Made by a program: the position numbers and the translations under genes. The notes beneath the pieces were generated by a model. That model ran no database searches. It was not told the DNA's origin and saw nothing but the letters and a program-made list of their open reading frames with translations. Below, one piece after another: positions 1 through 64,000 of a stretch of 64,000 bases of DNA. Positions within the stretch are counted from its first letter, which is position 1, and each line of letters opens with the position of its first letter. Source of the stretch: Massilia aquatica (GTDB taxonomy: Bacteria > Pseudomonadota > Gammaproteobacteria > Burkholderiales > Burkholderiaceae_D); contig NZ_VVIW01000003.1 of the NCBI RefSeq assembly GCF_011682045.1, forward strand, positions 310,001 to 374,000, given 5' to 3'.

Positions 1-1127
1 CCGCGCGCGCGAACGAACTGATCATCAGCGAACGCAAGCTCGACAACGTGGTGGTGGGCGCCTCGCATGTCAAGGGGACCTGGCAGGCCAACGTCGATGC
101 GCGCCAGGTGGCCGGCCACGTCACCTGGGTCGAGGGTCCGAGCGGGCAGGGCCTGGGCAAAGTGACGGCGCGCCTGGCCTCGCTGATCATTCCGGAATCG
201 GCCGCCGCCGGCGTGAAAGACTTGCTCGAAGGCGGCAAGAGCGCGGCCGCGACCATTCCCGCGCTCGACATCGTGGCCGAGCATTTCGAACTGTTCAACA
301 AGAAACTCGGACGCCTGGAACTGGTCGCCAGCAACGCCCAGCTTGCCAGCGGGCGCGAGTGGCAGATCAACAGCTTGCTGCTGGCCAATCCCGACGGCGT
401 GCTGCGCAGCACCGGCAAGTGGGTGACCGGGGAAGGGCAGAGCAACACCAGCCTGAACTTCGTGCTCGACATCGAGGATGCCGGCAAGCTGCTAGACCGT
501 TTCGGCTTCCCCGAAACGCTGCGGCGCGGCAAGGGCAAGATGTCGGGCGAGATCGCCTGGAATGGCTTGCCGTATTCGCTAGACATTCCTAGCTTGTCCG
601 GCAAGATCGACATGAGCGTGGCGGCCGGCCAGTTCCTCAAGCAAGACCCGGGCGCGGCCAAGCTGCTCGGCGTGCTGAGCCTGCAAATGCTGCCGCGCCT
701 GCTCAAACTCGACTTCCACGATGTATTTTCGGAAGGGCTGGCCTTCGACGGCATCAGCGCCAACGCCAGCATCACGCGCGGCGTGGCGCGCACCGACAAC
801 CTGAAAATGCATGGCGTGGCCGCCACCGTGCTCATGGCCGGCACGGCCGACATTGCAAACGAGTCGACCAACCTGCATGTGGTGGTGATCCCCGAATTTA
901 ACCTGGGCACCGGCCCGCTGGTGTACGCGCTGGCGGTCAATCCGGTGGTCGGGCTGGGCAGTTTCCTCGCGCAACTGTTCCTGCGGGCACCCGTGATGAA
1001 GGCGCTGACCTATGAAATGCAGGTCACCGGGCCGTGGAAGGCGCCGGTGATCACCAAGCTCGGCGCGCCGAAGGGCCCGCCGCCGCTGGTGCTGCCGGCG
1101 AGCAACGTGAAGCCCGACAGTAACTGA
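1..1127 (+). CDS. yhdP: YhdP/AsmA-like envelope protein, C-terminal part (5' end outside window)
   Basis: The reading frame is open from the first bases of the window, so only the last ~375 residues are visible. They form the beta-rich C-terminal region typical of the very large YhdP proteins (AsmA-like, usually above 1200 aa). These are inner-membrane-anchored proteins that span the periplasm and are implicated in phospholipid transport to the outer membrane. Recognisable pieces are the segments around KVTARLASLIIP, the FGFPETLRRGKGKMSGEIAW repeat-like part and the hydrophobic C-terminal stretch GTGPLVYALAVNPVVGLGSF. The next gene starts 40 bp downstream on the same strand. yhdP followed by a nitrilase-family gene and tldD is a common gene order in Burkholderiales. 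Family assignment is from recalled sequence pattern; the true start is not in view. Confidence 0.8.
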   Translation, partial: ARANELIISERKLDNVVVGASHVKGTWQANVDARQVAGHVTWVEGPSGQGLGKVTARLASLIIPESAAAGVKDLLEGGKSAAATIPALDIVAEHFELFNKKLGRLELVASNAQLASGREWQINSLLLANPDGVLRSTGKWVTGEGQSNTSLNFVLDIEDAGKLLDRFGFPETLRRGKGKMSGEIAWNGLPYSLDIPSLSGKIDMSVAAGQFLKQDPGAAKLLGVLSLQMLPRLLKLDFHDVFSEGLAFDGISANASITRGVARTDNLKMHGVAATVLMAGTADIANESTNLHVVVIPEFNLGTGPLVYALAVNPVVGLGSFLAQLFLRAPVMKALTYEMQVTGPWKAPVITKLGAPKGPPPLVLPASNVKPDSN

Positions 1128-1167
1128 ACAGACCGACTGAACAGAAGCACCGACCGGAGACCGAGAC

Positions 1168-1965
1168 ATGACCCACGTGGCCGCAGTACAAATGATCAGC
1201 ACCCCCATCGTTGCCGAGAACATCGCCACGGCGCGCCGGCTGGTGGGCGAGGCGGCCGCGCGCGGCGCCACCCTGGTCACCTTGCCGGAATACTGGCCGA
1301 TCATGGGCATGAGCGACACCGACAAGGTGGCCCACGCCGAAGCGCCCGGACACGGTCCCATCCAGGACTGCATGGCGCAACTGGCGCGCCAGCACGGCAT
1401 CTGGCTGATCGGCGGCACCTTGCCGCTGGTGTCCACGGACGCCGGGAGGGTCATGAACACCACCCTGGTGTACGACCCGCAAGGCGCGCCGGTGCAGCGC
1501 TACGACAAGATCCACCTGTTCGGTTTTACCAAGGGACTTGAAACCTACGACGAGGCGCGCACCATCGTGCCGGGCGAGGCTGTGGTGGCGTTCGAGGCGC
1601 CGTTCGGGCGGGTTGGCTTGTCGGTCTGCTACGACCTGCGCTTTCCCGAGCTGTACCGGGCCATGGGCGAGTGCGCGCTGATCGTGGTCACGGCCGCCTT
1701 CACCCACACCACCGGTCTGGCGCACTGGGAAGTGCTGCTGCGCGCGCGCGCCATCGAAAACCAGTGCTACGTGCTGGCCTCGGCCCAGGGCGGTACCCAC
1801 GTCAATGGGCGCCGCACCTTCGGCCACAGCATGCTGATCGACCCCTGGGGCGAGGTCAAGGCGCTGCTGGAAGAGGGCGAAGGGGTCGTCAGCGGCGAGC
1901 TCGACGCGGCTTTCCTGGCGGGGGTGCGCGAAAGCTTGCCGGCACTTAAGCACCGAAAGCTGTGA
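1168..1965 (+). CDS. Carbon-nitrogen hydrolase (nitrilase superfamily, Nit1/deaminated glutathione amidase type)
   Basis: 265 aa, a full-length nitrilase-superfamily hydrolase. The Glu-Lys-Cys catalytic triad is visible: E41 in TLPEYW, K114 in RYDKIHLF and C154 in [13 protein letters not shown]. The [11 protein letters not shown] motif and the KIHLFGF context fit the Nit1/YafV-like branch, which hydrolyses the amide of deaminated glutathione (metabolite repair) in the cytoplasm. The exact substrate is inferred from family only. GGAG lies 8 nt before the ATG. The gene sits between yhdP and tldD, co-oriented and closely spaced, so it is probably co-transcribed with both. Confidence 0.9.
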
Positions 1966-2035
1966 GCCACCCTGCGCGCTACCGTAACAGGCCGACTATG
2001 GCACAATGCCTGATCCACACTGAAAGACCCGCAAA

Positions 2036-3496
2036 ATGACACCGTTCGAACCGAATCTCTCCTCCCTGGCAGTCGCGCGCGATGTGCTGCTGACGCCCTT
2101 TGGCCTCGACGAAGGCAAGCTGCTCAGCACCCTGGGCACGATGTTTACCCACAAGGTCGATTACGCCGACCTGTATTTCCAGTTCACCAAGAGCGAATCC
2201 TGGAGCCTGGAAGAAGGCATTGTCAAGACCGGCAGTTTTTCGATCGACCAGGGCGTCGGCGTGCGCGCCGTGTCCGGCGACAAGACCGCTTTCTCGTACT
2301 CCGATGAAATCTCGGAACGCGCCCTGCTCGATGCGGCGGCCGCCACGCGCACCATCGCGCGCGCCGGCGCCGGCAAGATCAAGGTGGCGTCCTCGATGAC
2401 CCCGGTGGGCGGGCGCTCGCTGTACCTGCCCAACGATCCGCTGGCCTCGCTCGACGCCACGGCCAAGGTCAAGCTGCTCGAACGGGTCGAAAAAATGGCG
2501 CGCGCGAAAGATCCGCGCGTGGTGCAGGTCATGGCCGGCCTGGCCGGCGAATACGACGTGGTGCTGGTGGTGCGCAGCGACGGCGTGCTGGCGGCCGATA
2601 TCCGTCCGCTGGTGCGCGTGTCGGTGACAGTCATCGTCGAGCAGAACGGCCGGCGCGAGAGCGGTTCGGCCGGCGGCGGCGGGCGCTACAGCTACGGCTA
2701 CTTCGATGACGCCATGCTCGAGCGCTACGCCGACGAAGCGGTCAAGGCGGCCGTGGTCAACCTCGACGCGCGTCCTGCGCCGGCCGGTCCGATGACCATC
2801 GTGCTGGGCCCGGGCTGGCCTGGCGTGCTGCTGCATGAAGCGATCGGCCACGGCCTCGAAGGCGACTTCAACCGCAAGGGCTCGTCGGCGTTTTCGGGCC
2901 GCATCGGCGAGCGCGTGGCCGCCAAGGGCGTCACCGTGGTCGATGACGGCACCCTGGCCGATCGCCGCGGTTCGCTCAACATGGATGACGAAGGCAATCC
3001 GACCCAGTGCACCACCCTGATCGAAGACGGCATCCTGAAAGGCTACATCCAGGACACCATGAATGCGCGCCTGATGAAGATGCCGGTCACCGGCAATGCG
3101 CGCCGCGAATCGTTCGCGCACCTGCCAATGCCGCGCATGACCAACACCTACATGCTCGGCGGCGACAAGGACCCGGAAGAAATCCTGGCCTCGGTCAAGA
3201 ACGGCTTGTACGCGGTCAACTTCGGCGGTGGCCAGGTCGATATCACCAACGGCAAGTTCGTGTTTTCGGCCAGCGAAGCCTACATGATCGAAAACGGCAA
3301 GGTTACCTATCCGGTCAAGGGCGCCACCCTGATCGGCAACGGTCCTGACGTGCTCAACCGCGTATCGATGATCGGCAACGACATGCGCCTCGATTCCGGC
3401 GTGGGCGTGTGCGGCAAGGAAGGCCAGAGCGTGCCGGTGGGCGTGGGCCAGCCAACCCTGCGCATCGAAGACGTGATCGTGGGCGGTACCGCGTAA
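2036..3496 (+). CDS. tldD: Metalloprotease TldD
   Basis: 486 aa, the normal length for TldD. The zinc-binding HExxxH motif is present as HEAIGH (H267, E268, H272), followed by the family-typical segment [12 protein letters not shown]. TldD pairs with TldE/PmbA to form a cytoplasmic heterodimeric protease that degrades unfolded peptides and matures some modified peptides (microcin B17, CcdA turnover). No tldE/pmbA gene is in this window. The Shine-Dalgarno before the ATG is weak (GAAAGA). A strong hairpin follows about 65 bp after the stop. Last gene of the yhdP–nitrilase–tldD run. Confidence 0.97.
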
Positions 3497-3559
3497 AGCG
3501 CTGGCTGTCGCTGGCAGGCCGCTGGCGCTTGCCGGCGCCCGCGGTTCAGGCAAGTTCCC

Positions 3560-3587
3560 AAGGGGCGCACTTCTGGTGCGCCCCTTG
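3560..3587. terminator. Hairpin between convergent tldD and TonB receptor
   Basis: A 10-bp perfect stem (AGGGGCGCAC at 3561–3570 with GTGCGCCCCT at 3576–3585) and a 5-nt loop, followed by a short GCGTTT tail. It lies between two convergent genes and could serve both directions. The T-tract is poor, so efficiency is uncertain. Confidence 0.6.
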
Positions 3588-3652
3588 CGTTTCTGGCCGC
3601 TGGCCGTTGCCGGCTGCCCGCAGTCAAACAAAACATGCGCACGTGCGGACAG

Positions 3653-6325
3653 TCAGAACTTGTAGGTCGCCCTCACGTAAAACGTGCGCCCAAGCGGGTC
3701 CGTGTAGCGCGGATCGTAGCCCTGCTGGAAGGTCGTGCTCTGGACCGTGAATGGTGGATCGTCGTCGAGCAGGTTCTTGACCCCGGCGGTCACGCTGACC
3801 TTCTGGCTGGCCGTGTACGTGCCCGCCAGCGACCAGGTCGAGTAGTGTCCCACGCGGCCGGGCACAACGCCGTTTTCGTCGGGCTGGTCGTCATAGCCGG
3901 ACAGGTAGCGGTTGGACAAGGTCTCGTTGACCGGCCCCCGGGTCCAGCCCAGGGTGGCGTTGTGACGCCAGCGGAACACGGGGGTGGCATCGGCAAAGCG
4001 CCCGGCGTTGACCGTGAACGGGCCGTTGCGCTCGTTCTGGTAGTCGTAGCGGTCGACATAGGTGCCATCGACGCCGAGCGTAAAGTTACCGAGCGCGCCG
4101 CGCTGCAGGCGCCACAGCACGCCCAGGTCGACGCCACGCGTCTTGACCTCGCCCAGGTTCTGGATGATCGCCAGCACGTAGTCGAGCCGGGTGCGGGCGG
4201 CATTGTAGGAATACAGGTTCTGGTATTTCTGGTAATCGCCGAAGATCGATTCCTCCGCCAGTTCGCTGATCTGGTCCTTGAGCCGGATATCCCAGTAGTC
4301 GGCGCTCAAGGTCAGCTTGTCGGTCGGCTCGAGCACGATCCCGGCGCTGTAGGTGCGCGAGCGTTCCGGCCTGACCTGGGAATTGCCGCCACTGCGGATG
4401 TTTTGCTGCTGATCGCAGGAAATGTTGGGATTGGCCCCCGGCGCCGCTTTCCCGCCAGGGCACAGCACCGGATCGTTCCAGGAATTGCTGGTGTTGGTGG
4501 TCGTCTGCGGCCCGTGCAGGTCGTACAGGGTGGGCGCGCGGAAGCCCTTGTTGAACGAGCCGCGCAGCAGCACCTGCTTGGTGGGCTGCCAGCGCAGCGC
4601 CACCTTGGGATTGAAGCTGTGGCCGAAATCGGTGTAGTCGTCGTAGCGCGCGGCCAGGTTCACTTCCAGGTCCTTGAGGAGAGGGACATTGAGCTCGGTG
4701 AACACGGCGCCGATGTTCCGGCTGCCGGACTGGTCCTGGGAGTCGGCGGCGCCGGAGCTCGACGCCTGGCTGGCCAGGGCGCGGTTGACGCGGTAGTCGG
4801 CTTCGTCGCGCCGGAATTCGCCGCCCAGCGCGAAGCCGAGCGGGCCGGCGGGCAGGGTCATCAGTTCGCGGCTGGCCTTGAAGTCGATGGCGCCGCTCTT
4901 GATCTTGGCGCGCCGGTATTCGCCCTGTAACAGCGACTGGCGCAGGTAGTCGTTGCCGGCGCTCGTTTGTTCGCCGAAGGGGTTGAGCAAGCCGTTGCCG
5001 ACCCCCTCGATGATGCGCGCATCGACCACGTAGCCGTCGGTGAACGCGCTGCGCGCCCGCCCTACCGCATACGACAGGCCGAGGTTGTAATCCCAGCCGC
5101 CGAAGCTGCCTTCCATGCCGCCCAACAGGCGGTCGGTCAGGCTCACGTCGAGGCCTTCGCGCTTGCCGGTCACCAGCGGGCGCCAGCTGACGTCGAGCGG
5201 CTCGCCGGTGAGGCCGGCGACGGCGGGCGTGATGCCGGCGCCGGGGTAGAAGGGGCTGGTGCTGGTCATGGTCAGGCCGATGCCGGCCAGCGGCGGCGGC
5301 GCCACACGCGCTTCGTTGGTGCTGCGGCTGTGCAGGTATTCCAGGGTGCCGGTGTGGTCGGCGCCGATTTTTTTGCTGAAGCGGCCGAGGAAGGTTTCTT
5401 GCCTGGTCAGCGGGATCAGGTCGACAAACTGGGTCGAGTCGAAGCGGCAGTTCGGCGCGCCGCTCAGGTTGGGGATGGAATACGGCGGCCGGCAGCCAGT
5501 GGCAAAGCTGGGATTGCCGGAAATGCCTTTCTCGGAATAGAAGTTGGCGGGGAAGGTGGTGCCGCTGGTCTGGTTCAGGCCGCGCTCGGGACGCACCCCG
5601 GTGCGCGCGAAGTCGCGGTCGGTGGCGGTGAGGGAAGACTGGCGGTGGAAGTCGGCCACCCCGAGCAGGTTGTAGCCGTCGGTGGCCAGGTCGCCCCAGC
5701 CGCCGGTGAAGTTGATGCGCTGCTCGTCGCCGCCGCCCGAGCCGGCCGGCTGGTACGCTTCCACGCTCGCTTCCATGCCGCGGTAGGAGCGCTTGGTGAC
5801 GAAGTTGATCACGCCGCCGATGGCGTCGCTGCCGTAGATGGCCGAGGCGCCGTCGCGCAGCACCTCGACCCGTTCCAGCGCGGCCACGGGAATGATGTTC
5901 AGGTCGACCGTATCGGCGAAGAAGGGGTGGTTCGCCAGGCGCCGGCCATTGAGCAGGACCAGGGTCTTGTCGCCGCCCAGGCCGCGCAGGTCGGCGGTGG
6001 CGCGCCCGCCGGTGCCGGAGCCGACCGACTGGCTGGCGCCGGTCGAGGTCTGGTTCATGGGAATGGTGGCCAGCACCTCCTGCACGGTCGAGAGCCCCTG
6101 CTTGGCGAAGTCGTCGGCGCGCAGCGAGGTGATCGGCAGCGCGGTCTGGGCCGCCAGGCGGCGCCGGATCGAGGTGCCGACGATTTCGACTTTTTGCATG
6201 TCGCCGGAAGCGCCGGCCGGCGCCGGCGCCTGGGCCTGGGCCGGCGCAGCCAGCGCAGCGGCGCCAAGCAGGGCGCCACCGGCGCACAGACGGCGAATGG
6301 CGGCGCAGAGGGTTTTTTCAATCAT
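3653..6325 (-). CDS. TonB-dependent outer-membrane receptor (subfamily A)
   Basis: 890 aa. Signal peptide of about 32 residues ending APAQAQ, a TonB-box-like segment (QKVEIVGTSIRR), a plug domain with KTLVLLNGRRLANHP and RVEVLRDGASAIYGSDAIGGVINF, then a long beta-barrel ending in an aromatic residue (VRATYKF) as outer-membrane barrels do. It imports an unknown ligand using TonB energy. Start: GGAG lies 6 nt before the ATG. It begins 12 nt after the stop of the receptor gene at 6338–9187, so the two form one operon. Closest in-window relative is the receptor at 20022–22640 (shared TSGTTFPANFY, DPVLCPGG-type cysteine loop and GYDPR..DPLGR ending). Substrate cannot be read from sequence. Confidence 0.95.
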   Translation of the reverse strand: MIEKTLCAAIRRLCAGGALLGAAALAAPAQAQAPAPAGASGDMQKVEIVGTSIRRRLAAQTALPITSLRADDFAKQGLSTVQEVLATIPMNQTSTGASQSVGSGTGGRATADLRGLGGDKTLVLLNGRRLANHPFFADTVDLNIIPVAALERVEVLRDGASAIYGSDAIGGVINFVTKRSYRGMEASVEAYQPAGSGGGDEQRINFTGGWGDLATDGYNLLGVADFHRQSSLTATDRDFARTGVRPERGLNQTSGTTFPANFYSEKGISGNPSFATGCRPPYSIPNLSGAPNCRFDSTQFVDLIPLTRQETFLGRFSKKIGADHTGTLEYLHSRSTNEARVAPPPLAGIGLTMTSTSPFYPGAGITPAVAGLTGEPLDVSWRPLVTGKREGLDVSLTDRLLGGMEGSFGGWDYNLGLSYAVGRARSAFTDGYVVDARIIEGVGNGLLNPFGEQTSAGNDYLRQSLLQGEYRRAKIKSGAIDFKASRELMTLPAGPLGFALGGEFRRDEADYRVNRALASQASSSGAADSQDQSGSRNIGAVFTELNVPLLKDLEVNLAARYDDYTDFGHSFNPKVALRWQPTKQVLLRGSFNKGFRAPTLYDLHGPQTTTNTSNSWNDPVLCPGGKAAPGANPNISCDQQQNIRSGGNSQVRPERSRTYSAGIVLEPTDKLTLSADYWDIRLKDQISELAEESIFGDYQKYQNLYSYNAARTRLDYVLAIIQNLGEVKTRGVDLGVLWRLQRGALGNFTLGVDGTYVDRYDYQNERNGPFTVNAGRFADATPVFRWRHNATLGWTRGPVNETLSNRYLSGYDDQPDENGVVPGRVGHYSTWSLAGTYTASQKVSVTAGVKNLLDDDPPFTVQSTTFQQGYDPRYTDPLGRTFYVRATYKF

Positions 6326-6337
6326 GTGCGGCTCCGG

Positions 6338-9187
6338 TTAAAAGGTGTAACGCACGCCGGCCGTGAAGAAACGCCCCACGGCGCCGGCATAGTCGAGCGG
6401 GTTGTAGGCGGTGGCGCCGTAGGTCAGCGGATCGAGCGGGGCGATCTTGTCGAAGATGTTTTGCGCCGACCCGAACACTTCGACCCGGGTGCTCGGCTTC
6501 CAGCGGAAGGTCAGGTCGACCGTGGTGAAGGAGGGCAGTTCGCAGCCGGCCGGGGCCGCATCACCATTGGCGAAATGGCTGGCGCAACCGGCCGGGTCGT
6601 TCTTGAACAGCGTGTTCTTGAGGTCGCCCCGGTAGTTGACGTTGGCCGCCACCCGCCACGCGGCGCGCTCCCACGACAGGGAAAAATTGACCCGGTCGTC
6701 GGGCGTGCCGACGCAGTTTGTGACGTCGCAGTTGCCATGGGTGCCGGCAAAATCGCGCGAGCTGCCGTCCTGCTCGGTGCGCAGCCACTTGAACAGGTGG
6801 GTCCACCTGGCGTTCATGGTGAGCTCGCCGGTGCCGGGTCCGACGTCGAAGCGCTGGGTCAGGTCGAGGTCGGCGCCGCGTACTTCGGTGCGGGCCGAGT
6901 TGACATAGCTGGCCAGCACCGCCGTGATCGGGCCGGGGTCGCCGGGCAAGGCGGCGCTGGTCGGATCGCGCGCGATGCGCCCCGCCGCGATGGCGGCATC
7001 GCTCTGTTCCTGGTTGATTTCGTTCTTGCGCTTGATTTCCCACAGGTCGAGCGCGACATTGGTGCGCTTATAAGGGTCCCACACCATGCCGAGATTGATA
7101 CTGCGTGATTTTTCGGGCGACAGCGCCGGGTTGGGCGAGGTGATGATGGCGATCGGGGCCGGGGCACAGGCGATTTCGACCCCCAGGCCACAACGCAGTG
7201 GATCGACGGCGGTGGAAAACGCGGCCAGGCCGCCGACGCCGTTTTCAGCCGTGCTGGGGGCGCGAAAGCCGCGCGCATACGTGCCGCGCAAGGCAAAGGT
7301 GCGCACCGGCGTCCATTTCACGCCGAACTTGGGCGTGTAGGAGTCGCCGGCGTCGGTGTAGTGGTCGGCCCGCAGCGCCCCCGTCAGTTCGAGCGTCGGG
7401 TGCACCGGCGCGAGCACCTCGCCGTACAGCGCGGCCACGTTGCGCCCGCCCTTGTAGGCCGAGTAGCCGAGGCCGACGATGTTGCCGCGCCCGGTGCCGG
7501 GCACGGCTTCCAGCTCGGCTGTTTCGCGCCGGAATTCGCCGCCCAGCGCGACGCCGAGCGGCCCGCCCGGCAGTGCGGCCAGTTCGCGCGAGGCGCGCAT
7601 GTCGAGCTGGGCGATGCGGCTCCTGGCATCGTTGCGTAGCGCCGGCGCCAGCGCCGCGTACAAGGCCGGCGAATTGAGGCCGGCGTTTTCGGCGATGCGC
7701 CATACACTGCCCGGCGCCAGCGCGGCGTAGGCCGGATTGGCGCTGGCCGCCGCCACATTGGCCGGGCTCGGATTGAGCAGGGCGAACATGACGTCGCGCT
7801 GCGGGTAGCGGCTGCGTTCCTGGTCAACCTGGTTTTGCGAGAACAGCAGGGCGGTGTCGAGCTCCCACGGGCCCACGCTGCCCTTGACCCCGGCCAGCAA
7901 GCGCACGAAGTCGGAGTCGATCTGGCTCACGCGCGGGCCGACATCGGCGGCCAGGTAGCGCAGCCGCGCCGGGGTGCCGAAGTAGGGATTGTCGGGATGG
8001 CTAGCGCCCAGCATGACGTTGGCGCTGTTGACCGGCCCGGCGGGCGAGCCGACCGCGCCGCTGACCGCCGACGGCGTCGAGGAAGAGGTCGATTCGCTGC
8101 GGTACAGGTTCAGTTCGGCGTAGGTTTGCACCTCCGGCGTGGCCTGGAAGGTGGCGCGTCCGAAAAAATTGATCCGTTTCTGGCGCGGCTGGATCTGGTT
8201 GTACAGTTGCGCCGCGTCGACCAGGCAGCCGCCGCCGGGGTCGCCCTGCGGATGGCGGGTGAAGTTGGCGCAGGCCGCGCCCGGAAAGGTGCGCGTGAAA
8301 CCGGCGCCGGCCGGGTTGCCGCGGTTGTCATAGTCGAGCGTGTCGGGGTTGCGCACATTGCCGTTGATGGCGCTGCCGCCGGCATTGTTGGCGGTGATGG
8401 CGCCGGTGCCGCCGAGCGACTCCTGGGCGCTGAAGCCCCAGGGGCGCAGGTCGCCGCGTCCGATGTAGGCGCGCTCGGCGCGGTCGCGGTTCCAGATCTC
8501 GCCGCGCCGTCCGTACTCCAGGCTGGCCAGCAGGTTGTAGCGGTCGGCCTGCAGGTCGCCCTTGCCCCAGGTGAGCGAGGCGACCCCGTCGTTGCCGTCG
8601 CGCTCGCGCGACTGGCCGAAGCTGGCGCGCACGGTGGTGCCGCGGAAGTCGCGCCGCAGGATCACGTTGACCACGCCGGCGATCGCGTCCGAACCGTACA
8701 TGGCCGAGGCGCCATCCTTGAGTACTTCGACCCGCTCGACGGCGTCGGCCGGGATGATGTTCAGGTCGGAAAAGACTTTCTGGCCGTCGTCGGCCAGGCC
8801 GTACGGGGCCACCCGGCGCCCGTTGAGCAGCACCAGGGTGGAGGCGGCGCCCAGGCCGCGCAGCGAGATGCCGGAGGCGCCGCTGGCGAAGCCGCCGCCG
8901 AAGCTCGACGGCACCGAGCCCTGGTTGTCGACCGCCAGGGTTTGCAGCAGCTCGGCCACGGTGGTCTTGCCGGAACGCTCGATATCGTTGCGGTTGAGGG
9001 TGATGACGGCGGCCGCCGTTTCCCTGGTGGCGCGCGGGATCAGGGTGCCGGTGATTTCGACGCGCGGGATGGGCGCGGGCGGCGCGGCGGTTTGCGCCTG
9101 GGCGGCGCACGAGAGCAGGGCCAGGCCGGCGGCGCTGCCGCCGGCGAACAGGCACCGCAGCGAACGGGAGAGAATGGTTTCTTGCAT
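6338..9187 (-). CDS. TonB-dependent outer-membrane receptor (subfamily B)
   Basis: 949 aa from the chosen ATG at 9187. An upstream in-frame ATG at 9199 exists, but the GGAG 6 nt before 9187 decides the start. Signal peptide (MQETILSRSLRCLFAGG..., cut near AAQAQ), TonB-box-like VEITGT, plug with TLVLLNGRRVAPYGLADDGQ and VEVLKDGASAMYGSDAIAGVVN, then barrel. The C-terminal part APLDPLTYGATAYNPLDYAG and the cysteine pair in GNCDVTNCVGTP are shared with the receptor at 26959–29751, so these two are paralogues. First gene of a two-receptor operon. Ligand unknown; peptides, carbohydrates or siderophores are all possible for this broad family. Confidence 0.95.
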   Translation of the reverse strand: MQETILSRSLRCLFAGGSAAGLALLSCAAQAQTAAPPAPIPRVEITGTLIPRATRETAAAVITLNRNDIERSGKTTVAELLQTLAVDNQGSVPSSFGGGFASGASGISLRGLGAASTLVLLNGRRVAPYGLADDGQKVFSDLNIIPADAVERVEVLKDGASAMYGSDAIAGVVNVILRRDFRGTTVRASFGQSRERDGNDGVASLTWGKGDLQADRYNLLASLEYGRRGEIWNRDRAERAYIGRGDLRPWGFSAQESLGGTGAITANNAGGSAINGNVRNPDTLDYDNRGNPAGAGFTRTFPGAACANFTRHPQGDPGGGCLVDAAQLYNQIQPRQKRINFFGRATFQATPEVQTYAELNLYRSESTSSSTPSAVSGAVGSPAGPVNSANVMLGASHPDNPYFGTPARLRYLAADVGPRVSQIDSDFVRLLAGVKGSVGPWELDTALLFSQNQVDQERSRYPQRDVMFALLNPSPANVAAASANPAYAALAPGSVWRIAENAGLNSPALYAALAPALRNDARSRIAQLDMRASRELAALPGGPLGVALGGEFRRETAELEAVPGTGRGNIVGLGYSAYKGGRNVAALYGEVLAPVHPTLELTGALRADHYTDAGDSYTPKFGVKWTPVRTFALRGTYARGFRAPSTAENGVGGLAAFSTAVDPLRCGLGVEIACAPAPIAIITSPNPALSPEKSRSINLGMVWDPYKRTNVALDLWEIKRKNEINQEQSDAAIAAGRIARDPTSAALPGDPGPITAVLASYVNSARTEVRGADLDLTQRFDVGPGTGELTMNARWTHLFKWLRTEQDGSSRDFAGTHGNCDVTNCVGTPDDRVNFSLSWERAAWRVAANVNYRGDLKNTLFKNDPAGCASHFANGDAAPAGCELPSFTTVDLTFRWKPSTRVEVFGSAQNIFDKIAPLDPLTYGATAYNPLDYAGAVGRFFTAGVRYTF

Positions 9188-9343
9188 GAGAGGCTCCATA
9201 AAGCGTATGACTGCCCCGTCCGCTTCGAAGTACCATGATTTAGGTCAATCTATCTGATTGGAAAAGTTGACCGTATTTGATCTGGCGCAAAGGCCGGGCA
9301 GGGGGCTCGGTGATTGAGTTTTGCACCCGAGGCGGTCGCACAA

Positions 9344-9357
9344 CTGATCTGGATCAA
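9344..9357. promoter_or_regulatory. Possible FNR-like site upstream of the receptor operon
   Basis: CTGATCTGGATCAA matches the FNR consensus TTGAT-N4-ATCAA at 9 of 10 defined positions. It lies 157 bp before the receptor start at 9187 and 84 bp before the aroG promoter −35 box. A second, poorer match (TTGAT-CTGG-CGCAA) lies near 9278. CRP-like sites have a related pattern, so the regulator is uncertain. Confidence 0.3.
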
Positions 9358-9440
9358 ATGTGACAGGCATCGGCGCCGCTGTTGTGGGAAGCGCGCAACC
9401 GCTTGTGCGCTGCGGCGCTGACGGGTGCCGATAAAACAGC

Positions 9441-9470
9441 TTGCCAAATTGCAGGAATTGTTGTTATAGT
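9441..9470 (+). promoter_or_regulatory. Sigma-70 promoter of the aroG leader
   Basis: −35 TTGCCA (9441–9446), an 18-bp spacer and −10 TATAGT (9465–9470), each hexamer 5/6 to consensus. Predicted transcript start is near 9477, about 20 nt before the leader-peptide ATG, which fits a short leader RNA. Confidence 0.65.
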
Positions 9471-9495
9471 CCTTGCACCACTTTCGGATCTTGCC

Positions 9496-9564
9496 ATGCA
9501 CAACGTCGTTTTCTTTACCTGCTACTTTTACTTTAGCAATTCCAACCCAAAGGCGGTGGAGTAG
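9496..9564 (+). CDS. Phe/Tyr-rich leader peptide of aroG (22 aa)
   Basis: A 22-codon ORF between the promoter and the terminator hairpin upstream of aroG. Residues 6–13 read FFTCYFYF, so six of eight codons are Phe or Tyr. These are end products of the pathway whose first enzyme is encoded downstream. A weak GGA lies 7 nt before the ATG. The codons for the last five residues and the stop overlap the GGCGGT segment (9552–9557), which can pair with the 5' arm of the terminator. This is the arrangement of amino-acid-biosynthesis attenuators such as pheA and trp: slow decoding of Phe/Tyr codons would favour the antiterminator. Role is inferred from layout; translation is not shown. Confidence 0.75.
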   Translation: MHNVVFFTCYFYFSNSNPKAVE

Positions 9565-9616
9565 CGGCAGGTTCACGTAGCAACGACGAGATCTTGCAAC
9601 ATCCAGAGAAACCGCC
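9552..9616 (+). promoter_or_regulatory. Predicted antiterminator pairing of the aroG attenuator
   Basis: GGCGGT (9552–9557, inside the 3' end of the leader ORF) is complementary to ACCGCC (9611–9616), the 5' arm of the terminator. A second segment, GGC-A-GGTT (9566–9573), can pair with AACC-GCC (9610–9616) with one bulge. An additional pairing, CGTCGTT (9504–9510) with AACGACG (9582–9588), would bring the arms together or act as a pause structure. These pairings exclude the terminator stem. Confidence 0.6.
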
Positions 9617-9636
9617 AGTCATGGCGGTTTTTTTTT
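9609..9636 (+). terminator. Attenuator terminator in the aroG leader
   Basis: Perfect 8-bp stem AAACCGCC (9609–9616) / GGCGGTTT (9623–9630), loop AGTCAT, and a run of nine T ending at 9636. It lies before aroG, between the leader peptide and the aroG ATG (49 nt away), so it terminates prematurely rather than after the gene. Confidence 0.9.
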
Positions 9637-9684
9637 GTCCAGCCAGTCAGAAACCAGTTTGATACACCAGCCACGGAGAACACC

Positions 9685-10746
9685 ATGCCACGCACCGACG
9701 ATCTACGCATCCGCGAAATGAAGGAACTGACGCCGCCCTCCCATCTGATCCGCGAGTTTGCCTGCGGCGAGCGCGCCGAGCAGACCGCGGCCGGCGCGCG
9801 CGTGGCGCTGCACCGCATCCTGCACGGCCAGGACGACCGCCTGATGGTAGTGATCGGCCCCTGCTCGATCCACGATACGAAGGCGGCGATGGAATATGCG
9901 CGCCGCCTGATCGGCGAGCGCGAGCGCTTCAAGGGCGAACTCGAAATCGTCATGCGCGTGTACTTCGAAAAGCCGCGCACCACGGTCGGCTGGAAGGGCT
10001 TGATCAACGATCCGTACATGGACAACAGTTTCCGCATCAACGATGGCCTGCGCATGGCGCGCGAGCTGCTGCGCGACATCAACGAGCTCGGTTTGCCGGC
10101 CGGCACCGAATACCTTGACGTGATCAGCCCGCAATACATCGCCGACCTGATCAGCTGGGGCGCGATCGGGGCCCGCACCACCGAGTCGCAGGTGCACCGC
10201 GAACTGGCGTCCGGGTTGTCGTGTCCGGTGGGCTTCAAGAATGGGACCGACGGCAATATCAAGATCGCGGTGGAAGCGATCAAGGCGGCGTCGCAGCCGC
10301 ACCACTTCCTGTCGGTGACCAAGGGCGGGCATTCGGCGATCGTGTCGACCAACGGCAATGAGGATTGCCACATTATCCTGCGCGGCGGCAAGACCCCGAA
10401 CTACGATGCCGCCAGCGTGGACCTGGCCTGCCAGCAGATCGCCGCGCAGGGCCTGGACGCGCGCCTGATGATCGACGCTTCGCACGCCAACAGTTCCAAG
10501 AAGCCGGAAAACCAGGTGCCGGTATGCGCCGATATCGCCGCCCAGGTGGCCGGGGGCGATGGCCGCATCGTCGGCGTGATGGTGGAGTCGCACCTGGTGG
10601 CCGGGCGCCAGGACCTGGTGCCGGGCAAGGAACTGGTGTACGGCCAGTCGATCACCGATGGCTGCATCGATTGGGACAGCAGCGTGGCCGTGCTCGAAGG
10701 CCTGGCCGAGGCGGTGCGCCAGCGCCGCCAGCGCGCGCCGGCCTGA
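9685..10746 (+). CDS. aroG: 3-deoxy-7-phosphoheptulonate (DAHP) synthase, class I
   Basis: 353 aa, the usual length of AroF/AroG/AroH enzymes. It condenses phosphoenolpyruvate with erythrose-4-phosphate, the committed step of the shikimate pathway, in the cytoplasm. Family signatures are VVIGPCSIHD (metal-binding Cys), RVYFEKPRTTVGWKG, GARTTESQVHRELASG, GFKNGTDG, CHIILRGG and DASHANSSK. The N-terminal DDLRIREMKEL resembles E. coli AroG (Phe-sensitive) and suggests an intact feedback-sensing N-terminus, but the inhibitor cannot be assigned with certainty. GGAG lies 6 nt before the ATG. Transcription appears controlled by the Phe/Tyr leader attenuator immediately upstream. Confidence 0.97.
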   Translation: MPRTDDLRIREMKELTPPSHLIREFACGERAEQTAAGARVALHRILHGQDDRLMVVIGPCSIHDTKAAMEYARRLIGERERFKGELEIVMRVYFEKPRTTVGWKGLINDPYMDNSFRINDGLRMARELLRDINELGLPAGTEYLDVISPQYIADLISWGAIGARTTESQVHRELASGLSCPVGFKNGTDGNIKIAVEAIKAASQPHHFLSVTKGGHSAIVSTNGNEDCHIILRGGKTPNYDAASVDLACQQIAAQGLDARLMIDASHANSSKKPENQVPVCADIAAQVAGGDGRIVGVMVESHLVAGRQDLVPGKELVYGQSITDGCIDWDSSVAVLEGLAEAVRQRRQRAPA

Positions 10747-10832
10747 AGCGATCGCAGCGGGCTGAAGATGCCGCACTGAGGCACAGCGGGGCGTGCGCCA
10801 GCGGCCCCGCGCCTCTCCCGATAAGCTGAAAC

Positions 10833-10860
10833 GGCGGCGCTGCCCGGCGCCGCCGCCTGT
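10833..10860 (+). terminator. Possible terminator after aroG
   Basis: Stem GGCGGCGC (10833–10840) / GCGCCGCC (10847–10854) with a 6-nt loop, 86 bp after the aroG stop. The downstream tract is only GCCTGTTCATTT, so this may be a weak terminator. Confidence 0.4.
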
Positions 10861-11358
10861 TCATTTCCCCAACGCCGCGACCGGCGCCCATATTGAACGC
10901 CGCCATACGCAACATGGCGCGCTTCCACGCGCCCGCTTTTCAAGCGGGCACGGCTGCGCATTGCCAACCCCTGCAATTAATTTCCTTTATTCAAACACAA
11001 ATTTCTGTTCCGTATGCAAGAAACTACAGTGCAATCGACTGCACGCGACCACGGCTGTTGTTTATATACATATTGTGTGTTTACCGTTGACATCAATTAT
11101 TCCCATATGTTTCTATCTTGGGCTTGATTGGCAAAAAAGCACAGAAGTGCGGCGCCAGTTGGAGTATGTCGCTTTAAGCGAAGTGAAGAAGTTTCAGCCG
11201 ACGGAGACAAGGTTACCAAGAACTCGGCTGTTGTACTTTGCATCGGGACGTGTCCGCGATCCGGAACGTGCCACCGCGAGGTTCGCTACTTAAATTGATG
11301 CACCCTCCAAAAGAGATGGTGTTAATACTAATATTTTATAAAATCAAGGGATTCACAC
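10861..11358 (+). promoter_or_regulatory. AT-rich upstream region of the TonB receptor at 11359
   Basis: About 500 bp without a credible gene, markedly richer in A+T from ~10970 on. A TTGACA hexamer lies at 11087–11092 but no good −10 box follows at 16–18 bp, and TATATA-like tracts lie at 11063–11075, so the promoter cannot be placed with confidence. The last 40 bp contain AAGGGA about 8 nt before the receptor ATG. Confidence 0.4.
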
Positions 11359-14250
11359 ATGATGACAGAAACCGTTTTATCGCGTTCACTGCGCCTGGTC
11401 TTTTCGGGCGGTATCGCAGTCGGCCTCGGCCTTGCGGCATTGCCAGCCGTCGCCCAGACCGCTTCACAGGACAATTCGATGCAGCGCGTCGAGATCACCG
11501 GCTCGTCGATCAAACGCGTCGCCGCTGAAACCGCGCTGCCTGTCACCATTCTTAAACGCGAAGACATCGAGCGCACCGGCGCCACCTCCGCCCAAGACCT
11601 CGTCAACCTGATTCCGGGTAACTTCGGCGGCGGCGTCACCGCCAACAACGTCGGCGCCTCCGGCGTGCCGTCGACCGCCAACCTGCGCGCCCTCGGCGCC
11701 CGCTACACGCTGGTGCTGCTGAACGGCCGCCGCGTGGCCAACTATGCGGTCGGCAACAACCCGGTCGACCTGAACTCGATTCCGCTGTCGGCCATCGAAC
11801 GCATCGAAGTGCTGCGCGACGGCGCCTCGGCCGTGTACGGCGCCGATGCGGTGGCCGGCGTGATCAACTTCATCCTGCGCAAGGACTACAAGGGCGTGGA
11901 AATGTCCGCCTACAAGACCCACGTCGACCAGGGTGGCGGCAACACCAAGAGCTTCAATATCACGGCCGGCTTCGGCGACCTGGCGACCGACCGCTTCAAC
12001 GTGCTGGTCAGCGCCAACCACGAAGAGAACGAAAAACTGCTGGCGTCCGAGCGCAGCTTTTCGACGACCTCGGTGCGTCCCGACCTGGGCATCAACAAGT
12101 CTTCGCCGCGTAACGGCGTGCCCAACCTGACCTTCATCGATTCGCTCGGCAACAAGTACGTGGGCGTCAACCCGTTCCGCTACAACGGTTGCAAGAACGA
12201 CGAATTCAGCCTGGTGGTTAACAGCGAAAAAGGCTGCGGCACCGACTACGTCAAGTACATCGACCTGGTTCCTGAAGCCAAGCACGACAATATCGTCACA
12301 CGCGGCGTGTTCAAGGTCAGCGACAGCCTGGAACTGTTCGCCGAAGCGGCTTACACCAAGGACAAGATGATCGCGGCGTCCTCGCCGGCGCCGTATACCG
12401 AGCCGATGAACTACCCGGTCAAAGGCCGCTTTTATCCGAAAACCATCAAGCTGCCGAAAGGCTTGAAACTGCCTGCCGGCTACAAAATGCCGAATGGCAC
12501 TGTTACGACTGCGGAAAGCGTTCTCGCGGCCGATATGGACGTCACCCCGACCGGTCCGCTCTCGGGTACCTGGCGTACCGTCGCCGGCGGCGGCCGCAAC
12601 GACCTGACCAAGACCGAGAACACCCGTGTCGTGGTGGGCGCCAAGGGCAATATGGTCGGCTGGGATTACGAAACGGCATTGACCTATGGCAAAAACGAAG
12701 TCGAAATCAGCTTCGGCCCAGGCAAGTTCAGCTACGCCAAACTGCGGCCGCTGGTCGATTCCGGCGAGATCAATGTGTTCGGCACCCAGGATGCGGCCAG
12801 TCTGGCAGCCTTGCTCGGTTCGCAGCTGAGCGGCTTCGAAAACGGCGGGGTGTCGACCTCGAAAGAGTTCGATTTCCGTATGTCCAAGGAAATCTTCAAC
12901 CTGCCGGCCGGTGCGGTCGGCTTCTCGGTCGGTACCTCCTACCGTACTGAAAAGCTGAGCCAGGTATCGTCCGATGTGCTCAAGAACGGTGACGAAGTCG
13001 GCGGCGCTGGCGAAATTCCTGGCGTGACCGGCGACCGTAAAGTGTTCGGCCTGTTCTCGGAAGTTGTTGTTCCTGTCGTTAAGGACCTGGAACTGACCGC
13101 CGCTGCGCGCTACGACAAGTACAAGAACGGTTTCGGCACCGAATTCGACAATCTGAGCCCGAAACTTGGCTTCACCTACCGTCCGAGCGCCATGATCATG
13201 GCGCGCGGTTCGGTGGCCCGCGGCTTCCGCGCCCCGACCCTGGTCGACAACCTCAATCCAAAGGCGCTGAACAACACCTCGTCGAATTTCAACGATCCGA
13301 TCCGCTGCCCGAATGGCGTGGCGATCAACGACACGGTGGGCGAACGCCAGGATGAGTGCTCGGTCCAGCTCGACACCCAGAACAGCGGCAATCCTGATCT
13401 GAAGCCGGAAAAATCGAAGCAGTACACCCTGGGCCTGGTATTCCAGCCGACCTCGACCATCAGCGGTTCGATCGATTACTGGAACGTGAAGATCGACAAG
13501 TCGATCAACGCGATGTCGGAAAATACCGTGTTCGGCGATCCGGTTGCCAACATCAACCAGTTCTACCGCTACGATCCGGTAATCGAAGACAAGTATTTGA
13601 AAGACAAAGTAGACGCGGAAAAGCTTAATCTGCCTCCGCCGCCAGTGCCGGTCGGCGCCAAGAAGCTTCCTTACAAGGCCAGCACCAACAAGGACTTCCC
13701 GCTCGCCTACGTGGCACTGCCACGCGTGAACACCGGCAAGTTCTACGCCGCCGGTGTCGATTTGAACCTGAACTACCGCCAGAAGTTCGGCGACATGGGC
13801 ACGGTCGGCGCGAACTACGATTCGACCTACTACAGCAAGCATGGCTACCAGTACGAGGGCGAAAAGGAAGTCAGCGACCTGGGCAAATTCAAGGACTTCG
13901 GCCCGACCCCGCGCTATCGCCACACCCTGGGCCTGACGTACGGCCTCGGCCAGTGGAGCGGCTCGGTCACCCACAACTACACCAAAGGGTACTGGGACTA
14001 CACCGATCCTTCGCTGATCGCCGCCGACTACCCGGAACTGCGCAAGGTCGGCAACTACTCGACCTTCGATGCCACCATTGGCTGGAAACCGATGAAGAAC
14101 CTGAGCATGACCTTTGGTGTCAAGAACATCGCCGACGAAGACCCACCATCGTCGCGTAACGGCGCCAACTTCCAGGTCGGCTACGATGCGTCGTTCACCA
14201 ACCCGCTGGGCCGCACCTTTTACGCACGTCTGAACTACAAGTTCCTGTAA
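11359..14250 (+). CDS. TonB-dependent outer-membrane receptor (subfamily A, divergent)
   Basis: 963 aa. Signal peptide ending AVAQ, TonB-box-like QRVEITGSSIKR, plug with YTLVLLNGRRVANYAVG and IEVLRDGASAVYGADAVAGVINF, then a barrel ending LGRTFYARLNYKFL. It shares with the other four receptors the sequence DPIRCPNG...C, a probable disulfide-bonded surface loop, and the N-P-x-L-x-P-E-K-S barrel motif. It is the only rightward receptor here and stands alone: its own AT-rich upstream region and a strong terminator follow. Codon usage is less extremely GC-rich than that of neighbours. Ligand unknown. Confidence 0.95.
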   Translation: MMTETVLSRSLRLVFSGGIAVGLGLAALPAVAQTASQDNSMQRVEITGSSIKRVAAETALPVTILKREDIERTGATSAQDLVNLIPGNFGGGVTANNVGASGVPSTANLRALGARYTLVLLNGRRVANYAVGNNPVDLNSIPLSAIERIEVLRDGASAVYGADAVAGVINFILRKDYKGVEMSAYKTHVDQGGGNTKSFNITAGFGDLATDRFNVLVSANHEENEKLLASERSFSTTSVRPDLGINKSSPRNGVPNLTFIDSLGNKYVGVNPFRYNGCKNDEFSLVVNSEKGCGTDYVKYIDLVPEAKHDNIVTRGVFKVSDSLELFAEAAYTKDKMIAASSPAPYTEPMNYPVKGRFYPKTIKLPKGLKLPAGYKMPNGTVTTAESVLAADMDVTPTGPLSGTWRTVAGGGRNDLTKTENTRVVVGAKGNMVGWDYETALTYGKNEVEISFGPGKFSYAKLRPLVDSGEINVFGTQDAASLAALLGSQLSGFENGGVSTSKEFDFRMSKEIFNLPAGAVGFSVGTSYRTEKLSQVSSDVLKNGDEVGGAGEIPGVTGDRKVFGLFSEVVVPVVKDLELTAAARYDKYKNGFGTEFDNLSPKLGFTYRPSAMIMARGSVARGFRAPTLVDNLNPKALNNTSSNFNDPIRCPNGVAINDTVGERQDECSVQLDTQNSGNPDLKPEKSKQYTLGLVFQPTSTISGSIDYWNVKIDKSINAMSENTVFGDPVANINQFYRYDPVIEDKYLKDKVDAEKLNLPPPPVPVGAKKLPYKASTNKDFPLAYVALPRVNTGKFYAAGVDLNLNYRQKFGDMGTVGANYDSTYYSKHGYQYEGEKEVSDLGKFKDFGPTPRYRHTLGLTYGLGQWSGSVTHNYTKGYWDYTDPSLIAADYPELRKVGNYSTFDATIGWKPMKNLSMTFGVKNIADEDPPSSRNGANFQVGYDASFTNPLGRTFYARLNYKFL

Positions 14251-14315
14251 TTGCCGGGGTGGGCGGCGGTTGACAGACAGCCACCGCTTACCTTTGCAAG
14301 AAACTTGTAGGACGT

Positions 14316-14354
14316 AAAAAACCCCGCCGGACACCCTGTCCGGCGGGGTTTTTT
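14316..14354 (+). terminator. Strong rho-independent terminator after the receptor
   Basis: 13-bp perfect stem ACCCCGCCGGACA (14321–14333) / TGTCCGGCGGGGT (14337–14349), CCC loop, flanked by A5 on the 5' side and T6 on the 3' side. It lies 66 bp after the receptor stop and isolates it from ispH. Confidence 0.92.
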
Positions 14355-14387
14355 CTTGGCGGTGCGGCCTTGCGACATTTCAGGGGT

Positions 14388-14401
14388 TTGATCTGTATCA
14401 A
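14388..14401 (+). promoter_or_regulatory. FNR/ANR-type binding site upstream of ispH
   Basis: TTGATCTGTATCAA is a perfect match to the consensus TTGAT-N4-ATCAA. Its centre lies 72 bp before the ispH ATG. If it acts as a class II activator site (−41.5), transcription would start near 14436 with a −10 box around TAAGCT (14424–14429). That would make the isoprenoid operon oxygen-responsive; this is inference from motif and spacing only. Confidence 0.6.
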
Positions 14402-14466
14402 TCCCGGCCGGGTCCAGCCACGTAAGCTCTAAAGCGGACTGATCCAGTCTCCGCTTCGGAGGATGT

Positions 14467-15420
14467 ATGCAAATCGTGTTGGCCAATCCGCGCGGCTTTT
14501 GTGCCGGGGTCGAGCGCGCCATCGAGATCGTCGAGCGCGCCCTCGAGGTGTTCGGCGCGCCGGTCTATGTGCGTCACGAAATCGTGCATAACCGCCACGT
14601 GGTGGCCGCGCTGCGCGAGCGCGGCGCGCTGTTCGTCGAGGAACTGGCGCAGGTGCCCGAGCACAGTATCGTGGTGTTCAGCGCGCACGGCATCGCGCCG
14701 CAGGTGCGGGCCGAGGCCGACGCGCGCGGCCTGCGCGTGTTCGACGCCACCTGTCCGCTGGTCGGCAAGGTCCACATGGAAGTCGGGCGCCACGCGCGCG
14801 ACGGCCGCGAAGTGATCCTGATCGGCCACGCCGGGCATCCCGAAATCGTCGGCACGCTCGGCCACTACAGCGGCCCCAGCGCGCGCGCCATCCACGTCGT
14901 CGGCAACGCCGGCGAAGCCGCGCAGCTCCAGGTGCAAGACCCCACGCGCCTGGCGTACGCCACCCAGACCACGTTTTCGATCGACGACATCAAGCCCATC
15001 CTGCATATCCTGCAAATGCGCTTTCCGGCGCTGACCGGGCCGCGCAAGGAAGATATCTGCTACGCCACCCAGAACCGCCAGGCCGCCATCAAGGAACTGG
15101 CCGCCACCTGCGACCTGATCCTGGTGATCGGTTCGCCCGCCAGCGCCAACTCGCAGCGCCTGCGCGAGATCGCCGCGGGGCAGCAGGTCGACGCCTACCT
15201 GGTCGATGACGCCGAGCAGTTGCAGCGCGCCTGGTTCGACGGCCGCCGCCGCGTCGGCATCACCTCCGGCGCCTCCACCCCCGAAGTGCTGCTCGGGCAG
15301 GTGGTGGCGCGCCTGCAAGCGTGGGGCGCCGGCCCGGTGGAAAATCGTCCCGGCGTGCGCGAGCACGTGGTGTTCGCCCTGCCGCGCGAACTGGTGCGCG
15401 CGGCCCGCACCGCAAGCTGA
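14467..15420 (+). CDS. ispH: 4-hydroxy-3-methylbut-2-enyl diphosphate reductase (IspH/LytB)
   Basis: 317 aa, full length. It makes IPP and DMAPP from HMBPP, the last step of the MEP pathway, using an oxygen-sensitive [4Fe-4S] cluster. The three cluster cysteines are present: C12 (ANPRGFCAGV), C96 (DATCPLVGK) and C198 (DICYATQNRQ). Other family motifs are FSAHG and IGSPASANSQRL. GGAGG lies 4 nt before the ATG at 14467, preferred over the ATG at 14463. It leads a run of four co-oriented genes ending in a polyprenyl synthetase, behind a terminator and an FNR-like site. Its place in a specialised isoprenoid cluster suggests it may be an extra copy beside a housekeeping ispH elsewhere, which cannot be tested here. 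Confidence 0.96.
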   Translation: MQIVLANPRGFCAGVERAIEIVERALEVFGAPVYVRHEIVHNRHVVAALRERGALFVEELAQVPEHSIVVFSAHGIAPQVRAEADARGLRVFDATCPLVGKVHMEVGRHARDGREVILIGHAGHPEIVGTLGHYSGPSARAIHVVGNAGEAAQLQVQDPTRLAYATQTTFSIDDIKPILHILQMRFPALTGPRKEDICYATQNRQAAIKELAATCDLILVIGSPASANSQRLREIAAGQQVDAYLVDDAEQLQRAWFDGRRRVGITSGASTPEVLLGQVVARLQAWGAGPVENRPGVREHVVFALPRELVRAARTAS

Positions 15421-15446
15421 ATTTCAACCCTGTGAGGAGAACCATC

Positions 15447-15803
15447 ATGCCCGAACAAAACGTCTCGATCCTGTCCTTCGCGGAAGAAACGGTCCGGCTC
15501 GAACATACCTTCAAACTCGACAAGCCGTGCCCGGTCTCGATTTCGTTCGATCCGTCCCCGGCCAGCGTGATGCTCTCAAGCGACCCGCAGCGTCCGCTCC
15601 AGGTCAGCATGAACATGCTGCTGGCCGCGCGCGAGCCGGTGCCCGTGTGCATCACCGTGTGCGAACCGATCTGCGCGCGCAGCGATTACACGATCGGCAT
15701 CGAGGTGTTCGGCAACCCGTTTGCCAGCATCACGGTGCGCGGCACCACGCGTTTGTTCGCCTGCCGCGACGATGTGCCGACCCCGACCCCGGTGCCCGGC
15801 TGA
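15447..15803 (+). CDS. Unknown small protein of the isoprenoid locus (118 aa, cysteine-containing)
   Basis: 118 aa starting at an ATG with GAGGAGA 6 nt upstream, 26 nt after the ispH stop. I do not recognise a family. The sequence is rich in alternating hydrophobic residues, suggesting a beta-sandwich, with five cysteines (C28, C68, C72, C76, C106). Three of them are spaced CxxxCxxxC in VCITVCEPICARSD, which could bind metal or form disulfides. No signal peptide or membrane segment, so probably cytoplasmic. The C-terminus is proline/threonine rich (PTPTPVPG). Operon position argues for a role linked to the isoprenoid enzymes, for example as a subunit or carrier; this is inference. Confidence 0.75.
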   Translation: MPEQNVSILSFAEETVRLEHTFKLDKPCPVSISFDPSPASVMLSSDPQRPLQVSMNMLLAAREPVPVCITVCEPICARSDYTIGIEVFGNPFASITVRGTTRLFACRDDVPTPTPVPG

Positions 15804-15871
15804 TGTGTCCGGGGCCGCGCCCGGGTCTCCGCCTTTCCAACCGTAATCGTCACGCCAAGGAGCTGTGAGCA

Positions 15872-16561
15872 ATGCCAAGCAATGAAAGCGACAACATCAG
15901 CATGAGCCGGGCCGAGCTCGATTACCTGATCCGCATGGCCGGCAAGACGTCGCGCATCGTGCAGCAGGCCGCCTCGACCCTGGAAGAAGAAATCGCGCTC
16001 GGGGTGGCGGCCGCCAAACGGGTCGAAATGCGTTTCGTGGACGTGGAAAAACTGCGCGCCGGCGACCCCGCCGACGTGATGCAGCGCTTTCGCCGCGACG
16101 CGCACGAGGTGGTCGACATCCTGCTCGACATGGTGGTCCTGGCCAGCAATTCGCTCGGTGCGCTGTCGGAGCGGGTAGTCACGGTGCGCCCCGGCGGCGC
16201 GGCGGCGCCGAAGCAGGGCGGCGACGCCACCGCGTCCTTAAAGATGCCGCAGCCGATCGCGCCGGGCAGCTCGCTCAGCGTGCCGATGACCCTGGAAAAC
16301 GCGGCCGATGTCCCGACCGGGTTGTTTCGTTTCCACTGCGCCGACCTGCTCAGCGAAAGCGGCGCCCGCCTGACGGCGGCGCAGATCGCCTTCGTGCCGG
16401 AGCAGCTGTTCATCGCGGCGCGCTCGGCGGCGACGGTGCAAATCACGGTGACGGTGCCGCCGGATTGCGCGCCCGGCACCTATTCCGGGCTGCTGCTGGC
16501 CAGCGCGCTGGAACAGGTGCGCGCCGTGCTCACCGTGCAGGTCGAGTCGCCCGGTGAGTGA
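15872..16561 (+). CDS. Unknown two-domain protein of the isoprenoid locus (helical N-term, Ig-like C-term)
   Basis: 229 aa; AGGAG lies 9 nt before the ATG. The first ~95 residues look alpha-helical and amphipathic (SRAELDYLIRMAGKTSRIVQ..., later HEVVDILLDMVVLASNSL). A G/A/P-rich linker around residues 105–118 follows. The last ~110 residues have the pattern of an Ig-like or NEW3-type beta-sandwich (PGSSLSVPMTLENAADVPTG; CAPGTYSGLLLA). No signal peptide or membrane span. The 3' end overlaps the polyprenyl synthetase start by 8 nt, so the two are probably translationally coupled. Function unknown; I infer it works with the synthetase. Confidence 0.75.
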   Translation: MPSNESDNISMSRAELDYLIRMAGKTSRIVQQAASTLEEEIALGVAAAKRVEMRFVDVEKLRAGDPADVMQRFRRDAHEVVDILLDMVVLASNSLGALSERVVTVRPGGAAAPKQGGDATASLKMPQPIAPGSSLSVPMTLENAADVPTGLFRFHCADLLSESGARLTAAQIAFVPEQLFIAARSAATVQITVTVPPDCAPGTYSGLLLASALEQVRAVLTVQVESPGE

Positions 16562-17597
16562 GGCGGACGGGCGTTCCCGTTTTGTCGAGGCCAGCCTGGC
16601 GCGCTACAAGGAGCTCACCATGGCGCGTCTGCTGGAATACCTGCCCAGCAAGGAGCCGCGGCGCTATCTGTACGACCTGCTGCCGGTGTATCCGCTGCGC
16701 TCGGGCAAGGGCCTGCGGCCGGCGCTGTGCATCGCCGCCTGCTGCGCCTTCGGCGGCGAGGTGCGCCGGGTGCTCGAATCGGCGGTCGCCATCGAGCTCT
16801 ATCACAACGCCTTCCTGATCCACGACGACATCGAAGACGGCAGCGAAAGCCGGCGCGGCCAGCCGACCCTGCAGGCCGACCAGGGCCTGGCGGTCGCGCT
16901 CAACGTGGGCGACGCCATGCAGGTGCTGTGCATCCGCCTGCTGCTCAACAACCTGGCGATCGTCGGCCCGCAACTGACCTGGCGCATCGTCAACGAAATC
17001 GAGCACATGGTGTGCCAGACGGTCGAAGGCCAGGCGCTGGAACTGGGCTGGGTGCGCGACAACGTGGCCGAGCTGAGCGAGGAAGACTACCTGCGCATGG
17101 TGCTCAAGAAAACCTGCTGGTACACCTGCATGCACCCGCTGCGCATCGGCGCCCTGGTCGCGACCGGCGGCGCGCTGCCGCTCGAGCGCTTCGACCGCTT
17201 CGGCTACTACATGGGCGCGGCGTTCCAGATCCAGGACGACATCCTCAACCTCGATGCCGACGAAGGCAAGTACGGCAAGGAAATCAACGGCGACATCTGG
17301 GAGGGCAAGCGCACCCTGATGCTGATCCACACGGTGGGCCATTGCGAGGAGGCGGAAAAACAGCGCATCCGGGCCTTCCTGGCGCTTCCCCGCGGGGCGC
17401 GCCAGCAAGCCGAGGTCGACTGGGTGCGCGCCACGATGGACAAGTACGGCGGCATTGCCCATGCGCGCAGCTGCGCGCGCCAGTTGGCCGGCGCGGCCCT
17501 GCATGAATTCGAGCAAGTCTTCGGCGCGCTGCCCGACTCCGAGCACAAGCGCTTCCTGCACCAAGTGGTGCTTTACATGATTGAGCGCGATCTGTAA
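16554..17597 (+). CDS. Polyprenyl (geranylgeranyl-type) diphosphate synthase
   Basis: 347 aa, GTG start overlapping the previous stop. A trans-isoprenyl diphosphate synthase: it adds IPP to an allylic diphosphate with Mg2+. The first Asp-rich motif is DDIED (91–95) followed by the substrate-binding RR (100–101); the second is DDILN (228–232). The early GKGLRPALC segment binds IPP. The second motif ends in Asn rather than the usual Asp, a small departure. Chain length cannot be fixed from sequence, though a neighbouring geranylgeranyl-reductase-type protein hints at C20. Several extra cysteines (CCAF, CWYTC) are present. The 3' end overlaps the convergent flavoprotein gene by 25 bp. Confidence 0.92.
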   Translation: MSEADGRSRFVEASLARYKELTMARLLEYLPSKEPRRYLYDLLPVYPLRSGKGLRPALCIAACCAFGGEVRRVLESAVAIELYHNAFLIHDDIEDGSESRRGQPTLQADQGLAVALNVGDAMQVLCIRLLLNNLAIVGPQLTWRIVNEIEHMVCQTVEGQALELGWVRDNVAELSEEDYLRMVLKKTCWYTCMHPLRIGALVATGGALPLERFDRFGYYMGAAFQIQDDILNLDADEGKYGKEINGDIWEGKRTLMLIHTVGHCEEAEKQRIRAFLALPRGARQQAEVDWVRATMDKYGGIAHARSCARQLAGAALHEFEQVFGALPDSEHKRFLHQVVLYMIERDL

Positions 17598-19102
17598 TCG
17601 AGCGCGGCGGGAGCCGGCGGCGCGGCCTGCGCGCCCGGTTGCAGCAGCGCCCCGGCCACGCCGCCGCCCAGTTCCAGCGCGCTGCCGGCCACGCCCAGGC
17701 CCCAGTCGAGCGCGGCGCGCGGATTGGCCGCCATCGACAGCGCCACCCCGGCCGCCGCCGTGCCTGTTTGCAAGCCCAGACGCACGCAATGGGCACGCCC
17801 GCGCAGCAGGTGGCGCGCCCCCATCCCGGCCAGCGACAGCAGCGCCTGCAAGGCGGTCTTGCGCAGGATGTCGGCGCCCATCACGCGGCGCGCCGGCACC
17901 AGCCCGGCCAGCACGCCGCCGGTGACATCGGCGTAGGCGGGGTCGCTGCGGGCGCGCGCCACGATGATGCGCAGCGCGTCGAGCCAGACCGGGGTCAGGT
18001 GGCGGTTGCGGATCAGCTGCACGATCAGGCGCGCCAGCGCCATGTCGAAGCGCAGCTCGCGTTCGACCCGCTGCGCGTAGGGCAGCAGGCTGGCGTGCGT
18101 AAAATCGTTGCGCGCGCGCGCCGCGAGCAGGGTTTCGGCGGCCCAGCGTCCGCTCAGCATGGCGTACTGGATGCCCTCGCCGTTGAGCGGGTTGATCAGG
18201 CCGGCGGCGTCGCCCGCCAGCAGCACCCGTTCGCCCACGCAGGGCAGGGCCGGATCGTAGGTGCTCAAAGGCCAGCCGGTCACCGGGCCGCGCAGTTGCG
18301 CGTCGCCGAGGCGCGCGCGCAGGGCCGGGTCGCTGGAGATCAGGCGCACCATCAGCTGGCGCAGGTGTTCCTCGTTGCGCGGCAAGGTCGCGCGCACCAT
18401 GCCGATGCCGACATTGGCCGAGCTGGGGCCGGTCGGGAACAGCCAGTAATAGCCGGGAAAGGTATCGTCCGAAAAATACAGGTCGCAGCGGTTGCCGGTG
18501 TCCGGCAAGCCGTCCATGTAGGCGCGCATGGCGATGATGCGGTTGCGGTCCGGCACCGTGTGCCCGCGCAGCAGGCGGGCCACCACGGAACTGCTGCCGT
18601 CGGCGCCGATCAGCGCTTGCGCGCGCAGGGTGGCCGGCCCGGCCGGGCCGTTGACCGCGACGCTGACGCCGCCGGCGCCGCTGGCGAAGCCCTGCACCCG
18701 GGTGTTTTCCAGCACCCGGGCGCCGGCCGCGCGCGCCCGTTCGAGGATCCACTGGTCGAGTTCCTTGCGCGCGATGACCCGGCCATGCGCCGGCATGCCC
18801 GCCACGCGCGGGATGGGATGGGTGATCAGGTGGCGCCCGTTCAGGTACAGCGCGGCCTCGTGGATGATGTTGGTGTGGCGGTAGCCGGGCAGGCCGGAAA
18901 TGCCGAGGCGGTCGAGTTCGAGCAGGGCGGCCGGGCCGACGAAGTCGCCGCAGACTTTATCGCGCGGGAATTGCTGGTGGTCGAGCAGGAGGACCGAGAA
19001 GCCGGCGTCGGCCAGATGGGCGGCCGCGGCGGCGCCGGCCGGGCCGGCGCCCGCGATGATCACGTCGCCATCGCGCGCGGCGGCAATTTTCAGAGTCAGC
19101 AT
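17573..19102 (-). CDS. Geranylgeranyl reductase family FAD-dependent oxidoreductase
   Basis: 509 aa from the ATG at 19102. A TTG at 19174 would add 24 residues; neither start has a clear Shine-Dalgarno, but the FAD-binding motif GAGPAGAAAAAHL lies naturally near the start (residue 18) with the ATG. Later motifs are DKVCGDF, GADGSSSVVAR, PGYYWLFPTGPSSANVGIG (the W-x-F-P signature of geranylgeranyl reductases) and VLLAGDAAGLINPLNGEGI. Such enzymes saturate double bonds of geranylgeranyl chains on diphosphates, lipids or quinones. The C-terminal 100 residues are Ala/Gly-rich. The gene is convergent with the polyprenyl synthase and overlaps it by 25 bp, which strengthens a functional link. Confidence 0.88.
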   Translation of the reverse strand: MLTLKIAAARDGDVIIAGAGPAGAAAAAHLADAGFSVLLLDHQQFPRDKVCGDFVGPAALLELDRLGISGLPGYRHTNIIHEAALYLNGRHLITHPIPRVAGMPAHGRVIARKELDQWILERARAAGARVLENTRVQGFASGAGGVSVAVNGPAGPATLRAQALIGADGSSSVVARLLRGHTVPDRNRIIAMRAYMDGLPDTGNRCDLYFSDDTFPGYYWLFPTGPSSANVGIGMVRATLPRNEEHLRQLMVRLISSDPALRARLGDAQLRGPVTGWPLSTYDPALPCVGERVLLAGDAAGLINPLNGEGIQYAMLSGRWAAETLLAARARNDFTHASLLPYAQRVERELRFDMALARLIVQLIRNRHLTPVWLDALRIIVARARSDPAYADVTGGVLAGLVPARRVMGADILRKTALQALLSLAGMGARHLLRGRAHCVRLGLQTGTAAAGVALSMAANPRAALDWGLGVAGSALELGGGVAGALLQPGAQAAPPAPAALDYRSRSIM

Positions 19103-19203
19103 GGCGGGGAAGGTCTGGACAGGGAATTGTCCAGTATCCACGCCCCGGACAAGCGCATTGCTGATGTAACGCAAGGAGCGCGTAAAAAGCGCCGATGGCG
19201 GGA

Positions 19204-19220
19204 TTTATCACGGTGATAAA
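19204..19220. promoter_or_regulatory. Perfect 17-bp palindrome, putative antitoxin operator
   Basis: TTTATCAC-G-GTGATAAA, a perfect dyad resembling the operators of Xre/lambda-repressor-fold regulators. It overlaps a −10-like TAAAAT (19217–19222) about 75 bp before the MqsA-type gene. This is typical of an autoregulated toxin-antitoxin promoter. Confidence 0.55.
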
Positions 19221-19241
19221 ATATGTCGCAATGTGCTCACT

Positions 19242-19261
19242 GTCAGGCAACCTGACTTTTT
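19242..19261 (+). terminator. Short hairpin with T-tract in the MqsA-type leader
   Basis: Stem GTCAGG (19242–19247) / CCTGAC (19251–19256), CAA loop, followed by TTTTT. It is small but has terminator form. It sits between the putative promoter and the start at 19294, so it could be an attenuator or a second operator half-site pair. Confidence 0.35.
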
Positions 19262-19293
19262 CGCTGCCGGGAGCCATCGCGAGGATGACCGCC

Positions 19294-19623
19294 ATGCCGA
19301 TAACGCTGACCTGCCGCGCCTGCAAGGACGGCAAGCTGCACGAGATCGTATCTCGACGCGAATTTTTCCCGAACAAAAAGATGGTCAGCGTTGAGCTGCG
19401 GCACGTGCAATGCGATGCTTGCGGCGCCGTCGACACGCTGTCCGCGCAACACGCCGACAACTTGCGCAGGCTGGCGGCGCGCAAGGCCGAGTATGGCGAG
19501 CAGCTGATGGGCGAAGAGTACATCGCATTGCGCAAGCGCTACGGCCTGACCCAACGGCAGGCGTCGAAGATCTTCGGCAAAGGCCTGATTGCCTTTTCCC
19601 GCTACGAAAATGAGGATGTTTAG
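19294..19623 (+). CDS. MqsA/YgiT-type zinc-finger HTH antitoxin-like protein, C-terminally shortened
   Basis: 109 aa from the ATG at 19294 (GAGG 9 nt upstream; longer in-frame starts would run through the operator). The N-terminal zinc finger has two CxxC pairs (C7/C10 and C40/C43) as in MqsA. The C-terminal half is an Xre-type HTH (LRKRYGLTQRQASKIFG...AFSRYENEDV). E. coli MqsA continues about 25–30 residues after the FSRYE motif; here a stop follows almost at once, so the last helices are missing. No MqsR-type toxin gene is adjacent. It overlaps the next HTH ORF. Likely a stand-alone regulator or a decayed antitoxin. Confidence 0.7.
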   Translation: MPITLTCRACKDGKLHEIVSRREFFPNKKMVSVELRHVQCDACGAVDTLSAQHADNLRRLAARKAEYGEQLMGEEYIALRKRYGLTQRQASKIFGKGLIAFSRYENEDV

Positions 19624-19903
19624 CATCAGGCGGCGACGGCTCTTGAAGGGAATTACCCTGGAGACCTTGGCCGAGCGGGCCGGAATCGGCAAGGCCACGC
19701 TGCAGCGGCTGGAAACGCGTGGCGACTGCACGTTTGAAAACTTTATCCGTACCGTGCTGGCGCTTGGCATGGCAAGCGAATTGTAGGAAATTTTCGTCTC
19801 GAAGACGGTGTCCATCGCGCAAATGGAACGTGAGGCTGAACTCGCGACGCGCATGCGGGCTCCCCGCAAGTCGGTGTCAAAGAGGCCTGGATGCAAACAC
19901 TGA
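19616..19903 (+). pseudogene. HTH (HipB-like) regulator gene interrupted by an in-frame TAG
   Basis: An ATG at 19616, overlapping the end of the MqsA-type gene, opens a frame encoding a helix-turn-helix protein: SIRRRRLLKGITLETLAERA, then GIGKATLQRLETRG, then FENFIRTVLALGMASEL. A TAG at 19784–19786 stops it. The same frame continues for 38 codons to a TGA at 19903, and the continuation (EIFVSKTVSIAQMEREAE..., basic end) looks like the normal tail of HipB-like antitoxins. So a point mutation probably truncated the protein. The 56-residue HTH piece could still be made. No hipA follows. Sense-codon suppression is less likely. Confidence 0.6.
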
Positions 19904-19966
19904 CGTTACGACGTGATGCATGGTATGACAGGATCAAGCTTGCCCGGCCGTGCCAGCGGCCAGGCG

Positions 19967-20004
19967 AAAAAAAACCGCCGGACTGTGCATCCGGCGGTTT
20001 TTTC
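19967..20004. terminator. Bidirectional rho-independent terminator
   Basis: Stem AACCGCCGGA (19973–19982) / TCCGGCGGTT (19990–19999), 7-nt loop, A8 on the left and T6 on the right. It can end both the rightward HTH locus and the leftward TonB receptor (stop at 20022). Confidence 0.9.
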
Positions 20005-20021
20005 ACATCAGCCCGGGACGC

Positions 20022-22640
20022 TTAAAACGCGTAGCTGGCGCGCAGGTACACCGCGCGGCCGATCGGGTCGCTGAAGCGCGGATCGTAGCCCTTCTGGAAC
20101 AGGGTGCCCTGGTTCGAGAACGGCGGCTGTTCGTCCAGCAGGTTCTTCAGGCCGGCGGTCAGGGTCAGGCCCTGGACGCCGCTGTAGCTGCCCGACAGGT
20201 TCAGCAGGCTGTAGGCTTCGACCTTGTGCTTGAACTCGTCGGCCACCTGGTTCTGGTCCTGATACGAGGACTTGAACGATTGCGACAGGTTCACGCCCCA
20301 AGGACCGTTGCTCCAGTTCAGCGCTGCCGTGTGCTGCCAGCGGAACACCGGCGCCATGTCGGCGTAGCGGCCCACGTTGTGGATGAACTCGCCATTGCGC
20401 TCGTTCTGGTAGTCGTACTTGTGCACGTAGGTACCGTCCATGGTCACGGTGAAGTTGCCGACGCTGGTGCGCGGCAGGCGCAGGGTCATGCTCAGGTCGA
20501 CGCCGTCGGTCTTGACTTCGCCAAGGTTGTTGAGGAAGTTTTCGATCGCGTTCGGCGAGCCGTCCGGATTACGCAGGAACAGCGCCTTGTACTTCTCGTA
20601 GTTGCCGTAGATGCTTTGCTCCGGCAGGGCGGCGATCTTGTCCTTCAACTGGATGTTCCAGTAGTCGGCCGCAATCGTCACGCTCGGGATCGGCTCGATC
20701 ACCGCGCCGAAGGAGAACGACTTCGATTTCTCCGGCTTCAGGTTGATATTGCCGCCCTGCAGCTTGTACTGTTGCAGGTCGCAGTCACGCAGCGGATTCG
20801 AGCCTGGCTGCGGCTTGCCGCCAGGGCACAGGATCGGATCGTTGTAGCTGTCGTTGGTATCGTTGCGCGACGGCGGACCGTTCTTTTCGAACAGGGTCGG
20901 GGCACGGAAACCGGTGCTGGCCGAACCGCGCACCAGCACTTGCGGGGTCGGCTGGTAGCGCAGGCCGACTTTCGGGTTGGTGGTGTTGCCGACGTCGCTG
21001 TAGCGGTCGTAGCGCGCCGCCAGCTGCACTTCCAGTTCCTTGGTGAACGGCAGGTTCAGCTCGGTAAACACGGCCTGGATATTGCGCGAACCGGTTTTCG
21101 ACAGCGAACCCGACAAGCCCGAGCTCGACGCCTGCGAGGCGATCGCGCGGTTGACGTTGAATTCGGCCGTCTCGCGCCGGATCTCGGTGCCGACCGCGAC
21201 CGCCATCTGGCCGCCGCCCATGGCCATGATGTCGCGGCTGGCCTTGAAATCGAAGGCGGTGTTTTTCACTTCGGCGCTCTGCACGCGGCCGCGCAGGGCG
21301 GTGCTGTCCAGATAGGCCTTGCCGGCCGCGTCCTGCAGCGCGAACGGGTTGAGGATGCCATTGGCAACGCCGGCCGCGAACGAGGCGTCGGCCACGTAGC
21401 CGCCCACGAAGTCTTCGCTCGACTTGGAGATCGAGTGCGCGATGCCGCCCTTGTAATCCCAGCCCGCCAGCAAGCCTTCCATGCCGAACACCACGCGGTC
21501 GGCCTTGCCTTGCGAATCGATGGTGCGCTGGCCCGCTTCCAGCGGACGCCAGTTGACCGACAACGGTCCGCCCGACACGCCGCTCTTCGGATAGTACTTG
21601 CTGGTGTTCGGCAGGATCAGGCCGGTTTGCGGCGGCGGCGCGGTGCGCGAGGTGACGTCGTTTTGCGAATGCAAAAATTCCAGGCTGGCCAGGTGGTCGG
21701 CGCCCAGCTTCATGCTGCCGCGCGCGAACAGGGCCACTTGTTCCTGGTCGGGCATGCTGTCGATCTGGCGCGTGTAATCCTGGCGGCAGATGCCGGCCGC
21801 GTTCGGTACCGAGAACGGTGGATTGCAACCGGTGGCCCAGCCCGGATTGCCGGACTTGTCGGCGCCGGCATCGTAGAAGTTGGCCGGGAAGGTGGTGCCG
21901 GACGTGAGGTTCAGGCCGCGGCTAGGAACGATCCCGGTTTTCGAGAATTCGCGCTCCTGCGAACCGATCGAGGTCTGCTTGTGCCAGTCGACCACGCCGA
22001 AGACGTTGAAGCCGTCCTTGTCCAGGTTGCCGAAGCCGCTGGACAGGTTGACGCGTTTTTCGTCGCCGCCGTCCTTGCGTGGGCGCACCAGTTCGCCGGT
22101 GATGGTGGTGGTCGTGACCGAGCGCTTGGTGATGAAGTTGATCACGCCGCCGATGGCGTCGGTGCCGTAGATGGCCGAGGCGCCGTCGCGCAGCACTTCG
22201 ACCCGGTCGAGGGCGGACAGGGGAATCATGTTCAGGTCGACGCTGGAGCTGTCGTACGGGTGGTTGGCGAGGCGCCGGCCGTTGAGCAGCACCAGGGTCT
22301 TGTCGCCGCCCAGGCCGCGCAAGTCGGCGCTGGCCTGGCCGCCGGTCGGCAGGCCGCTGCTGTTGCCGCCAACGACGTTGCCGCTGCCCATGGTGCTCTG
22401 GTTCGATGGAATGCGCGACAGCGCTTCCTGGGCCGTGGTCAATCCCTGCTTGATGAACTCGTCGGCCTTGATGATCGACAGCGGGTTGGCGGTTTCGCTT
22501 TGAATGCGTTTGATCGACGATCCGGTGATCTCGACACGCTGCATCGGCTGGCCGTCCTGGGCGAAGGCCGCGCCTGCAAAGCCGCCGCCGGCTGCAAACA
22601 TCGCGCCCAACGACAGGGATAATACGGTTGGCTTCATCAT
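20022..22640 (-). CDS. TonB-dependent outer-membrane receptor (subfamily A)
   Basis: 872 aa from the ATG at 22640, chosen because GGAG lies 9 nt upstream and a good signal peptide (MMKPTVLSLSLGAMFAAGG..., cut after AFAQ) follows; the frame is open further upstream but lacks these. Plug motifs are QRVEITGSSIKR, KTLVLLNGRRLANHPYDSSS and VEVLRDGASAIYGTDAIGGVINF. The barrel ends GRAVYLRASYAF. It is closely related to the receptor at 3653–6325 (TSGTTFPANFYDAG, DPILCPGGKPQPG, VPRTSVGNFTVTMDGTY-type strand). It stands alone with the terminator above. Ligand unknown. Confidence 0.95.
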   Translation of the reverse strand: MMKPTVLSLSLGAMFAAGGGFAGAAFAQDGQPMQRVEITGSSIKRIQSETANPLSIIKADEFIKQGLTTAQEALSRIPSNQSTMGSGNVVGGNSSGLPTGGQASADLRGLGGDKTLVLLNGRRLANHPYDSSSVDLNMIPLSALDRVEVLRDGASAIYGTDAIGGVINFITKRSVTTTTITGELVRPRKDGGDEKRVNLSSGFGNLDKDGFNVFGVVDWHKQTSIGSQEREFSKTGIVPSRGLNLTSGTTFPANFYDAGADKSGNPGWATGCNPPFSVPNAAGICRQDYTRQIDSMPDQEQVALFARGSMKLGADHLASLEFLHSQNDVTSRTAPPPQTGLILPNTSKYYPKSGVSGGPLSVNWRPLEAGQRTIDSQGKADRVVFGMEGLLAGWDYKGGIAHSISKSSEDFVGGYVADASFAAGVANGILNPFALQDAAGKAYLDSTALRGRVQSAEVKNTAFDFKASRDIMAMGGGQMAVAVGTEIRRETAEFNVNRAIASQASSSGLSGSLSKTGSRNIQAVFTELNLPFTKELEVQLAARYDRYSDVGNTTNPKVGLRYQPTPQVLVRGSASTGFRAPTLFEKNGPPSRNDTNDSYNDPILCPGGKPQPGSNPLRDCDLQQYKLQGGNINLKPEKSKSFSFGAVIEPIPSVTIAADYWNIQLKDKIAALPEQSIYGNYEKYKALFLRNPDGSPNAIENFLNNLGEVKTDGVDLSMTLRLPRTSVGNFTVTMDGTYVHKYDYQNERNGEFIHNVGRYADMAPVFRWQHTAALNWSNGPWGVNLSQSFKSSYQDQNQVADEFKHKVEAYSLLNLSGSYSGVQGLTLTAGLKNLLDEQPPFSNQGTLFQKGYDPRFSDPIGRAVYLRASYAF

Positions 22641-22834
22641 GCTGTTCAACTCCATCCAAAAGTGAGAGGGGACTATAGAATCATCAGGGGCAGCGGGTGT
22701 CAATCGTGCAAGTTTGCGTTTGATCGAAATACAACGAAAATGGCTAAATTGTTTAGCTTGATTGCAAAGTAAGCTTCCAGTCAGCAAGTGTGTTCACACA
22801 TGCATTATTTGCTGCCGTCTATTGAACGCGTGGG

Positions 22835-23296
22835 TCAGGGAAAGGGCATGTCCAGGGAGTCTTCGGATGCAATGATCAGCCCGGGCTGGCATAGGTATTT
22901 CACCAAGGCCGGATCGCGGCGCAGAATCAGTGCGGCGAGCTCCACGGTGGCACCTGCCTGGCCATGGCTAGCGATCTCGCTCGGTGCCAGCGGGATTTGC
23001 CACATTACCCCGTCGCCTTCCCAGGGAACGTCGTCGGCCTCGACCGGCGCCAGCCGCTCCGGATGGCCCGCCGGGCAGCGCAGGGCCACGCTGAGGGCGG
23101 GGCGGCCGCTGGCCCGGTCGCGCACGGTTACCAGCATCTGCGCATCCATTGCCAGATTCGGATACCAAGCGGCGATGTAGTCGCCAAAGGGTGCATCGTC
23201 GATCCATATATTTCCGCTGGATAGGCCTACCCAGCCCTGGTACCAGGCGCAGTCGTCGGTTACTTGCCAGAGCACATCGCCGAGAGTGACATTCAT
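22835..23296 (-). CDS. Unknown soluble protein (153 aa)
   Basis: 153 aa from the ATG at 23296, which has GGAG 4 nt upstream; a longer frame to 23338 would run through the 28-bp repeat and is less likely. I do not recognise a family. It is acidic and rich in aromatic residues (WYQGWVGLSSGNIWIDDAPFGDYIAAWYPN), with no signal peptide or membrane span. It lies just beyond the left copy of the direct repeat, so before the insertion it was probably the neighbour downstream of the receptor at 26959–29751. GC content is host-like. Confidence 0.65.
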   Translation of the reverse strand: MNVTLGDVLWQVTDDCAWYQGWVGLSSGNIWIDDAPFGDYIAAWYPNLAMDAQMLVTVRDRASGRPALSVALRCPAGHPERLAPVEADDVPWEGDGVMWQIPLAPSEIASHGQAGATVELAALILRRDPALVKYLCQPGLIIASEDSLDMPFP

Positions 23297-23315
23297 GGGG
23301 CTCCGTTGGCCGTGT

Positions 23316-23343
23316 GAAAAAGGGCGATGCCTGCGCACCGCCC
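23316..23343. repeat. Left copy of 28-bp direct repeat (terminator sequence)
   Basis: 28 bp identical to 26903–26930. On the minus strand it reads GGGCGGTGC-GCAG-GCATCGCCC followed by TTTTTC, i.e. a rho-independent terminator hairpin. Sequence outside the repeat differs at once on both sides. It bounds the lower-GC segment on the left and would also terminate the leftward insert transcript. Confidence 0.85.
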
Positions 23344-23370
23344 GTTATGCAATGACTTGCGTGTTTTGGA

Positions 23371-23400
23371 GTGAACGCGTGATTAGCTCCCTAGTCGCGC
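23371..23400. repeat. Island hairpin repeat, copy 1
   Basis: GTGAACGCGTGATTAG, then CTCC, then CTAGTCGCGC. The stem GCGTGATTAG/CTAGTCGCGC is 10 bp if two G·U pairs are allowed. It lies 25 bp after the stop of the 401-aa gene and 28 bp from the left direct repeat. Confidence 0.6.
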
Positions 23401-23424
23401 CTTACTATTCTGGTAAGCGCCTTA

Positions 23425-24630
23425 TTATTTTGCCTCTCGGAACTTACTCAGAGCCTCAACAAGGGCGCTCACCTCTGTCATATTAAAAGGCGCGCTGACA
23501 GTGTGCTCTTGCACGCCGTTCCCAAAATATTTCTTTATCAATTCTTCCCTGATTGTGTCTTTTTTATCTTTTTCCATCAGTTCAATAAACGGCCCAAGGG
23601 CCGCGAGTTCTATTTGAGTTTGACGGGCGCGGTCGGCAGTGGTGCGATGACGAGCAGATTCCCGTGCAAGATACCAGCCCGGCAAGGTAATTGTGATGGT
23701 GGCTCCGATCCGAAACAAGACCGTTATCATGGTTTCCGCGGACGGTGCGTGTCCAATCCATTTTTCGAGCAATCCTAGTGCCATGGTCACGCCAAGTGAA
23801 AAAAACACAATCGCGGCAATTCGAAACCGATTCGCTTGAGTTGTTTCCTTATCAGCCGCGTTTTCATAACTACCAGTCACCCCTTTGGTTCCAAAAGAGC
23901 TATACAATTTCGCCGCGTTGGTTTCGTATTCTTTAAGAACTTCAGAAAAACGTTCTGCATCATCTTTGGCTGTCTCTTGTAATTTCGACGCATCTACTAG
24001 CCGGGCTTGCATTGCTTCGTCATGCTCTTTTTTACGGTCACGTTCTGCGTCGTGGTACTGACTCTGTAACTCCGCCACTTGAGCTGATGCTTGTGACCGA
24101 AGGCTTGCCGCGTCTTCATCCATCTTTTTTATCTTACTCAGGAGATGGTTAGCGCTTTCTGCTTGGACTTCCAACATTTCTTTGGTTTTTGCATGTTGAC
24201 GCGATAAGTCTTCCATGCTTTTTTTCGCCAAGTCACGATGTTCCGATAGCATTTTATTATATACCGCGCCTGCCGTTTCTTCGGGCGGTCGAGCGAAAGT
24301 CCACATTAAAGGCTGTATATTTTGTGAAACGACTATAACCGCAGATACCAATTGGTCGAGCTGACGAGTAGTTGTGAAAGCCTCAAATCGCGCGAGCACT
24401 TCATTTAGCTGATGCGCAATTTGATTCAATCCCACTAAGCTGATCAATTCTGGAGGGTTGGCTGACAAATGACTTTCGATTACACGACGCATGGCAAAAA
24501 TTTGCGTAATATAAGTTTTTGCATCTGGCAATTCGATCAATGCTTCGCGAAGCGCATTTGTGGCCGGCAGAGTATTCATCAGTGAGATTGCCGCATGAAT
24601 TGGGTGACTAGTGAATTCTTCTGGTGTCAT
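23425..24630 (-). CDS. Coiled-coil protein with two transmembrane segments (401 aa), island gene
   Basis: 401 aa. Residues ~1–115 are a helical soluble region, ~125–245 a long Lys/Glu/Gln-rich coiled coil, followed by two predicted membrane helices (about 269–288, IAAIVFFSLGVTMALGLL, and 301–322, MITVLFRIGATITITLPGWY) and a basic C-terminal helical domain of about 80 residues. No signal peptide, so both ends would face the cytoplasm. I cannot assign a family with confidence; the membrane-plus-C-terminal layout recalls DUF6161-like proteins. Its lower GC differs from the neighbours, and the position in a repeat-bounded insert suggests horizontal transfer. A phage-defence or envelope role is possible but unproven. 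SD is weak (GAAGAT). Confidence 0.75.
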   Translation of the reverse strand: MTPEEFTSHPIHAAISLMNTLPATNALREALIELPDAKTYITQIFAMRRVIESHLSANPPELISLVGLNQIAHQLNEVLARFEAFTTTRQLDQLVSAVIVVSQNIQPLMWTFARPPEETAGAVYNKMLSEHRDLAKKSMEDLSRQHAKTKEMLEVQAESANHLLSKIKKMDEDAASLRSQASAQVAELQSQYHDAERDRKKEHDEAMQARLVDASKLQETAKDDAERFSEVLKEYETNAAKLYSSFGTKGVTGSYENAADKETTQANRFRIAAIVFFSLGVTMALGLLEKWIGHAPSAETMITVLFRIGATITITLPGWYLARESARHRTTADRARQTQIELAALGPFIELMEKDKKDTIREELIKKYFGNGVQEHTVSAPFNMTEVSALVEALSKFREAK

Positions 24631-24738
24631 AGGATCTTCAAACGGAGGGTGGGGTGGGCGAATGGCATTATTCTATATTGAAAATCGCCTTACGCCAAAG
24701 CACTGCAGAATTTTCCTCACTATTTTGACTGTGCCGTC

Positions 24739-24776
24739 GTGAACGTGTGATTAGTTCCCTAGTCACCATCACGCGG
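24739..24776. repeat. Island hairpin repeat, copy 2
   Basis: GTGAACGTGTGATTAG, TTCC, CTAGTCAC, with stem GTGATTAG/CTAGTCAC (one G·U) and the trailing CATCACGCGG. It lies between the 401-aa gene (start 24630) and the stop of the 77-aa gene (24903). The gap 24631–24902 holds this repeat and otherwise nothing I can call; the frames across it look non-coding. Confidence 0.6.
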
Positions 24777-24902
24777 TTCCTTTTTTCGCCGAATAGCGCT
24801 CCAATAAAGAAGGCCCCAATTTGAAAGTCGGAACCTTTTTTACTTAATGCATTCTTTTCCATAACTCGGGGTGGAACATAAGAATATTTTCCGGTGAACT
24901 GA

Positions 24903-25136
24903 TCACTTGGCGGCGAGCACCGCGACCGTCGTTGCCCACGGCTTTCCATCATGACCAGGGACGTCCTCCTGACCAACATGCAGGAGAGTGCAACCATGCT
25001 CTGTTAAATAGTGGTTGACGGCAGCGGCAAAATCCATTGTTCCGTCGATCGAGTGCGAGCAGAAGCTGCAACCGCTCAATTCGTTAGAACTTACTCGGGC
25101 GACTGCAGTAGTCTTATTGTCCATGCGCTGGTCCAT
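24903..25136 (-). CDS. Small cysteine/histidine protein (77 aa), island gene
   Basis: 77 aa; an alternative ATG at 25124 would remove four residues. It contains C23, C26, H28, then H42, H47 and C49, spacing that could hold zinc. The end GHDGKPWATTVAVLAAK looks like a folded beta-strand finish. No signal peptide or membrane helix. It begins 59 bp after the stop of the YkgJ-type gene, on the same strand, so they may be co-transcribed. No Shine-Dalgarno is obvious. Family not recognised. Confidence 0.5.
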   Translation of the reverse strand: MDQRMDNKTTAVARVSSNELSGCSFCSHSIDGTMDFAAAVNHYLTEHGCTLLHVGQEDVPGHDGKPWATTVAVLAAK

Positions 25137-25195
25137 TGTGGGTACTGGCGGCCGGCCAGCTGCGGGCGCCTCACGGCGCGTGATTTTCCTTGGGC

Positions 25196-25867
25196 TCAGT
25201 AACTGTCCGGTAAGGCCTGGAATACGGTGTCACCGCTGAACCAGCGGTCTTCCGCTTTCTCATCCGTAAGTGCAACCCAAAGCGCTTGACCCAACTCGTG
25301 GCTGTCGTTTGGAAATTTGGCTTGCCCGTATCCCTCATTGGCTCCAACTACTATCGCAGCAATATTAGAAACCATCTGTTCATCTTCCGGAGCATCCGTA
25401 CCAGGTCTACGGCAAGCCTCGACATCAAGTGAATTTAGCTTTCGACACATGCTGGGGCGAATATCATAGACGGAGCAGCGGCCATCCTTGAGCAGGGCGC
25501 ACGGCCTGTCGTATCTTCCCATGTTGAGCCCGTTGGCATACGATGCCTGCGCGGATATCTTTTTAAGCTGGATTTCGAAATCCTGTTTTGGTTGTTTCCG
25601 CAACTCGCGAGCTATTAGAAATACTTCAGGCGGTACAACTTCCACTCGGAGCGAACAACAGAAGTTACAGCCTGACGTACAATCAAATTGTAGACCCCGC
25701 TCCTTGGCCCGGACCACTTGTGTATCAACTTGACTATACAGGTTACGTACTAGATTGATTGCAAATGTCTTATTGCGAGTCATACGCAGTTGCTGGCGAT
25801 ATTTTTTTGCTTGTGACTCTCTAGTGCTATTCAGTCTGTCGCGTTCGTCGTCGGTCAAATCAAACAT
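25196..25867 (-). CDS. YkgJ-family cysteine-cluster protein (putative metal-chelating), island gene
   Basis: 223 aa with GAGGA 4 nt before the ATG. It has the cysteine cluster of the YkgJ/UPF0153 family: C63, C67, C70, C71, then C123, C131, C141, and C152, within FDCTSGCNFCCSLRVEV and RCSVYDIRPSMCR. Family members are annotated as zinc- or iron-chelating; the biochemical role is not established. The N-terminal ~55 residues are helical and charged, longer than in minimal YkgJ proteins. Codon usage is less GC-biased than in chromosomal neighbours, consistent with its place in the insert. Confidence 0.85.
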   Translation of the reverse strand: MFDLTDDERDRLNSTRESQAKKYRQQLRMTRNKTFAINLVRNLYSQVDTQVVRAKERGLQFDCTSGCNFCCSLRVEVVPPEVFLIARELRKQPKQDFEIQLKKISAQASYANGLNMGRYDRPCALLKDGRCSVYDIRPSMCRKLNSLDVEACRRPGTDAPEDEQMVSNIAAIVVGANEGYGQAKFPNDSHELGQALWVALTDEKAEDRWFSGDTVFQALPDSY

Positions 25868-26013
25868 ATTTTCCTCGAACTATTCTGGGAAGTGCCGTAC
25901 CCCAGTTGCCCTCATCCACAATGCTGACCAGCGATTAGCCGGTTGCTTGTCACTTTTCGTTTGCGCCTGTCGTAGCCTAGCTGTTTTTAGCATATTTTCC
26001 TCTCAGGATCACC

Positions 26014-26406
26014 TTACTTGGGTCTGGGCCGGTTGTGGAGTGCTTTCACGCCACCTAATTCTTGTACGAGCTGGGCCGCTCCAAACGCCACAGTGAACAA
26101 CGGCTTGTCAGAGCAAAACTTGTCGAGATACGCATTGATGGTGGGAAAGTCGGGCACGTCAACTTCCAGTTTTCGGGCTCTATCGGTCTGGTAGTAGTTG
26201 TATGAGGCAATAAACGACGCAACCCACTGTTCGTAGAGCACAACCATGGTCGAGTTTTCGCGTCTAGCCTCGATCCACTTACCGCAACCGTGTTGCCCCA
26301 CACCTCTAATTTGCCAAACTTCCCCCTCATTTGCTCGAGCGGTCATAGTTGAAAAAACCGATATTGCAACGACAAGGACATGGAGGAACAACCGGGTGGC
26401 TTTCAT
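26014..26406 (-). CDS. Small exported protein (130 aa), island gene
   Basis: 130 aa from the ATG at 26406. A clear signal peptide (MKATRLFLHVLVVAISVFST, cut near TARA/NEG) predicts a periplasmic protein of ~105 residues. The pattern GCGKWIEAR...YEQWVASFIASYNYY...FCSDKPL...GAAQLVQEL matches a widespread family of small proteobacterial exported proteins with a (S)CGxW...W..GfxSgYN...C...PL signature and unknown function. The paired cysteines C50-region and FCSD probably form a disulfide. Starts 13 nt after a truncated ORF (26420–26668). SD weak. Confidence 0.7.
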   Translation of the reverse strand: MKATRLFLHVLVVAISVFSTMTARANEGEVWQIRGVGQHGCGKWIEARRENSTMVVLYEQWVASFIASYNYYQTDRARKLEVDVPDFPTINAYLDKFCSDKPLFTVAFGAAQLVQELGGVKALHNRPRPK

Positions 26407-26419
26407 AGTTTTACGATCT

Positions 26420-26668
26420 TCAGCGGGCCGTGGCCCAGGTGTTATAGCAGTTCTTGAGATACTGTTGGGGCGCTGGCATCGGATGTGAATTGCCTGGCTT
26501 TGTTTTGCGCTCATGACCGCGATACGCCTTCTGAATCCGCTCCCAATCCTTTGGGTACAACTCTATGAACTTTTCGGCAAACTCATCTTGAGAGAAGCCA
26601 GGCGCAAGCGCCGCCGCGACTGCTGCGACCTTCTCGTCTTTTTCAAAATTACGCTCATGGTCGTTTTT
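26420..26668 (-). pseudogene. 5'-truncated ORF remnant upstream of the small exported protein
   Basis: An 82-codon frame on the minus strand ends at TGA 26420–26422. It reads as protein (ALAPGFSQDEFAEKFIELYP, then GHERKTKPGNSHPMPAPQQY) but has no plausible start: a TAG at 26669–26671 precedes it, and the first in-frame Met is near the C-terminus. It therefore looks like the 3' end of a gene whose 5' part was lost, or a frameshifted gene. I do not know the family. Confidence 0.5.
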
Positions 26669-26747
26669 CTAAAAGGTGGGCGTCCCCAAGTGTACGACTG
26701 TTTACCTGATTGCAACCATTCTTACAGGGTAACGCGACGAAATATTT

Positions 26748-26780
26748 GTGAACGCGTGATTACAGCCCTAATCACGCGTT
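26748..26780. repeat. Island hairpin repeat, copy 3
   Basis: GTGAACGCGTGATTA, CAGCCC, TAATCACGCGTT; the stem AACGCGTGATTA/TAATCACGCGTT is 12 bp and perfect. It shares GTGAACGyGTGATTA with copies 1 and 2, while the other arm changes in step and keeps pairing. It lies upstream of the gene remnant, 122 bp from the right direct repeat. Confidence 0.65.
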
Positions 26781-26902
26781 GCAAACGCCGGCGACGCGCG
26801 TACTTCGGCACTGCGCCGGATAACCGGCAGCGCCGCACACGATGCGCGATCTTACTTCGCCAAAAGTGACATTCTGGGGAGGGATGCGCTTGTAGCGGAA
26901 AC

Positions 26903-26930
26903 GAAAAAGGGCGATGCCTGCGCACCGCCC
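26903..26930 (-). terminator. Right copy of 28-bp direct repeat; terminator of the receptor at 26959
   Basis: On the minus strand, stem GGGCGGTGC / GCATCGCCC (one G·U), loop GCAG, followed by TTTTTCG, 29 bp after the receptor stop. Identical over 28 bp to 23316–23343. Confidence 0.85.
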
Positions 26931-26958
26931 CCGGTCATGCGTTCGCTACACGTTCAGA

Positions 26959-29751
26959 CTAGAACTGGTAACGCGCGCCCGCCTTGAAGTAGCGGCCGAT
27001 AGCGCCGGACGCGTCCATCGGGTTGTAGCTCATGCCGCCGTAGGTCAGTGGATCGAGCGGTGCGACCTTGTCGAACAGGTTGTTGACCGAACCGAACAGC
27101 TGGAAGTTCTTCGACAGGTTGTAGCGCACCGACAGGTCGGTCGCGGTGAACGAGGCCAGGGTGCATTCCGGGTTCGGGGCCAGGGCGCCGTTGGCGAACT
27201 TGGAGGCGCACAGGTCGCCTTCGAACTGCACGTTCTTCATCTTCGAACGGTAGTTGGTGGTCAAGGTCAGGTTCAGGTCGTTCCAGTCCCAGCCCGCCAC
27301 GAAGCTGATCTTCTGCTTCGGCGTACCGGCGCAGTTGGAGGTGTCGCAGTTGCCGTGGGTGCCGGCGTACTGGTACTTGACGGTGGCCGACTCGGCCCGG
27401 ATCCACGAATCGATGTAGGTCCAGGTCAGGCCCAGGTTGGCGCGGCCGTAGTCGCCGAGGCGGAACTTCTGCTTGATGTCGACGTCGACGCCCTTGATTT
27501 CGGTGAAGCTCGAATTGCGGTAAGGCGCATTCGAAATCAGGATGGTGCCGGTGTTCGGAATGGCCACGCCGCCGACCACCAGGTTGTTGTCGGCGCGCAC
27601 CGCGGTCGGCAGGGCCGCCGCTTCGTTGTACGGCAGCGGATTGATCTCGTCGCTGCGCTTGATCTTCCACAGGTCGACCGACAGGCTGGTGTCGTTGAGC
27701 GGATCCCAGACCATGCCGAGCGTCATGCCCTTCGAGGTTTCCGGTTTCAGGGCCGGGTTGCCGACCTTGACCGCGGCCAGCGAGATCGAGCAATCGGTGG
27801 CGCTGCCGCCGCCGGCTGCCGGCGTGCCGCCAGGGCAACGGATTGGATCGCGCGTGGTGGCGGTGCCGGTCGAACGCGACGAGGCGCTCGCTTCAGCCGC
27901 GCCCGGTGCGCGGAAGCCTTCCGAGTAAGTGCCGCGCAGGGCGAAGCTCTTGACCGGGGTCCACTTGGCGCCGAATTTTGGCGTGGTCGAGGAGAAGTTG
28001 GTGTACTTGTCGTAACGCAGCGCGCCCGACAGTTCCACCGACTTGATGATCGGCGCGGCAACTTCGACGAACACGGCCGAGATTTTCTCTTCGCCCTTGG
28101 CCGCCACGTAGGACGAGTTGATGGAGCCGTCTTCGGTGCCCGAGAGCGATGGATTGTCGAGTTTTTCGCGGCGGTGTTCGGCGCCCACGGCCAGGCCCAT
28201 GGCGCCGCCCGGCAGCTGGAACAGTTCGCGCGAGGCTTTGAAGTCAATCACGTCGAGCTTGGTGGTGGAATGCGAGGTGGCGGTGCGCACCATGGCCTGG
28301 TACAGCGAGGCCGGATTCTTGCCGGCCTGCTCACCGATGTAGTACGGGAAGTACTGGCTGGCCGGGTTGCCCAGCGCCGCCTGCACCACGCGCAGGTTCA
28401 GCATGTTGCTGTACAAGAGGTCGAGTTTCGATTCCGAATGCACGTAGGCGGTGTCGAAATCCCAGCCCATGGCCGCGCCCTTGGCGCCGATCACCAGGCG
28501 GTTGAATTCATTGTTGACCGAACGCTCGCTCGGGCCCACGTCAAAGGCCGAATAGCGCACGCGCACCGGCACGCCGTACGGGTTTTGCGGGTGGTTGGCG
28601 GCCAGTTGCATGGTCGTGCCCACGCCCGAACCCCAGTTGGTCACGCCGGTCGGATTGCCGGCCGATGGTGGACCGGCATAGGTACGCGTGATTTCGCCCG
28701 GAACCAGGGTGAACGAGGTGTCGCGCTTGGAGTAGCCGACTTCGCCGTAGACTTGCAGGTCGTCGTTGATCTTCTTGCTCACGCGCGAGTACAGGTTCAG
28801 GCCGTCGACCTGCGGCTGCATCGAGCGGAACTGGTCGTGGTGCCACAGGCAGCCGCCTTGCGGATCGCTGTTCTTGGTTTGCGACAGGGCCGCGCAGCCC
28901 GGCAGCGACACATAGGTGTTGTTGGCCGGGTTGCGGATCGAGCCGGTCGGGCTGGCGCCGGTGTTGTTGCTGCCCGCCAGGTAGCCGGAAGCGAACTGGG
29001 TATCCATCGCGTAGCCGTACGGGCGCAGGTCGCCATGGCCGATCCAGCCGCGCTCGGCGCGGTCTTTGTTTTTCAATTCGTTGTTGGTGTAGTACTCGGC
29101 GTTGACCAGCACGTTGTAGCCGTCGGCTTCCAGGTTGCCCTTGCCCCAGGTCAGCGAGCCCTTGGCCATTTCGCCGTCCTTGTATTTGGACTGGCCGATC
29201 GTGCCCTTGGCGATCAGGCCCGTGAAATCCTTGCGCAGGATGATGTTCACCACGCCGGCGATCGCGTCCGCGCCGTAGGTCGAGGAAGCGCCGTCTTTCA
29301 GCACTTCGATGCGCTCGACCGCTTCCATCGGGATGGTCGACAGGTCGGTGAAGCTCTTCTGGCCATCGTCGGCGCGCGCGAACGGCGCCATGCGGCGGCC
29401 GTTGAGCAGCACCAGGGTCGAGGTGGCGCCGAGGCCGCGCAGCGAGATCGCGGTCGAACCGGCGGCAAAACCGTTGCCGAAGCCGGTTGGCAGCGAACCG
29501 GCGCCATCGGCGGTCAGGGTCTGGAGGTATTCGGCGACCGTGCCCTTGCCGGACTTGGCCATGTCTTGCGCGGTGATGACCTGGACCGGGGAAGCAGTTT
29601 CGGCGGTAGCACGTTTGATGCTCGAGCCGGTGACTTCGACCCGTTGGATCGGTGCCGACGGGTCTTGCGCCATGGCCGGTGCGGCCAGGGTGAATGCTGC
29701 CGAAGCGAGCGCCACAGAGACGGCGTGCGCCATTACGGTTTTTCTAAACAT
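26959..29751 (-). CDS. TonB-dependent outer-membrane receptor (subfamily B)
   Basis: 930 aa; GGAG lies 6 nt before the ATG. Signal peptide ending AMAQ, TonB-box-like QRVEVTGSSIKR, plug with STLVLLNGRRMAPFARADDGQ and IEVLKDGASSTYGADAIAGVVN, barrel ending AGARYQF. It is the paralogue of the receptor at 6338–9187: both have GTHGNCD..NC.GTP, DPI/LRC loops and APLDPLTYGG/A.SYNP near the end. Stand-alone gene followed by the 28-bp terminator repeat into whose duplicate the island is placed. Ligand unknown. Confidence 0.95.
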   Translation of the reverse strand: MFRKTVMAHAVSVALASAAFTLAAPAMAQDPSAPIQRVEVTGSSIKRATAETASPVQVITAQDMAKSGKGTVAEYLQTLTADGAGSLPTGFGNGFAAGSTAISLRGLGATSTLVLLNGRRMAPFARADDGQKSFTDLSTIPMEAVERIEVLKDGASSTYGADAIAGVVNIILRKDFTGLIAKGTIGQSKYKDGEMAKGSLTWGKGNLEADGYNVLVNAEYYTNNELKNKDRAERGWIGHGDLRPYGYAMDTQFASGYLAGSNNTGASPTGSIRNPANNTYVSLPGCAALSQTKNSDPQGGCLWHHDQFRSMQPQVDGLNLYSRVSKKINDDLQVYGEVGYSKRDTSFTLVPGEITRTYAGPPSAGNPTGVTNWGSGVGTTMQLAANHPQNPYGVPVRVRYSAFDVGPSERSVNNEFNRLVIGAKGAAMGWDFDTAYVHSESKLDLLYSNMLNLRVVQAALGNPASQYFPYYIGEQAGKNPASLYQAMVRTATSHSTTKLDVIDFKASRELFQLPGGAMGLAVGAEHRREKLDNPSLSGTEDGSINSSYVAAKGEEKISAVFVEVAAPIIKSVELSGALRYDKYTNFSSTTPKFGAKWTPVKSFALRGTYSEGFRAPGAAEASASSRSTGTATTRDPIRCPGGTPAAGGGSATDCSISLAAVKVGNPALKPETSKGMTLGMVWDPLNDTSLSVDLWKIKRSDEINPLPYNEAAALPTAVRADNNLVVGGVAIPNTGTILISNAPYRNSSFTEIKGVDVDIKQKFRLGDYGRANLGLTWTYIDSWIRAESATVKYQYAGTHGNCDTSNCAGTPKQKISFVAGWDWNDLNLTLTTNYRSKMKNVQFEGDLCASKFANGALAPNPECTLASFTATDLSVRYNLSKNFQLFGSVNNLFDKVAPLDPLTYGGMSYNPMDASGAIGRYFKAGARYQF

Positions 29752-30159
29752 GTGTAACTCCAGAGGGTATCAATGTTAAAAACTTCTATATCTGCATGCA
29801 TATTTCGCTTTCCGCCCGCTTCCCAGCACAGGCTTGCTGAGATGGGCGCAATATGCATGGTGTCTCTCGTTTTCTTGTGAAATAGTTGGTGAGAACATTT
29901 TCCAAGCGCACACATCTCAACACTGGAATGTCGGACTGTCAATGTACACGCGGTACGCTTTGGCAGCGAAACAACAGTTTCCCGACGCTACAAATTTGCA
30001 CTTGAATTTGTCTCCGTTGTCTGCCGTCAACAAAGATTATTTTCGGCATGACAGCGCCGGCATGCTGCGCCGGGTGCCCCGCGCCGGGCCAAAATGCGCT
30101 ATCGTCATGGCCTGCCGAACAACCCGCCACGCCGACCAGGAAGGATCCCGCCGCACCTC
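29752..30159. other. Intergenic region between divergent receptor and ABC transporter
   Basis: About 400 bp, AT-richer than the genes, holding the unplaced promoters of the leftward receptor and the rightward ABC transporter. No repeat, RNA gene or convincing ORF is visible. AGGAAGGA lies 14 nt before the transporter start at 30160. Confidence 0.5.
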
Positions 30160-31098
30160 ATGCTTGCCTACATCCTGCGCCGCCTGTGGCAGATGCTGCC
30201 CACCATGGCCGGCGTCGTGCTGCTGGTGTTTATACTGTTTAACTGGATTGGCGGCGATCCGGCGTATCTGCTCGCCGGCAAGATGTCCGATGCCGCCGAC
30301 ATCGAGAACATCCGGCGCCAGCTCGGCACCGACCAGCCGATGCATGTGCAGCTGTGGATCTTCGTCAAGCAGATCCTCACCGTCGATTTCGGCAACGCCT
30401 GGAGCACGGGCGAACCGGTCGCGCGCATCATCGCCAGCCGGCTGGGGCCGTCGCTGACCGTGCTGATTCCCCTGACCGTGCTCGACACCACGATCGGCAT
30501 CGCGCTGGCGCTGGCCGTGGCCTTCGTGCGCGGCTCGCTGACCGACCGCGCGGTCATGCTGGCCTGCACGGTCGGCATGTCGGTCAGTATTCTGGTGTAC
30601 ATCATCGCCTTCCAGTACGGGCTGGCCTACAAGCTCGGGCTGTTTCCGGTGCAGGGCTGGGGCAGCGCTCCGGGCGAGAACCTGCTGCGCTATGCGGCAC
30701 TGCCGGTGCTGATCGGGCTGGCGGTGTCGATCGCGCCGACCCTGCGCCTGTACCGCAGTTTCGTGCTCGACGAAGTGCAGCAGGATTACGTGCGCACGGC
30801 GCGCGCGAAAGGCTTGCCCGAACGCCGCATCATGTGGGTGCACGTGCTGCGCAATGCCGCCATTCCGATCATCACGCACGTGATGGCGAACCTGCCGGCG
30901 CTGTTGATCGGCGCGTTCTTGCTGGAACGCTTTTTCGGCATTCCCGGGATCGGGCGCGAAGTGATTCTGGCGGTCGAGCGCAGCGATTTTCCGGTGATCA
31001 AAGCCATTACCGTGTACGTGGCGGCCGCCACTATGGTGTTCAACCTGCTGGCCGACCTGCTGTACCAGGCGGTCGATCCGCGCGTGCGGCTCGCATGA
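30160..31098 (+). CDS. Peptide/nickel-type ABC transporter permease (OppB/DppB family)
   Basis: 312 aa from the ATG at 30160 (MLAYILRRLWQMLPTMAG..., the usual N-terminal membrane helix of this family). Six membrane helices are expected. The coupling-loop signature is DYVRTARAKGLPERRIMWVHVLRNAAIP, which contacts the ATPase, and the C-terminal GIGREVILAVERSDFPVIKA is conserved. It forms the inner-membrane channel with the next permease, whose start overlaps its stop by 4 nt (ATGA). No substrate-binding protein is encoded nearby. Substrate (peptide-like or other) cannot be fixed. Confidence 0.93.
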   Translation: MLAYILRRLWQMLPTMAGVVLLVFILFNWIGGDPAYLLAGKMSDAADIENIRRQLGTDQPMHVQLWIFVKQILTVDFGNAWSTGEPVARIIASRLGPSLTVLIPLTVLDTTIGIALALAVAFVRGSLTDRAVMLACTVGMSVSILVYIIAFQYGLAYKLGLFPVQGWGSAPGENLLRYAALPVLIGLAVSIAPTLRLYRSFVLDEVQQDYVRTARAKGLPERRIMWVHVLRNAAIPIITHVMANLPALLIGAFLLERFFGIPGIGREVILAVERSDFPVIKAITVYVAAATMVFNLLADLLYQAVDPRVRLA

Positions 31099-32123
31099 TG
31101 ACGGCCGCGAATTTGCACCCCGCCCCGGCGGGCCTGTGGACCCTGGCCCTGCGCCGCCTGCGCGCCGACCGCGTGGCGATGGCGGCGCTGGCGGTGGTGG
31201 CGCTGTTCCTGGCGCTGCTGGTCTTGTCCGGCACCGGCCTGGTCGCCGCCGGCTGGGAGAAAGAGGTGGCCGTCACCTACGCGCCGCCATCGTTCATCGG
31301 CGCCGATACGCCGATGGGCGAGGGCGCCGGCGCGGCGCGCAGCGGGCCGCCGCCCGCGAATGCCTTCGATCCGCTGGCCGGCGACATCGCCGCCATCATC
31401 GACGCCCAGGGCGAGGCGATCACCGCGCCGCCGCCGCCGCGCCTGGCCACCTTGCCGTTCGGCGCCGACAAATGGGGCCACGACGTCCTGCTCAAGACCA
31501 TCAAGGGCGGCGAAACCTCGATCGTGGTCGGGCTGGCGGCGGCATTCATCGCGGTGGCGCTGGGGACCTTGTTCGGCGCCTTGTCCGGCTACTTCGGCGG
31601 CGTGGTCGACGACCTGTTCAACTGGTTCTACAGCGTGTTCACCTCGATCCCGTCGATCCTGATGATCCTCGCGGTGGCGGCCGTGCTGCAGCACAAGGGC
31701 GTGGCGACCATCGTGCTCATTCTCGGGCTGACCGGCTGGACCGGGCCGTACCGCCTGATCCGCGCCGAATACATGAAGCACAAGGGGCGCGAATACGTGC
31801 TGGCGGCCGACGCCATTGGCGCCTCGCACTGGCGCAAGATGTTCTCGCATATTTTCCCCAACGTCAGCCATGTGGCGCTGGTGCAGCTGTCGATCCTGGC
31901 GGTCGGTTTCATCAAGGCCGAAGTGATTTTGAGTTTTCTCGGCTTCGGCGTGCCGGTCGGCGTGGTCTCGTGGGGCAGCATGCTGAACGAAGCGCAGAAC
32001 GAACTGATCCTCGGTAAATGGTGGCAGCTCAGCGCCGCCGCCAGCGCCATGGCGCTGCTGGTGACGGCATTCTCGCTGTTCACCGATGCGCTGCGCGATG
32101 CGCTCGATCCGAAACTCAAGTAG
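31095..32123 (+). CDS. Peptide-type ABC transporter permease (OppC/DppC family)
   Basis: 342 aa, ATG overlapping the preceding TGA. An N-terminal membrane helix (VAMAALAVVALFLALLVL) is followed by a large ~100-residue periplasmic segment rich in Ala/Pro, then PFGADKWGHDVLLKTIKGG and the permease core with the coupling loop YVLAADAIGASHWRKMFSHIFPN. The HDVL/GRDVL-type motif and the ending FTDALRDALDPKLK are typical of DppC. The periplasmic insert is longer than in E. coli DppC. Second channel subunit of the transporter. Confidence 0.93.
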   Translation: MMTAANLHPAPAGLWTLALRRLRADRVAMAALAVVALFLALLVLSGTGLVAAGWEKEVAVTYAPPSFIGADTPMGEGAGAARSGPPPANAFDPLAGDIAAIIDAQGEAITAPPPPRLATLPFGADKWGHDVLLKTIKGGETSIVVGLAAAFIAVALGTLFGALSGYFGGVVDDLFNWFYSVFTSIPSILMILAVAAVLQHKGVATIVLILGLTGWTGPYRLIRAEYMKHKGREYVLAADAIGASHWRKMFSHIFPNVSHVALVQLSILAVGFIKAEVILSFLGFGVPVGVVSWGSMLNEAQNELILGKWWQLSAAASAMALLVTAFSLFTDALRDALDPKLK

Positions 32124-32132
32124 AAGGCTTGC

Positions 32133-33797
32133 ATGCTGCTTCAAGTAGACAATTTGCGCATTGCCTTTCGCCTCGACAAGCACAGCACGGTCGAGGCGGT
32201 GCGCGGCGTGACGTTTTCGGTGCCGCGCAATGCCACCGTGGCGCTGGTGGGCGAGTCCGGCAGCGGCAAGTCGGTCAGCTCGCTGGCGGTGATGGGCTTG
32301 CTGGTGCCGGAGACCAGCATCATCGACCCGGCCTCGCGCATCGTGTTCGATGGGGTCGAGCTGCTGGCCTTGGCGCGCGCCGAGCGGCGCCGCCTGTGCG
32401 GCAAGCGGATCGCGATGATCTTCCAGGAGCCGATGTCGTCGCTCAATCCGGTGCTCACGGTCGGCTACCAGATCGGCGAAGTGCTGCGCCTGCACATGGG
32501 CATGACTGCGCGGCAGGCGAGGGCGCGCACCCTGGCGCTGCTGGACGACGTCGGCATGCCGGACCCGGCGCGCAAGATCGACGCCTACCCCGGCCAGCTG
32601 TCGGGCGGGCAGCAGCAGCGCGTGATGATCGCCATGGCGATTGCCTGCGAGCCGGCGCTCTTGATCGCCGACGAGCCGACCACCGCGCTCGACGTCACCA
32701 TCCAGAAGCAGATCATGGCGCTGATTGCCAGGTTGCAGAAGGAGCGCGCCATGTCGGTGCTGTTCATCACGCACGACCTGGGGCTGGTCAGCGAGATCGC
32801 CGATCAGGTGATCGTGATGCGCCATGGCGAAGTGCGCGAGCAGGGCCTGGTGCGCCAGGTGCTCGACCATCCGGCGGACGCGTACACCCGTGCCTTGCTG
32901 CACTGCCGCCCGCGCCTGGACCAGCGTCCGCTGCGCCTGCCGGTGCTGGAAGATTATCTCGACGGGCGCGAGCCGGCCGCCGGCGCCCAGCGCGTGCGCG
33001 GCTACGCGGCCGGGGACGAGGAGGTGCTGGTGGTGCGCAAGCTGAGCAAGAGTTTTTATGCGCGCGAGGGGCTGTTCGGCAAGCGCGAAATGCGCGCCGT
33101 GAGCGACGTCTCGTTTACGCTCGCGCGCGGCAAGACGCTGGGCGTGGTGGGTGAATCGGGCTCGGGCAAGACCACGGTCGGACTGACCTTGCTGCGCCTG
33201 CATCAAGCGAGCGGCGGTACGGCGATATTCGACGGCAAAGACCTGATCGGCATGGCGGCGCGCGATTTCCTGCCCTATAAACGGCGCATCCAGATCGTGT
33301 TCCAGAACCCGTACGCCTCGCTCAATCCGCGTTTTACGGTGGGGCAGATCCTGCTCGAACCAATGCGCATCCACCGCATCGGCGCGACGGATGGCGAACG
33401 TACCGCCATGGCGCTGCAACTGCTGGGCAAGGTGGGACTGCCGGCGCACGCCATGCGGCGCTATCCGCACGAGTTTTCGGGCGGGCAGCGCCAGCGCATC
33501 GCCATTGCCCGCTGCCTGACCATGCGGCCCGAGATCCTGGTGTGCGACGAATCGGTGTCGGCGCTGGACGTGTCGGTGCAGGCGCAGGTGCTCAACCTGC
33601 TGCAGGACTTGCAGGACGAATATCGCATGAGCTACATCTTCATTTCGCACGACCTCTCGGTGGTCAAGTACATGGCCGACCGGGTGATGGTGATGCGCGC
33701 CGGCGAGGTGGTCGAGATGGCTGACTCGGACGAGCTGTACCGCAATCCGCGGCATCCCTACACCCAGGCCCTGCTGGCGGCGATTCCGCGCACCTGA
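32133..33797 (+). CDS. Dual ATP-binding protein of a peptide-type ABC transporter (DppD-DppF fusion type)
   Basis: 554 aa with two complete nucleotide-binding domains, so one gene supplies both ATPases. Domain 1: Walker A GESGSGKS (40–47), Q-loop [10 protein letters not shown], signature LSGGQQQR, Walker [10 protein letters not shown]. Domain 2: Walker A GESGSGKT (from residue 340), [24 protein letters not shown]. The second Walker B region has CDES, the common DppF-like variant. AGAAGG lies 5 nt before the ATG, 9 nt after the permease stop. Layout resembles YejBEF or GsiA systems; the missing periplasmic binding protein must be elsewhere. Confidence 0.94.
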
Positions 33798-33879
33798 ACC
33801 CGGCGGCGGTGCCACAGCCCCGGGCCGCAATACCACCTTTGGGGGAGAGCCGCGCCGCGTTTTCGGATAAGATAGCGGC

Positions 33880-34827
33880 ATGCCCAATCTTATCGAATTG
33901 CTTCAGCTCTACGGTGTGCTCATCGTGTTTGCCATCGTGCTGGTCGAACAAATCGGTATGCCGATTCCCGCCTTCCCGATCCTGATCGTGGCTGGCGCGC
34001 TGTCCGTGGGCGGCGAAATCAGCTGGGGCGTGTGCCTGGCCGTGGCCATCGGCGCCTGCCTGATCAGCGACGTCATCTGGTTCAACGCCGGCCGCTACTA
34101 CGGCAAGCGCATCCTGCGGCTGCTGTGCAAGATCTCGCTCTCGCCCGACTACTGCGTCAGCCAGACCGAAGACCGCTTCAAGCGCTTCGGCCCCAAATCG
34201 CTGATGGTCGCCAAGTTCATTCCCGGCTTTAACATCATCGCCTCGCCCATGTCGGGTGCGCTCGGCGTGAGCACGCCGCGCTTCCTGGCCTTCAGCATGA
34301 CCGGCAGCCTGCTCTGGAGCGGCACCGGGATCGCCATCGGCGCCCTGTTCCATAAGAGCGTCGACAAGGTCCTGGTCATGCTCGAAAGCATGGGTAGCAC
34401 CGCCCTGATGGTCCTGCTGACCTTGCTGGGGCTGTTCATTCTGTACAAATACGTCGAGCGGCGCCGTTTCCGCCAAGGGATGCAGATCGAGCGCATCAGC
34501 ATGAGCGACCTGGCGCAGTTGATCCACGGCGGCCAGCAGCCGATCATGGTCGACGCCCGCAGCATCACCGCCCAGCAGCTCGAACAAGCCGTGCCCGGCG
34601 CGCTGATCTACAACGCCTCCGCGCGCGAGAGCTTCATGGCCCTGCTCGACAAGGAGCGCCACATCGTCGTCTATTGCAGCTGCCCCAACGACGTGACGGC
34701 CGCGCAGGTTGCCCGGGAGCTCATCGCGCTCGGCTATCACCGGGCGCGGCCCCTGCATGGCGGGCTGGACGCATGGAATGCCCATCATGCCGGCGATGCC
34801 GGGCAGCGCAGCGTCCACATCGGCTGA
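33880..34827 (+). CDS. DedA/SNARE-associated membrane protein fused to a rhodanese domain
   Basis: 315 aa. Residues ~1–195 are a DedA-family membrane domain (PIPAFPILIVAGAL; KFIPGFNIIASPMSGALG, with the family's re-entrant-loop-like signature), implicated in lipid-carrier flipping and membrane homeostasis. Residues ~205–305 are a rhodanese domain (PIMVDARS; HIVVYCSCPNDVTAAQVARE; HGGLDAWN). The active-site loop holds a Cys (C266) followed by SCPND rather than the canonical CRxGx loop; sulfurtransferase activity is therefore uncertain. The domain pairing would place a cytoplasmic rhodanese on the inner membrane. Separate from the ABC transporter (82 bp gap). Confidence 0.9.
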   Translation: MPNLIELLQLYGVLIVFAIVLVEQIGMPIPAFPILIVAGALSVGGEISWGVCLAVAIGACLISDVIWFNAGRYYGKRILRLLCKISLSPDYCVSQTEDRFKRFGPKSLMVAKFIPGFNIIASPMSGALGVSTPRFLAFSMTGSLLWSGTGIAIGALFHKSVDKVLVMLESMGSTALMVLLTLLGLFILYKYVERRRFRQGMQIERISMSDLAQLIHGGQQPIMVDARSITAQQLEQAVPGALIYNASARESFMALLDKERHIVVYCSCPNDVTAAQVARELIALGYHRARPLHGGLDAWNAHHAGDAGQRSVHIG

Positions 34828-34906
34828 CCGGCCCTGTCACAGCGCGTACCTATACTACGCCCGGGCTAGCCGAAAGTCGCCCTGCGGCCAGAATTCGTGC
34901 CGTATA

Positions 34907-34921
34907 TGTACTAAAACTACA
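34907..34921 (+). promoter_or_regulatory. HexR-like operator upstream of glk
   Basis: TGTACTAAAACTACA fits the HexR palindrome form TGTAnTwwwAnTACA, 65 bp before the glk ATG. HexR controls central sugar metabolism genes including glk in many proteobacteria. A TATACT box lies at 34851–34856 but lacks a good −35. Confidence 0.5.
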
Positions 34922-34986
34922 AAGAAAGCTTGCACCGTCGGTATGTGATCCATTAAGCTTGGCGAGTCCATAGAACAATCGCCACC

Positions 34987-36009
34987 ATGACCGACCACGC
35001 CACCGCGCCTCACCCTGCTGCCTCGCCATCCCCTTATGTTGACGGTCCGCGCCTGCTGGCCGACATTGGCGGCACCAACGCCCGCTTTGCGCTGGAGACC
35101 GCTCCCGGCCAGGTCGGCCGGATCGACGTGCTGCCGTGCGCCAACTACCCGACCCTGGCCGATGCCCTGCGCGCCTACCTGGGTTCGCCCAAGGTGGTGG
35201 CGGCCGGGGTGGACGGCTTGCGCCACGCCGCGCTGGCGATTGCCAATCCGATCACGGGCGACCTGGTGCGCATGACCAACCATCACTGGGAATTCTCGAT
35301 TGCCGCCTTGCGCCTTGAGTGCGGGTTCGACACGCTGGAAGTGGTCAACGACTTTACCGCGCTGGCGCGCGCCTTGCCCCACCTGGCTGACAAGAAACAG
35401 CAGGTCGGCGGCGGCGTGGCGCGTGCCGGGACGCCGCTGGGGCTGGTTGGCGCCGGCACCGGGCTCGGGGTATCGGGGCTGATTCCCGCGGGCGACAGCT
35501 GGACCGCCTTGCTCAGCGAAGGCGGTCACGTGACGTTTTCGCCGGCCAGCGAGACCGAAGTGGCGATCTTGCAATTTGCGTGGCGCCAGTACGAGCACGT
35601 ATCGGCGGAACGGCTGTTATCGGGCGACGGCATCGAGCTGATCTACCGGGCGCTGGCGCATCACACGGGGCAGGAAGCGCAGGAACTGGACGCCCCCGAA
35701 ATCTCGCGGCGCGCGCTGGCGGGGGAATGTGCGTTGTGCGACCAGGCGATCGAAGCGTTCTGCGGCATGCTCGGCACGGTGGCGGGCAATCTCGCGGTCA
35801 CGCTCGGGGCGCAGGGCGGTATCTATATAGGTGGCGGGATCGTGCCGCGTCTGGGCGAGCGCTTTGCGCGCTCATGCTTCCGTAGCCGCTTCGAGCAGAA
35901 AGGGCGCTTCGTGCAGTACCTGTCGCAAGTGCCGACGTTTGTCATTACAGCCGACTATCCCGCCTTCCTCGGCGTCTCCGCCATCCTTTCCGAAAAGCTC
36001 GGCCGCTAA
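34987..36009 (+). CDS. glk: Glucokinase
   Basis: 340 aa, bacterial ROK-unrelated glucokinase (Glk family). It phosphorylates glucose with ATP in the cytoplasm. The phosphate-binding motif is [14 protein letters not shown] (D26), followed by [14 protein letters not shown] (catalytic Asp), [10 protein letters not shown] and [10 protein letters not shown], and [13 protein letters not shown] near the end. The N-terminal ~20 residues before the motif are extra and Pro/Ala-rich. SD is weak. A HexR-like palindrome 65 bp upstream suggests sugar-responsive control. A repeat cluster starts directly after the stop. Confidence 0.96.
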
Positions 36010-36010
36010 A

Positions 36011-36049
36011 TAGTTGTAAAACCGGGGACAGACCCCGGTTTTACAACTA
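36011..36049. repeat. Palindromic repeat (GTTGTAAAACCGGGG type)
   Basis: Perfect inverted repeat with 17-nt arms (36011–36027 and 36033–36049) around ACAGA, only 1 nt after the glk stop. In RNA it would form a strong hairpin and may terminate glk (followed by ATTTTC). Related copies lie at 36059–36200 and 54869–54921. Confidence 0.85.
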
Positions 36050-36058
36050 TTTTCAGAA

Positions 36059-36200
36059 TAATTGCAAAACCGGGGTCTGTCCCTAATGGCGTTAACTTAG
36101 GCTCCGTCATTCCCGCGAAGGCGGGAATGACGGAGCTAAGTTTTGTGGCCCAAAGCGCTTAACTTAACGGCATTAGGGTCTGTCCCCGGTTTTGCAATTA
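36059..36200. repeat. Nested palindromic repeat element
   Basis: Outer arms AATTGCAAAACCGGGG...CCCTAATG (36059–36087) and its inverted copy (36170–36198) enclose a GTTAACTTAG/CTTAACTTAAC pair, and inside it a second family: GCTCCGTCATTCCCGC (36101–36116) / GCGGGAATGACGGAGC (36121–36136), a perfect 16-bp stem with GAAG loop. The CCGTCATTCCCGC family recurs at 44881 and, diverged, at 44982. It looks like one small element inserted into another. Confidence 0.8.
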
Positions 36201-36263
36201 GTTGCAGCTTGGAGCTCAGCCCTCTCGGCAGAGCGCATTTGCAGGGGATTCTGACGCGGGGAC

Positions 36264-36294
36264 TTGTCCTTTTTGCGCTTTTATCGGGTACAAT
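36264..36294 (+). promoter_or_regulatory. Possible promoter upstream of scpB
   Basis: TTGTCC (36264–36269), 19-bp spacer, TACAAT (36289–36294). Spacer is slightly long. Predicted start near 36301 would give a ~320-nt leader before scpB containing the 47-codon ORF. Confidence 0.4.
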
Positions 36295-36314
36295 GGCCTG
36301 TGTTGGAGCAAACG

Positions 36315-36458
36315 ATGTCGATCGTTCGTGTAGTGCGCGCCCGGAGCTTGGCCTCCATGCCGCTGCGACGAACCAGCGTTTCTCTTGAAAATCAACGGTT
36401 TAGCCTCGCCAGGTATGCAGGCAACCGTGTGGCAGGGTTCGCATCTCGCCACCTGTAA
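36315..36458 (+). CDS. Possible small basic protein (47 aa)
   Basis: 47 codons from ATG 36315 with GGAG 6 nt upstream and a promoter-like TACAAT 20 nt before. The product is very arginine-rich (MSIVRVVRARSLASMPLRR...) with no aromatic core, so it would be a small basic protein or a leader peptide. I recognise no family and codon content is not decisive. The remaining leader to scpB (36459–36618) holds nothing I can name. Confidence 0.3.
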   Translation: MSIVRVVRARSLASMPLRRTSVSLENQRFSLARYAGNRVAGFASRHL

Positions 36459-36618
36459 CATTCCCGCCCAGCGCGCTTCGTCGCAGGCGACGGATTCCAG
36501 TTTCAACGTGTTTGCATGCTGTCGGCGTCATTTTGTGATGCGCGCTGCCATGCGTTGAATGGTATTTGGTTGTTTTTTCTCTGCAGATCTAATTGCAACA
36601 TCCGCACACGACATCGTT

Positions 36619-37422
36619 ATGAATACTGATGAGGCCAAACGGGTCCTCGAAACCGCTTTGCTCTGTGCGCGCGAGCCCATGTCGATCCACGGCATGAAGA
36701 AGCTGTTCGTCGATGTCGATGACCATGGCCGCCCCATCGGCGCCGGGGTCGGCGCCGATACCATCAAGATCATGCTGGAAGAGTTGCGCCGCGATTGGAG
36801 CGAACGCGGCATCGAAATCGTCAGCCTGGCCAGCGGCTGGCGCTTCCAGAGCCGCCCGGAAATGAAGCAGTACCTCGATCGCCTGAGCCCGGAAAAGCCG
36901 CAGAAGTATTCGCGCGCCACCCTGGAAACCCTGGCGATCATCGCTTACCGCCAGCCGGTCACCCGCGGCGATATCGAAGAAATACGGGGCGTTGCCGTCA
37001 ATTCGCAGACGATCAAGATGCTGGAAGACCGCGGCTGGATCGATGCCATCGGCTACCGCGATGTGATCGGACGCCCGGCCTTGCTGGGCACGACCAAGCA
37101 GTTCCTTGACGATTTGGGGTTGAATTCGCTGTCCCAGCTGCCTCCGTTGCAGCAAATCAGCGACATGCGGGGCGGTCACGACATGGAAACACTCGAGGCT
37201 GCCTTGCAGGAAAATTTTGATAAAGCGGCGGCCTCGGAGGCCGCAAACGACGATGGTGCAGGTAGCGGCGACGCGCAGGGGGACTTTCCTCCCGCCGTCG
37301 CGGATGCGGCCGGCTCCGATACTTCATCTCCTGAAGTCCTCATTCACGACCCTGCGCCAGAAATAACGGTTGACGCTGCGCCAGGTCAGCACAACCAAGA
37401 AACGAATAATGAATCCAACTAA
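36619..37422 (+). CDS. scpB: Segregation and condensation protein B
   Basis: 267 aa from ATG 36619 ([20 protein letters not shown]). ScpB dimers bind ScpA and the SMC (or MksB) ATPase to form the condensin complex for chromosome organisation. The two winged-helix domains are seen in SIHGMKKLF...[16 protein letters not shown] and [42 protein letters not shown] and [18 protein letters not shown] are signatures. The last ~65 residues are an acidic, Ala/Asp-rich tail not present in short ScpB proteins. No clear SD. The 3' end overlaps rluB by 14 nt. scpA is not in view. Confidence 0.93.
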
Positions 37423-39538
37423 ACCGACAGAGACAAGTAACGCCGACGTAGCAGGCATGGACGAGGCAACAGCAAAGCCGAAACGCCGCACCAAGGCACA
37501 GATCGAGGCCGATGCCGCCGCCGGCACCGACGCGCCGAAACCGAAACGCGCCGCCGCCAGGAAGGCCGTCGCCGACAGCGAGGCCGTAGCGTCGGCTACC
37601 GCGCCGGCTACCGCGCCGGCTGCCGCGACTGCCGCCGCACCCGCAGCGGACGACGCGCCAGCCAAGGCCCCAGCCAAGCCGCGCGCCAAGAAAGCAGTTG
37701 CCGTTGCAGCGGATGAGTCCGCTCCGGTAGCCGCCAGCGCGCCCGTCGCCGCAGCTCCGGCCGCTGCCAGCGCGCCCGTGGCCGCCGCCACCGACAAGCC
37801 CGCTCCGGCCGCCCGCAAGCCGCGCGCCCCAAAAGAAGCCGCCGCGCCAGTGGCCGCCGATGCACCCGCCCCGGCCGACGGCGCCGCGCCAGCCAATGGC
37901 GAGCGCGGCCCGCGTCCGCCACGCGGTCCGCGCCAGATGCGCGAACTGCGCGGCCAGCGCGAAGCCCGTATCCAGATGGAGCGTATCGAGTCGGGCGAAC
38001 CGGAAGCGGTCGCCGAAGCACCGGCCGAGCAGCTCGCCCGTCCGGAGCGCGGTCCGCGCCCCGAGCGCAGCCTTGACGCCAAGCCGCGCGTCAAAAAGAA
38101 CAAAAAAGGCAATCCGGGCCTGCAGCATCACGGCAAGAACAAGATGAACGATGCCGATGCGGCGTTTTCGTACGTCACCTCGGACGCCTTCGATGCCAAC
38201 GACGGCGGCCGCGCGCAGCCAGTCAAGGTGGTACGCCGCGACCTGACCTCCGACGACGATGCGCCGAAGCTGCACAAGGTGCTGGCCGAAGCCGGTCTCG
38301 GTTCGCGCCGCGATATGGAAGACCTGATCGTCGCCGGCCGCGTCTCGGTCAACGGCGAGCCGGCCCATATCGGCCAGCGCATCCTGCCGTCCGACGCGGT
38401 CCGCATCAACGGCAAGCTGATCCACCGCAAGGTGAGCAGCAAGCCGCCGCGCGTGCTGGTGTACCACAAGCCGGCCGGCGAAATCGTCAGCCACGACGAT
38501 CCGGAAGGCCGCCCGTCGGTCTTCGACCGCCTGCCGACCATGAAGGCCGGCAAATGGCTGGCCGTCGGCCGCCTCGACTTTAATACCGAAGGTTTGCTAC
38601 TGTTCACGACTTCCGGTGACCTGGCCAACCGCCTGATGCACCCGCGCTACAACATCGACCGCGAGTACGCCGTGCGTACCCTGGGCGAGCTGGAAGAGGG
38701 CATGCGCCAGAAACTGCTGGCCGGCGTCGAGCTCGACGACGGGGTGGCGTCCTTCACCAAGATCGCCGATGGCGGCGGTGAGGGCATCAACAAATGGTAT
38801 CGCGTGGTCATCGGCGAAGGCCGCAACCGTGAGGTGCGCCGCATGTTCGAGGCGGTCGGCCTGACCGTCTCGCGCCTGATCCGTACCCGCTACGGCATCA
38901 TGACCCTGCCAAGCAACCTGAAACGCGGCCGCTGGGATGAAATGGAAGAAAACACCGTGCGCGACCTGCTGGCCGCCTTCGGTGTCGAGAAGAAGGGTGC
39001 CGGCGCTGGCGCCGGCGCCGACGCGCGCGGTCCGAAAGGCCGCAGCGACGCCAAGCCGCGCAGCGACGACGACAAGCGTTCCGATGGCAACCGCATGGAC
39101 CGCGTCGACGCCAACCGCAATGCCGATCCATTCGGTCCGCCGAACGGGCGTGGCGGTGCGGGACGCGGCGCCGGTGGCCGTCCTCAGGGGCGTCCGGGTG
39201 GTGCGGGCGGCATGGGTGGCATGGGCGGCGGCATGGGCGGACAAGCGCGCAACGCCGGTGGCTTCGACGGGCAGAGCCGTGGCCAGGGCCAGGGTCGTCC
39301 GCAGGGCGACGGCCAGCCGCGTTCGGCGCGTCCGCAGGGTGACGCGCAGCCGCGCAGCGCGCGTCCGGGTGGCGGCAACGGTGGCAATGGCGCTGGCGCC
39401 AAGGGCCCGCGTCAGCCGGATCCCTTGCAGACGACATTTGGTTTCGGCAACGCCGGCGGTGGCAACCGTCGTCCGCAGGGTCCGCAAGGCCCGCGTGGCG
39501 CCGATCACGGCATGCCGCGCCGCGGCCGCCGCGGTTAA
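37409..39538 (+). CDS. rluB: 23S rRNA pseudouridine synthase B with long low-complexity extensions
   Basis: 709 aa. The core (~residues 285–530) is RluB: an S4 RNA-binding domain ([19 protein letters not shown]...VRINGKLI) then the RsuA/RluB catalytic domain with the Asp in [11 protein letters not shown] (D390). It converts U2605 (E. coli numbering) of 23S rRNA. Before it is ~285 residues of Ala/Pro/Lys-rich sequence, and after it ~170 residues rich in Gly, Arg, Gln and Asp ([23 protein letters not shown]), both probably disordered and RNA-binding. The start at 37409 overlaps scpB; a later Met at 37457 is possible. The repeats in both tails are prone to length change. Confidence 0.93.
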
Positions 39539-39603
39539 GCGCCAGGCGTACGTACGCGGGTGGCCGGGGTGTTGTTTTCGGCCCCCATCCGCGCGCACGG
39601 CTC

Positions 39604-39636
39604 GCCGCGCGGCACTGCCGGCGCGGCTTTTGTTTT
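39604..39636 (+). terminator. Terminator after rluB
   Basis: Stem GCCGCGCGGC (39604–39613) with ACT loop and GCC-G-GCGCGGC (39617–39627, one bulged G), followed by TTTTGTTTT. 65 bp after the rluB stop. Confidence 0.8.
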
Positions 39637-39681
39637 AAACTTGATAAGTGTTGTATGCCTGTTCATTTGCCCGTCATCGGA

Positions 39682-39710
39682 TTGCGAACGGCCCGATAAC
39701 AGGTTATAAT
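39682..39710 (+). promoter_or_regulatory. Sigma-70 promoter of the rimP-nusA-infB operon
   Basis: −35 TTGCGA (39682–39687), 17-bp spacer, −10 TATAAT (39705–39710). Predicted start near 39717, about 140 nt before rimP. Confidence 0.8.
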
Positions 39711-39729
39711 CTGCAGCCTAATAAAAGTT

Positions 39730-39807
39730 CTTCCCACCACACACTGGTGCAAGTGCTTTCATCTGGTTGGGAGTATAGGAAGATGGGCAGATGCCCATTT
39801 TTTTTTT
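39730..39807 (+). promoter_or_regulatory. rimP leader RNA with a terminator hairpin (putative attenuator)
   Basis: Between promoter and rimP, TTCCCACC (from ~39731) can pair with GGTTGGGAG (~39765–39774, one bulge). A clear terminator follows: ATGGGC (39783–39788) / GCCCAT (39793–39798), loop AGAT, ten T. It sits before the first gene, so it should reduce readthrough into rimP-nusA-infB unless antiterminated; NusA autoregulation is a natural hypothesis. Confidence 0.7.
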
Positions 39808-39856
39808 GGTAAATCGTTTTTAGTGGTCCTGCGGGGCCGTGATCTGGAGAACTTGT

Positions 39857-41907
<2,051 letters not shown>

Positions 41908-41954
41908 TTTGAGTAACCTTATCATCTGTCTCGACACAAAGAAAAGAGGACTGA

Positions 41955-44792
41955 ATGGCGAGTAACAACGTAGCCCAATTTGCCACCGAACTGAAGATGC
42001 CTGCAGATTTGCTGCTGACGCAGCTGCGTTCTGCCGGCGTCGATAAAAGTTCGACGTCAGATCCATTGTCGAAAGATGATAAGGATAAGTTGTTGGATCA
42101 CCTGCGCCGTACCCACGGCACGGCGACTGACACCGAGAAGAAGAAAATCACGCTGACGCGCAAAGAAACCACTGAGATCAAGCAGGCTGACGCCACTGGC
42201 AAGTCGCGCACGATCCAGGTAGAAGTGCGCAAGAAGCGCACCTTCGTCCAGCGCGACGATCCGGCACCGGCGCCCGCGCCGGTTGCCGCAGCCCCTGTTG
42301 CACCAGTGATCGACGCGGCCGAAGTGGCCCGTCGCGAGGAAGAAGCACGCCGCCAGCAAGAGCTGATTGCGCGCCAGGAAGCCGACCTGCGTGAAAAGCA
42401 GGAGCGCCTCGCCAAGCTCGACGCTGAAAAAGAAGCCCAGGCCAAGCAGGCCGAGACCGACGCCAAGAAAGAAGCGGATGCCGAAGCGAAGCGCGTAGCC
42501 GCTGCCGCCGCGGCCGCCGCTGCCGGCGCCGACCAGGCTGCCGCCGACGACGCCAAGAAGGCTGCCGCCGACGAAGCCAAGAAAAAGGCTGCTGTCGCTG
42601 CGCAAGAAGCCGCGGCCCGCGCCGAAGCGAACGACCGCGCCCGCAAGGCCGTGGCCGACGAAGTCGCGCAGATCAAGGCCATGATGAATGCGCCGCGTCG
42701 CGCGATCAAGGCGCCGGAACCCGTTCCGCCGCCGGTCGCCGCGATCAAGCCGAAGCCGCCTGAAGGCACCCTGCACAAGCCAGCCGACAAGAAGCCGGGC
42801 GACAAGCCGGGCGACAAGAAGCCGGTCACGGCGGACAAGAAGTCGATCAAGTCGGCCAATGTCTCCTCGACCTGGTCGGACGACGCCAAAAAACGCGGCG
42901 CGCCGGGCTCGATCAAGCCACGTGGCAACACCGGTTCGCCGGGTGGCCGCGACAGCTGGCGCGGTGGCGCCAAGGGCCGTCGTCCATCGCACAGCGATGA
43001 CCGCGAAACCAATTTCCAGGCGCCGACCGAAGCGGTCATCAAGGACGTTCACGTTCCTGAGACCATCACGGTCGCCGAACTGGCGCACAAGATGTCCGTC
43101 AAGGCATCCGAAGTGATCAAGCAGCTGATGAAGCTGGGCCAGATGTGCACCATTAACCAGGTGCTGGACCAGGAAACAGCGATGATTCTGGTCGAAGAGA
43201 TGGGCCACAAGGCGTTTGCGGCTGAACTCGACGACCCTGAAGCACTGCTGGCCGACCAGGGCGAACACGCCCACTTCGAAGCCGTCTCGCGCGCACCGGT
43301 GGTCACCGTCATGGGTCACGTCGACCATGGTAAGACCTCCTTGCTCGATTACATCCGCCGCGCCAAAGTGGCGTCGGGTGAAGCGGGCGGGATTACGCAG
43401 CACATCGGCGCTTACCACGTCGAAACGCCGCGCGGCATCATTACCTTCCTCGACACCCCGGGTCACGAAGCGTTTACGGCGATGCGTGCCCGTGGTGCCA
43501 AGGCAACCGACATCGTGATTCTGGTGGTTGCCGCCGACGATGGCGTGATGCCGCAGACGAAGGAAGCGATTGCTCACGCAAAAGCTGCCGGCGTGCCGCT
43601 GGTGGTCGCCATCAACAAGATCGACAAGCCGGGTGCGAACCTGGACCGGGTCAAGCAGGAACTGGTAGCCGAACAAGTCGTGCCGGAAGAATACGGTGGC
43701 GAGTCGCCATTCGTGCCGGTGTCGGCCAAGACCGGCGAAGGCATTGATGCCTTGCTGGAACAGGTTCTGCTGCAAGCCGAAGTGCTGGAACTGAAAGCCC
43801 CGATCGACGCGCCAGCGCGTGGCCTGGTGGTCGAGGGACGTCTGGACAAGGGCCGTGGTCCTGTTGCGACGATCCTGGTGCAGTCCGGTACCCTGCGTCG
43901 CGGCGACGTGATCCTGGCTGGTTCCTCGTATGGCCGCGTGCGCGCCATGCTGGACGAAAACGGCAAGGCGATCAGCGAAGCTGGTCCGTCGATCCCGGTC
44001 GAAATCCAGGGCCTGACCGAAGTGCCGGTTGCCGGTGAAGAAGTCATGGTCATGGCCGACGAGCGTAAAGCGCGTGAAATTGGTCTGTTCCGTCAAGGTA
44101 AGTTCCGCGACGTCAAGCTGGCCAAGCAGCAAGCTGCCAAGCTCGAGAACATGTTCGACAACATGGGCGAAGGCGAAGTCAAGAATCTGCCGGTCATCGT
44201 CAAGACCGACGTGCAGGGTTCGCAGGAAGCGCTGGTTGGCTCGCTGCAAAAACTGTCGACCTCCGAAGTGCGGGTACAGGTTGTGCACGCGGCGGTGGGT
44301 GGTATTACCGAGTCCGACGTCAATCTGGCAGTCGCATCGAAAGCGGTCATCATCGGCTTCAACACCCGTGCCGACGCCCAGGCGCGCAAGCTGGCCGAGT
44401 CGAACGGCGTGGACATTCGCTACTACAACATCATTTACGATGCGATCGACGAGATCAAAGCGGCCTTGTCGGGCATGCTGGCACCGGAGAAGCGCGAGCA
44501 CATCACCGGCCAGGTCGAGATTCGCCAGGTTATCCTGGTCTCGAAAGTCGGCGCGATTGCCGGTTGCCTGGTCACCGATGGCGTGGTCAAGCGTTCGTCC
44601 TCGGTACGCCTGCTGCGCAACAACATCGTTGTGTGGACTGGCGAGATCGACTCGCTCAAGCGCTTCAAGGACGACGCGAAAGAAGTGCGCGCCGGTCTGG
44701 AGTGCGGCCTGTCGCTCAAGAACTACAACGATATCGAAGTCGGCGACGTCCTCGAAGTGTTCGAAGTTCAAGAGATCGCCCGTACGCTGTAA
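41955..44792 (+). CDS. infB: Translation initiation factor IF-2
   Basis: 945 aa. GTPase that places fMet-tRNA in the ribosomal P site. A small N-terminal domain ([19 protein letters not shown]), then a long Ala/Lys/Glu-rich, highly charged region (~95–330), a second IF2_N domain near residue 375 ([21 protein letters not shown]), then the GTPase: G1 [10 protein letters not shown] (~453), G3 DTPGHEAF, G4 NKID (~554), and domains II–IV to the end. AAAGAGGA precedes the ATG. The stop is followed by a repeat-filled gap instead of the usual tight rbfA junction. Confidence 0.98.
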
Positions 44793-44875
44793 TCGTTGGA
44801 TGTGGCACGGTGAGGCGTCCCGGAAGCAGGACGCGGCGCTGGCCACGGCATATTGAAGTCATTCTGGCCTCAAAC

Positions 44876-44918
44876 GTAAAAACCGTCATTCCCGCGCAGG
44901 CGGAGTGACGGTTTTGAT
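44876..44918 (+). repeat. Palindromic repeat after infB, possibly acting as terminator
   Basis: AACCGTCATTCCCGC (44881–44895) and GCGGAGTGACGGTT (44900–44913) form an imperfect hairpin followed by TTGATGTTTTC. It belongs to the CCGTCATTCCCGC family seen at 36101–36136, about 85 bp after the infB stop. Confidence 0.65.
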
Positions 44919-44978
44919 GTTTTCAGGCCGTATTTTTACAGCCGGCATGCGGACTGGTGTCCGACACCGCAAACCGAA

Positions 44979-45067
44979 AAGCCGTCGTCCCCGCGAAGGC
45001 GGGGATCCATGGCACGTCTAAGCAGAGGTGCTATGGATTCCCGCCTGCGCGGGAACGACGGTTTTGC
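44979..45067. repeat. Composite palindromic repeat between infB and rbfA
   Basis: Arms AAGCCGTCGTCCCCGCGAAG...GGATCCAT (44979–45010) and ATGGATTCCCGCCTGCGCGGG...ACGACGG (45033–45061) are inverted copies, each itself containing a CCCGC/GCGGG hairpin. The rest of 44793–45161 shows no gene; a promoter for rbfA is not evident. Confidence 0.7.
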
Positions 45068-45161
45068 GGGGCAGGTACTAAAGCGTGTTTCAAAAAGCGA
45101 GTTTCAAACTTGCCACGCCACCTTTTTCCCCCTACAAAATCATAAAGAGTAGTATACGACC

Positions 45162-45587
45162 ATGGCTAAACACAGCAAAACCATTCCCGCCCGCGGCTTG
45201 CGCGTGGCCGACCAGATCCAGCGCGACCTGGTCGAGATCGTCGCGTACGGTCTGAAAGACCCGCGCATCGGCATGATCACCATCACCGAAGTCCAGATCA
45301 CACCCGACTACGCCCATGCCAAGGTGTTCTTCACCATGTTCAAGGACGACAAGGAAACGATCAAGAACACGGTCGACGGTCTCGGCGCCGCAGCCGGCTT
45401 CATCCGCAACCAGCTGGGCAAGCGCCTGCACATCCACACCTTGCCGATGCTGCACTTCGTGCACGACACCTCGACCTCGCGCGGCATGGAAATGTCGCTC
45501 CTGATCGACCAGGCCAACGCCACCCGCGCGGCCGATGCCGAGCCGGACCCGGTCCCGGAAGATATCAGCAAGCCCGACACCGAATAA
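45162..45587 (+). CDS. rbfA: 30S ribosome-binding factor A
   Basis: 141 aa. Binds the 30S subunit and helps 16S rRNA processing and cold adaptation. The KH-like fold is recognised by [39 protein letters not shown] and [24 protein letters not shown]. The C-terminal 25 residues are an acidic tail. Separated from infB by 369 bp of repeats, unusual for this operon; the SD (AAAGAG, 12 nt away) is weak. truB starts 6 nt after its stop. Confidence 0.96.
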
Positions 45588-45593
45588 GCCAGC

Positions 45594-46514
45594 ATGAAAC
45601 AAGCCCACATCAAACGGGTGCGCGACCTGGTCGACGGCGTGCTGCTGCTCGACAAACCGGTCGGCCTGTCGTCCAACGACGCGCTGATCAAGGCCAAGCG
45701 CGTGCTCAACGCCAAGAAAGCCGGCCACACTGGCACGCTCGACCCGTTCGCCACCGGTTTATTGCCGCTGTGCTTCGGTGAAGCGACCAAATTCTCGCAA
45801 GACTTGCTCGAAGCCGACAAGACCTACGAAACCACGGTCCACCTTGGCATCACCACCACCACCGGCGACACCGAAGGCGAAGCGATCGACATGCGCGATG
45901 TCGACGTGACCCTGGCCCAGATCGACGCCGTGCTGCCGCAGTTTCGCGGCCCGATCATGCAGGTTCCGCCCATGTATTCGGCGCTCAAGCGCGACGGCAA
46001 GGCTTACTACGAGTACGCGCGCGAAGGCATCACCCTGGAGCGCGAAGCGCGCCCGGTCACCATCCTCAAGCTTGAACTGATCTCGTTCGAGACGCCGCTG
46101 CTGAAGCTGGCGGTCACGTGCAGCAAGGGGACCTATATCCGCGTGCTGGGCGAAGACATCGGCCACGCGCTCGGTTGCGGTGCGCACCTGGTCCAGTTGC
46201 GCCGGACAGGGGTCGGCGCCTTGACGATCGACGGCATGGTCACGCTGGAAGCATTGCAGTCGCATGAGGCACCCTTGAGCCTGCTTGCTCCGGTCGATGC
46301 CTTGCTGTCGAGTTTTCCGGCGGTGCAGTTGACCGGGGAACTGGCCAAACGCTTCCTGCAGGGCCAGCGCCTGGCGCTTGGCAAGGAAGGACTCGCTTTG
46401 CCGGAAACGCTGGGCCGGGTGCGGGTGTATCACGACACCCGCCTGCTGGGCACCGCGAACTTGCAGGAATACGCAATCCTGGCGCCCGAACGCCTGATCG
46501 CCGCCGCGCACTAG
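45594..46514 (+). CDS. truB: tRNA pseudouridine-55 synthase
   Basis: 306 aa. Converts U55 of the tRNA T-loop to pseudouridine. The catalytic Asp is D50 in KKAGHTGTLDPFATG; GVLLLDKPVGLSSNDAL is the N-terminal signature, YEYAREGITLEREARPVTI lies in the thumb region, and a short C-terminal PUA-like part follows. Co-transcribed with rbfA (6-nt gap). Confidence 0.97.
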   Translation: MKQAHIKRVRDLVDGVLLLDKPVGLSSNDALIKAKRVLNAKKAGHTGTLDPFATGLLPLCFGEATKFSQDLLEADKTYETTVHLGITTTTGDTEGEAIDMRDVDVTLAQIDAVLPQFRGPIMQVPPMYSALKRDGKAYYEYAREGITLEREARPVTILKLELISFETPLLKLAVTCSKGTYIRVLGEDIGHALGCGAHLVQLRRTGVGALTIDGMVTLEALQSHEAPLSLLAPVDALLSSFPAVQLTGELAKRFLQGQRLALGKEGLALPETLGRVRVYHDTRLLGTANLQEYAILAPERLIAAAH

Positions 46515-46540
46515 CGGGACCCTTGCGGCCAGCCACGGGG

Positions 46541-46593
46541 CCGCGCCACTCGCCCCGCCAGCGTTCTGGCGCTGGCGCGGGCGGGTGGCGCGG
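46541..46593. terminator. Long GC-rich hairpin between convergent truB and a leftward gene
   Basis: Outer arms CCGCGCCAC (46541–46549) / GTGGCGCGG (46585–46593), inner stem CGCCAGCG (46556–46563) / CGCTGGCG (46570–46577) with a 6-nt loop. No T-run, so termination is possible but not shown. Confidence 0.4.
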
Positions 46594-46598
46594 GCGCC

Positions 46599-47351
46599 TC
46601 AGTTGTTCAAGGAGATCACCTTGCCCTGGTCGTTAAACCAGACTTCGCCACGGCCGAGCATGACGCCCTGGGTGTTGCTGGACATATTATGCGGCACGCC
46701 ATTCAGGATGGCGGCCCGGTATTTGTCGGTGAAAATGGCGTCGTAATTGGCGATCAAGGCCGCGCTGTTCTTGAGTTTGGTACGGCGCCCGCCAAGGTCG
46801 ACCTTGACCGGATAGCGGATCTGCGCCGCCACCACCTTTTTGTTGCCTTCCTTGACGCCCAGCCAGAATGTGTAAGCTGCGCGGTTAATCCGCTTCACAT
46901 CCTCGCCGGTCTCGGCGCCAGCGCGCCAGTAGCGGTCATGGGTGCCGCCCTTGCCGCCGCCGGTGCTGGTCAGGTGCACCGGCAGGCTGGTCGCCGAACC
47001 GCGCTTGCGCCAGACGCCGACCAAGGTGTTGCACTCTTTGGACGGGCTCAGATCGAAGTCGGCGCTCTCGTTGTCATGCTCGTCCCATTCGGCCAGCTTG
47101 ATGCGGCCATCGCCCTGTATCGTGCCGCGCAAAATAATGTCCTTGCGCTGCGAGACGTAAAAATAGTCGCCGTCAACGCCCGGGTTGTTGAAGTTGAGGC
47201 TCATGCCGATCCGGTACTTGCCGCCGATGGTGCCCTCGAATTCTGCCAGATAGCCCGGATCCGCCTCGCACGCCGCCAGGGCGGAAGGAGAAGCCAGGCC
47301 AAGTGCCGCGCCGTAGATCAGCGCTATAATTCCGGGTAGATTTTTTTTCAT
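46599..47351 (-). CDS. Exported protein of unknown function (250 aa)
   Basis: 250 aa with a signal peptide (MKKNLPGIIALIYGAALGLA..., cut near ALA/CEA). The mature N-terminal ~90 residues repeat the pattern F.G.IGGKYRIGMSL...VDGDYFY..QRKDIILRGTI..DG.IKLAEWDE, seen in many bacterial exported proteins that may adopt a lysozyme-inhibitor- or beta-barrel-like fold. The C-terminal part ends VWFNDQGKVISLNN. The residue after the predicted cut is Cys, but no clear lipobox. Stand-alone. Function unknown. Confidence 0.75.
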   Translation of the reverse strand: MKKNLPGIIALIYGAALGLASPSALAACEADPGYLAEFEGTIGGKYRIGMSLNFNNPGVDGDYFYVSQRKDIILRGTIQGDGRIKLAEWDEHDNESADFDLSPSKECNTLVGVWRKRGSATSLPVHLTSTGGGKGGTHDRYWRAGAETGEDVKRINRAAYTFWLGVKEGNKKVVAAQIRYPVKVDLGGRRTKLKNSAALIANYDAIFTDKYRAAILNGVPHNMSSNTQGVMLGRGEVWFNDQGKVISLNN

Positions 47352-47455
47352 GAACGCTGCCTTAAGGTGAACGTCATTTTACTCTCCTCACCATGCGACC
47401 TGTTTTGCCGTCAGGCAGACACAACGCCGGCGCGCGCCGTGCACGGCCGCTAGCA

Positions 47456-47938
47456 ATGCCGTTCACGCCTTTCCATCTTGGCCCCGGCGCGGCCATGAAG
47501 GCCATCGGCGGGCGCCATTTCAGTTTCATGGTGTTCGGCGGCGCGCAAGTGCTGATGGACCTGGAACCGCTGGTGCGCATTTATATGAGTACCGCCATCC
47601 TGCATGGCCCCACCCACAGCGTGCCCGGCGCGCTGCTGGTCGGCGCCGTGGCCGCGCTGAGCGGCAAGCCGGTCAGCGAATTCGTGCTGCGGCGGCTAGG
47701 CATCCGTCATCAACCGATCAGCTGGCTAGCCTCGTGCATGGGCGCCTTCCTGGGCACCTTTTCCCATGTTTTGCTGGACGCCATCATGCATGACGACACC
47801 CAGCCATGGTGGCCCTTGTCGAGCACCAATCCGTTTCTCGGACTGGTGTCGCTGCGCGCGCTGCATTTGGCTTGCCTGGCGGGCGTGGCGCTCTGGCTGC
47901 TGGTCGATACCTGGCGCAATTTCCGGAAACGCCGCTAG
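47456..47938 (+). CDS. Membrane-bound metal-dependent hydrolase-like protein (YdjM/DUF457-like)
   Basis: 160 aa from ATG 47456 (MPFTPFHLGPGAAMKAIGG); longer starts are possible but the motif begins here. Conserved His/Asp motifs FTPFHLG, HGPTHSVPGALL and FSHVLLDAIMHDD, together with several hydrophobic helices, fit the family of inner-membrane proteins annotated as metal-dependent hydrolases (YdjM-like), whose activity is unproven. It is convergent with mipA, separated by only 9 bp. No convincing SD. Confidence 0.75.
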   Translation: MPFTPFHLGPGAAMKAIGGRHFSFMVFGGAQVLMDLEPLVRIYMSTAILHGPTHSVPGALLVGAVAALSGKPVSEFVLRRLGIRHQPISWLASCMGAFLGTFSHVLLDAIMHDDTQPWWPLSSTNPFLGLVSLRALHLACLAGVALWLLVDTWRNFRKRR

Positions 47939-47947
47939 CGAGCTCGC

Positions 47948-48733
47948 TTACCAGTGATAGCTCAGCGCCGTGAACACGACGGCGTTGTGCGGGGTGTCGG
48001 TGAGCGGGCTGTCGGCCGCGCTGCCCAGCAGGCGCGAAACCGTCACGCCGCTGCCCAGCGAGTATTTTGTGCTCAATTCCACATTCCAGCGCAGCGACAG
48101 ATAGATGTCCTTGACCCCGGCGCTGGCCTGGTACACCTGTCTGCGGCCGCGCCTGGCCTGCTGCGGCGACACCCCGAAATAAGATTGCATGTAAGCGTGG
48201 TTGACCACGTTCATGCCCACGCCGGCGTTGAGCGATTGGTGTGTGCTCAGGCGCAAGCCGTAGTTGCCGCCCAGTTTCAGGCGCACGCCCTTGCGGTCGT
48301 CGCCGCCCCCGTACAGCAGGCTGGAGCGAAAGCCGATGTTGTGCGCCAGCTGGTAACTGGCGAACGCCCCGGCCTCGATGCCGAAGCGCAGCTTGTCGTC
48401 GCGGTCGTCGGCGCGGCGCGAACGCGTGCCGTAGGTCAGCAGCGGGCCGAACTTGAGCATCGGGTCTTCCGACAGTTGCATGCCGACTTCGCCCGGTGCG
48501 GCAAAGATGCCGTTGCTCCACTGCGCCGATATGCTCGGCAGCACGACCATCTTCATGCCGCTGCGGCCCTCGCTGACCGGCACCACTGCCGCAATCAGGC
48601 TCAGGTCGATATCGGTGGTGCCTTCCGGCATTTGGGTGGTGGACGATTGCGCCGCGGCGGGCAGGCTGATGGCCGCCAGCAGGGTAATGGCGGCGGCACT
48701 GGCGCGGTAGCGCGCCGGACTTGAAGTGGTCAT
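47948..48733 (-). CDS. MipA/OmpV family outer-membrane protein
   Basis: 261 aa from ATG 48733 with AGGA 4 nt upstream. Signal peptide (cut near AAAQ), then repeated amphipathic beta strands and a C-terminal aromatic (ALSYHW), as in MipA/OmpV barrels. MipA interacts with murein synthesis enzymes in E. coli; OmpV has antibiotic or adhesion roles elsewhere; here the role is unknown. It starts 22 bp after the response-regulator stop on the same strand, so it is the third gene of a kinase–regulator–mipA operon and a probable target. Confidence 0.85.
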   Translation of the reverse strand: MTTSSPARYRASAAAITLLAAISLPAAAQSSTTQMPEGTTDIDLSLIAAVVPVSEGRSGMKMVVLPSISAQWSNGIFAAPGEVGMQLSEDPMLKFGPLLTYGTRSRRADDRDDKLRFGIEAGAFASYQLAHNIGFRSSLLYGGGDDRKGVRLKLGGNYGLRLSTHQSLNAGVGMNVVNHAYMQSYFGVSPQQARRGRRQVYQASAGVKDIYLSLRWNVELSTKYSLGSGVTVSRLLGSAADSPLTDTPHNAVVFTALSYHW

Positions 48734-48755
48734 GGTTTCCTGTCGGAGTGGGTGG

Positions 48756-49397
48756 TCAAATGTAGCCAAGTTCGAGTCCGCGCAACACCGCCCGTACGCG
48801 GTCGCGCACGACCAGCTTGGCGAGGATGTTCGAGACGTGATTCTTGATGGTGCCTTCGCTCGGCCCGAGCGCGGCGCCGATTTCGGCGTTGTTGAGGCCA
48901 GCCGCCATCAGCGCCAGGATTTCGGTTTCGCGCGCGGTCAGGCGGGCGGCGCCTTGGGCTGGGACAGCCGCGCCGCTGGCCTGTTCGTAGGCGGCGCGGG
49001 TGCGCTCGGTCAGGCCCGGCCGGAACAGGGTGGCGCCGGCGGCGACGCTGCGGATGCCGTCGGCCAGCCGTTCGAGCGAAATATCTTTCAGCAGAAAGCC
49101 GCGCGCACCGGCGCGCATGCCGTCGAACAGCGCCTCGTCATCGTCGAAGGTGGTCAGGAGAATGGTTGGCGGCAGCAAACCCTGCTGCCTGCGCAGCAGC
49201 TCGATGCCCGAACACAGCGGCATGCGCACGTCCAGCAGCAGCACATCGGCCTGCGCCTGCGCGATCACGGTCACCGCTTCCTCGCCATTGGCCGCTTCGG
49301 CCACCACGCGGATGTCGTCGGTCAGGTCGAGCAGGCCGCGAATGCCGCTCCTGACCAGCATCTGGTCGTCCACCAGGACCACGCGGATCGGGCTCAT
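48756..49397 (-). CDS. LuxR/NarL-type response regulator
   Basis: 213 aa. Receiver domain with acidic pair D10/D11, phosphoacceptor D56 (VLLLDVRMP) and TTFDDDEALFDG; C-terminal LuxR-type HTH from ~residue 148 (LTARETEILALMAAGLNNAEIG, GTIKNHVSNILAKL). The ATG overlaps the kinase TGA by 4 nt. Expected to bind DNA as a dimer when phosphorylated by the cognate kinase. No signature binding motif could be identified upstream. Confidence 0.95.
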   Translation of the reverse strand: MSPIRVVLVDDQMLVRSGIRGLLDLTDDIRVVAEAANGEEAVTVIAQAQADVLLLDVRMPLCSGIELLRRQQGLLPPTILLTTFDDDEALFDGMRAGARGFLLKDISLERLADGIRSVAAGATLFRPGLTERTRAAYEQASGAAVPAQGAARLTARETEILALMAAGLNNAEIGAALGPSEGTIKNHVSNILAKLVVRDRVRAVLRGLELGYI

Positions 49398-50653
49398 GCG
49401 GCCGCTCCCGCTGAAGTTCCTGTTTGCGGCAGGCGGATGTCGAGCGCGAAGCCATGCGGCGCGCGGTTCGCCGCCAGCAAGGCGCCGCCCAACTGATCGA
49501 GCCGTTCGCGCATGCCGCGCAAGCCATTGCCCTCGGCCGCGCCCGCGCTGCCACGGCCGTCGTCGGCAATCGCGAGCAGCAGGTCGCCGTTGGTGTCGCG
49601 TTGCAGGCTGATCGTCATGGATGCCGCGTCCGCGTGGCGAATGGCGTTGCTGATCGCTTCCTGCACCGCGCAGAACAGCGCATGGGCGAGCGCGGCCGAA
49701 TCGATGCCGAGCCGCTCGCCGATGGAGAGCGCGATGCGCGGCGCCGGAATGCCGGCGCACAGGGTTTGCAGCGCCAGGCGCATGTCGATATCGCCCCCGC
49801 CGCGTTCGCTGCTGACCAGCAGGCGCACGTCGGCCAGCAGGGTGGCGGCGAGGCTGCTGGCCGTGGCCAGCGAGGGCGGGGCGGCCGCGCCCGCCTGGCG
49901 CTTGGCCAGGTCCAGGTGCAGCTTGAGCGCGGTCAGATGGTGGCCGGCCATGTCGTGCAGGTCGCGCGCCAGGCGCAGGCGCTCGCTGGCGCGCACCGCT
50001 TCGCCCAGCAGCGCCTGGGTCGCCTGCAGTTCGGCATGCGCCGCGGCCAGCGCCACGCGCGCGCGCCGTTCGCGCAGGGCCACCAGCACCAGTGCCGTGA
50101 CGATGCACATGATGACCGCTTCGGCGGCCGTGAGCGTGCAGGCCATGATAAAACGCTCATCGGACATGCGCAGCAACACAATCGTCAGCAAGGCCGCGGC
50201 CGATGACAGCACGATCGCCCCCGCCAGCCAACGCATGGCCTGGCGCAGCGGGAGTGTGCCGAGCTGGGCGTTGAAGACATAAATCAGGCCCATGTCGCCG
50301 ACCACGGCCAGGCACAATTGCAGCGCCAGCGCCGCCGGCGAGCGCAGCACGGCAGGCCAGGCCGGTCCGCTGGCGCGCAGCCAGGCCAGCGCGGCAAAAC
50401 CGATGGCGCAGCCGGTGCGCACAAGGCGTAGCAGCAGGGTGGTCAGTTCGATGCGGTCGGAGCCGGCGACCAGGGCCGATGGCGCGCTGGTGAAGCGGGC
50501 CGCAACGCTCTGGGCCAGGTAGCCGCTCACGCTACGGAAGTTGTCGGCATCGGGCATGTAGATCCATAACAGCGCGCAGCCCGGTCCCGCCACCAGCAGG
50601 CAGGCCAGGGGCCATACGGCACGCGGGAAAAGTCGATCGAATCGGAAGGTCAT
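49394..50653 (-). CDS. Sensor histidine kinase (HisKA_3 type)
   Basis: 419 aa. About six hydrophobic segments in residues 10–195 form a membrane sensor without an obvious ligand domain. A cytoplasmic dimerisation helix holds the phosphorylatable H233 (LARDLHDMAGHHLTAL), then a HATPase domain (AVQEAISNAIRHAD, LAIADDGRGS, GLRGMRERLDQLGG). This is the NarX/DesK-like family that pairs with LuxR-type regulators, encoded by the next gene. Signal unknown; given mipA downstream, an envelope or antibiotic signal is plausible. Confidence 0.94.
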   Translation of the reverse strand: MTFRFDRLFPRAVWPLACLLVAGPGCALLWIYMPDADNFRSVSGYLAQSVAARFTSAPSALVAGSDRIELTTLLLRLVRTGCAIGFAALAWLRASGPAWPAVLRSPAALALQLCLAVVGDMGLIYVFNAQLGTLPLRQAMRWLAGAIVLSSAAALLTIVLLRMSDERFIMACTLTAAEAVIMCIVTALVLVALRERRARVALAAAHAELQATQALLGEAVRASERLRLARDLHDMAGHHLTALKLHLDLAKRQAGAAAPPSLATASSLAATLLADVRLLVSSERGGGDIDMRLALQTLCAGIPAPRIALSIGERLGIDSAALAHALFCAVQEAISNAIRHADAASMTISLQRDTNGDLLLAIADDGRGSAGAAEGNGLRGMRERLDQLGGALLAANRAPHGFALDIRLPQTGTSAGAAA

Positions 50654-50821
50654 CGTGGCGCCTGTCTGCGCCGGAAGCGCTTGCTGTCAAGGCTGCAATT
50701 TTACGTGACGGCGGGTGGCGCCGGTCAGTGCCGGAAGTCATGCGCGGTCTCTACCTTCCGGCACATGGCGCTGAGGCGGCCCTGCACTAGAATGACGCTC
50801 CCACTCTCTGTATTGCCGCCG

Positions 50822-51568
50822 ATGAAAACGCTGACAAAATTGCTCTTGCTTGCCGCCTGCCTGCCTGGCGCCGTGCCGCGCCTTGCGGGCGCCGCCGATA
50901 CCGACCCCGTTGCCACGGTGGAGATCAACGCCCAGCGCGATCCGGAATGGATCGGCTACCGGCGCGCCTACAAGGCCGCCGCCTTCTTCGCCCCCTTCGT
51001 GCGCACCCGGCCCCTGATCCAGGCGCATCTGCAAGTGCGTCCGCTGCGCCCCGATGTGCCGCTCGACGGCCTGCGCCTGTCGGTGGCCGGCGCGCGCACC
51101 CGCTTCGAGGTGGCGCTCGACGCCATGGGACGGGCCACGCTGCCAATGGAAAAACAGGCCTACGAAGATGACGCGGTGATCACCCTGAACCGGCAAAAGG
51201 GGAACTACTATTTCAGCGGGCGCTACAGCATCCGCGAGCGCGACGACGGCCTGTACGACGCCAGCCTGCTGCGCGAAGCCTGCGAGCAATTGCTGGCGGC
51301 GCAGCGCGCCTCGGGTTACCGCATGCGCCTCTTGGGCAAGCAGTGCGCGGGCGTGACGATCGTGTATCCGGCCGGGTCAACGCCCGAGGTTGCGCTGGAA
51401 GCGGGCGGGGCGGCGTCGCGCATGCTGGCGCCGCAGGCCGCCCACCCGTTCGAGGATGGCTCGATGGGCATGTATCAGGTGGTGACGGTGCGCTTTGCCG
51501 ACCTGCCGGCCGGGGCCAGGGTGAATGCCGTCACGCGCCCGCTGGCGATCGGCACGGTCTACGAATAG
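50822..51568 (+). CDS. Exported protein of unknown function (248 aa)
   Basis: 248 aa from ATG 50822, which begins a clear signal peptide (MKTLTKLLLLAACLPGAVPR, cut near AGA/ADT). The mature region has beta-rich segments (LDGLRLSVAGARTRFEVALD; AVITLNRQKGNYYFSGRYSI) and one Cys pair (CEQLL; KQCAG) that may form a disulfide. It resembles short periplasmic proteins of the DUF2987 sort, but this is not certain. Divergent from the histidine kinase (168 bp apart), so the upstream region is shared. Confidence 0.7.
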   Translation: MKTLTKLLLLAACLPGAVPRLAGAADTDPVATVEINAQRDPEWIGYRRAYKAAAFFAPFVRTRPLIQAHLQVRPLRPDVPLDGLRLSVAGARTRFEVALDAMGRATLPMEKQAYEDDAVITLNRQKGNYYFSGRYSIRERDDGLYDASLLREACEQLLAAQRASGYRMRLLGKQCAGVTIVYPAGSTPEVALEAGGAASRMLAPQAAHPFEDGSMGMYQVVTVRFADLPAGARVNAVTRPLAIGTVYE

Positions 51569-51580
51569 CCGGACAGACGC

Positions 51581-52654
51581 TTAGCCGATGGTCTGCACCA
51601 CTACCCCGTCGGCATCCCTGATCAGGGTCTTCTTGACCGACCACGCGACTTGCGCCAGGCCAGCCAGATGGTAGTCGCCTGCGAACGGCGCCAGGGTCGA
51701 TCCGAAGGCGGCCAGCGTGACGGGGCGCATGAACACGGTCAGCGTCTGGCCTTCCAGCACCGCGTCGTCGATCGCGGCAGGCTCGAACACCAGTTGCCAG
51801 TCGCTGCCGGCCAGTGCCAGCGCGTTCCCGAACGGCAGCCGCAGGGGGAGCAGGGCCAGCAGATCGGTAACCTGGCGCGCGCCCAGCGTGACCTCGAGCG
51901 ACGCGCCGGCGCCGCCGCGCACCAGCTCGGTCACCTCAAGCACATCGGTGAAGATGTGGCCGGTTGAAGAACCGTCGCGCGCCATGCCGGCCGCCACCGC
52001 CGCGCCGACATCGGGCAGGTCAAGAAGGCTGGCGCGCCCGAGGTCGGTGATCCACAGCGGCATGTGCGGCAGCAGTGCGTCCAGCAATTTCCTCGGCGCC
52101 CAGCGGGTTGCCGCGCGCTCTTCCTCGAGTGTCAGGCCAACCACCTGCAGGAATTCGACGCGGCCGTTGACGGTCTCGATGGCCGGCAGTTGCGGGTCGC
52201 CGGCAAAGGCCATCGAGCAGATGCTGGTGGGCGTATCGAGCGCGATCGGGCCGTTGGCGGTCATCCAGTGGCCGTCCTCGAACACATTGCCGGTGCGGAA
52301 AACGTAGCGCGCCAGGTTCTGCAGGAAATCGAAGGCCCACGACGGCGCTTCGGTCTCGCCCGGCAGCGCAAGCAGGCGGAAGGTCAGTTCCAGCCCGTAG
52401 CCGCTGTGGTCCGGGTCCTCGGACTCCTTGCCGTACAGTTCGGACAGGCCGTAGGTGACGTAATGCCAGTGCGGCAATCCGTGCGTGCTGTGGTAGACGC
52501 TGATGCCGTCCAGTGGATCGCCGCCGCCCAGGAACGCCGGCCGCACCGGCGCCGCGTGGCGTGGCTCCTGGCCGGGATACAGCTGCGCCAGGCTGGCGCT
52601 GATGGCGTCCCAGCCACCGGTGCCGCTATCATTGTCCGCTTGATCGTTCATCAT
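51581..52654 (-). CDS. Suppressor-of-fused (SUFU) domain protein
   Basis: 357 aa from ATG 52654 (GGA 5 nt upstream). The N-terminal ~180 residues show the SUFU domain: DGISVYHSTHGLPHWHYVTYGLSELY, GYGLELTFRLL, WAFDFLQNLARYVF and HWMTANGPI. Bacterial SUFU proteins are often immunity proteins in toxin systems but also stand-alone. No toxin gene is nearby. The C-terminal half, ~170 residues, is less conserved (LLALLPLRLPFGNALAL). Convergent with the exported protein gene (12 bp apart). Confidence 0.85.
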   Translation of the reverse strand: MMNDQADNDSGTGGWDAISASLAQLYPGQEPRHAAPVRPAFLGGGDPLDGISVYHSTHGLPHWHYVTYGLSELYGKESEDPDHSGYGLELTFRLLALPGETEAPSWAFDFLQNLARYVFRTGNVFEDGHWMTANGPIALDTPTSICSMAFAGDPQLPAIETVNGRVEFLQVVGLTLEEERAATRWAPRKLLDALLPHMPLWITDLGRASLLDLPDVGAAVAAGMARDGSSTGHIFTDVLEVTELVRGGAGASLEVTLGARQVTDLLALLPLRLPFGNALALAGSDWQLVFEPAAIDDAVLEGQTLTVFMRPVTLAAFGSTLAPFAGDYHLAGLAQVAWSVKKTLIRDADGVVVQTIG

Positions 52655-52849
52655 GATTTCCAAATTATAAAGACAGGCGATTATGCTGCGCCGGGGCGGG
52701 GCCTGGCAATCGCGGCGTTTGTCATGCCGCGGACACGAAAAGCCGTCACAATTGCACCGCGCCGTTGCGTGTCTGTGGTGAAAAAAGCAGCAAGCCATTG
52801 AAATTGCAGGGATTTTCAAATTGGTGGTGCGCAATACACCGCTTTAGCG

Positions 52850-52858
52850 TGCTATACT
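52850..52858 (+). promoter_or_regulatory. Extended −10 promoter of typA
   Basis: TGCTATACT fits the extended −10 form TGnTATAAT with one mismatch; no good −35 is seen 17 bp upstream. Predicted start near 52865, about 60 nt before the typA ATG. Confidence 0.5.
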
Positions 52859-52926
52859 AGTCGGTTCCTGATTTAAGCAGCACCGTACACCTTCGTACAC
52901 CACGTACATTTCCGTTCCTTACGACC

Positions 52927-54762
52927 ATGTCAAATTCAAAACGCGCAATTCGTAACATCGCTATCATCGCCCACGTTGACCACGGCAAAACCACGCTCGT
53001 GGACAAGCTGCTGCGCCAATCCGGTACCTTCCGTGAAAACCAGGCAGTCGAAACCCGCGTAATGGATTCGAACGACCTCGAAAAAGAACGTGGCATTACG
53101 ATTCTGTCGAAGAACTGCGCGGTTGAATACAACGGCACCCACATCAACATCGTCGACACCCCGGGCCACGCCGACTTCGGCGGCGAAGTCGAGCGCGTGC
53201 TGTCGATGGTCGACTCGGTCCTGCTGCTGGTCGATGCGCAAGAAGGCCCGATGCCGCAGACCCGCTTCGTGACGCGTAAAGCGCTGGCGCTGGGCTTGAA
53301 GCCGATCGTGGTCGTCAACAAGATCGACCGTCCGGGCGCACGCGCTGAATGGGCGATCAACCAGACCTTCGAACTGTTCGACAAACTGGGCGCCACCGAC
53401 GAACAGCTCGACTTCCCGGTCGTGTTCGCATCGGCCCTGAACGGCTACGCCAGCCTCGACTCGGAAGTGCGCGAAGGCGACATGACCCCACTGTTCGAAG
53501 CCATCCTCAAGCACGTTCCTGTGCGTGACGACAATCCGGACGGCCCGCTGCAGATGCAAGTGACCTCGCTCGATTACTCGTCGTACGTCGGCAAGATCGG
53601 CATTGGCCGTATCTCGCGCGGCCGCATCAAGTCGGGCCAGGACGTCATCGTCCTGAACGGTCCTGATTCGACCCCGATCAAGGGCCGCATCAACCAGGTC
53701 CTGAACTTCAAGGGCCTCGAGCGCGTGCTGGTCGACGAAGCCGTTGCCGGCGACATCGTCCTGATCAACGGTATCGACGAAATCGGCATCGGTTCGACCA
53801 TCTGCCAGCCGGACACCCCGGAAGCGCTGCCGATGCTGACCGTCGACGAGCCGACCCTGACCATGAACTTCATGGTCAACAACTCGCCACTGGCCGGCCG
53901 CGAAGGCAAGTTCGTCACCAGCCGCCAGCTGCGCGACCGTCTCGACCGCGAACTGAAAGCCAACGTTGCCCTGCGCGTTGCGCCAACCGACGACGACACG
54001 ATTTTCGAAGTCTCGGGCCGTGGTGAGTTGCACCTGACGATTCTGATCGAAAACATGCGCCGCGAAGGCTTCGAGCTGGCCGTATCGCGTCCACGCGTGG
54101 TGTTCAAAATGGTTGATGGCGTGCGCCACGAGCCGTTCGAGCAACTCTCGGTTGACGTTGAAGAAGCCAACCAGGGCGGCGTCATGGAAGAACTGGGCCG
54201 TCGTCGTGGCGACCTGCAGAACATGGAATCGGATGGCAAGGGCCGTGTTCGTCTGGAATACAAGATTCCTGCGCGTGGCCTGATCGGCTTCCAGGGCGAA
54301 TTCATGACCCTGACCCGCGGCACCGGCTTGATGAGCCACGTGTTCGACGAGTACGCACCGGTCGACAACTCGAAAGGCGAAATGGCTGGCCGCCGCAACG
54401 GCGTGCTGATCTCGCAAGACGACGGCGCCGCGGTTGCCTACGCAATCTGGAAACTGCAGGACCGCGGCCGTATGTTCGTGGTGCACAACGACCCGGTGTA
54501 CGAAGGCATGATCATCGGTATTCACTCGCGCGACAACGATCTGGTCGTCAACCCGATCAAGGGCAAGCAGCTGACCAACGTGCGTTCGTCGGGTACCGAC
54601 GAAGCGGTGCGCCTGGTACCGCCGATCCAGATGTCGCTCGAATACGCGGTTGAATTCATCGCCGACGACGAACTGGTCGAAATCACGCCAAAATCGATCC
54701 GTCTGCGCAAGCGCTACCTGAAAGAGCACGAGCGTAAAAAAGCCGGCCGCGATTCCGCGTAA
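52927..54762 (+). CDS. typA: Translational GTPase TypA/BipA
   Basis: 611 aa, full length. Ribosome-binding GTPase involved in 50S assembly and stress or cold adaptation. G1 AHVDHGKTT (15–23), G2 region [10 protein letters not shown]3 DTPGHADF, G4 NKIDRPGAR, followed by EF-G-like domains and the BipA-specific C-terminal domain ([22 protein letters not shown]...[16 protein letters not shown]). Stand-alone transcript with its own promoter and a terminator at 54803. Confidence 0.98.
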
Positions 54763-54802
54763 TTGACCGGCGCTAACGGAGTGCCTCGCATTCCGTAGCG
54801 AC

Positions 54803-54840
54803 AACGCCTTCCCCTGGACCCGTCCGGCGGAAGGCGTTTT
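54803..54840 (+). terminator. Terminator after typA
   Basis: Stem AACGCCTTCC (54803–54812) / GGAAGGCGTT (54829–54838), 16-nt loop, followed by TTGCATT; 40 bp after the typA stop. Confidence 0.75.
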
Positions 54841-54850
54841 GCATTCCACT

Positions 54851-54921
54851 AGTTGCAAAACCGGGAAAAGTTGTAAAACCGGGGACAGACCCCGGTTCGC
54901 CGGCCGCCGGCTTTACAACTT
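54851..54921. repeat. Palindromic repeat, GTTGTAAAACCGGGG family
   Basis: A partial unit (AGTTGCAAAACCGGGAA, 54851–54867) is followed by AGTTGTAAAACCGGGG-ACAGA-CCCCGGTT, then CGCCGGCCGCCGG, then CTTTACAACT. The right arm is interrupted by a GC-rich CGGCCG palindrome, so this is a disrupted copy of the 36011–36049 element. Nothing else is visible in 54922–55013. Confidence 0.75.
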
Positions 54922-55013
54922 TCTGATGCGGCTGCTGTCGAGGTCGGGCCCAGGCAGGGTACTGATGCGGGGCCGCATTGCAGGCTCAGGCTGCTAATTT
55001 ATGAAAGAACTGC

Positions 55014-55943
55014 ATGTCGTATCCGTTTTTAAGTGATGTCATCAAAGACCTGACCGGCCTCGACCTGCCGTTGCCGATCGCCACCTTCGGCTTGCTGGTC
55101 GCCATGGCCATCCTGGCCGGCGCCGCCTGCCTCAAGCGCGAGCTGGCGCGCCTGCATGCCGAGGGGCGGGTCGGGCCGGCGTACAAGCGCGTCAAGGGGG
55201 ACGATGGCAGCGTGAGCGAGGTGGCCGTGGCGCCGCAGGAGATCGTCAGCGACCTGGCCTTCATCGTGGTGCTGGTCGGGATTGTCGGCGCGCGCCTGTT
55301 CCATATCCTGGAGCATACCGACCAGTTTCTGCTTGATCCGTGGAGCATGATTTTCAGCCGTTCGGGCCTGAGCGTGTTCGGCGGGCTGATCCTTGGGACA
55401 GTGGCCGGGGTGGTGTGCCTGCGGCGCTGGAGGTTGCCGATCCGCCCGCTGCTCGACGCGGTCGCGCCGGCCATGATGCTCGGCTACGCGCTCGGCCGCG
55501 TCGGCTGCCAGGTGTCCGGTGACGGCGATTGGGGCACGGTCGCCAACATGGCCTTGAAACCCGATTGGCTGCCGACCTGGTTCTGGGCGCAAACCTACGA
55601 CAACAATATCTTCGGCGAAGTGATCGCGGCGCCGGGCGTGTATCCGACCTCGGTGTACGAGACGGTGATGGCGCTGGCTTGCTTCGCGCTGCTGTGGGCG
55701 CTGCGCAAGCACCGCTTCCAGACCGGCTGGCTGTTCTCGGTGTACCTGGTGCTGGCCGGCATCGAGCGCTTCGTCATTGAACAGATCCGGGTCAACCCCG
55801 TCATGACCATCGGCGGCGTGCATGCGAGCCAGGCGGAGATGATTGCCGTGGTGCTTGCGCTGGCCGGACTGGTCGGCATGGTGCTCCTGAGCCGCCGCGC
55901 GGCATCGGCGCCGGGCGCGACGCCGGTGCTGCCGATACCCTAG
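55014..55943 (+). CDS. Lgt-family membrane protein lacking the usual catalytic histidine
   Basis: 309 aa with about seven hydrophobic helices. The middle resembles prolipoprotein diacylglyceryl transferase: RSGLSVFGGLILG and ALGRVGCQVSGDGDWG, then YPTSVYE and a late IERFVIEQIRVNP. In E. coli Lgt the first motif is GGMSFHGG with His103; here the position is F122, and NFxNGE is replaced by CQVSGD. The Arg of the GR motif (R162) is kept. So it is an Lgt paralogue whose transferase activity is doubtful. Stand-alone gene; a housekeeping lgt is probably elsewhere. Confidence 0.8.
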   Translation: MSYPFLSDVIKDLTGLDLPLPIATFGLLVAMAILAGAACLKRELARLHAEGRVGPAYKRVKGDDGSVSEVAVAPQEIVSDLAFIVVLVGIVGARLFHILEHTDQFLLDPWSMIFSRSGLSVFGGLILGTVAGVVCLRRWRLPIRPLLDAVAPAMMLGYALGRVGCQVSGDGDWGTVANMALKPDWLPTWFWAQTYDNNIFGEVIAAPGVYPTSVYETVMALACFALLWALRKHRFQTGWLFSVYLVLAGIERFVIEQIRVNPVMTIGGVHASQAEMIAVVLALAGLVGMVLLSRRAASAPGATPVLPIP

Positions 55944-56015
55944 CCCGGTCCGGCATTGCCGGTTCGCATCGTGCAAAAATGACGCCGGCGGTGTTTTGGG
56001 CAGGTGGCCTGCGTC

Positions 56016-56324
56016 TTATTTGACTTTCACATCGCCGCGGTACCAGTCGTTTCCTACCTGGCGCAGATCCGGTGCCTGCGCCGGGCCCAGCGCGCCCGAT
56101 CCGCTGCGACTGGCGTCGATATACGAAATCTTGCTGATCTCGACCGTCTGGTCGCGATCGTAGGTGGTGCTGTGGAGAACCAGGGTGCCGTTGGCCCAGT
56201 CGATGCTCTTGAGCGTACCCTGCTCGATGGTGGCATTGATCGACCCGCCGAAGTGGCCGTGGGCCATCAGATAGGTCCCTGTCGGGGTGTTTTCGAGTTG
56301 TTGCTTGATGCTGTCCGTGCTCAT
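56016..56324 (-). CDS. Small protein of unknown function (102 aa)
   Basis: 102 aa from ATG 56324, with GGAG 8 nt upstream; a longer frame to 56381 has no SD. Hydrophilic, beta-rich (GTYLMAHGHFGGSINATIEQG; LVLHSTTYDRDQTVEISKISYID), no signal peptide, no cysteine. I do not recognise a family. Convergent with the Lgt-like gene (72 bp apart). Confidence 0.65.
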   Translation of the reverse strand: MSTDSIKQQLENTPTGTYLMAHGHFGGSINATIEQGTLKSIDWANGTLVLHSTTYDRDQTVEISKISYIDASRSGSGALGPAQAPDLRQVGNDWYRGDVKVK

Positions 56325-56482
56325 ATCATGCTCTCCGGTTGGATGCGGCCAGTTTCTCTTCATACACGCGACACTGCGCATCCGCCTGCTATCTGGATGT
56401 GCATTATGAGCAAGATTAATCGGCGGATAAGGCTTGGATAACTAGCTTTTCTGATAGCTGGCGCTGGGTGGTCGGATGCGCC

Positions 56483-56550
56483 TGCAACCGGGGTCAGAGC
56501 TTTAATCAGAAATATTTCGAGTCAGAGCTCTGACCCCGGTTGTAGGTGCA
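56483..56550. repeat. Palindromic repeat with ACCGGGGTCAGAGCT arms
   Basis: TGCAACCGGGGTCAGAGCT (56483–56501) is inverted as AGCTCTGACCCCGGTTGTA (56526–56544), separated by an AT-rich TTAATCAGAAATATTTCGA core. First of three related units before the flagellar block. Confidence 0.8.
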
Positions 56551-56642
56551 ATCAGGGCTGGCTCGGACAATTCACGCGGATTGCTGGACAGCACCGGCTT
56601 ACCGTGCGGCGTGTTTGCCTCTGGAAGGCGCGCAAAAAACAC

Positions 56643-56696
56643 ACCGGGGTCTGACCTCTGATTCGAAACATTTCGAATCAGAGGTCAGACCCCGGT
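56643..56696. repeat. Perfect 54-nt palindrome
   Basis: 26-nt arms (56643–56668 and 56671–56696) around the 2-nt centre CA are perfectly complementary. Each arm starts ACCGGGGTCTGACC and ends in TTCGAAA. In single-stranded DNA or RNA this makes one continuous hairpin. Confidence 0.9.
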
Positions 56697-56740
56697 GGTA
56701 GGGGAAATCGCGTGGCTATCGGCGTAATCAGCGATATTGC

Positions 56741-56770
56741 TAATTAAAGCTCTGACCCCGGTGGTGGGGC
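56741..56770. repeat. Half unit of the ACCGGGGTCAGAGCT repeat
   Basis: AATTAAAGCTCTGACCCCGG followed by TGGTGG. Only one arm of the family is present, ending next to the stop of the flagellar unknown gene. The rest of 56325–56770 contains no gene I can support. Confidence 0.7.
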
Positions 56771-57799
56771 TTAGTGCAGGCCGAGCAGGGCCAGCACGCG
56801 TTCGCGGCTGATGCCGACCAGCGCCGAGGTGATCGCCAGCAGCGATTCGTAGTTCGGGGTGCTGGCGGTGTCGGCGAAATCCTGCGCCATTACTTCGATG
56901 TCGGCCGCCGGCGGCTGGTTGGCGGAGGCGCGGCTGGCCGCCGCACTGAGCGCCTGGCTGGCCGCATCCTGCGAACGCTGCACTTGCGAGAGCGCTTGCA
57001 CGACTTCATGCAAACTCTGGCGCAAGGCGTCGCTGTCGTTTGCGCGCCATTGCTGCGGGGCGACGACGTCGGTGTCGGCTTCCACCGCGACCCGTCCCAC
57101 ACCCTGGATCGAGAGCGAGTCGCGGACCATCGGCCAGGCGTTTTCGGGCGTACTGAAGACCAGCGCGCCGCTGCCATCGGCGCTCACGCGCATGTTGGCG
57201 GGCGCCAGCGCGCGGTCGAAGCGCACCACGATTTCGTCGCGCGTGAGGGTCGGGTCGACCGCCACCGTCAGCGGCTGGGTGTTGCTGCCGACCGAGAACG
57301 AGAGGGTCTGGCCGGCCCCGGCGGTGAGCATGTCGAGGTTCAGGCCCTTGATGCGGAAACGCTGGCTGGCCGGGGCCGGGCTGGAAAAATTCAGGCGCGC
57401 GTCGACGCTGCCGCCGCTGGACTGACGCCGCTTGTCCATGGTCGCGCCGAGCTGGCGCAGATGGGCTTCGATGGCGCCGCTGTCGCCGCGCCGCGAACTG
57501 AGCTTGGCGCTGATTTCACCCTTGAGCGCTTGCAGCTGGCCGGCCACCTGTTCGAGGAAGTCGAGCGCTTGCTGGGCGCTGGCGACGTCGCCCTGCAATT
57601 GATGGTCGACCCGGGCCAGGCCGCGCCGCAATGGCGGGGCCGAGCCAGGAACCGGCTGGGCCGGGTTGAGTTGCGGAGGGCGCGCCTGCGCCGCGCCCGG
57701 CGCCGCTTCGCTGCGCACCCCGGCGCCACTGGTGGCGTGGGCGCCGGCCGGACCGCTGGTGGCACTGGCGGTGCTGTTGGTGGGGCGGATCGCTTCCAT
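56771..57799 (-). CDS. Unknown flagellar-locus protein with a flagellin-hook-like segment
   Basis: 342 aa. Residues 1–60 are a low-complexity Ala/Pro/Ser/Gly region; ~65–110 a helical coil (RVDHQLQGDVASAQQALDFL); ~145–235 hold a beta segment (FRIKGLNLDMLTAGAGQTLSFSV, LTRDEIVVRFDRALAPANM, SADGSGALVF) that resembles the flagellin hook IN motif of FlgK/FlgL/FliD/flagellin; the C-terminus is a helix (NYESLLAITSALVGISRERVL) like the closing coil of axial proteins. It starts 4 nt after flgL, so it is the last gene of the flgF–flgL operon. A filament/hook-associated role is inferred. Family not recognised. Confidence 0.75.
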   Translation of the reverse strand: MEAIRPTNSTASATSGPAGAHATSGAGVRSEAAPGAAQARPPQLNPAQPVPGSAPPLRRGLARVDHQLQGDVASAQQALDFLEQVAGQLQALKGEISAKLSSRRGDSGAIEAHLRQLGATMDKRRQSSGGSVDARLNFSSPAPASQRFRIKGLNLDMLTAGAGQTLSFSVGSNTQPLTVAVDPTLTRDEIVVRFDRALAPANMRVSADGSGALVFSTPENAWPMVRDSLSIQGVGRVAVEADTDVVAPQQWRANDSDALRQSLHEVVQALSQVQRSQDAASQALSAAASRASANQPPAADIEVMAQDFADTASTPNYESLLAITSALVGISRERVLALLGLH

Positions 57800-57803
57800 G
57801 GCG

Positions 57804-58715
57804 TTATAGCGCCGCGAACAGGGACAGGTTGCCGATCTTGGCGTAGGCCTTGTAGGTCGCTTCCAGCGCGCTGGTGTAGCCGCCCAGCTCGGTGGCGGCG
57901 AGGCCGTAGTCGAGCTGGCCGATGTCGGTCAGCGCCATCTGGTTCGACAGGCTCACATTGCTGTGGTTTTCGTCGAGCGTGCTGATGATGTTCTGGGCCC
58001 CGCCCAGCACCGCGATCTTGCCGGAGATGAGCTCGAGCGCGGTGTCGAAGCCGTCCAGGTTGGCGGCCAGGATGGTGCGCACGGTCGGGTCGTTGGCGGA
58101 GACGCCCGGGGCGCCGAGCGCGGCGATGCTCTGGTCGAGCTGGTTGAGCATGGTTTCGATGCCCTTCATGTTGCCGTTCGCAACCTGGGTGATGCCGTTG
58201 CCCACCACCACCGTCTGGTCCTTGGTGTTGCCGGCGAAGCTATAGCGCGAACCAAGCGCGGCCGCCGCATTGTAGGTAATCGGGGCAACGTCGGTCTGGG
58301 TGCCGGAAAACACGTAGCGCCCTTCCTGGTCGATCGAGTTGGCCGTGTACAGCAGGCTTTCGCGCAGCGCCGTCAGGGGCGAGACCATGGCGGCCAGGTC
58401 GGCCGGGGCGTTGCCGCCGTCGGACGACCAGACCAGCAGGTCGCGGCCGGCCATCATGTCGTTGACCATGCTCGAGAGGTAGGATTCGTTCTTGGTCAGG
58501 CGGATCTTGAGCGCGCCGATGTTGGCGCGGTACTGGGTGACGTCCGATTCTTCGCGGTGCAGGCGCGACATGCGCACCGTGTCGACCGGGTCGTCCGACG
58601 GCAGCAGGATGCGGGTGCGGCTCGACATCTGCTGGTTGACGTAGCTGATGCGCTCCTGGTTCAGCTGGAGCGAGATGTTCATCGTCGATTGGTACTGGCT
58701 GGTGGCAATCCGCAT
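57804..58715 (-). CDS. flgL: Flagellar hook-filament junction protein FlgL (HAP3)
   Basis: 303 aa. Connects hook to filament together with FlgK. N-terminal MRIATSQYQSTMNISLQLNQERISYVNQQMSS and C-terminal LDYGLAATELGGYTSALEATYKAYAKIGNLSLF are the helical D0/D1 coils of this flagellin-related family; GRYVFSGTQT is a FlgL signature. It follows flgK by 10 bp and precedes the unknown gene by 4 bp. Confidence 0.95.
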   Translation of the reverse strand: MRIATSQYQSTMNISLQLNQERISYVNQQMSSRTRILLPSDDPVDTVRMSRLHREESDVTQYRANIGALKIRLTKNESYLSSMVNDMMAGRDLLVWSSDGGNAPADLAAMVSPLTALRESLLYTANSIDQEGRYVFSGTQTDVAPITYNAAAALGSRYSFAGNTKDQTVVVGNGITQVANGNMKGIETMLNQLDQSIAALGAPGVSANDPTVRTILAANLDGFDTALELISGKIAVLGGAQNIISTLDENHSNVSLSNQMALTDIGQLDYGLAATELGGYTSALEATYKAYAKIGNLSLFAAL

Positions 58716-58725
58716 ACGTTTCTCC

Positions 58726-60096
58726 TTAACCCATCATGGCCAGCGTCGCATCGAACAGCGAGTTGGCAACTGACATTACTTTCATATTCGCCTGGTACAT
58801 ATTCTGGTACTCGACCAGATTGACCGCTTCTTCATCCTTGTTCACGCCGCTGGTCGAGGTCCAGTCGTCCATCGCATGGTTGCGCATGGTCTCGGCGGTG
58901 GCCAGGGCCACCCGGTTCTGCTGGCTGTCGACGGCGAGCTTGCCGACCAGCTGGGAATCGGCGTCGCTGATCATGACCGAGCCGATCCCGGCCAGGGTGA
59001 CCGTCTGCTTCTTGATCTTGATCAGCTCTTGCAGGTTGCCGCTGTCGCCCGGCTTATTATCGCCTGAAAAGGCGAGGTCGGCGGTCTGGTAGCCGGCCGT
59101 GACCTGCAGCATGTTCGACGGGCTGCCGGGGGTGAACACGAACAGCGGGCCGCCCAGGGTGCCGTTCATGGTGTAGCCGGCGGCCAGCTGGGTGTTGACC
59201 TTTTGCGCCAGCTGCTCGGCCAGGCTGGAAACGTCTTTTTGCATCGGCAGCAGGATATCGCGTTCGAACAGGCCCAGGCCGCCGAGCTGGGCGCCGACGC
59301 CGGCCTTGTCGAGCTGGAACGAGGAGCCGGCAAAATCGACGCGCAGGTTTTGCGTGGCGCCGCCTTCAGCCACCAGGGTCGCGGCGATGTCGCCGATCAC
59401 CAGCGCCTGGCCGGTCTTGAGCGAGATGCTGCGCGTGCCGTCGGGCTGGTCGGTCACTTCCAGGCCCACCTGGGTGGAGAGGGCGTCAATGGCCATGTCG
59501 CGCGCGTCGATCAGGGTCGAGGTGCTGCTGCCGGAAGCGCTGGCCAGGCTGATCTGGCGGTTCAGGTCGGCGATGGTCTGGATCGAGGCGTTGGCCGAGG
59601 CGACGATCGCGCCGCGCTGGTCGCGCAGCGATTGCAGCTGGCCGTTGTACAGGTTGTTCATGCTGTTGAAGCGCTGCGCCATGGCGCCGGCGGCGGTCAG
59701 CACTTGCTGGCGCAGCGGGGTCGAGGTCGGATCGACGCCGGCCACCGCGTTGAGGGCCTGGAAGAATTTGTCGACGCCGTTGGAGAGGCTGGCGTCGTTG
59801 TCGCCCATCACGCGCTCGAGCTGGGTCAGGTACGGCTGGGTCTGGGAAAACTGGCCGACGCCGGAACCGGCGCGCCACAGTTGCTGGTTCTTGTAGCCAT
59901 CGGAAAAACGCAGCAGCGAATTGACCGCCACCCCGTTGCCGGCCGAGCGCGGACCGGCTTGCGGACCGACCGCGGTCAAGAGGGCCGACTGGCGCGTGTA
60001 ACCCTTCGTTTGCAGGTTAGCAATGTTCTGGCTGGTGGCTTGCAGGGCGAGTTGGGAAGCAAGGGCGCCGCTCAGGGCGTTGTTCATGATGCTCAT
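58726..60096 (-). CDS. flgK: Flagellar hook-associated protein FlgK (HAP1)
   Basis: 456 aa, shorter than the ~550 aa E. coli protein, so part of the central domain is reduced. N-terminal ALSGALASQLALQATSQNIAN...TKGYTRQ and C-terminal EAVNLVEYQNMYQANMKVMSVANSLFDATL are the signature coils; GVDKFFQALNAVAGVD and the LNRQISLASASG region are typical. AGAAAG precedes the ATG. 95 bp separate it from flgJ upstream, where a separate late flagellar promoter could lie, but I see no sigma-28 consensus. Confidence 0.94.
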   Translation of the reverse strand: MSIMNNALSGALASQLALQATSQNIANLQTKGYTRQSALLTAVGPQAGPRSAGNGVAVNSLLRFSDGYKNQQLWRAGSGVGQFSQTQPYLTQLERVMGDNDASLSNGVDKFFQALNAVAGVDPTSTPLRQQVLTAAGAMAQRFNSMNNLYNGQLQSLRDQRGAIVASANASIQTIADLNRQISLASASGSSTSTLIDARDMAIDALSTQVGLEVTDQPDGTRSISLKTGQALVIGDIAATLVAEGGATQNLRVDFAGSSFQLDKAGVGAQLGGLGLFERDILLPMQKDVSSLAEQLAQKVNTQLAAGYTMNGTLGGPLFVFTPGSPSNMLQVTAGYQTADLAFSGDNKPGDSGNLQELIKIKKQTVTLAGIGSVMISDADSQLVGKLAVDSQQNRVALATAETMRNHAMDDWTSTSGVNKDEEAVNLVEYQNMYQANMKVMSVANSLFDATLAMMG

Positions 60097-60191
60097 GGGG
60101 TCGGTTCTTTCTCAATGCTGCTCGGTGCGTGCTTTAAAAGCCCTGCAAGATGGGTCGTCATACTGACAAGGCGACCGAAATCTTGCCGCCA

Positions 60192-60593
60192 TTAAATTTT
60201 TTGTTGCGGAGTTTGGCGCGTAATCGGCTGCGCGCCGGCCGGCGCGGCCGGCGCCGCGGTTTGCGCGACGGTGGCCGGCAGCAGCTGGCGCAAGATGGCG
60301 TCGGCCACGCCGAAGGCGCGCTGGTGCGCCATTTGTCCGGCCATCATGTTGTCGGCCATGTCCTGCATGTCGCGGTTGACCGGGTCCTTGAAGACGCTGT
60401 CGTCGTCGGCCATGGCACGGGTGCCGCTGCGCATTTGCTGCAGCATATTGCCGATAAAGAAACTTTCGAATTCGATGGCGGCCTTGGTGGCCTTCGCCAC
60501 GAAGGCCGGGTCGGCGGCCGGGGTCACGGCGGCTTCGTGGTCGGCGCCCATGCCGGCGCGGGTGAGCTTGCTAGTCAGGTCGAGTGGATTCAT
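60192..60593 (-). CDS. flgJ: Rod-binding domain FlgJ protein, no muramidase domain
   Basis: 133 aa. It corresponds to the N-terminal rod-capping domain (EFESFFIGNMLQQMRSGT...FKDPVNRDMQDMADNMMAGQMA) of FlgJ. The C-terminal peptidoglycan hydrolase domain present in E. coli and many betaproteobacteria (~300 aa) is absent; the protein ends in an Ala/Pro/Gln-rich tail. Rod assembly therefore probably relies on a separate lytic enzyme. Starts 12 bp after the flgI stop. Confidence 0.9.
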   Translation of the reverse strand: MNPLDLTSKLTRAGMGADHEAAVTPAADPAFVAKATKAAIEFESFFIGNMLQQMRSGTRAMADDDSVFKDPVNRDMQDMADNMMAGQMAHQRAFGVADAILRQLLPATVAQTAAPAAPAGAQPITRQTPQQKI

Positions 60594-60605
60594 GGCGGGA
60601 CTCCT

Positions 60606-61730
60606 TCAGATAACGACCAGTTCGCCTTCGATGGCGCCGGCCTGGTCGAGCGCTTGCAGGATCGCCATGATGTCGTCGGGCGAGGCGCCCAGGCTGTTGA
60701 CGATGTCGACAATGGTTTGCAGCTTGGCGCCGGCCGGCCACTTGAACATGGCGCCGGAACCCTGGTCGACCGAGAGTTTCGATTGCGGGGTGACGGCGGT
60801 GCGGCCGCCCGAAAACGGGCCGGGCTGGCTCACGTTCGAGCTTTCGGCGATCACCACCTTGAGCGAGCCGTGGGTGACGGCGGCGGCCTTGACGCGCACG
60901 CCTTCGGCGATCACGACCGTGCCGGTACGCGAATTGAACACCACTTTCGGGGTGTCGGTGCCGACATCGACCGAAATCGCCTGCAGCTTGGCCATGAAGG
61001 CCACGCGCTCGGTCGGATTGGCCGGGGCGATGACTTCGATGCTGGCGCCGTCGGCGGTGGTGGCCAGCGGGCCGAAGCGGCGGTTGATGGCTTCGACGAC
61101 GTTGGTGGCGGTCTGGAAGTGCGGGTTTTTCAGGCGCAGCATGACTTCGGCGCGGGTCGAAAAGTCGCTGCCGATTTCGCGTTCGATGTTGGCGCCGTTG
61201 GGAATGCGTCCGCCGGTCGGGGTGTTGACGGTGACGCTCGAACCGCTGGCGCCGGTGGCGTTCAGGCCGCCAACCACCACGTTGCCTTGCGCCAGTGCGT
61301 AGACTTCATTGTCGGCCGCGCGTAGCTGGGTGAGCAGCAGCACGCCGCCGCGCAGGCTTTTCGAGTCGCCCAGCGACGAGACGGTCACGTCGATCGGCTG
61401 GCCGCGCCGGTAGCCGGGCGGGAATACCGCGCTGACCATGACGGCCGCCACGTTCTTGTTCTTCGCTTCGGCGCCGTCCGGCAGCTTGACGCCGAACTGC
61501 TTGAGCATGTTGACCACCGACTGGCTGGCGAACTTGACCTGGGTGCTGTCGCCGCTGCCGTTCAGGCCGACCACGAGGCCGTAGCCGACCAGCGGGTTCT
61601 CGCGCACGCCTTCCACGCTGACCAGGTTGCGCAGGGTTTGCGCGGCCGACGCCGGTAGGGCCAGGCAGGAGAGCAGGGCGAGCACGGAAAAGGGGAGGGT
61701 AAGGGTATGGAAAAAAGCGCGTGATTGCAT
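60606..61730 (-). CDS. flgI: Flagellar P-ring protein FlgI
   Basis: 374 aa with a signal peptide (cut near ASA/AQT). It forms the periplasmic P-ring around the rod. Signatures are [47 protein letters not shown], and [24 protein letters not shown] at the C-terminus. 46 bp downstream of flgH. Confidence 0.96.
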
Positions 61731-61776
61731 GGTGTTTCCTTAGAACGGCACAGGACGGGCAAAAGCGAGGCGTCGT

Positions 61777-62433
61777 TTAAAACGGCATCCAGGGACCGAG
61801 GAAGAAGCGGGTCAGCCAGCCTGGCTGATTGGCATTGGCGAGGGCGCCCCTGCCGGAATAGCTGATCTGCGCATTGGCCACGCGCAGCGATGAAACCTGG
61901 TTGTCGGCGTCGATGTCGGCGGCGCGCAAAAATCCCTTGAGGCGCACGAATTCTTCGCCCTGGTTCAGGGTCAGGCTTTTTTCGCCGGCCACGCGCAACA
62001 GGCCGTTGGGCAGCACTTCCTGCACGATCACGGTCAGCGCGCCCGACAGGGCGTTCTGCTGGGTGCTGGTGGCGTCGCCCTCGAAGCTGCGTTCGGCCGA
62101 GAGGTCGATGCCGGCTTTCGGGAACGTCTTGCCGAGCAGCAGAGGCGGGGTCACGCCGATGCTCGACTCCTTGCTGATGCTGGTGCCGGCGCGCTTGCTG
62201 GCCTGGGTGGTTTCTTGCAGGATCACGGTCACCACGTCGCCGGTGCGGAAGGCGCGGCTGTCGGAGGTCAGCGGCACCGCTTCGGCATTGAACACGCCGC
62301 CCGACAGGCCGCCGCGCACCGCCGCGCGCGGCAGCGGGGCGGTGTCGTCGGCCATCGCGCGCGGTGGCGGCTGGACGGTGCTGGCGCAACCGCCCAGCAC
62401 AGCCAGCGCAAACAAGGCGGCGACGGCTTTCAT
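61777..62433 (-). CDS. flgH: Flagellar L-ring protein FlgH (lipoprotein)
   Basis: 218 aa. The signal peptide ends in a lipobox, AVLGGC, with acylated Cys at 16, anchoring the L-ring in the outer membrane. FRTGDVVTVILQETTQASKRAGTS and ANAQISYSGRGALANANQPGWLTRFF are family signatures. The ATG shares its A with the TGA of flgG (1-nt overlap), so the two are translationally coupled. Confidence 0.96.
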   Translation of the reverse strand: MKAVAALFALAVLGGCASTVQPPPRAMADDTAPLPRAAVRGGLSGGVFNAEAVPLTSDSRAFRTGDVVTVILQETTQASKRAGTSISKESSIGVTPPLLLGKTFPKAGIDLSAERSFEGDATSTQQNALSGALTVIVQEVLPNGLLRVAGEKSLTLNQGEEFVRLKGFLRAADIDADNQVSSLRVANAQISYSGRGALANANQPGWLTRFFLGPWMPF

Positions 62434-63221
62434 CAGCGGGCCGCCTGGGCCAGGTATTGCAGCATGTTGTCGGCGGCCGAGAGCACCTTGGTGTTCATCT
62501 CGTAGGTGCGCTGGGCGGCGATCATGTCGACCATTTCTTCGACCACCTGCACGTTCGAGCCTTCCAGCGCGCCCTGCTTGAGCTTACCGAAAGCGCCGTC
62601 GCCCGGACGGCCTTCGGCGGCGGCGCCGCTGGCCGGGGTTTCCGAGAACAGGTTTTCGCCGAGTGCCAAGAGGCCCGTCGGGTTGACGAAGTTCGACAGG
62701 GTCAGTTGACCGAGTTCGGATGGCGTGGTGCTGCCGGCAATGGTCGCCGAGACCATGCCGTTTTCACCGATGGTGATCGCGGTGGCGTTGTTCGGCACGG
62801 TAATCTGCGGCACCAGCGGCAAGCCCTGGGCGTTGACCAGAGTACCGGTGGCGTCGACCTGCAACTGGCCGGCGCGGGTGTAGGCCGGGTCGCCGTTGGG
62901 GCGGCGCACTTGCAGGAAGCCGTTGCCGGAAATGGCCACGTCGAGCGGCTGGCTGGTCGTTTGCAGGCTGCCGTTGGTGAACACTTTCTGGGTGCCCAGC
63001 AGATGGGTACCGTTACCGAGCTGCACGCCCGATGGCGAGAGGGTATTGTCGGCGCGCTGCGCGCCCGGCTGCTGGTCGACCTGGTAGAACAGGTCTTCGA
63101 AGACCACGCGGTCGCGCTTGAAGCCGACGGTGTTGACGTTGGCCAGGTTGTTGGCGATCGCCTGCAGTTTGGCGTCCTGGGCTTGCACCCCGGTTTTGCT
63201 GATCCACATTGCTGGATTCAT
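62433..63221 (-). CDS. flgG: Flagellar distal rod protein FlgG
   Basis: 262 aa from ATG 63221 (AAAGGAAA upstream; an ORF extension to 63296 has no SD). N-terminal rod signature MNPAMWISKTGVQAQDAKLQAIANNLANVNTVGFKRDR, middle DVAISGNGFLQVRRPNGDPAYTRAGQL, and C-terminal LEGSNVQVVEEMVDMIAAQRTYEMN. Complete. 43 bp downstream of flgF. Confidence 0.97.
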   Translation of the reverse strand: MNPAMWISKTGVQAQDAKLQAIANNLANVNTVGFKRDRVVFEDLFYQVDQQPGAQRADNTLSPSGVQLGNGTHLLGTQKVFTNGSLQTTSQPLDVAISGNGFLQVRRPNGDPAYTRAGQLQVDATGTLVNAQGLPLVPQITVPNNATAITIGENGMVSATIAGSTTPSELGQLTLSNFVNPTGLLALGENLFSETPASGAAAEGRPGDGAFGKLKQGALEGSNVQVVEEMVDMIAAQRTYEMNTKVLSAADNMLQYLAQAAR

Positions 63222-63264
63222 GATGGTTTCCTTTAACTTTAACTTGTGTGGCGCGCGGGGAACT

Positions 63265-63990
63265 TCAGCTGCCCAGCAGGCGGTTGCCGACTTCATTCAT
63301 GTTGTCGCTGGCCTTGAGCAGCTTCATCTGCAACTCGAAGCTGCGGTTCAGGCTCATGGTGGCGACCATTTCTTCGACCGCCGACACATTGCTGCCTTCC
63401 AGGTGGCGTCCGCGCACGACCACGGTTTCATCGGCCGCCAGCGGCTGGCCGCTGCGCGAGACGATCAGGCCGCCTTCGTTCTTGGTCACTTCGCCGGCTT
63501 CGGCGTTGACCAGGCGCAGCTTGTCGATCACCTGCATCTCGGCCGTTCCCGGCGCCAGCACCGAAATCGAACCGTCCGAGCCGATCGTCACCGCGTTATG
63601 CGGCGGCAAAACCACCGGGCCGCCTTCGCCCATCAGCGGATGGCCGTTGACCGACAGCGCGCCATCGGCGTCGATGTTGATGGCGCCGGCGCGGGTGTAG
63701 GCTTCGCCACCCTGCCATTGCACCGTCAGGTAACCGTTGCCGGTAATCGCCACATCGAGGTCGCGCCCGGTTTCCTTGACCGGACCGGAGCGGGCCGACA
63801 CGGAATCGGACTGCATCCGCACATAGTGGCGGTCGTCGAAGCCCGAGCCGCCCAGCGCTTGCGTGGCCGACATTTCCAGGTTGGCGCGAAAGCCCGTCGT
63901 ATCCATGTTCGCCAGATTGTTGGCGTGGACCTGCTGGGCCTTCAGCGCGCGTTCGGCGCCGCTCAGTGCTGTAAAGATCAATTTATCCAT
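63265..63990 (-). CDS. flgF: Flagellar proximal rod protein FlgF
   Basis: 241 aa, complete: GGAG lies 4 nt before the ATG at 63990, next to the window edge. Rod protein signatures are ALSGAERALKAQQVHANNLANMDTTGF and DVAITGNGYLTVQWQGGEAYTRAGAI, with C-terminal LEGSNVSAVEEMVATMSLNRSFELQMKLL. Upstream rod and hook genes (flgB–flgE) should lie beyond the window. Confidence 0.96.
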   Translation of the reverse strand: MDKLIFTALSGAERALKAQQVHANNLANMDTTGFRANLEMSATQALGGSGFDDRHYVRMQSDSVSARSGPVKETGRDLDVAITGNGYLTVQWQGGEAYTRAGAINIDADGALSVNGHPLMGEGGPVVLPPHNAVTIGSDGSISVLAPGTAEMQVIDKLRLVNAEAGEVTKNEGGLIVSRSGQPLAADETVVVRGRHLEGSNVSAVEEMVATMSLNRSFELQMKLLKASDNMNEVGNRLLGS

Positions 63991-64000
63991 GTTGCTCCCT

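Follow-up and report, generated by a model that had tools for sequence, protein, structure and literature searches.

What is known of the control of DAHP synthase, which catalyses the first step of the shikimate pathway, comes mostly from E. coli, where TyrR, TrpR and feedback inhibition act on it. The E. coli pheA and pheST leaders are classical cases of Phe attenuation, with a leader peptide, an antiterminator and a terminator. Attenuation at aroR-aroF of C. glutamicum was reportedly described by Neshat et al. in 2014. According to the relevant part of a review, the C. glutamicum aroR leader, with Phe-Tyr-Phe, precedes the DAHP synthase gene aroF and stalls ribosomes under Phe limitation, Tyr availability is without effect on this operon leader, and the mechanism is established for E. 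coli trp and pheA (PMC11802643). The C. glutamicum aroF leader was reported in 2013, as given in an excerpt of PMC4046766. Ribosome-mediated control of a DAHP synthase thus has precedent in the aroR-aroF leader. An excerpt of a further study proposes a motif, uORFC-13-1, for Acholeplasma aroF from 24 sequences, all from Acholeplasma or environmental, and mentions beside it an older hypothesis on E. coli aroF (PMC8632094).

We analysed a window, a 64,000-nucleotide stretch of the Massilia aquatica genome, in which the region upstream of aroG is very probably a ribosome-mediated transcription attenuator controlling that gene. Compared by description, the locus is like aroR-aroF in placing a Phe-Tyr-Phe leader peptide ahead of a DAHP synthase gene, whereas C. 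glutamicum belongs to the Actinobacteria and has one FYF, and the window has FF..YFYF together with GGCGGU/ACCGCC. It also resembles uORFC-13-1, likewise compared by description and with the excerpted account, in combining a uORF holding at least one Phe codon with a terminator upstream of a DAHP synthase gene. The pheA and pheST leaders (Rfam Phe_leader, RF01859) control other genes, and RF01859 scored 20 bits against the window, over 9574-9637 only, where its gathering score is 55. An Rfam identity was rejected, all five matches to the window lying below the gathering score. Like the putative window leader, TyrR and TrpR of E. coli exert end-product control on the amount of DAHP synthase; unlike it, they are DNA-binding repressors, and they were not found above cut-off in 31 genomes.

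The aroG leader is new, widespread and unusually well conserved, within a class of attenuators that is already known; it is taken as new because no Rfam family matched at threshold and no description was found in the literature searched. A term search of the main text of Naville and Gautheret 2010 (PMC2965389) returned neither aroG nor DAHP, the tables in the available part of PMC1173090 list putative attenuators for tyrA operons only, Bordetella among them, and the portions of PMC4833913 and PMC12125101 at hand hold nothing on attenuation by an aroG leader. We recognised no description of an aroG leader in the order, for which subscription papers, supplements and older attenuator databases may contain predictions. 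With neither repressor found above cut-off, the leader suggests, in a form open to experiment, how the amount of DAHP synthase may be adjusted in many bacteria of a large order. Annotators would gain a new RNA family from it, and strain engineers a target, since deleting it should increase flux to aromatics.

Organization of the aroG leader

The elements of the locus, all on the forward strand, are as follows.

9441..9470, + strand: sigma-70-like promoter, TTGCCA-18 nt-TATAGT, with 10 of 12 consensus matches
9496..9564, + strand: leader ORF of 22 codons, MHNVVFFTCYFYFSNSNPKAVE, ATG at 9496 and TAG at 9562-9564, read from the sequence
9511..9534, + strand: putative regulatory codons F6 F7 T C Y10 F11 Y12 F13, read from the sequence
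9540..9547, + strand: region 1, UUCCAACC, likely protector arm pairing with GGUGGA 9555-9560 (fold; UUCCARCC conserved in alignment A1)
9552..9557, + strand: region 2, GGCGGU, antiterminator 5' arm, in codons 19-21 (invariant columns in the 55 rows of A1)
9558..9604, + strand: inner part of the antiterminator, GGA 9558-9560 / UCC 9602-9604 around a small hairpin (folds of the 2-to-3 segment)
9605..9636, + strand: intrinsic terminator hairpin (3:4) and nine T (fold, terminator scan)
9611..9616, + strand: region 3, ACCGCC, common to the antiterminator and the terminator 5' arm (alignment, arm table)
9685..10746, + strand: aroG, the controlled gene (NCBIfam AroG equivalog), with a Shine-Dalgarno-like GGAGA at 9675-9679

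The first-pass annotation had described a good sigma-70 promoter, a 22-codon ORF with FFTCYFYF, a terminator with nine T and a GGCGGT pairing with the terminator's 5' arm, and each of these observations is confirmed as real. Promoter-like sites occurred at a mean of 0.3 in shuffles of the 601-base region. Across 94 leaders, the window counted, the top-scoring promoter-like site ahead of the leader ATG reached at least 9/12 in 43, versus 38 of 940 shuffles, which were mononucleotide shuffles only. The Shine-Dalgarno sequence before the leader start is weak, with no match in 49 of 95 leaders, which counts against attenuation.

The fold of the 163-nt leader RNA has a z of -4.56, and none of 200 shuffles was as stable. 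In this fold the terminator is a 13-pair hairpin at 9605-9634, with region 4, GGCGGU, at 9623-9628 and T9 at 9628-9636; a simple terminator scan missed it, and the fold and a second scan recovered it. A 23-base piece of the terminator occurs once in the genome, allowing up to 3 mismatches. The GGCGGT at 9552-9557 is exactly complementary to ACCGCC 9611-9616; in the window alone, this 2:3 match is borderline against shuffles (p 0.06) and not significant by itself, so the case for an attenuator rests on the relatives. Beyond the earlier annotation, the folds add the likely protector pairing UUCCAACC/GGUGGA and a GGA/UCC helix inside the antiterminator, which, with the small hairpin, extends the GGCGGU/ACCGCC stem in the window and many relatives. 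The leader stop codon, 9562-9564, falls inside this inner part.

Just 3' of the stop, at 9565-9580, a sequence close to GCGGNNGGUUCACG is kept in many Oxalobacteraceae-type rows even though the stop codon shifts; its conservation may reflect the antiterminator inner hairpin or something else.

The aroG product passes the AroG equivalog cut-off of NCBIfam NF006723 (584.7 bits versus 568), and its best solved structure matches are Phe-regulated DAHP synthases. A Ser or a Gly at the FLS/FLG position decides between Phe and Tyr sensitivity; in the alignment to a Phe-regulated structure, which we take to be E. coli AroG, FLS lies opposite FLS, and HHFLSVT is found in 80 of 80 AroG relatives. Judged by its sequence, the window AroG is an enzyme of the Phe-regulated type. 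Three large ORFs flanking aroG, at 3653-6325 (-), 6338-9199 (-) and 11359-14250 (+), resemble related TonB-dependent receptors by eye.

Conservation of the leader among relatives

We compared the window with a named set, the 80 highest-ranking aroG loci out of at least 590 in titled genome records, which includes Massilia, Janthinobacterium, Rugamonas, Duganella, Collimonas, Herminiimonas, Noviherbaspirillum, Undibacterium, Paraburkholderia, Caballeronia and Burkholderia. Aligning the relatives, a check proposed earlier, largely bore the reading out: an ATG ORF rich in aromatic codons and a CCGCC...GGCGGT-type terminator precede aroG in 79 of the 80. The remaining locus, L027, has neither leader ORF nor terminator, and its upstream sequence reads as coding, presumably (by eye) for a TldD-like protein. 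With the window counted (n=80), the leader ORFs hold F and Y in 46 cases, F, Y and W in 32, and F and W in 2.

In the 55 aligned Oxalobacteraceae-type rows (A1, from which the near-duplicates L006, L021 and L055, and L027, are omitted) GGCGGT never changes and ACCGCC hardly does. Peptides differ in the Burkholderia type (A2, 22 rows), of which MSAKFYFYFFWYLRPLADREGC and MFATKFYFYFFWYLRPLADREG are examples, and there CUGGCGG goes with, mostly, CCGCCAG. A strict detector, which requires an ORF 8-45 codons long that contains four or more aromatic residues, a terminator 5-80 nt further on and at least 6 complementary bases, was positive at 76 of 81 loci (the 80 named and the window). The five misses are L027, L051, L063, L067 and L079, all of which except L027 have ORF and terminator. 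None of 157 reverse complements and none of 785 dinucleotide shuffles was positive (0/942 together), so the three-part layout is more than chance.

Before region 2, F/Y/W codons make up 683 of 1510 codons (45%) in 95 leaders, versus 1277 of 27,809 (4.6%) in aroG of the 80 named loci. These codons hold their positions while their identity drifts among F, Y, W and H. The distance from the start of the last aromatic codon to region 2 is 8-30 nt; it falls within 12-20 nt in 82 of the 95 leaders and is 20 nt in the window. Phe is written 323 times as TTT and 117 times as TTC in the leaders, and 93 times as TTT and 427 times as TTC in aroG.

Antiterminator pairing and a predicted mechanism

Conserved, covarying stems had also been proposed as a check. 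The GGCGGT/ACCGCC pairing is invariant or nearly so in 55 rows; a core that varies so little shows few joint base changes, and since both the detector and the arm table favour loci that keep the 2:3 core, covariation there is limited. Run on plain MAFFT alignments, RNAalifold recovered the terminator and both 2:3 arms with almost no covariation score, since the core is invariant and the middle gapped. Beside the core, joint changes in all three arms were seen: position -1 in regions 2-3-4 reads T-A-T (36), A-T-A (5) or C-G-C (2), that is 43 of 94 leaders, in an arm table that covers 94 of the 95 (L094 was dropped) and has core conservation partly built into it. At the same position A-A-T, in 28 of 94, breaks 2:3, and about half of the leaders are unpaired in 2:3 there, which counts against the pairing.

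In 33 of 53 leaders the 2:3 duplex was stronger than in shuffles (p<=0.05); the sample comprised 28 model matches, 19 order-wide leader loci and 6 chosen rows, and omitted the strict positives L085, L087, L088 and L089; for the 19 order-wide loci the test is circular because 15 came from the strict detector. The model matches alone gave 16 of 28, which are not fully independent either, the covariance model containing the GGCGGT columns. The inner segment slightly exceeded shuffles in stability in 57 Oxalobacteraceae-type leaders (mean z -1.1) and in 19 others (-0.81), and hardly did so in the 19 Burkholderia-type ones (-0.2).

We modelled the effect of a ribosome with a static mask of -16 to +12 around the A site, an assumed footprint that yields an equilibrium sketch and not a kinetic one. 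Before region 4 is made, the predicted 2:3 pairing averaged 0.22 over 95 leaders without a ribosome, 0.24 with a ribosome at the stop codon, and 0.67 with a ribosome on the aromatic codons (best codon 0.87). For the window the values were 0.00 without a ribosome, 0.00 at the stop and a mean of 0.54 on the aromatic codons (best 0.86); by codon they were 0.85 at F7, 0.50 at Y10, 0.04 at F11, 0.42 at Y12 and 0.86 at F13, so the response is not clean. Without a ribosome, 2:3 pairing averaged 0.04 in the 57 Oxalobacteraceae-type leaders and 0.64 in the 19 Burkholderia-type leaders, the latter counting against attenuation. In this static-mask model a ribosome at the stop silences the antiterminator in the window and in 69 of 95 leaders; it does not in the other 26, where region 2 begins 21-33 nt ahead of the stop codon, again a point against.

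Of the features expected of an attenuator, we thus found a short ORF enriched in codons for a pathway product, an intrinsic terminator between this ORF and the structural gene and, in silico, an antiterminator that excludes the terminator and whose 5' arm comes after the regulatory codons (window alone, p 0.06). From these parts, their conservation and their mutually exclusive pairings we infer the following switch. Transcription would start near 9477, as placed by the promoter, and a ribosome would then translate the leader ORF. If Phe-tRNA (and Tyr-tRNA) is plentiful, the ribosome would reach the stop codon and cover region 2, upon which the terminator (3:4) would form and RNA polymerase would stop near 9636. 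When charged Phe-tRNA, and probably also Tyr-tRNA, runs short, the ribosome would stall at the FF...YFYF codons and open the protector pairing (1:2), leaving region 2 free; GGCGGU would then pair with the terminator's ACCGCC, aroG would be transcribed and more DAHP synthase could be made. Stalling that exposes GGCGGT and lets the antiterminator form had been put forward by the first-pass annotation, and the ORF, terminator and pairing conserved in relatives support it.

Distribution in the family, order and class

In the window's family, a strict sequence pattern occurred in 67 of 195 genomes, and 5 of 5 loci checked precede AroG. A covariance model built from A1, which contains the GGCGGT columns, matched 181 of the 195 (E<=1e-5), some of which may be among the genomes used for the model, and 14 had no match at this threshold. 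Homologues lacking the features, named beforehand as evidence to the contrary, do occur: L027 and L086, both of the window's own lineage, have no leader in the upstream sequence inspected, and the 14 unmatched genomes likewise count against the reading. Set against these are the 79 of 80 named loci that keep the features.

In the order, the model matched 55 of 300 genomes (E<=1e-3; E-values rough). Of these matches 33 were fetched: 28 precede aroG and all of these have an ORF rich in aromatic codons (MSQRFYFFFYFWSYLSHRRAK and MTRRFFFFFYFPCLLADGTG are examples), and five (L219, L230, L231, L235 and L237) have no aroG downstream and resemble other terminators. A separate order-wide set comprised 76 AroG loci at E<=1e-150 from 150 genomes, with 400-500 bases upstream inspected. 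The strict detector was positive at 19 of the 76; four more leaders (L109, L114, L124, L136) were added by eye because the terminator search misses some long-loop hairpins, as in L114, giving 23. At the other 53 no leader was found in the 400-500 bases inspected, which counts against attenuation. A hand count puts leaders in 14 or more families of the order, among them that of the window. The leader is widespread but far from universal in the order.

Class-wide, 93 of 185 genomes had an AroG match, and the best 29 loci besides the window's own were looked at, of which 28 were judged, the misplaced L187 being left out. Outside the order, a leader was found at 2 of these 28, both in one family. 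In these two loci, L161 and L164, a leader like that of the window stands in front of aroG (FYFWYYFPKPLAEEG in L161), and gene and leader were possibly transferred together. A protein search of a plasmid collection gave 83 records with an AroG relative. In the leaderless L143, L147, L154 and L156, the DAHP synthase gene comes after a gene ending ...KKQYAD, which looks to us like dksA.

Amino acids probably sensed and alternative readings

The leader codons point to attenuation by Phe, probably by Tyr as well and perhaps, in some lineages, by Trp. A narrower version, in which only Phe shortage acts and the Tyr codons are tolerated, being pyrimidine-rich and unstructured too, has a real if lesser chance of being right. 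Phe occurs before region 2 in all 95 leaders and Tyr in 90, the enzyme is of the Phe-regulated type by its best solved matches and by HHFLSVT in 80/80, and the C. glutamicum precedent, in the part of the review that treats it, responds to Phe and not to Tyr (PMC11802643). Against it, Tyr is kept at fixed places; for example, 49 of 57 Oxalobacteraceae-type leaders have Y at position -7.

A wider version, with the leader a common-pathway attenuator that responds to Phe, Tyr and Trp alike wherever a lineage has Trp codons, is slightly less likely still. AroG makes the precursor common to all three, and 39 of 95 leaders, including 19 of 19 of the Burkholderia type (FYFYFFW), have Trp ahead of region 2. 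The window leader, however, has no Trp codon, and the Burkholderia-type W stands just behind the cluster and is followed by His in 10 of 19 and Tyr in 9 of 19. In L064, one Burkholderia-type leader with modelled values per codon, 2:3 pairing was 1.0 at Y6, F7 and Y8, but 0.02 at F9, 0.00 at F10 and 0.00 at W11.

That the hairpin is a constitutive partial terminator, with unregulated read-through and an ORF that is incidental or encodes a small protein, we regard as very improbable: hairpins without an aromatic ORF do lie upstream of some DAHP synthase genes (L143, L154, L156 and L158 are examples), but the aromatic ORF and the complementary segment are found again, with different peptides, across many families, a layout that the 942 controls did not reproduce once. 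Barely credible is a metabolite- or protein-binding RNA of the riboswitch type with no ribosome as sensor, for which the conserved GCGGNNGGUUCACG-like stretch after the stop in many Oxalobacteraceae-type rows, with no clear coding reason, could speak, but no Rfam family scored above threshold and the recurring features are codons, peptide and RNA varying between families while the aromatic content stays.

Repressors and paralogues

In the 31 genomes, the window's own included, neither TrpR nor the TyrR helix-turn-helix was found above cut-off; weak TrpR matches of 23 bits (cut-off 27 bits) occurred in 13 of them, the window's own genome among these. The order studied here is classed as Betaproteobacteria in the scheme of the survey cited next. 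In the part of that survey at hand, TrpR and TyrR are absent outside Gammaproteobacteria within the set studied (PMC5343134). We speculate, tentatively and as something rather unlikely, that an ancestral Burkholderiales DAHP synthase attenuator, in many lineages reading all three aromatics through an FYW-rich leader, fills the role that TyrR/TrpR have in other Gammaproteobacteria, as the chief control point at the start of the shikimate pathway.

The genome has two other DAHP synthase genes (L002 and L003), and their upstream stretches, inspected by eye, show no such leader. The paralogue L002 has FLG. The stretch upstream of L003, the third DAHP synthase gene, is AT-rich at about 1200-1300 and contains GATAAGCATT-like repeats, which remind us of an iron (Fur) box; L003 is perhaps a siderophore-linked isozyme.
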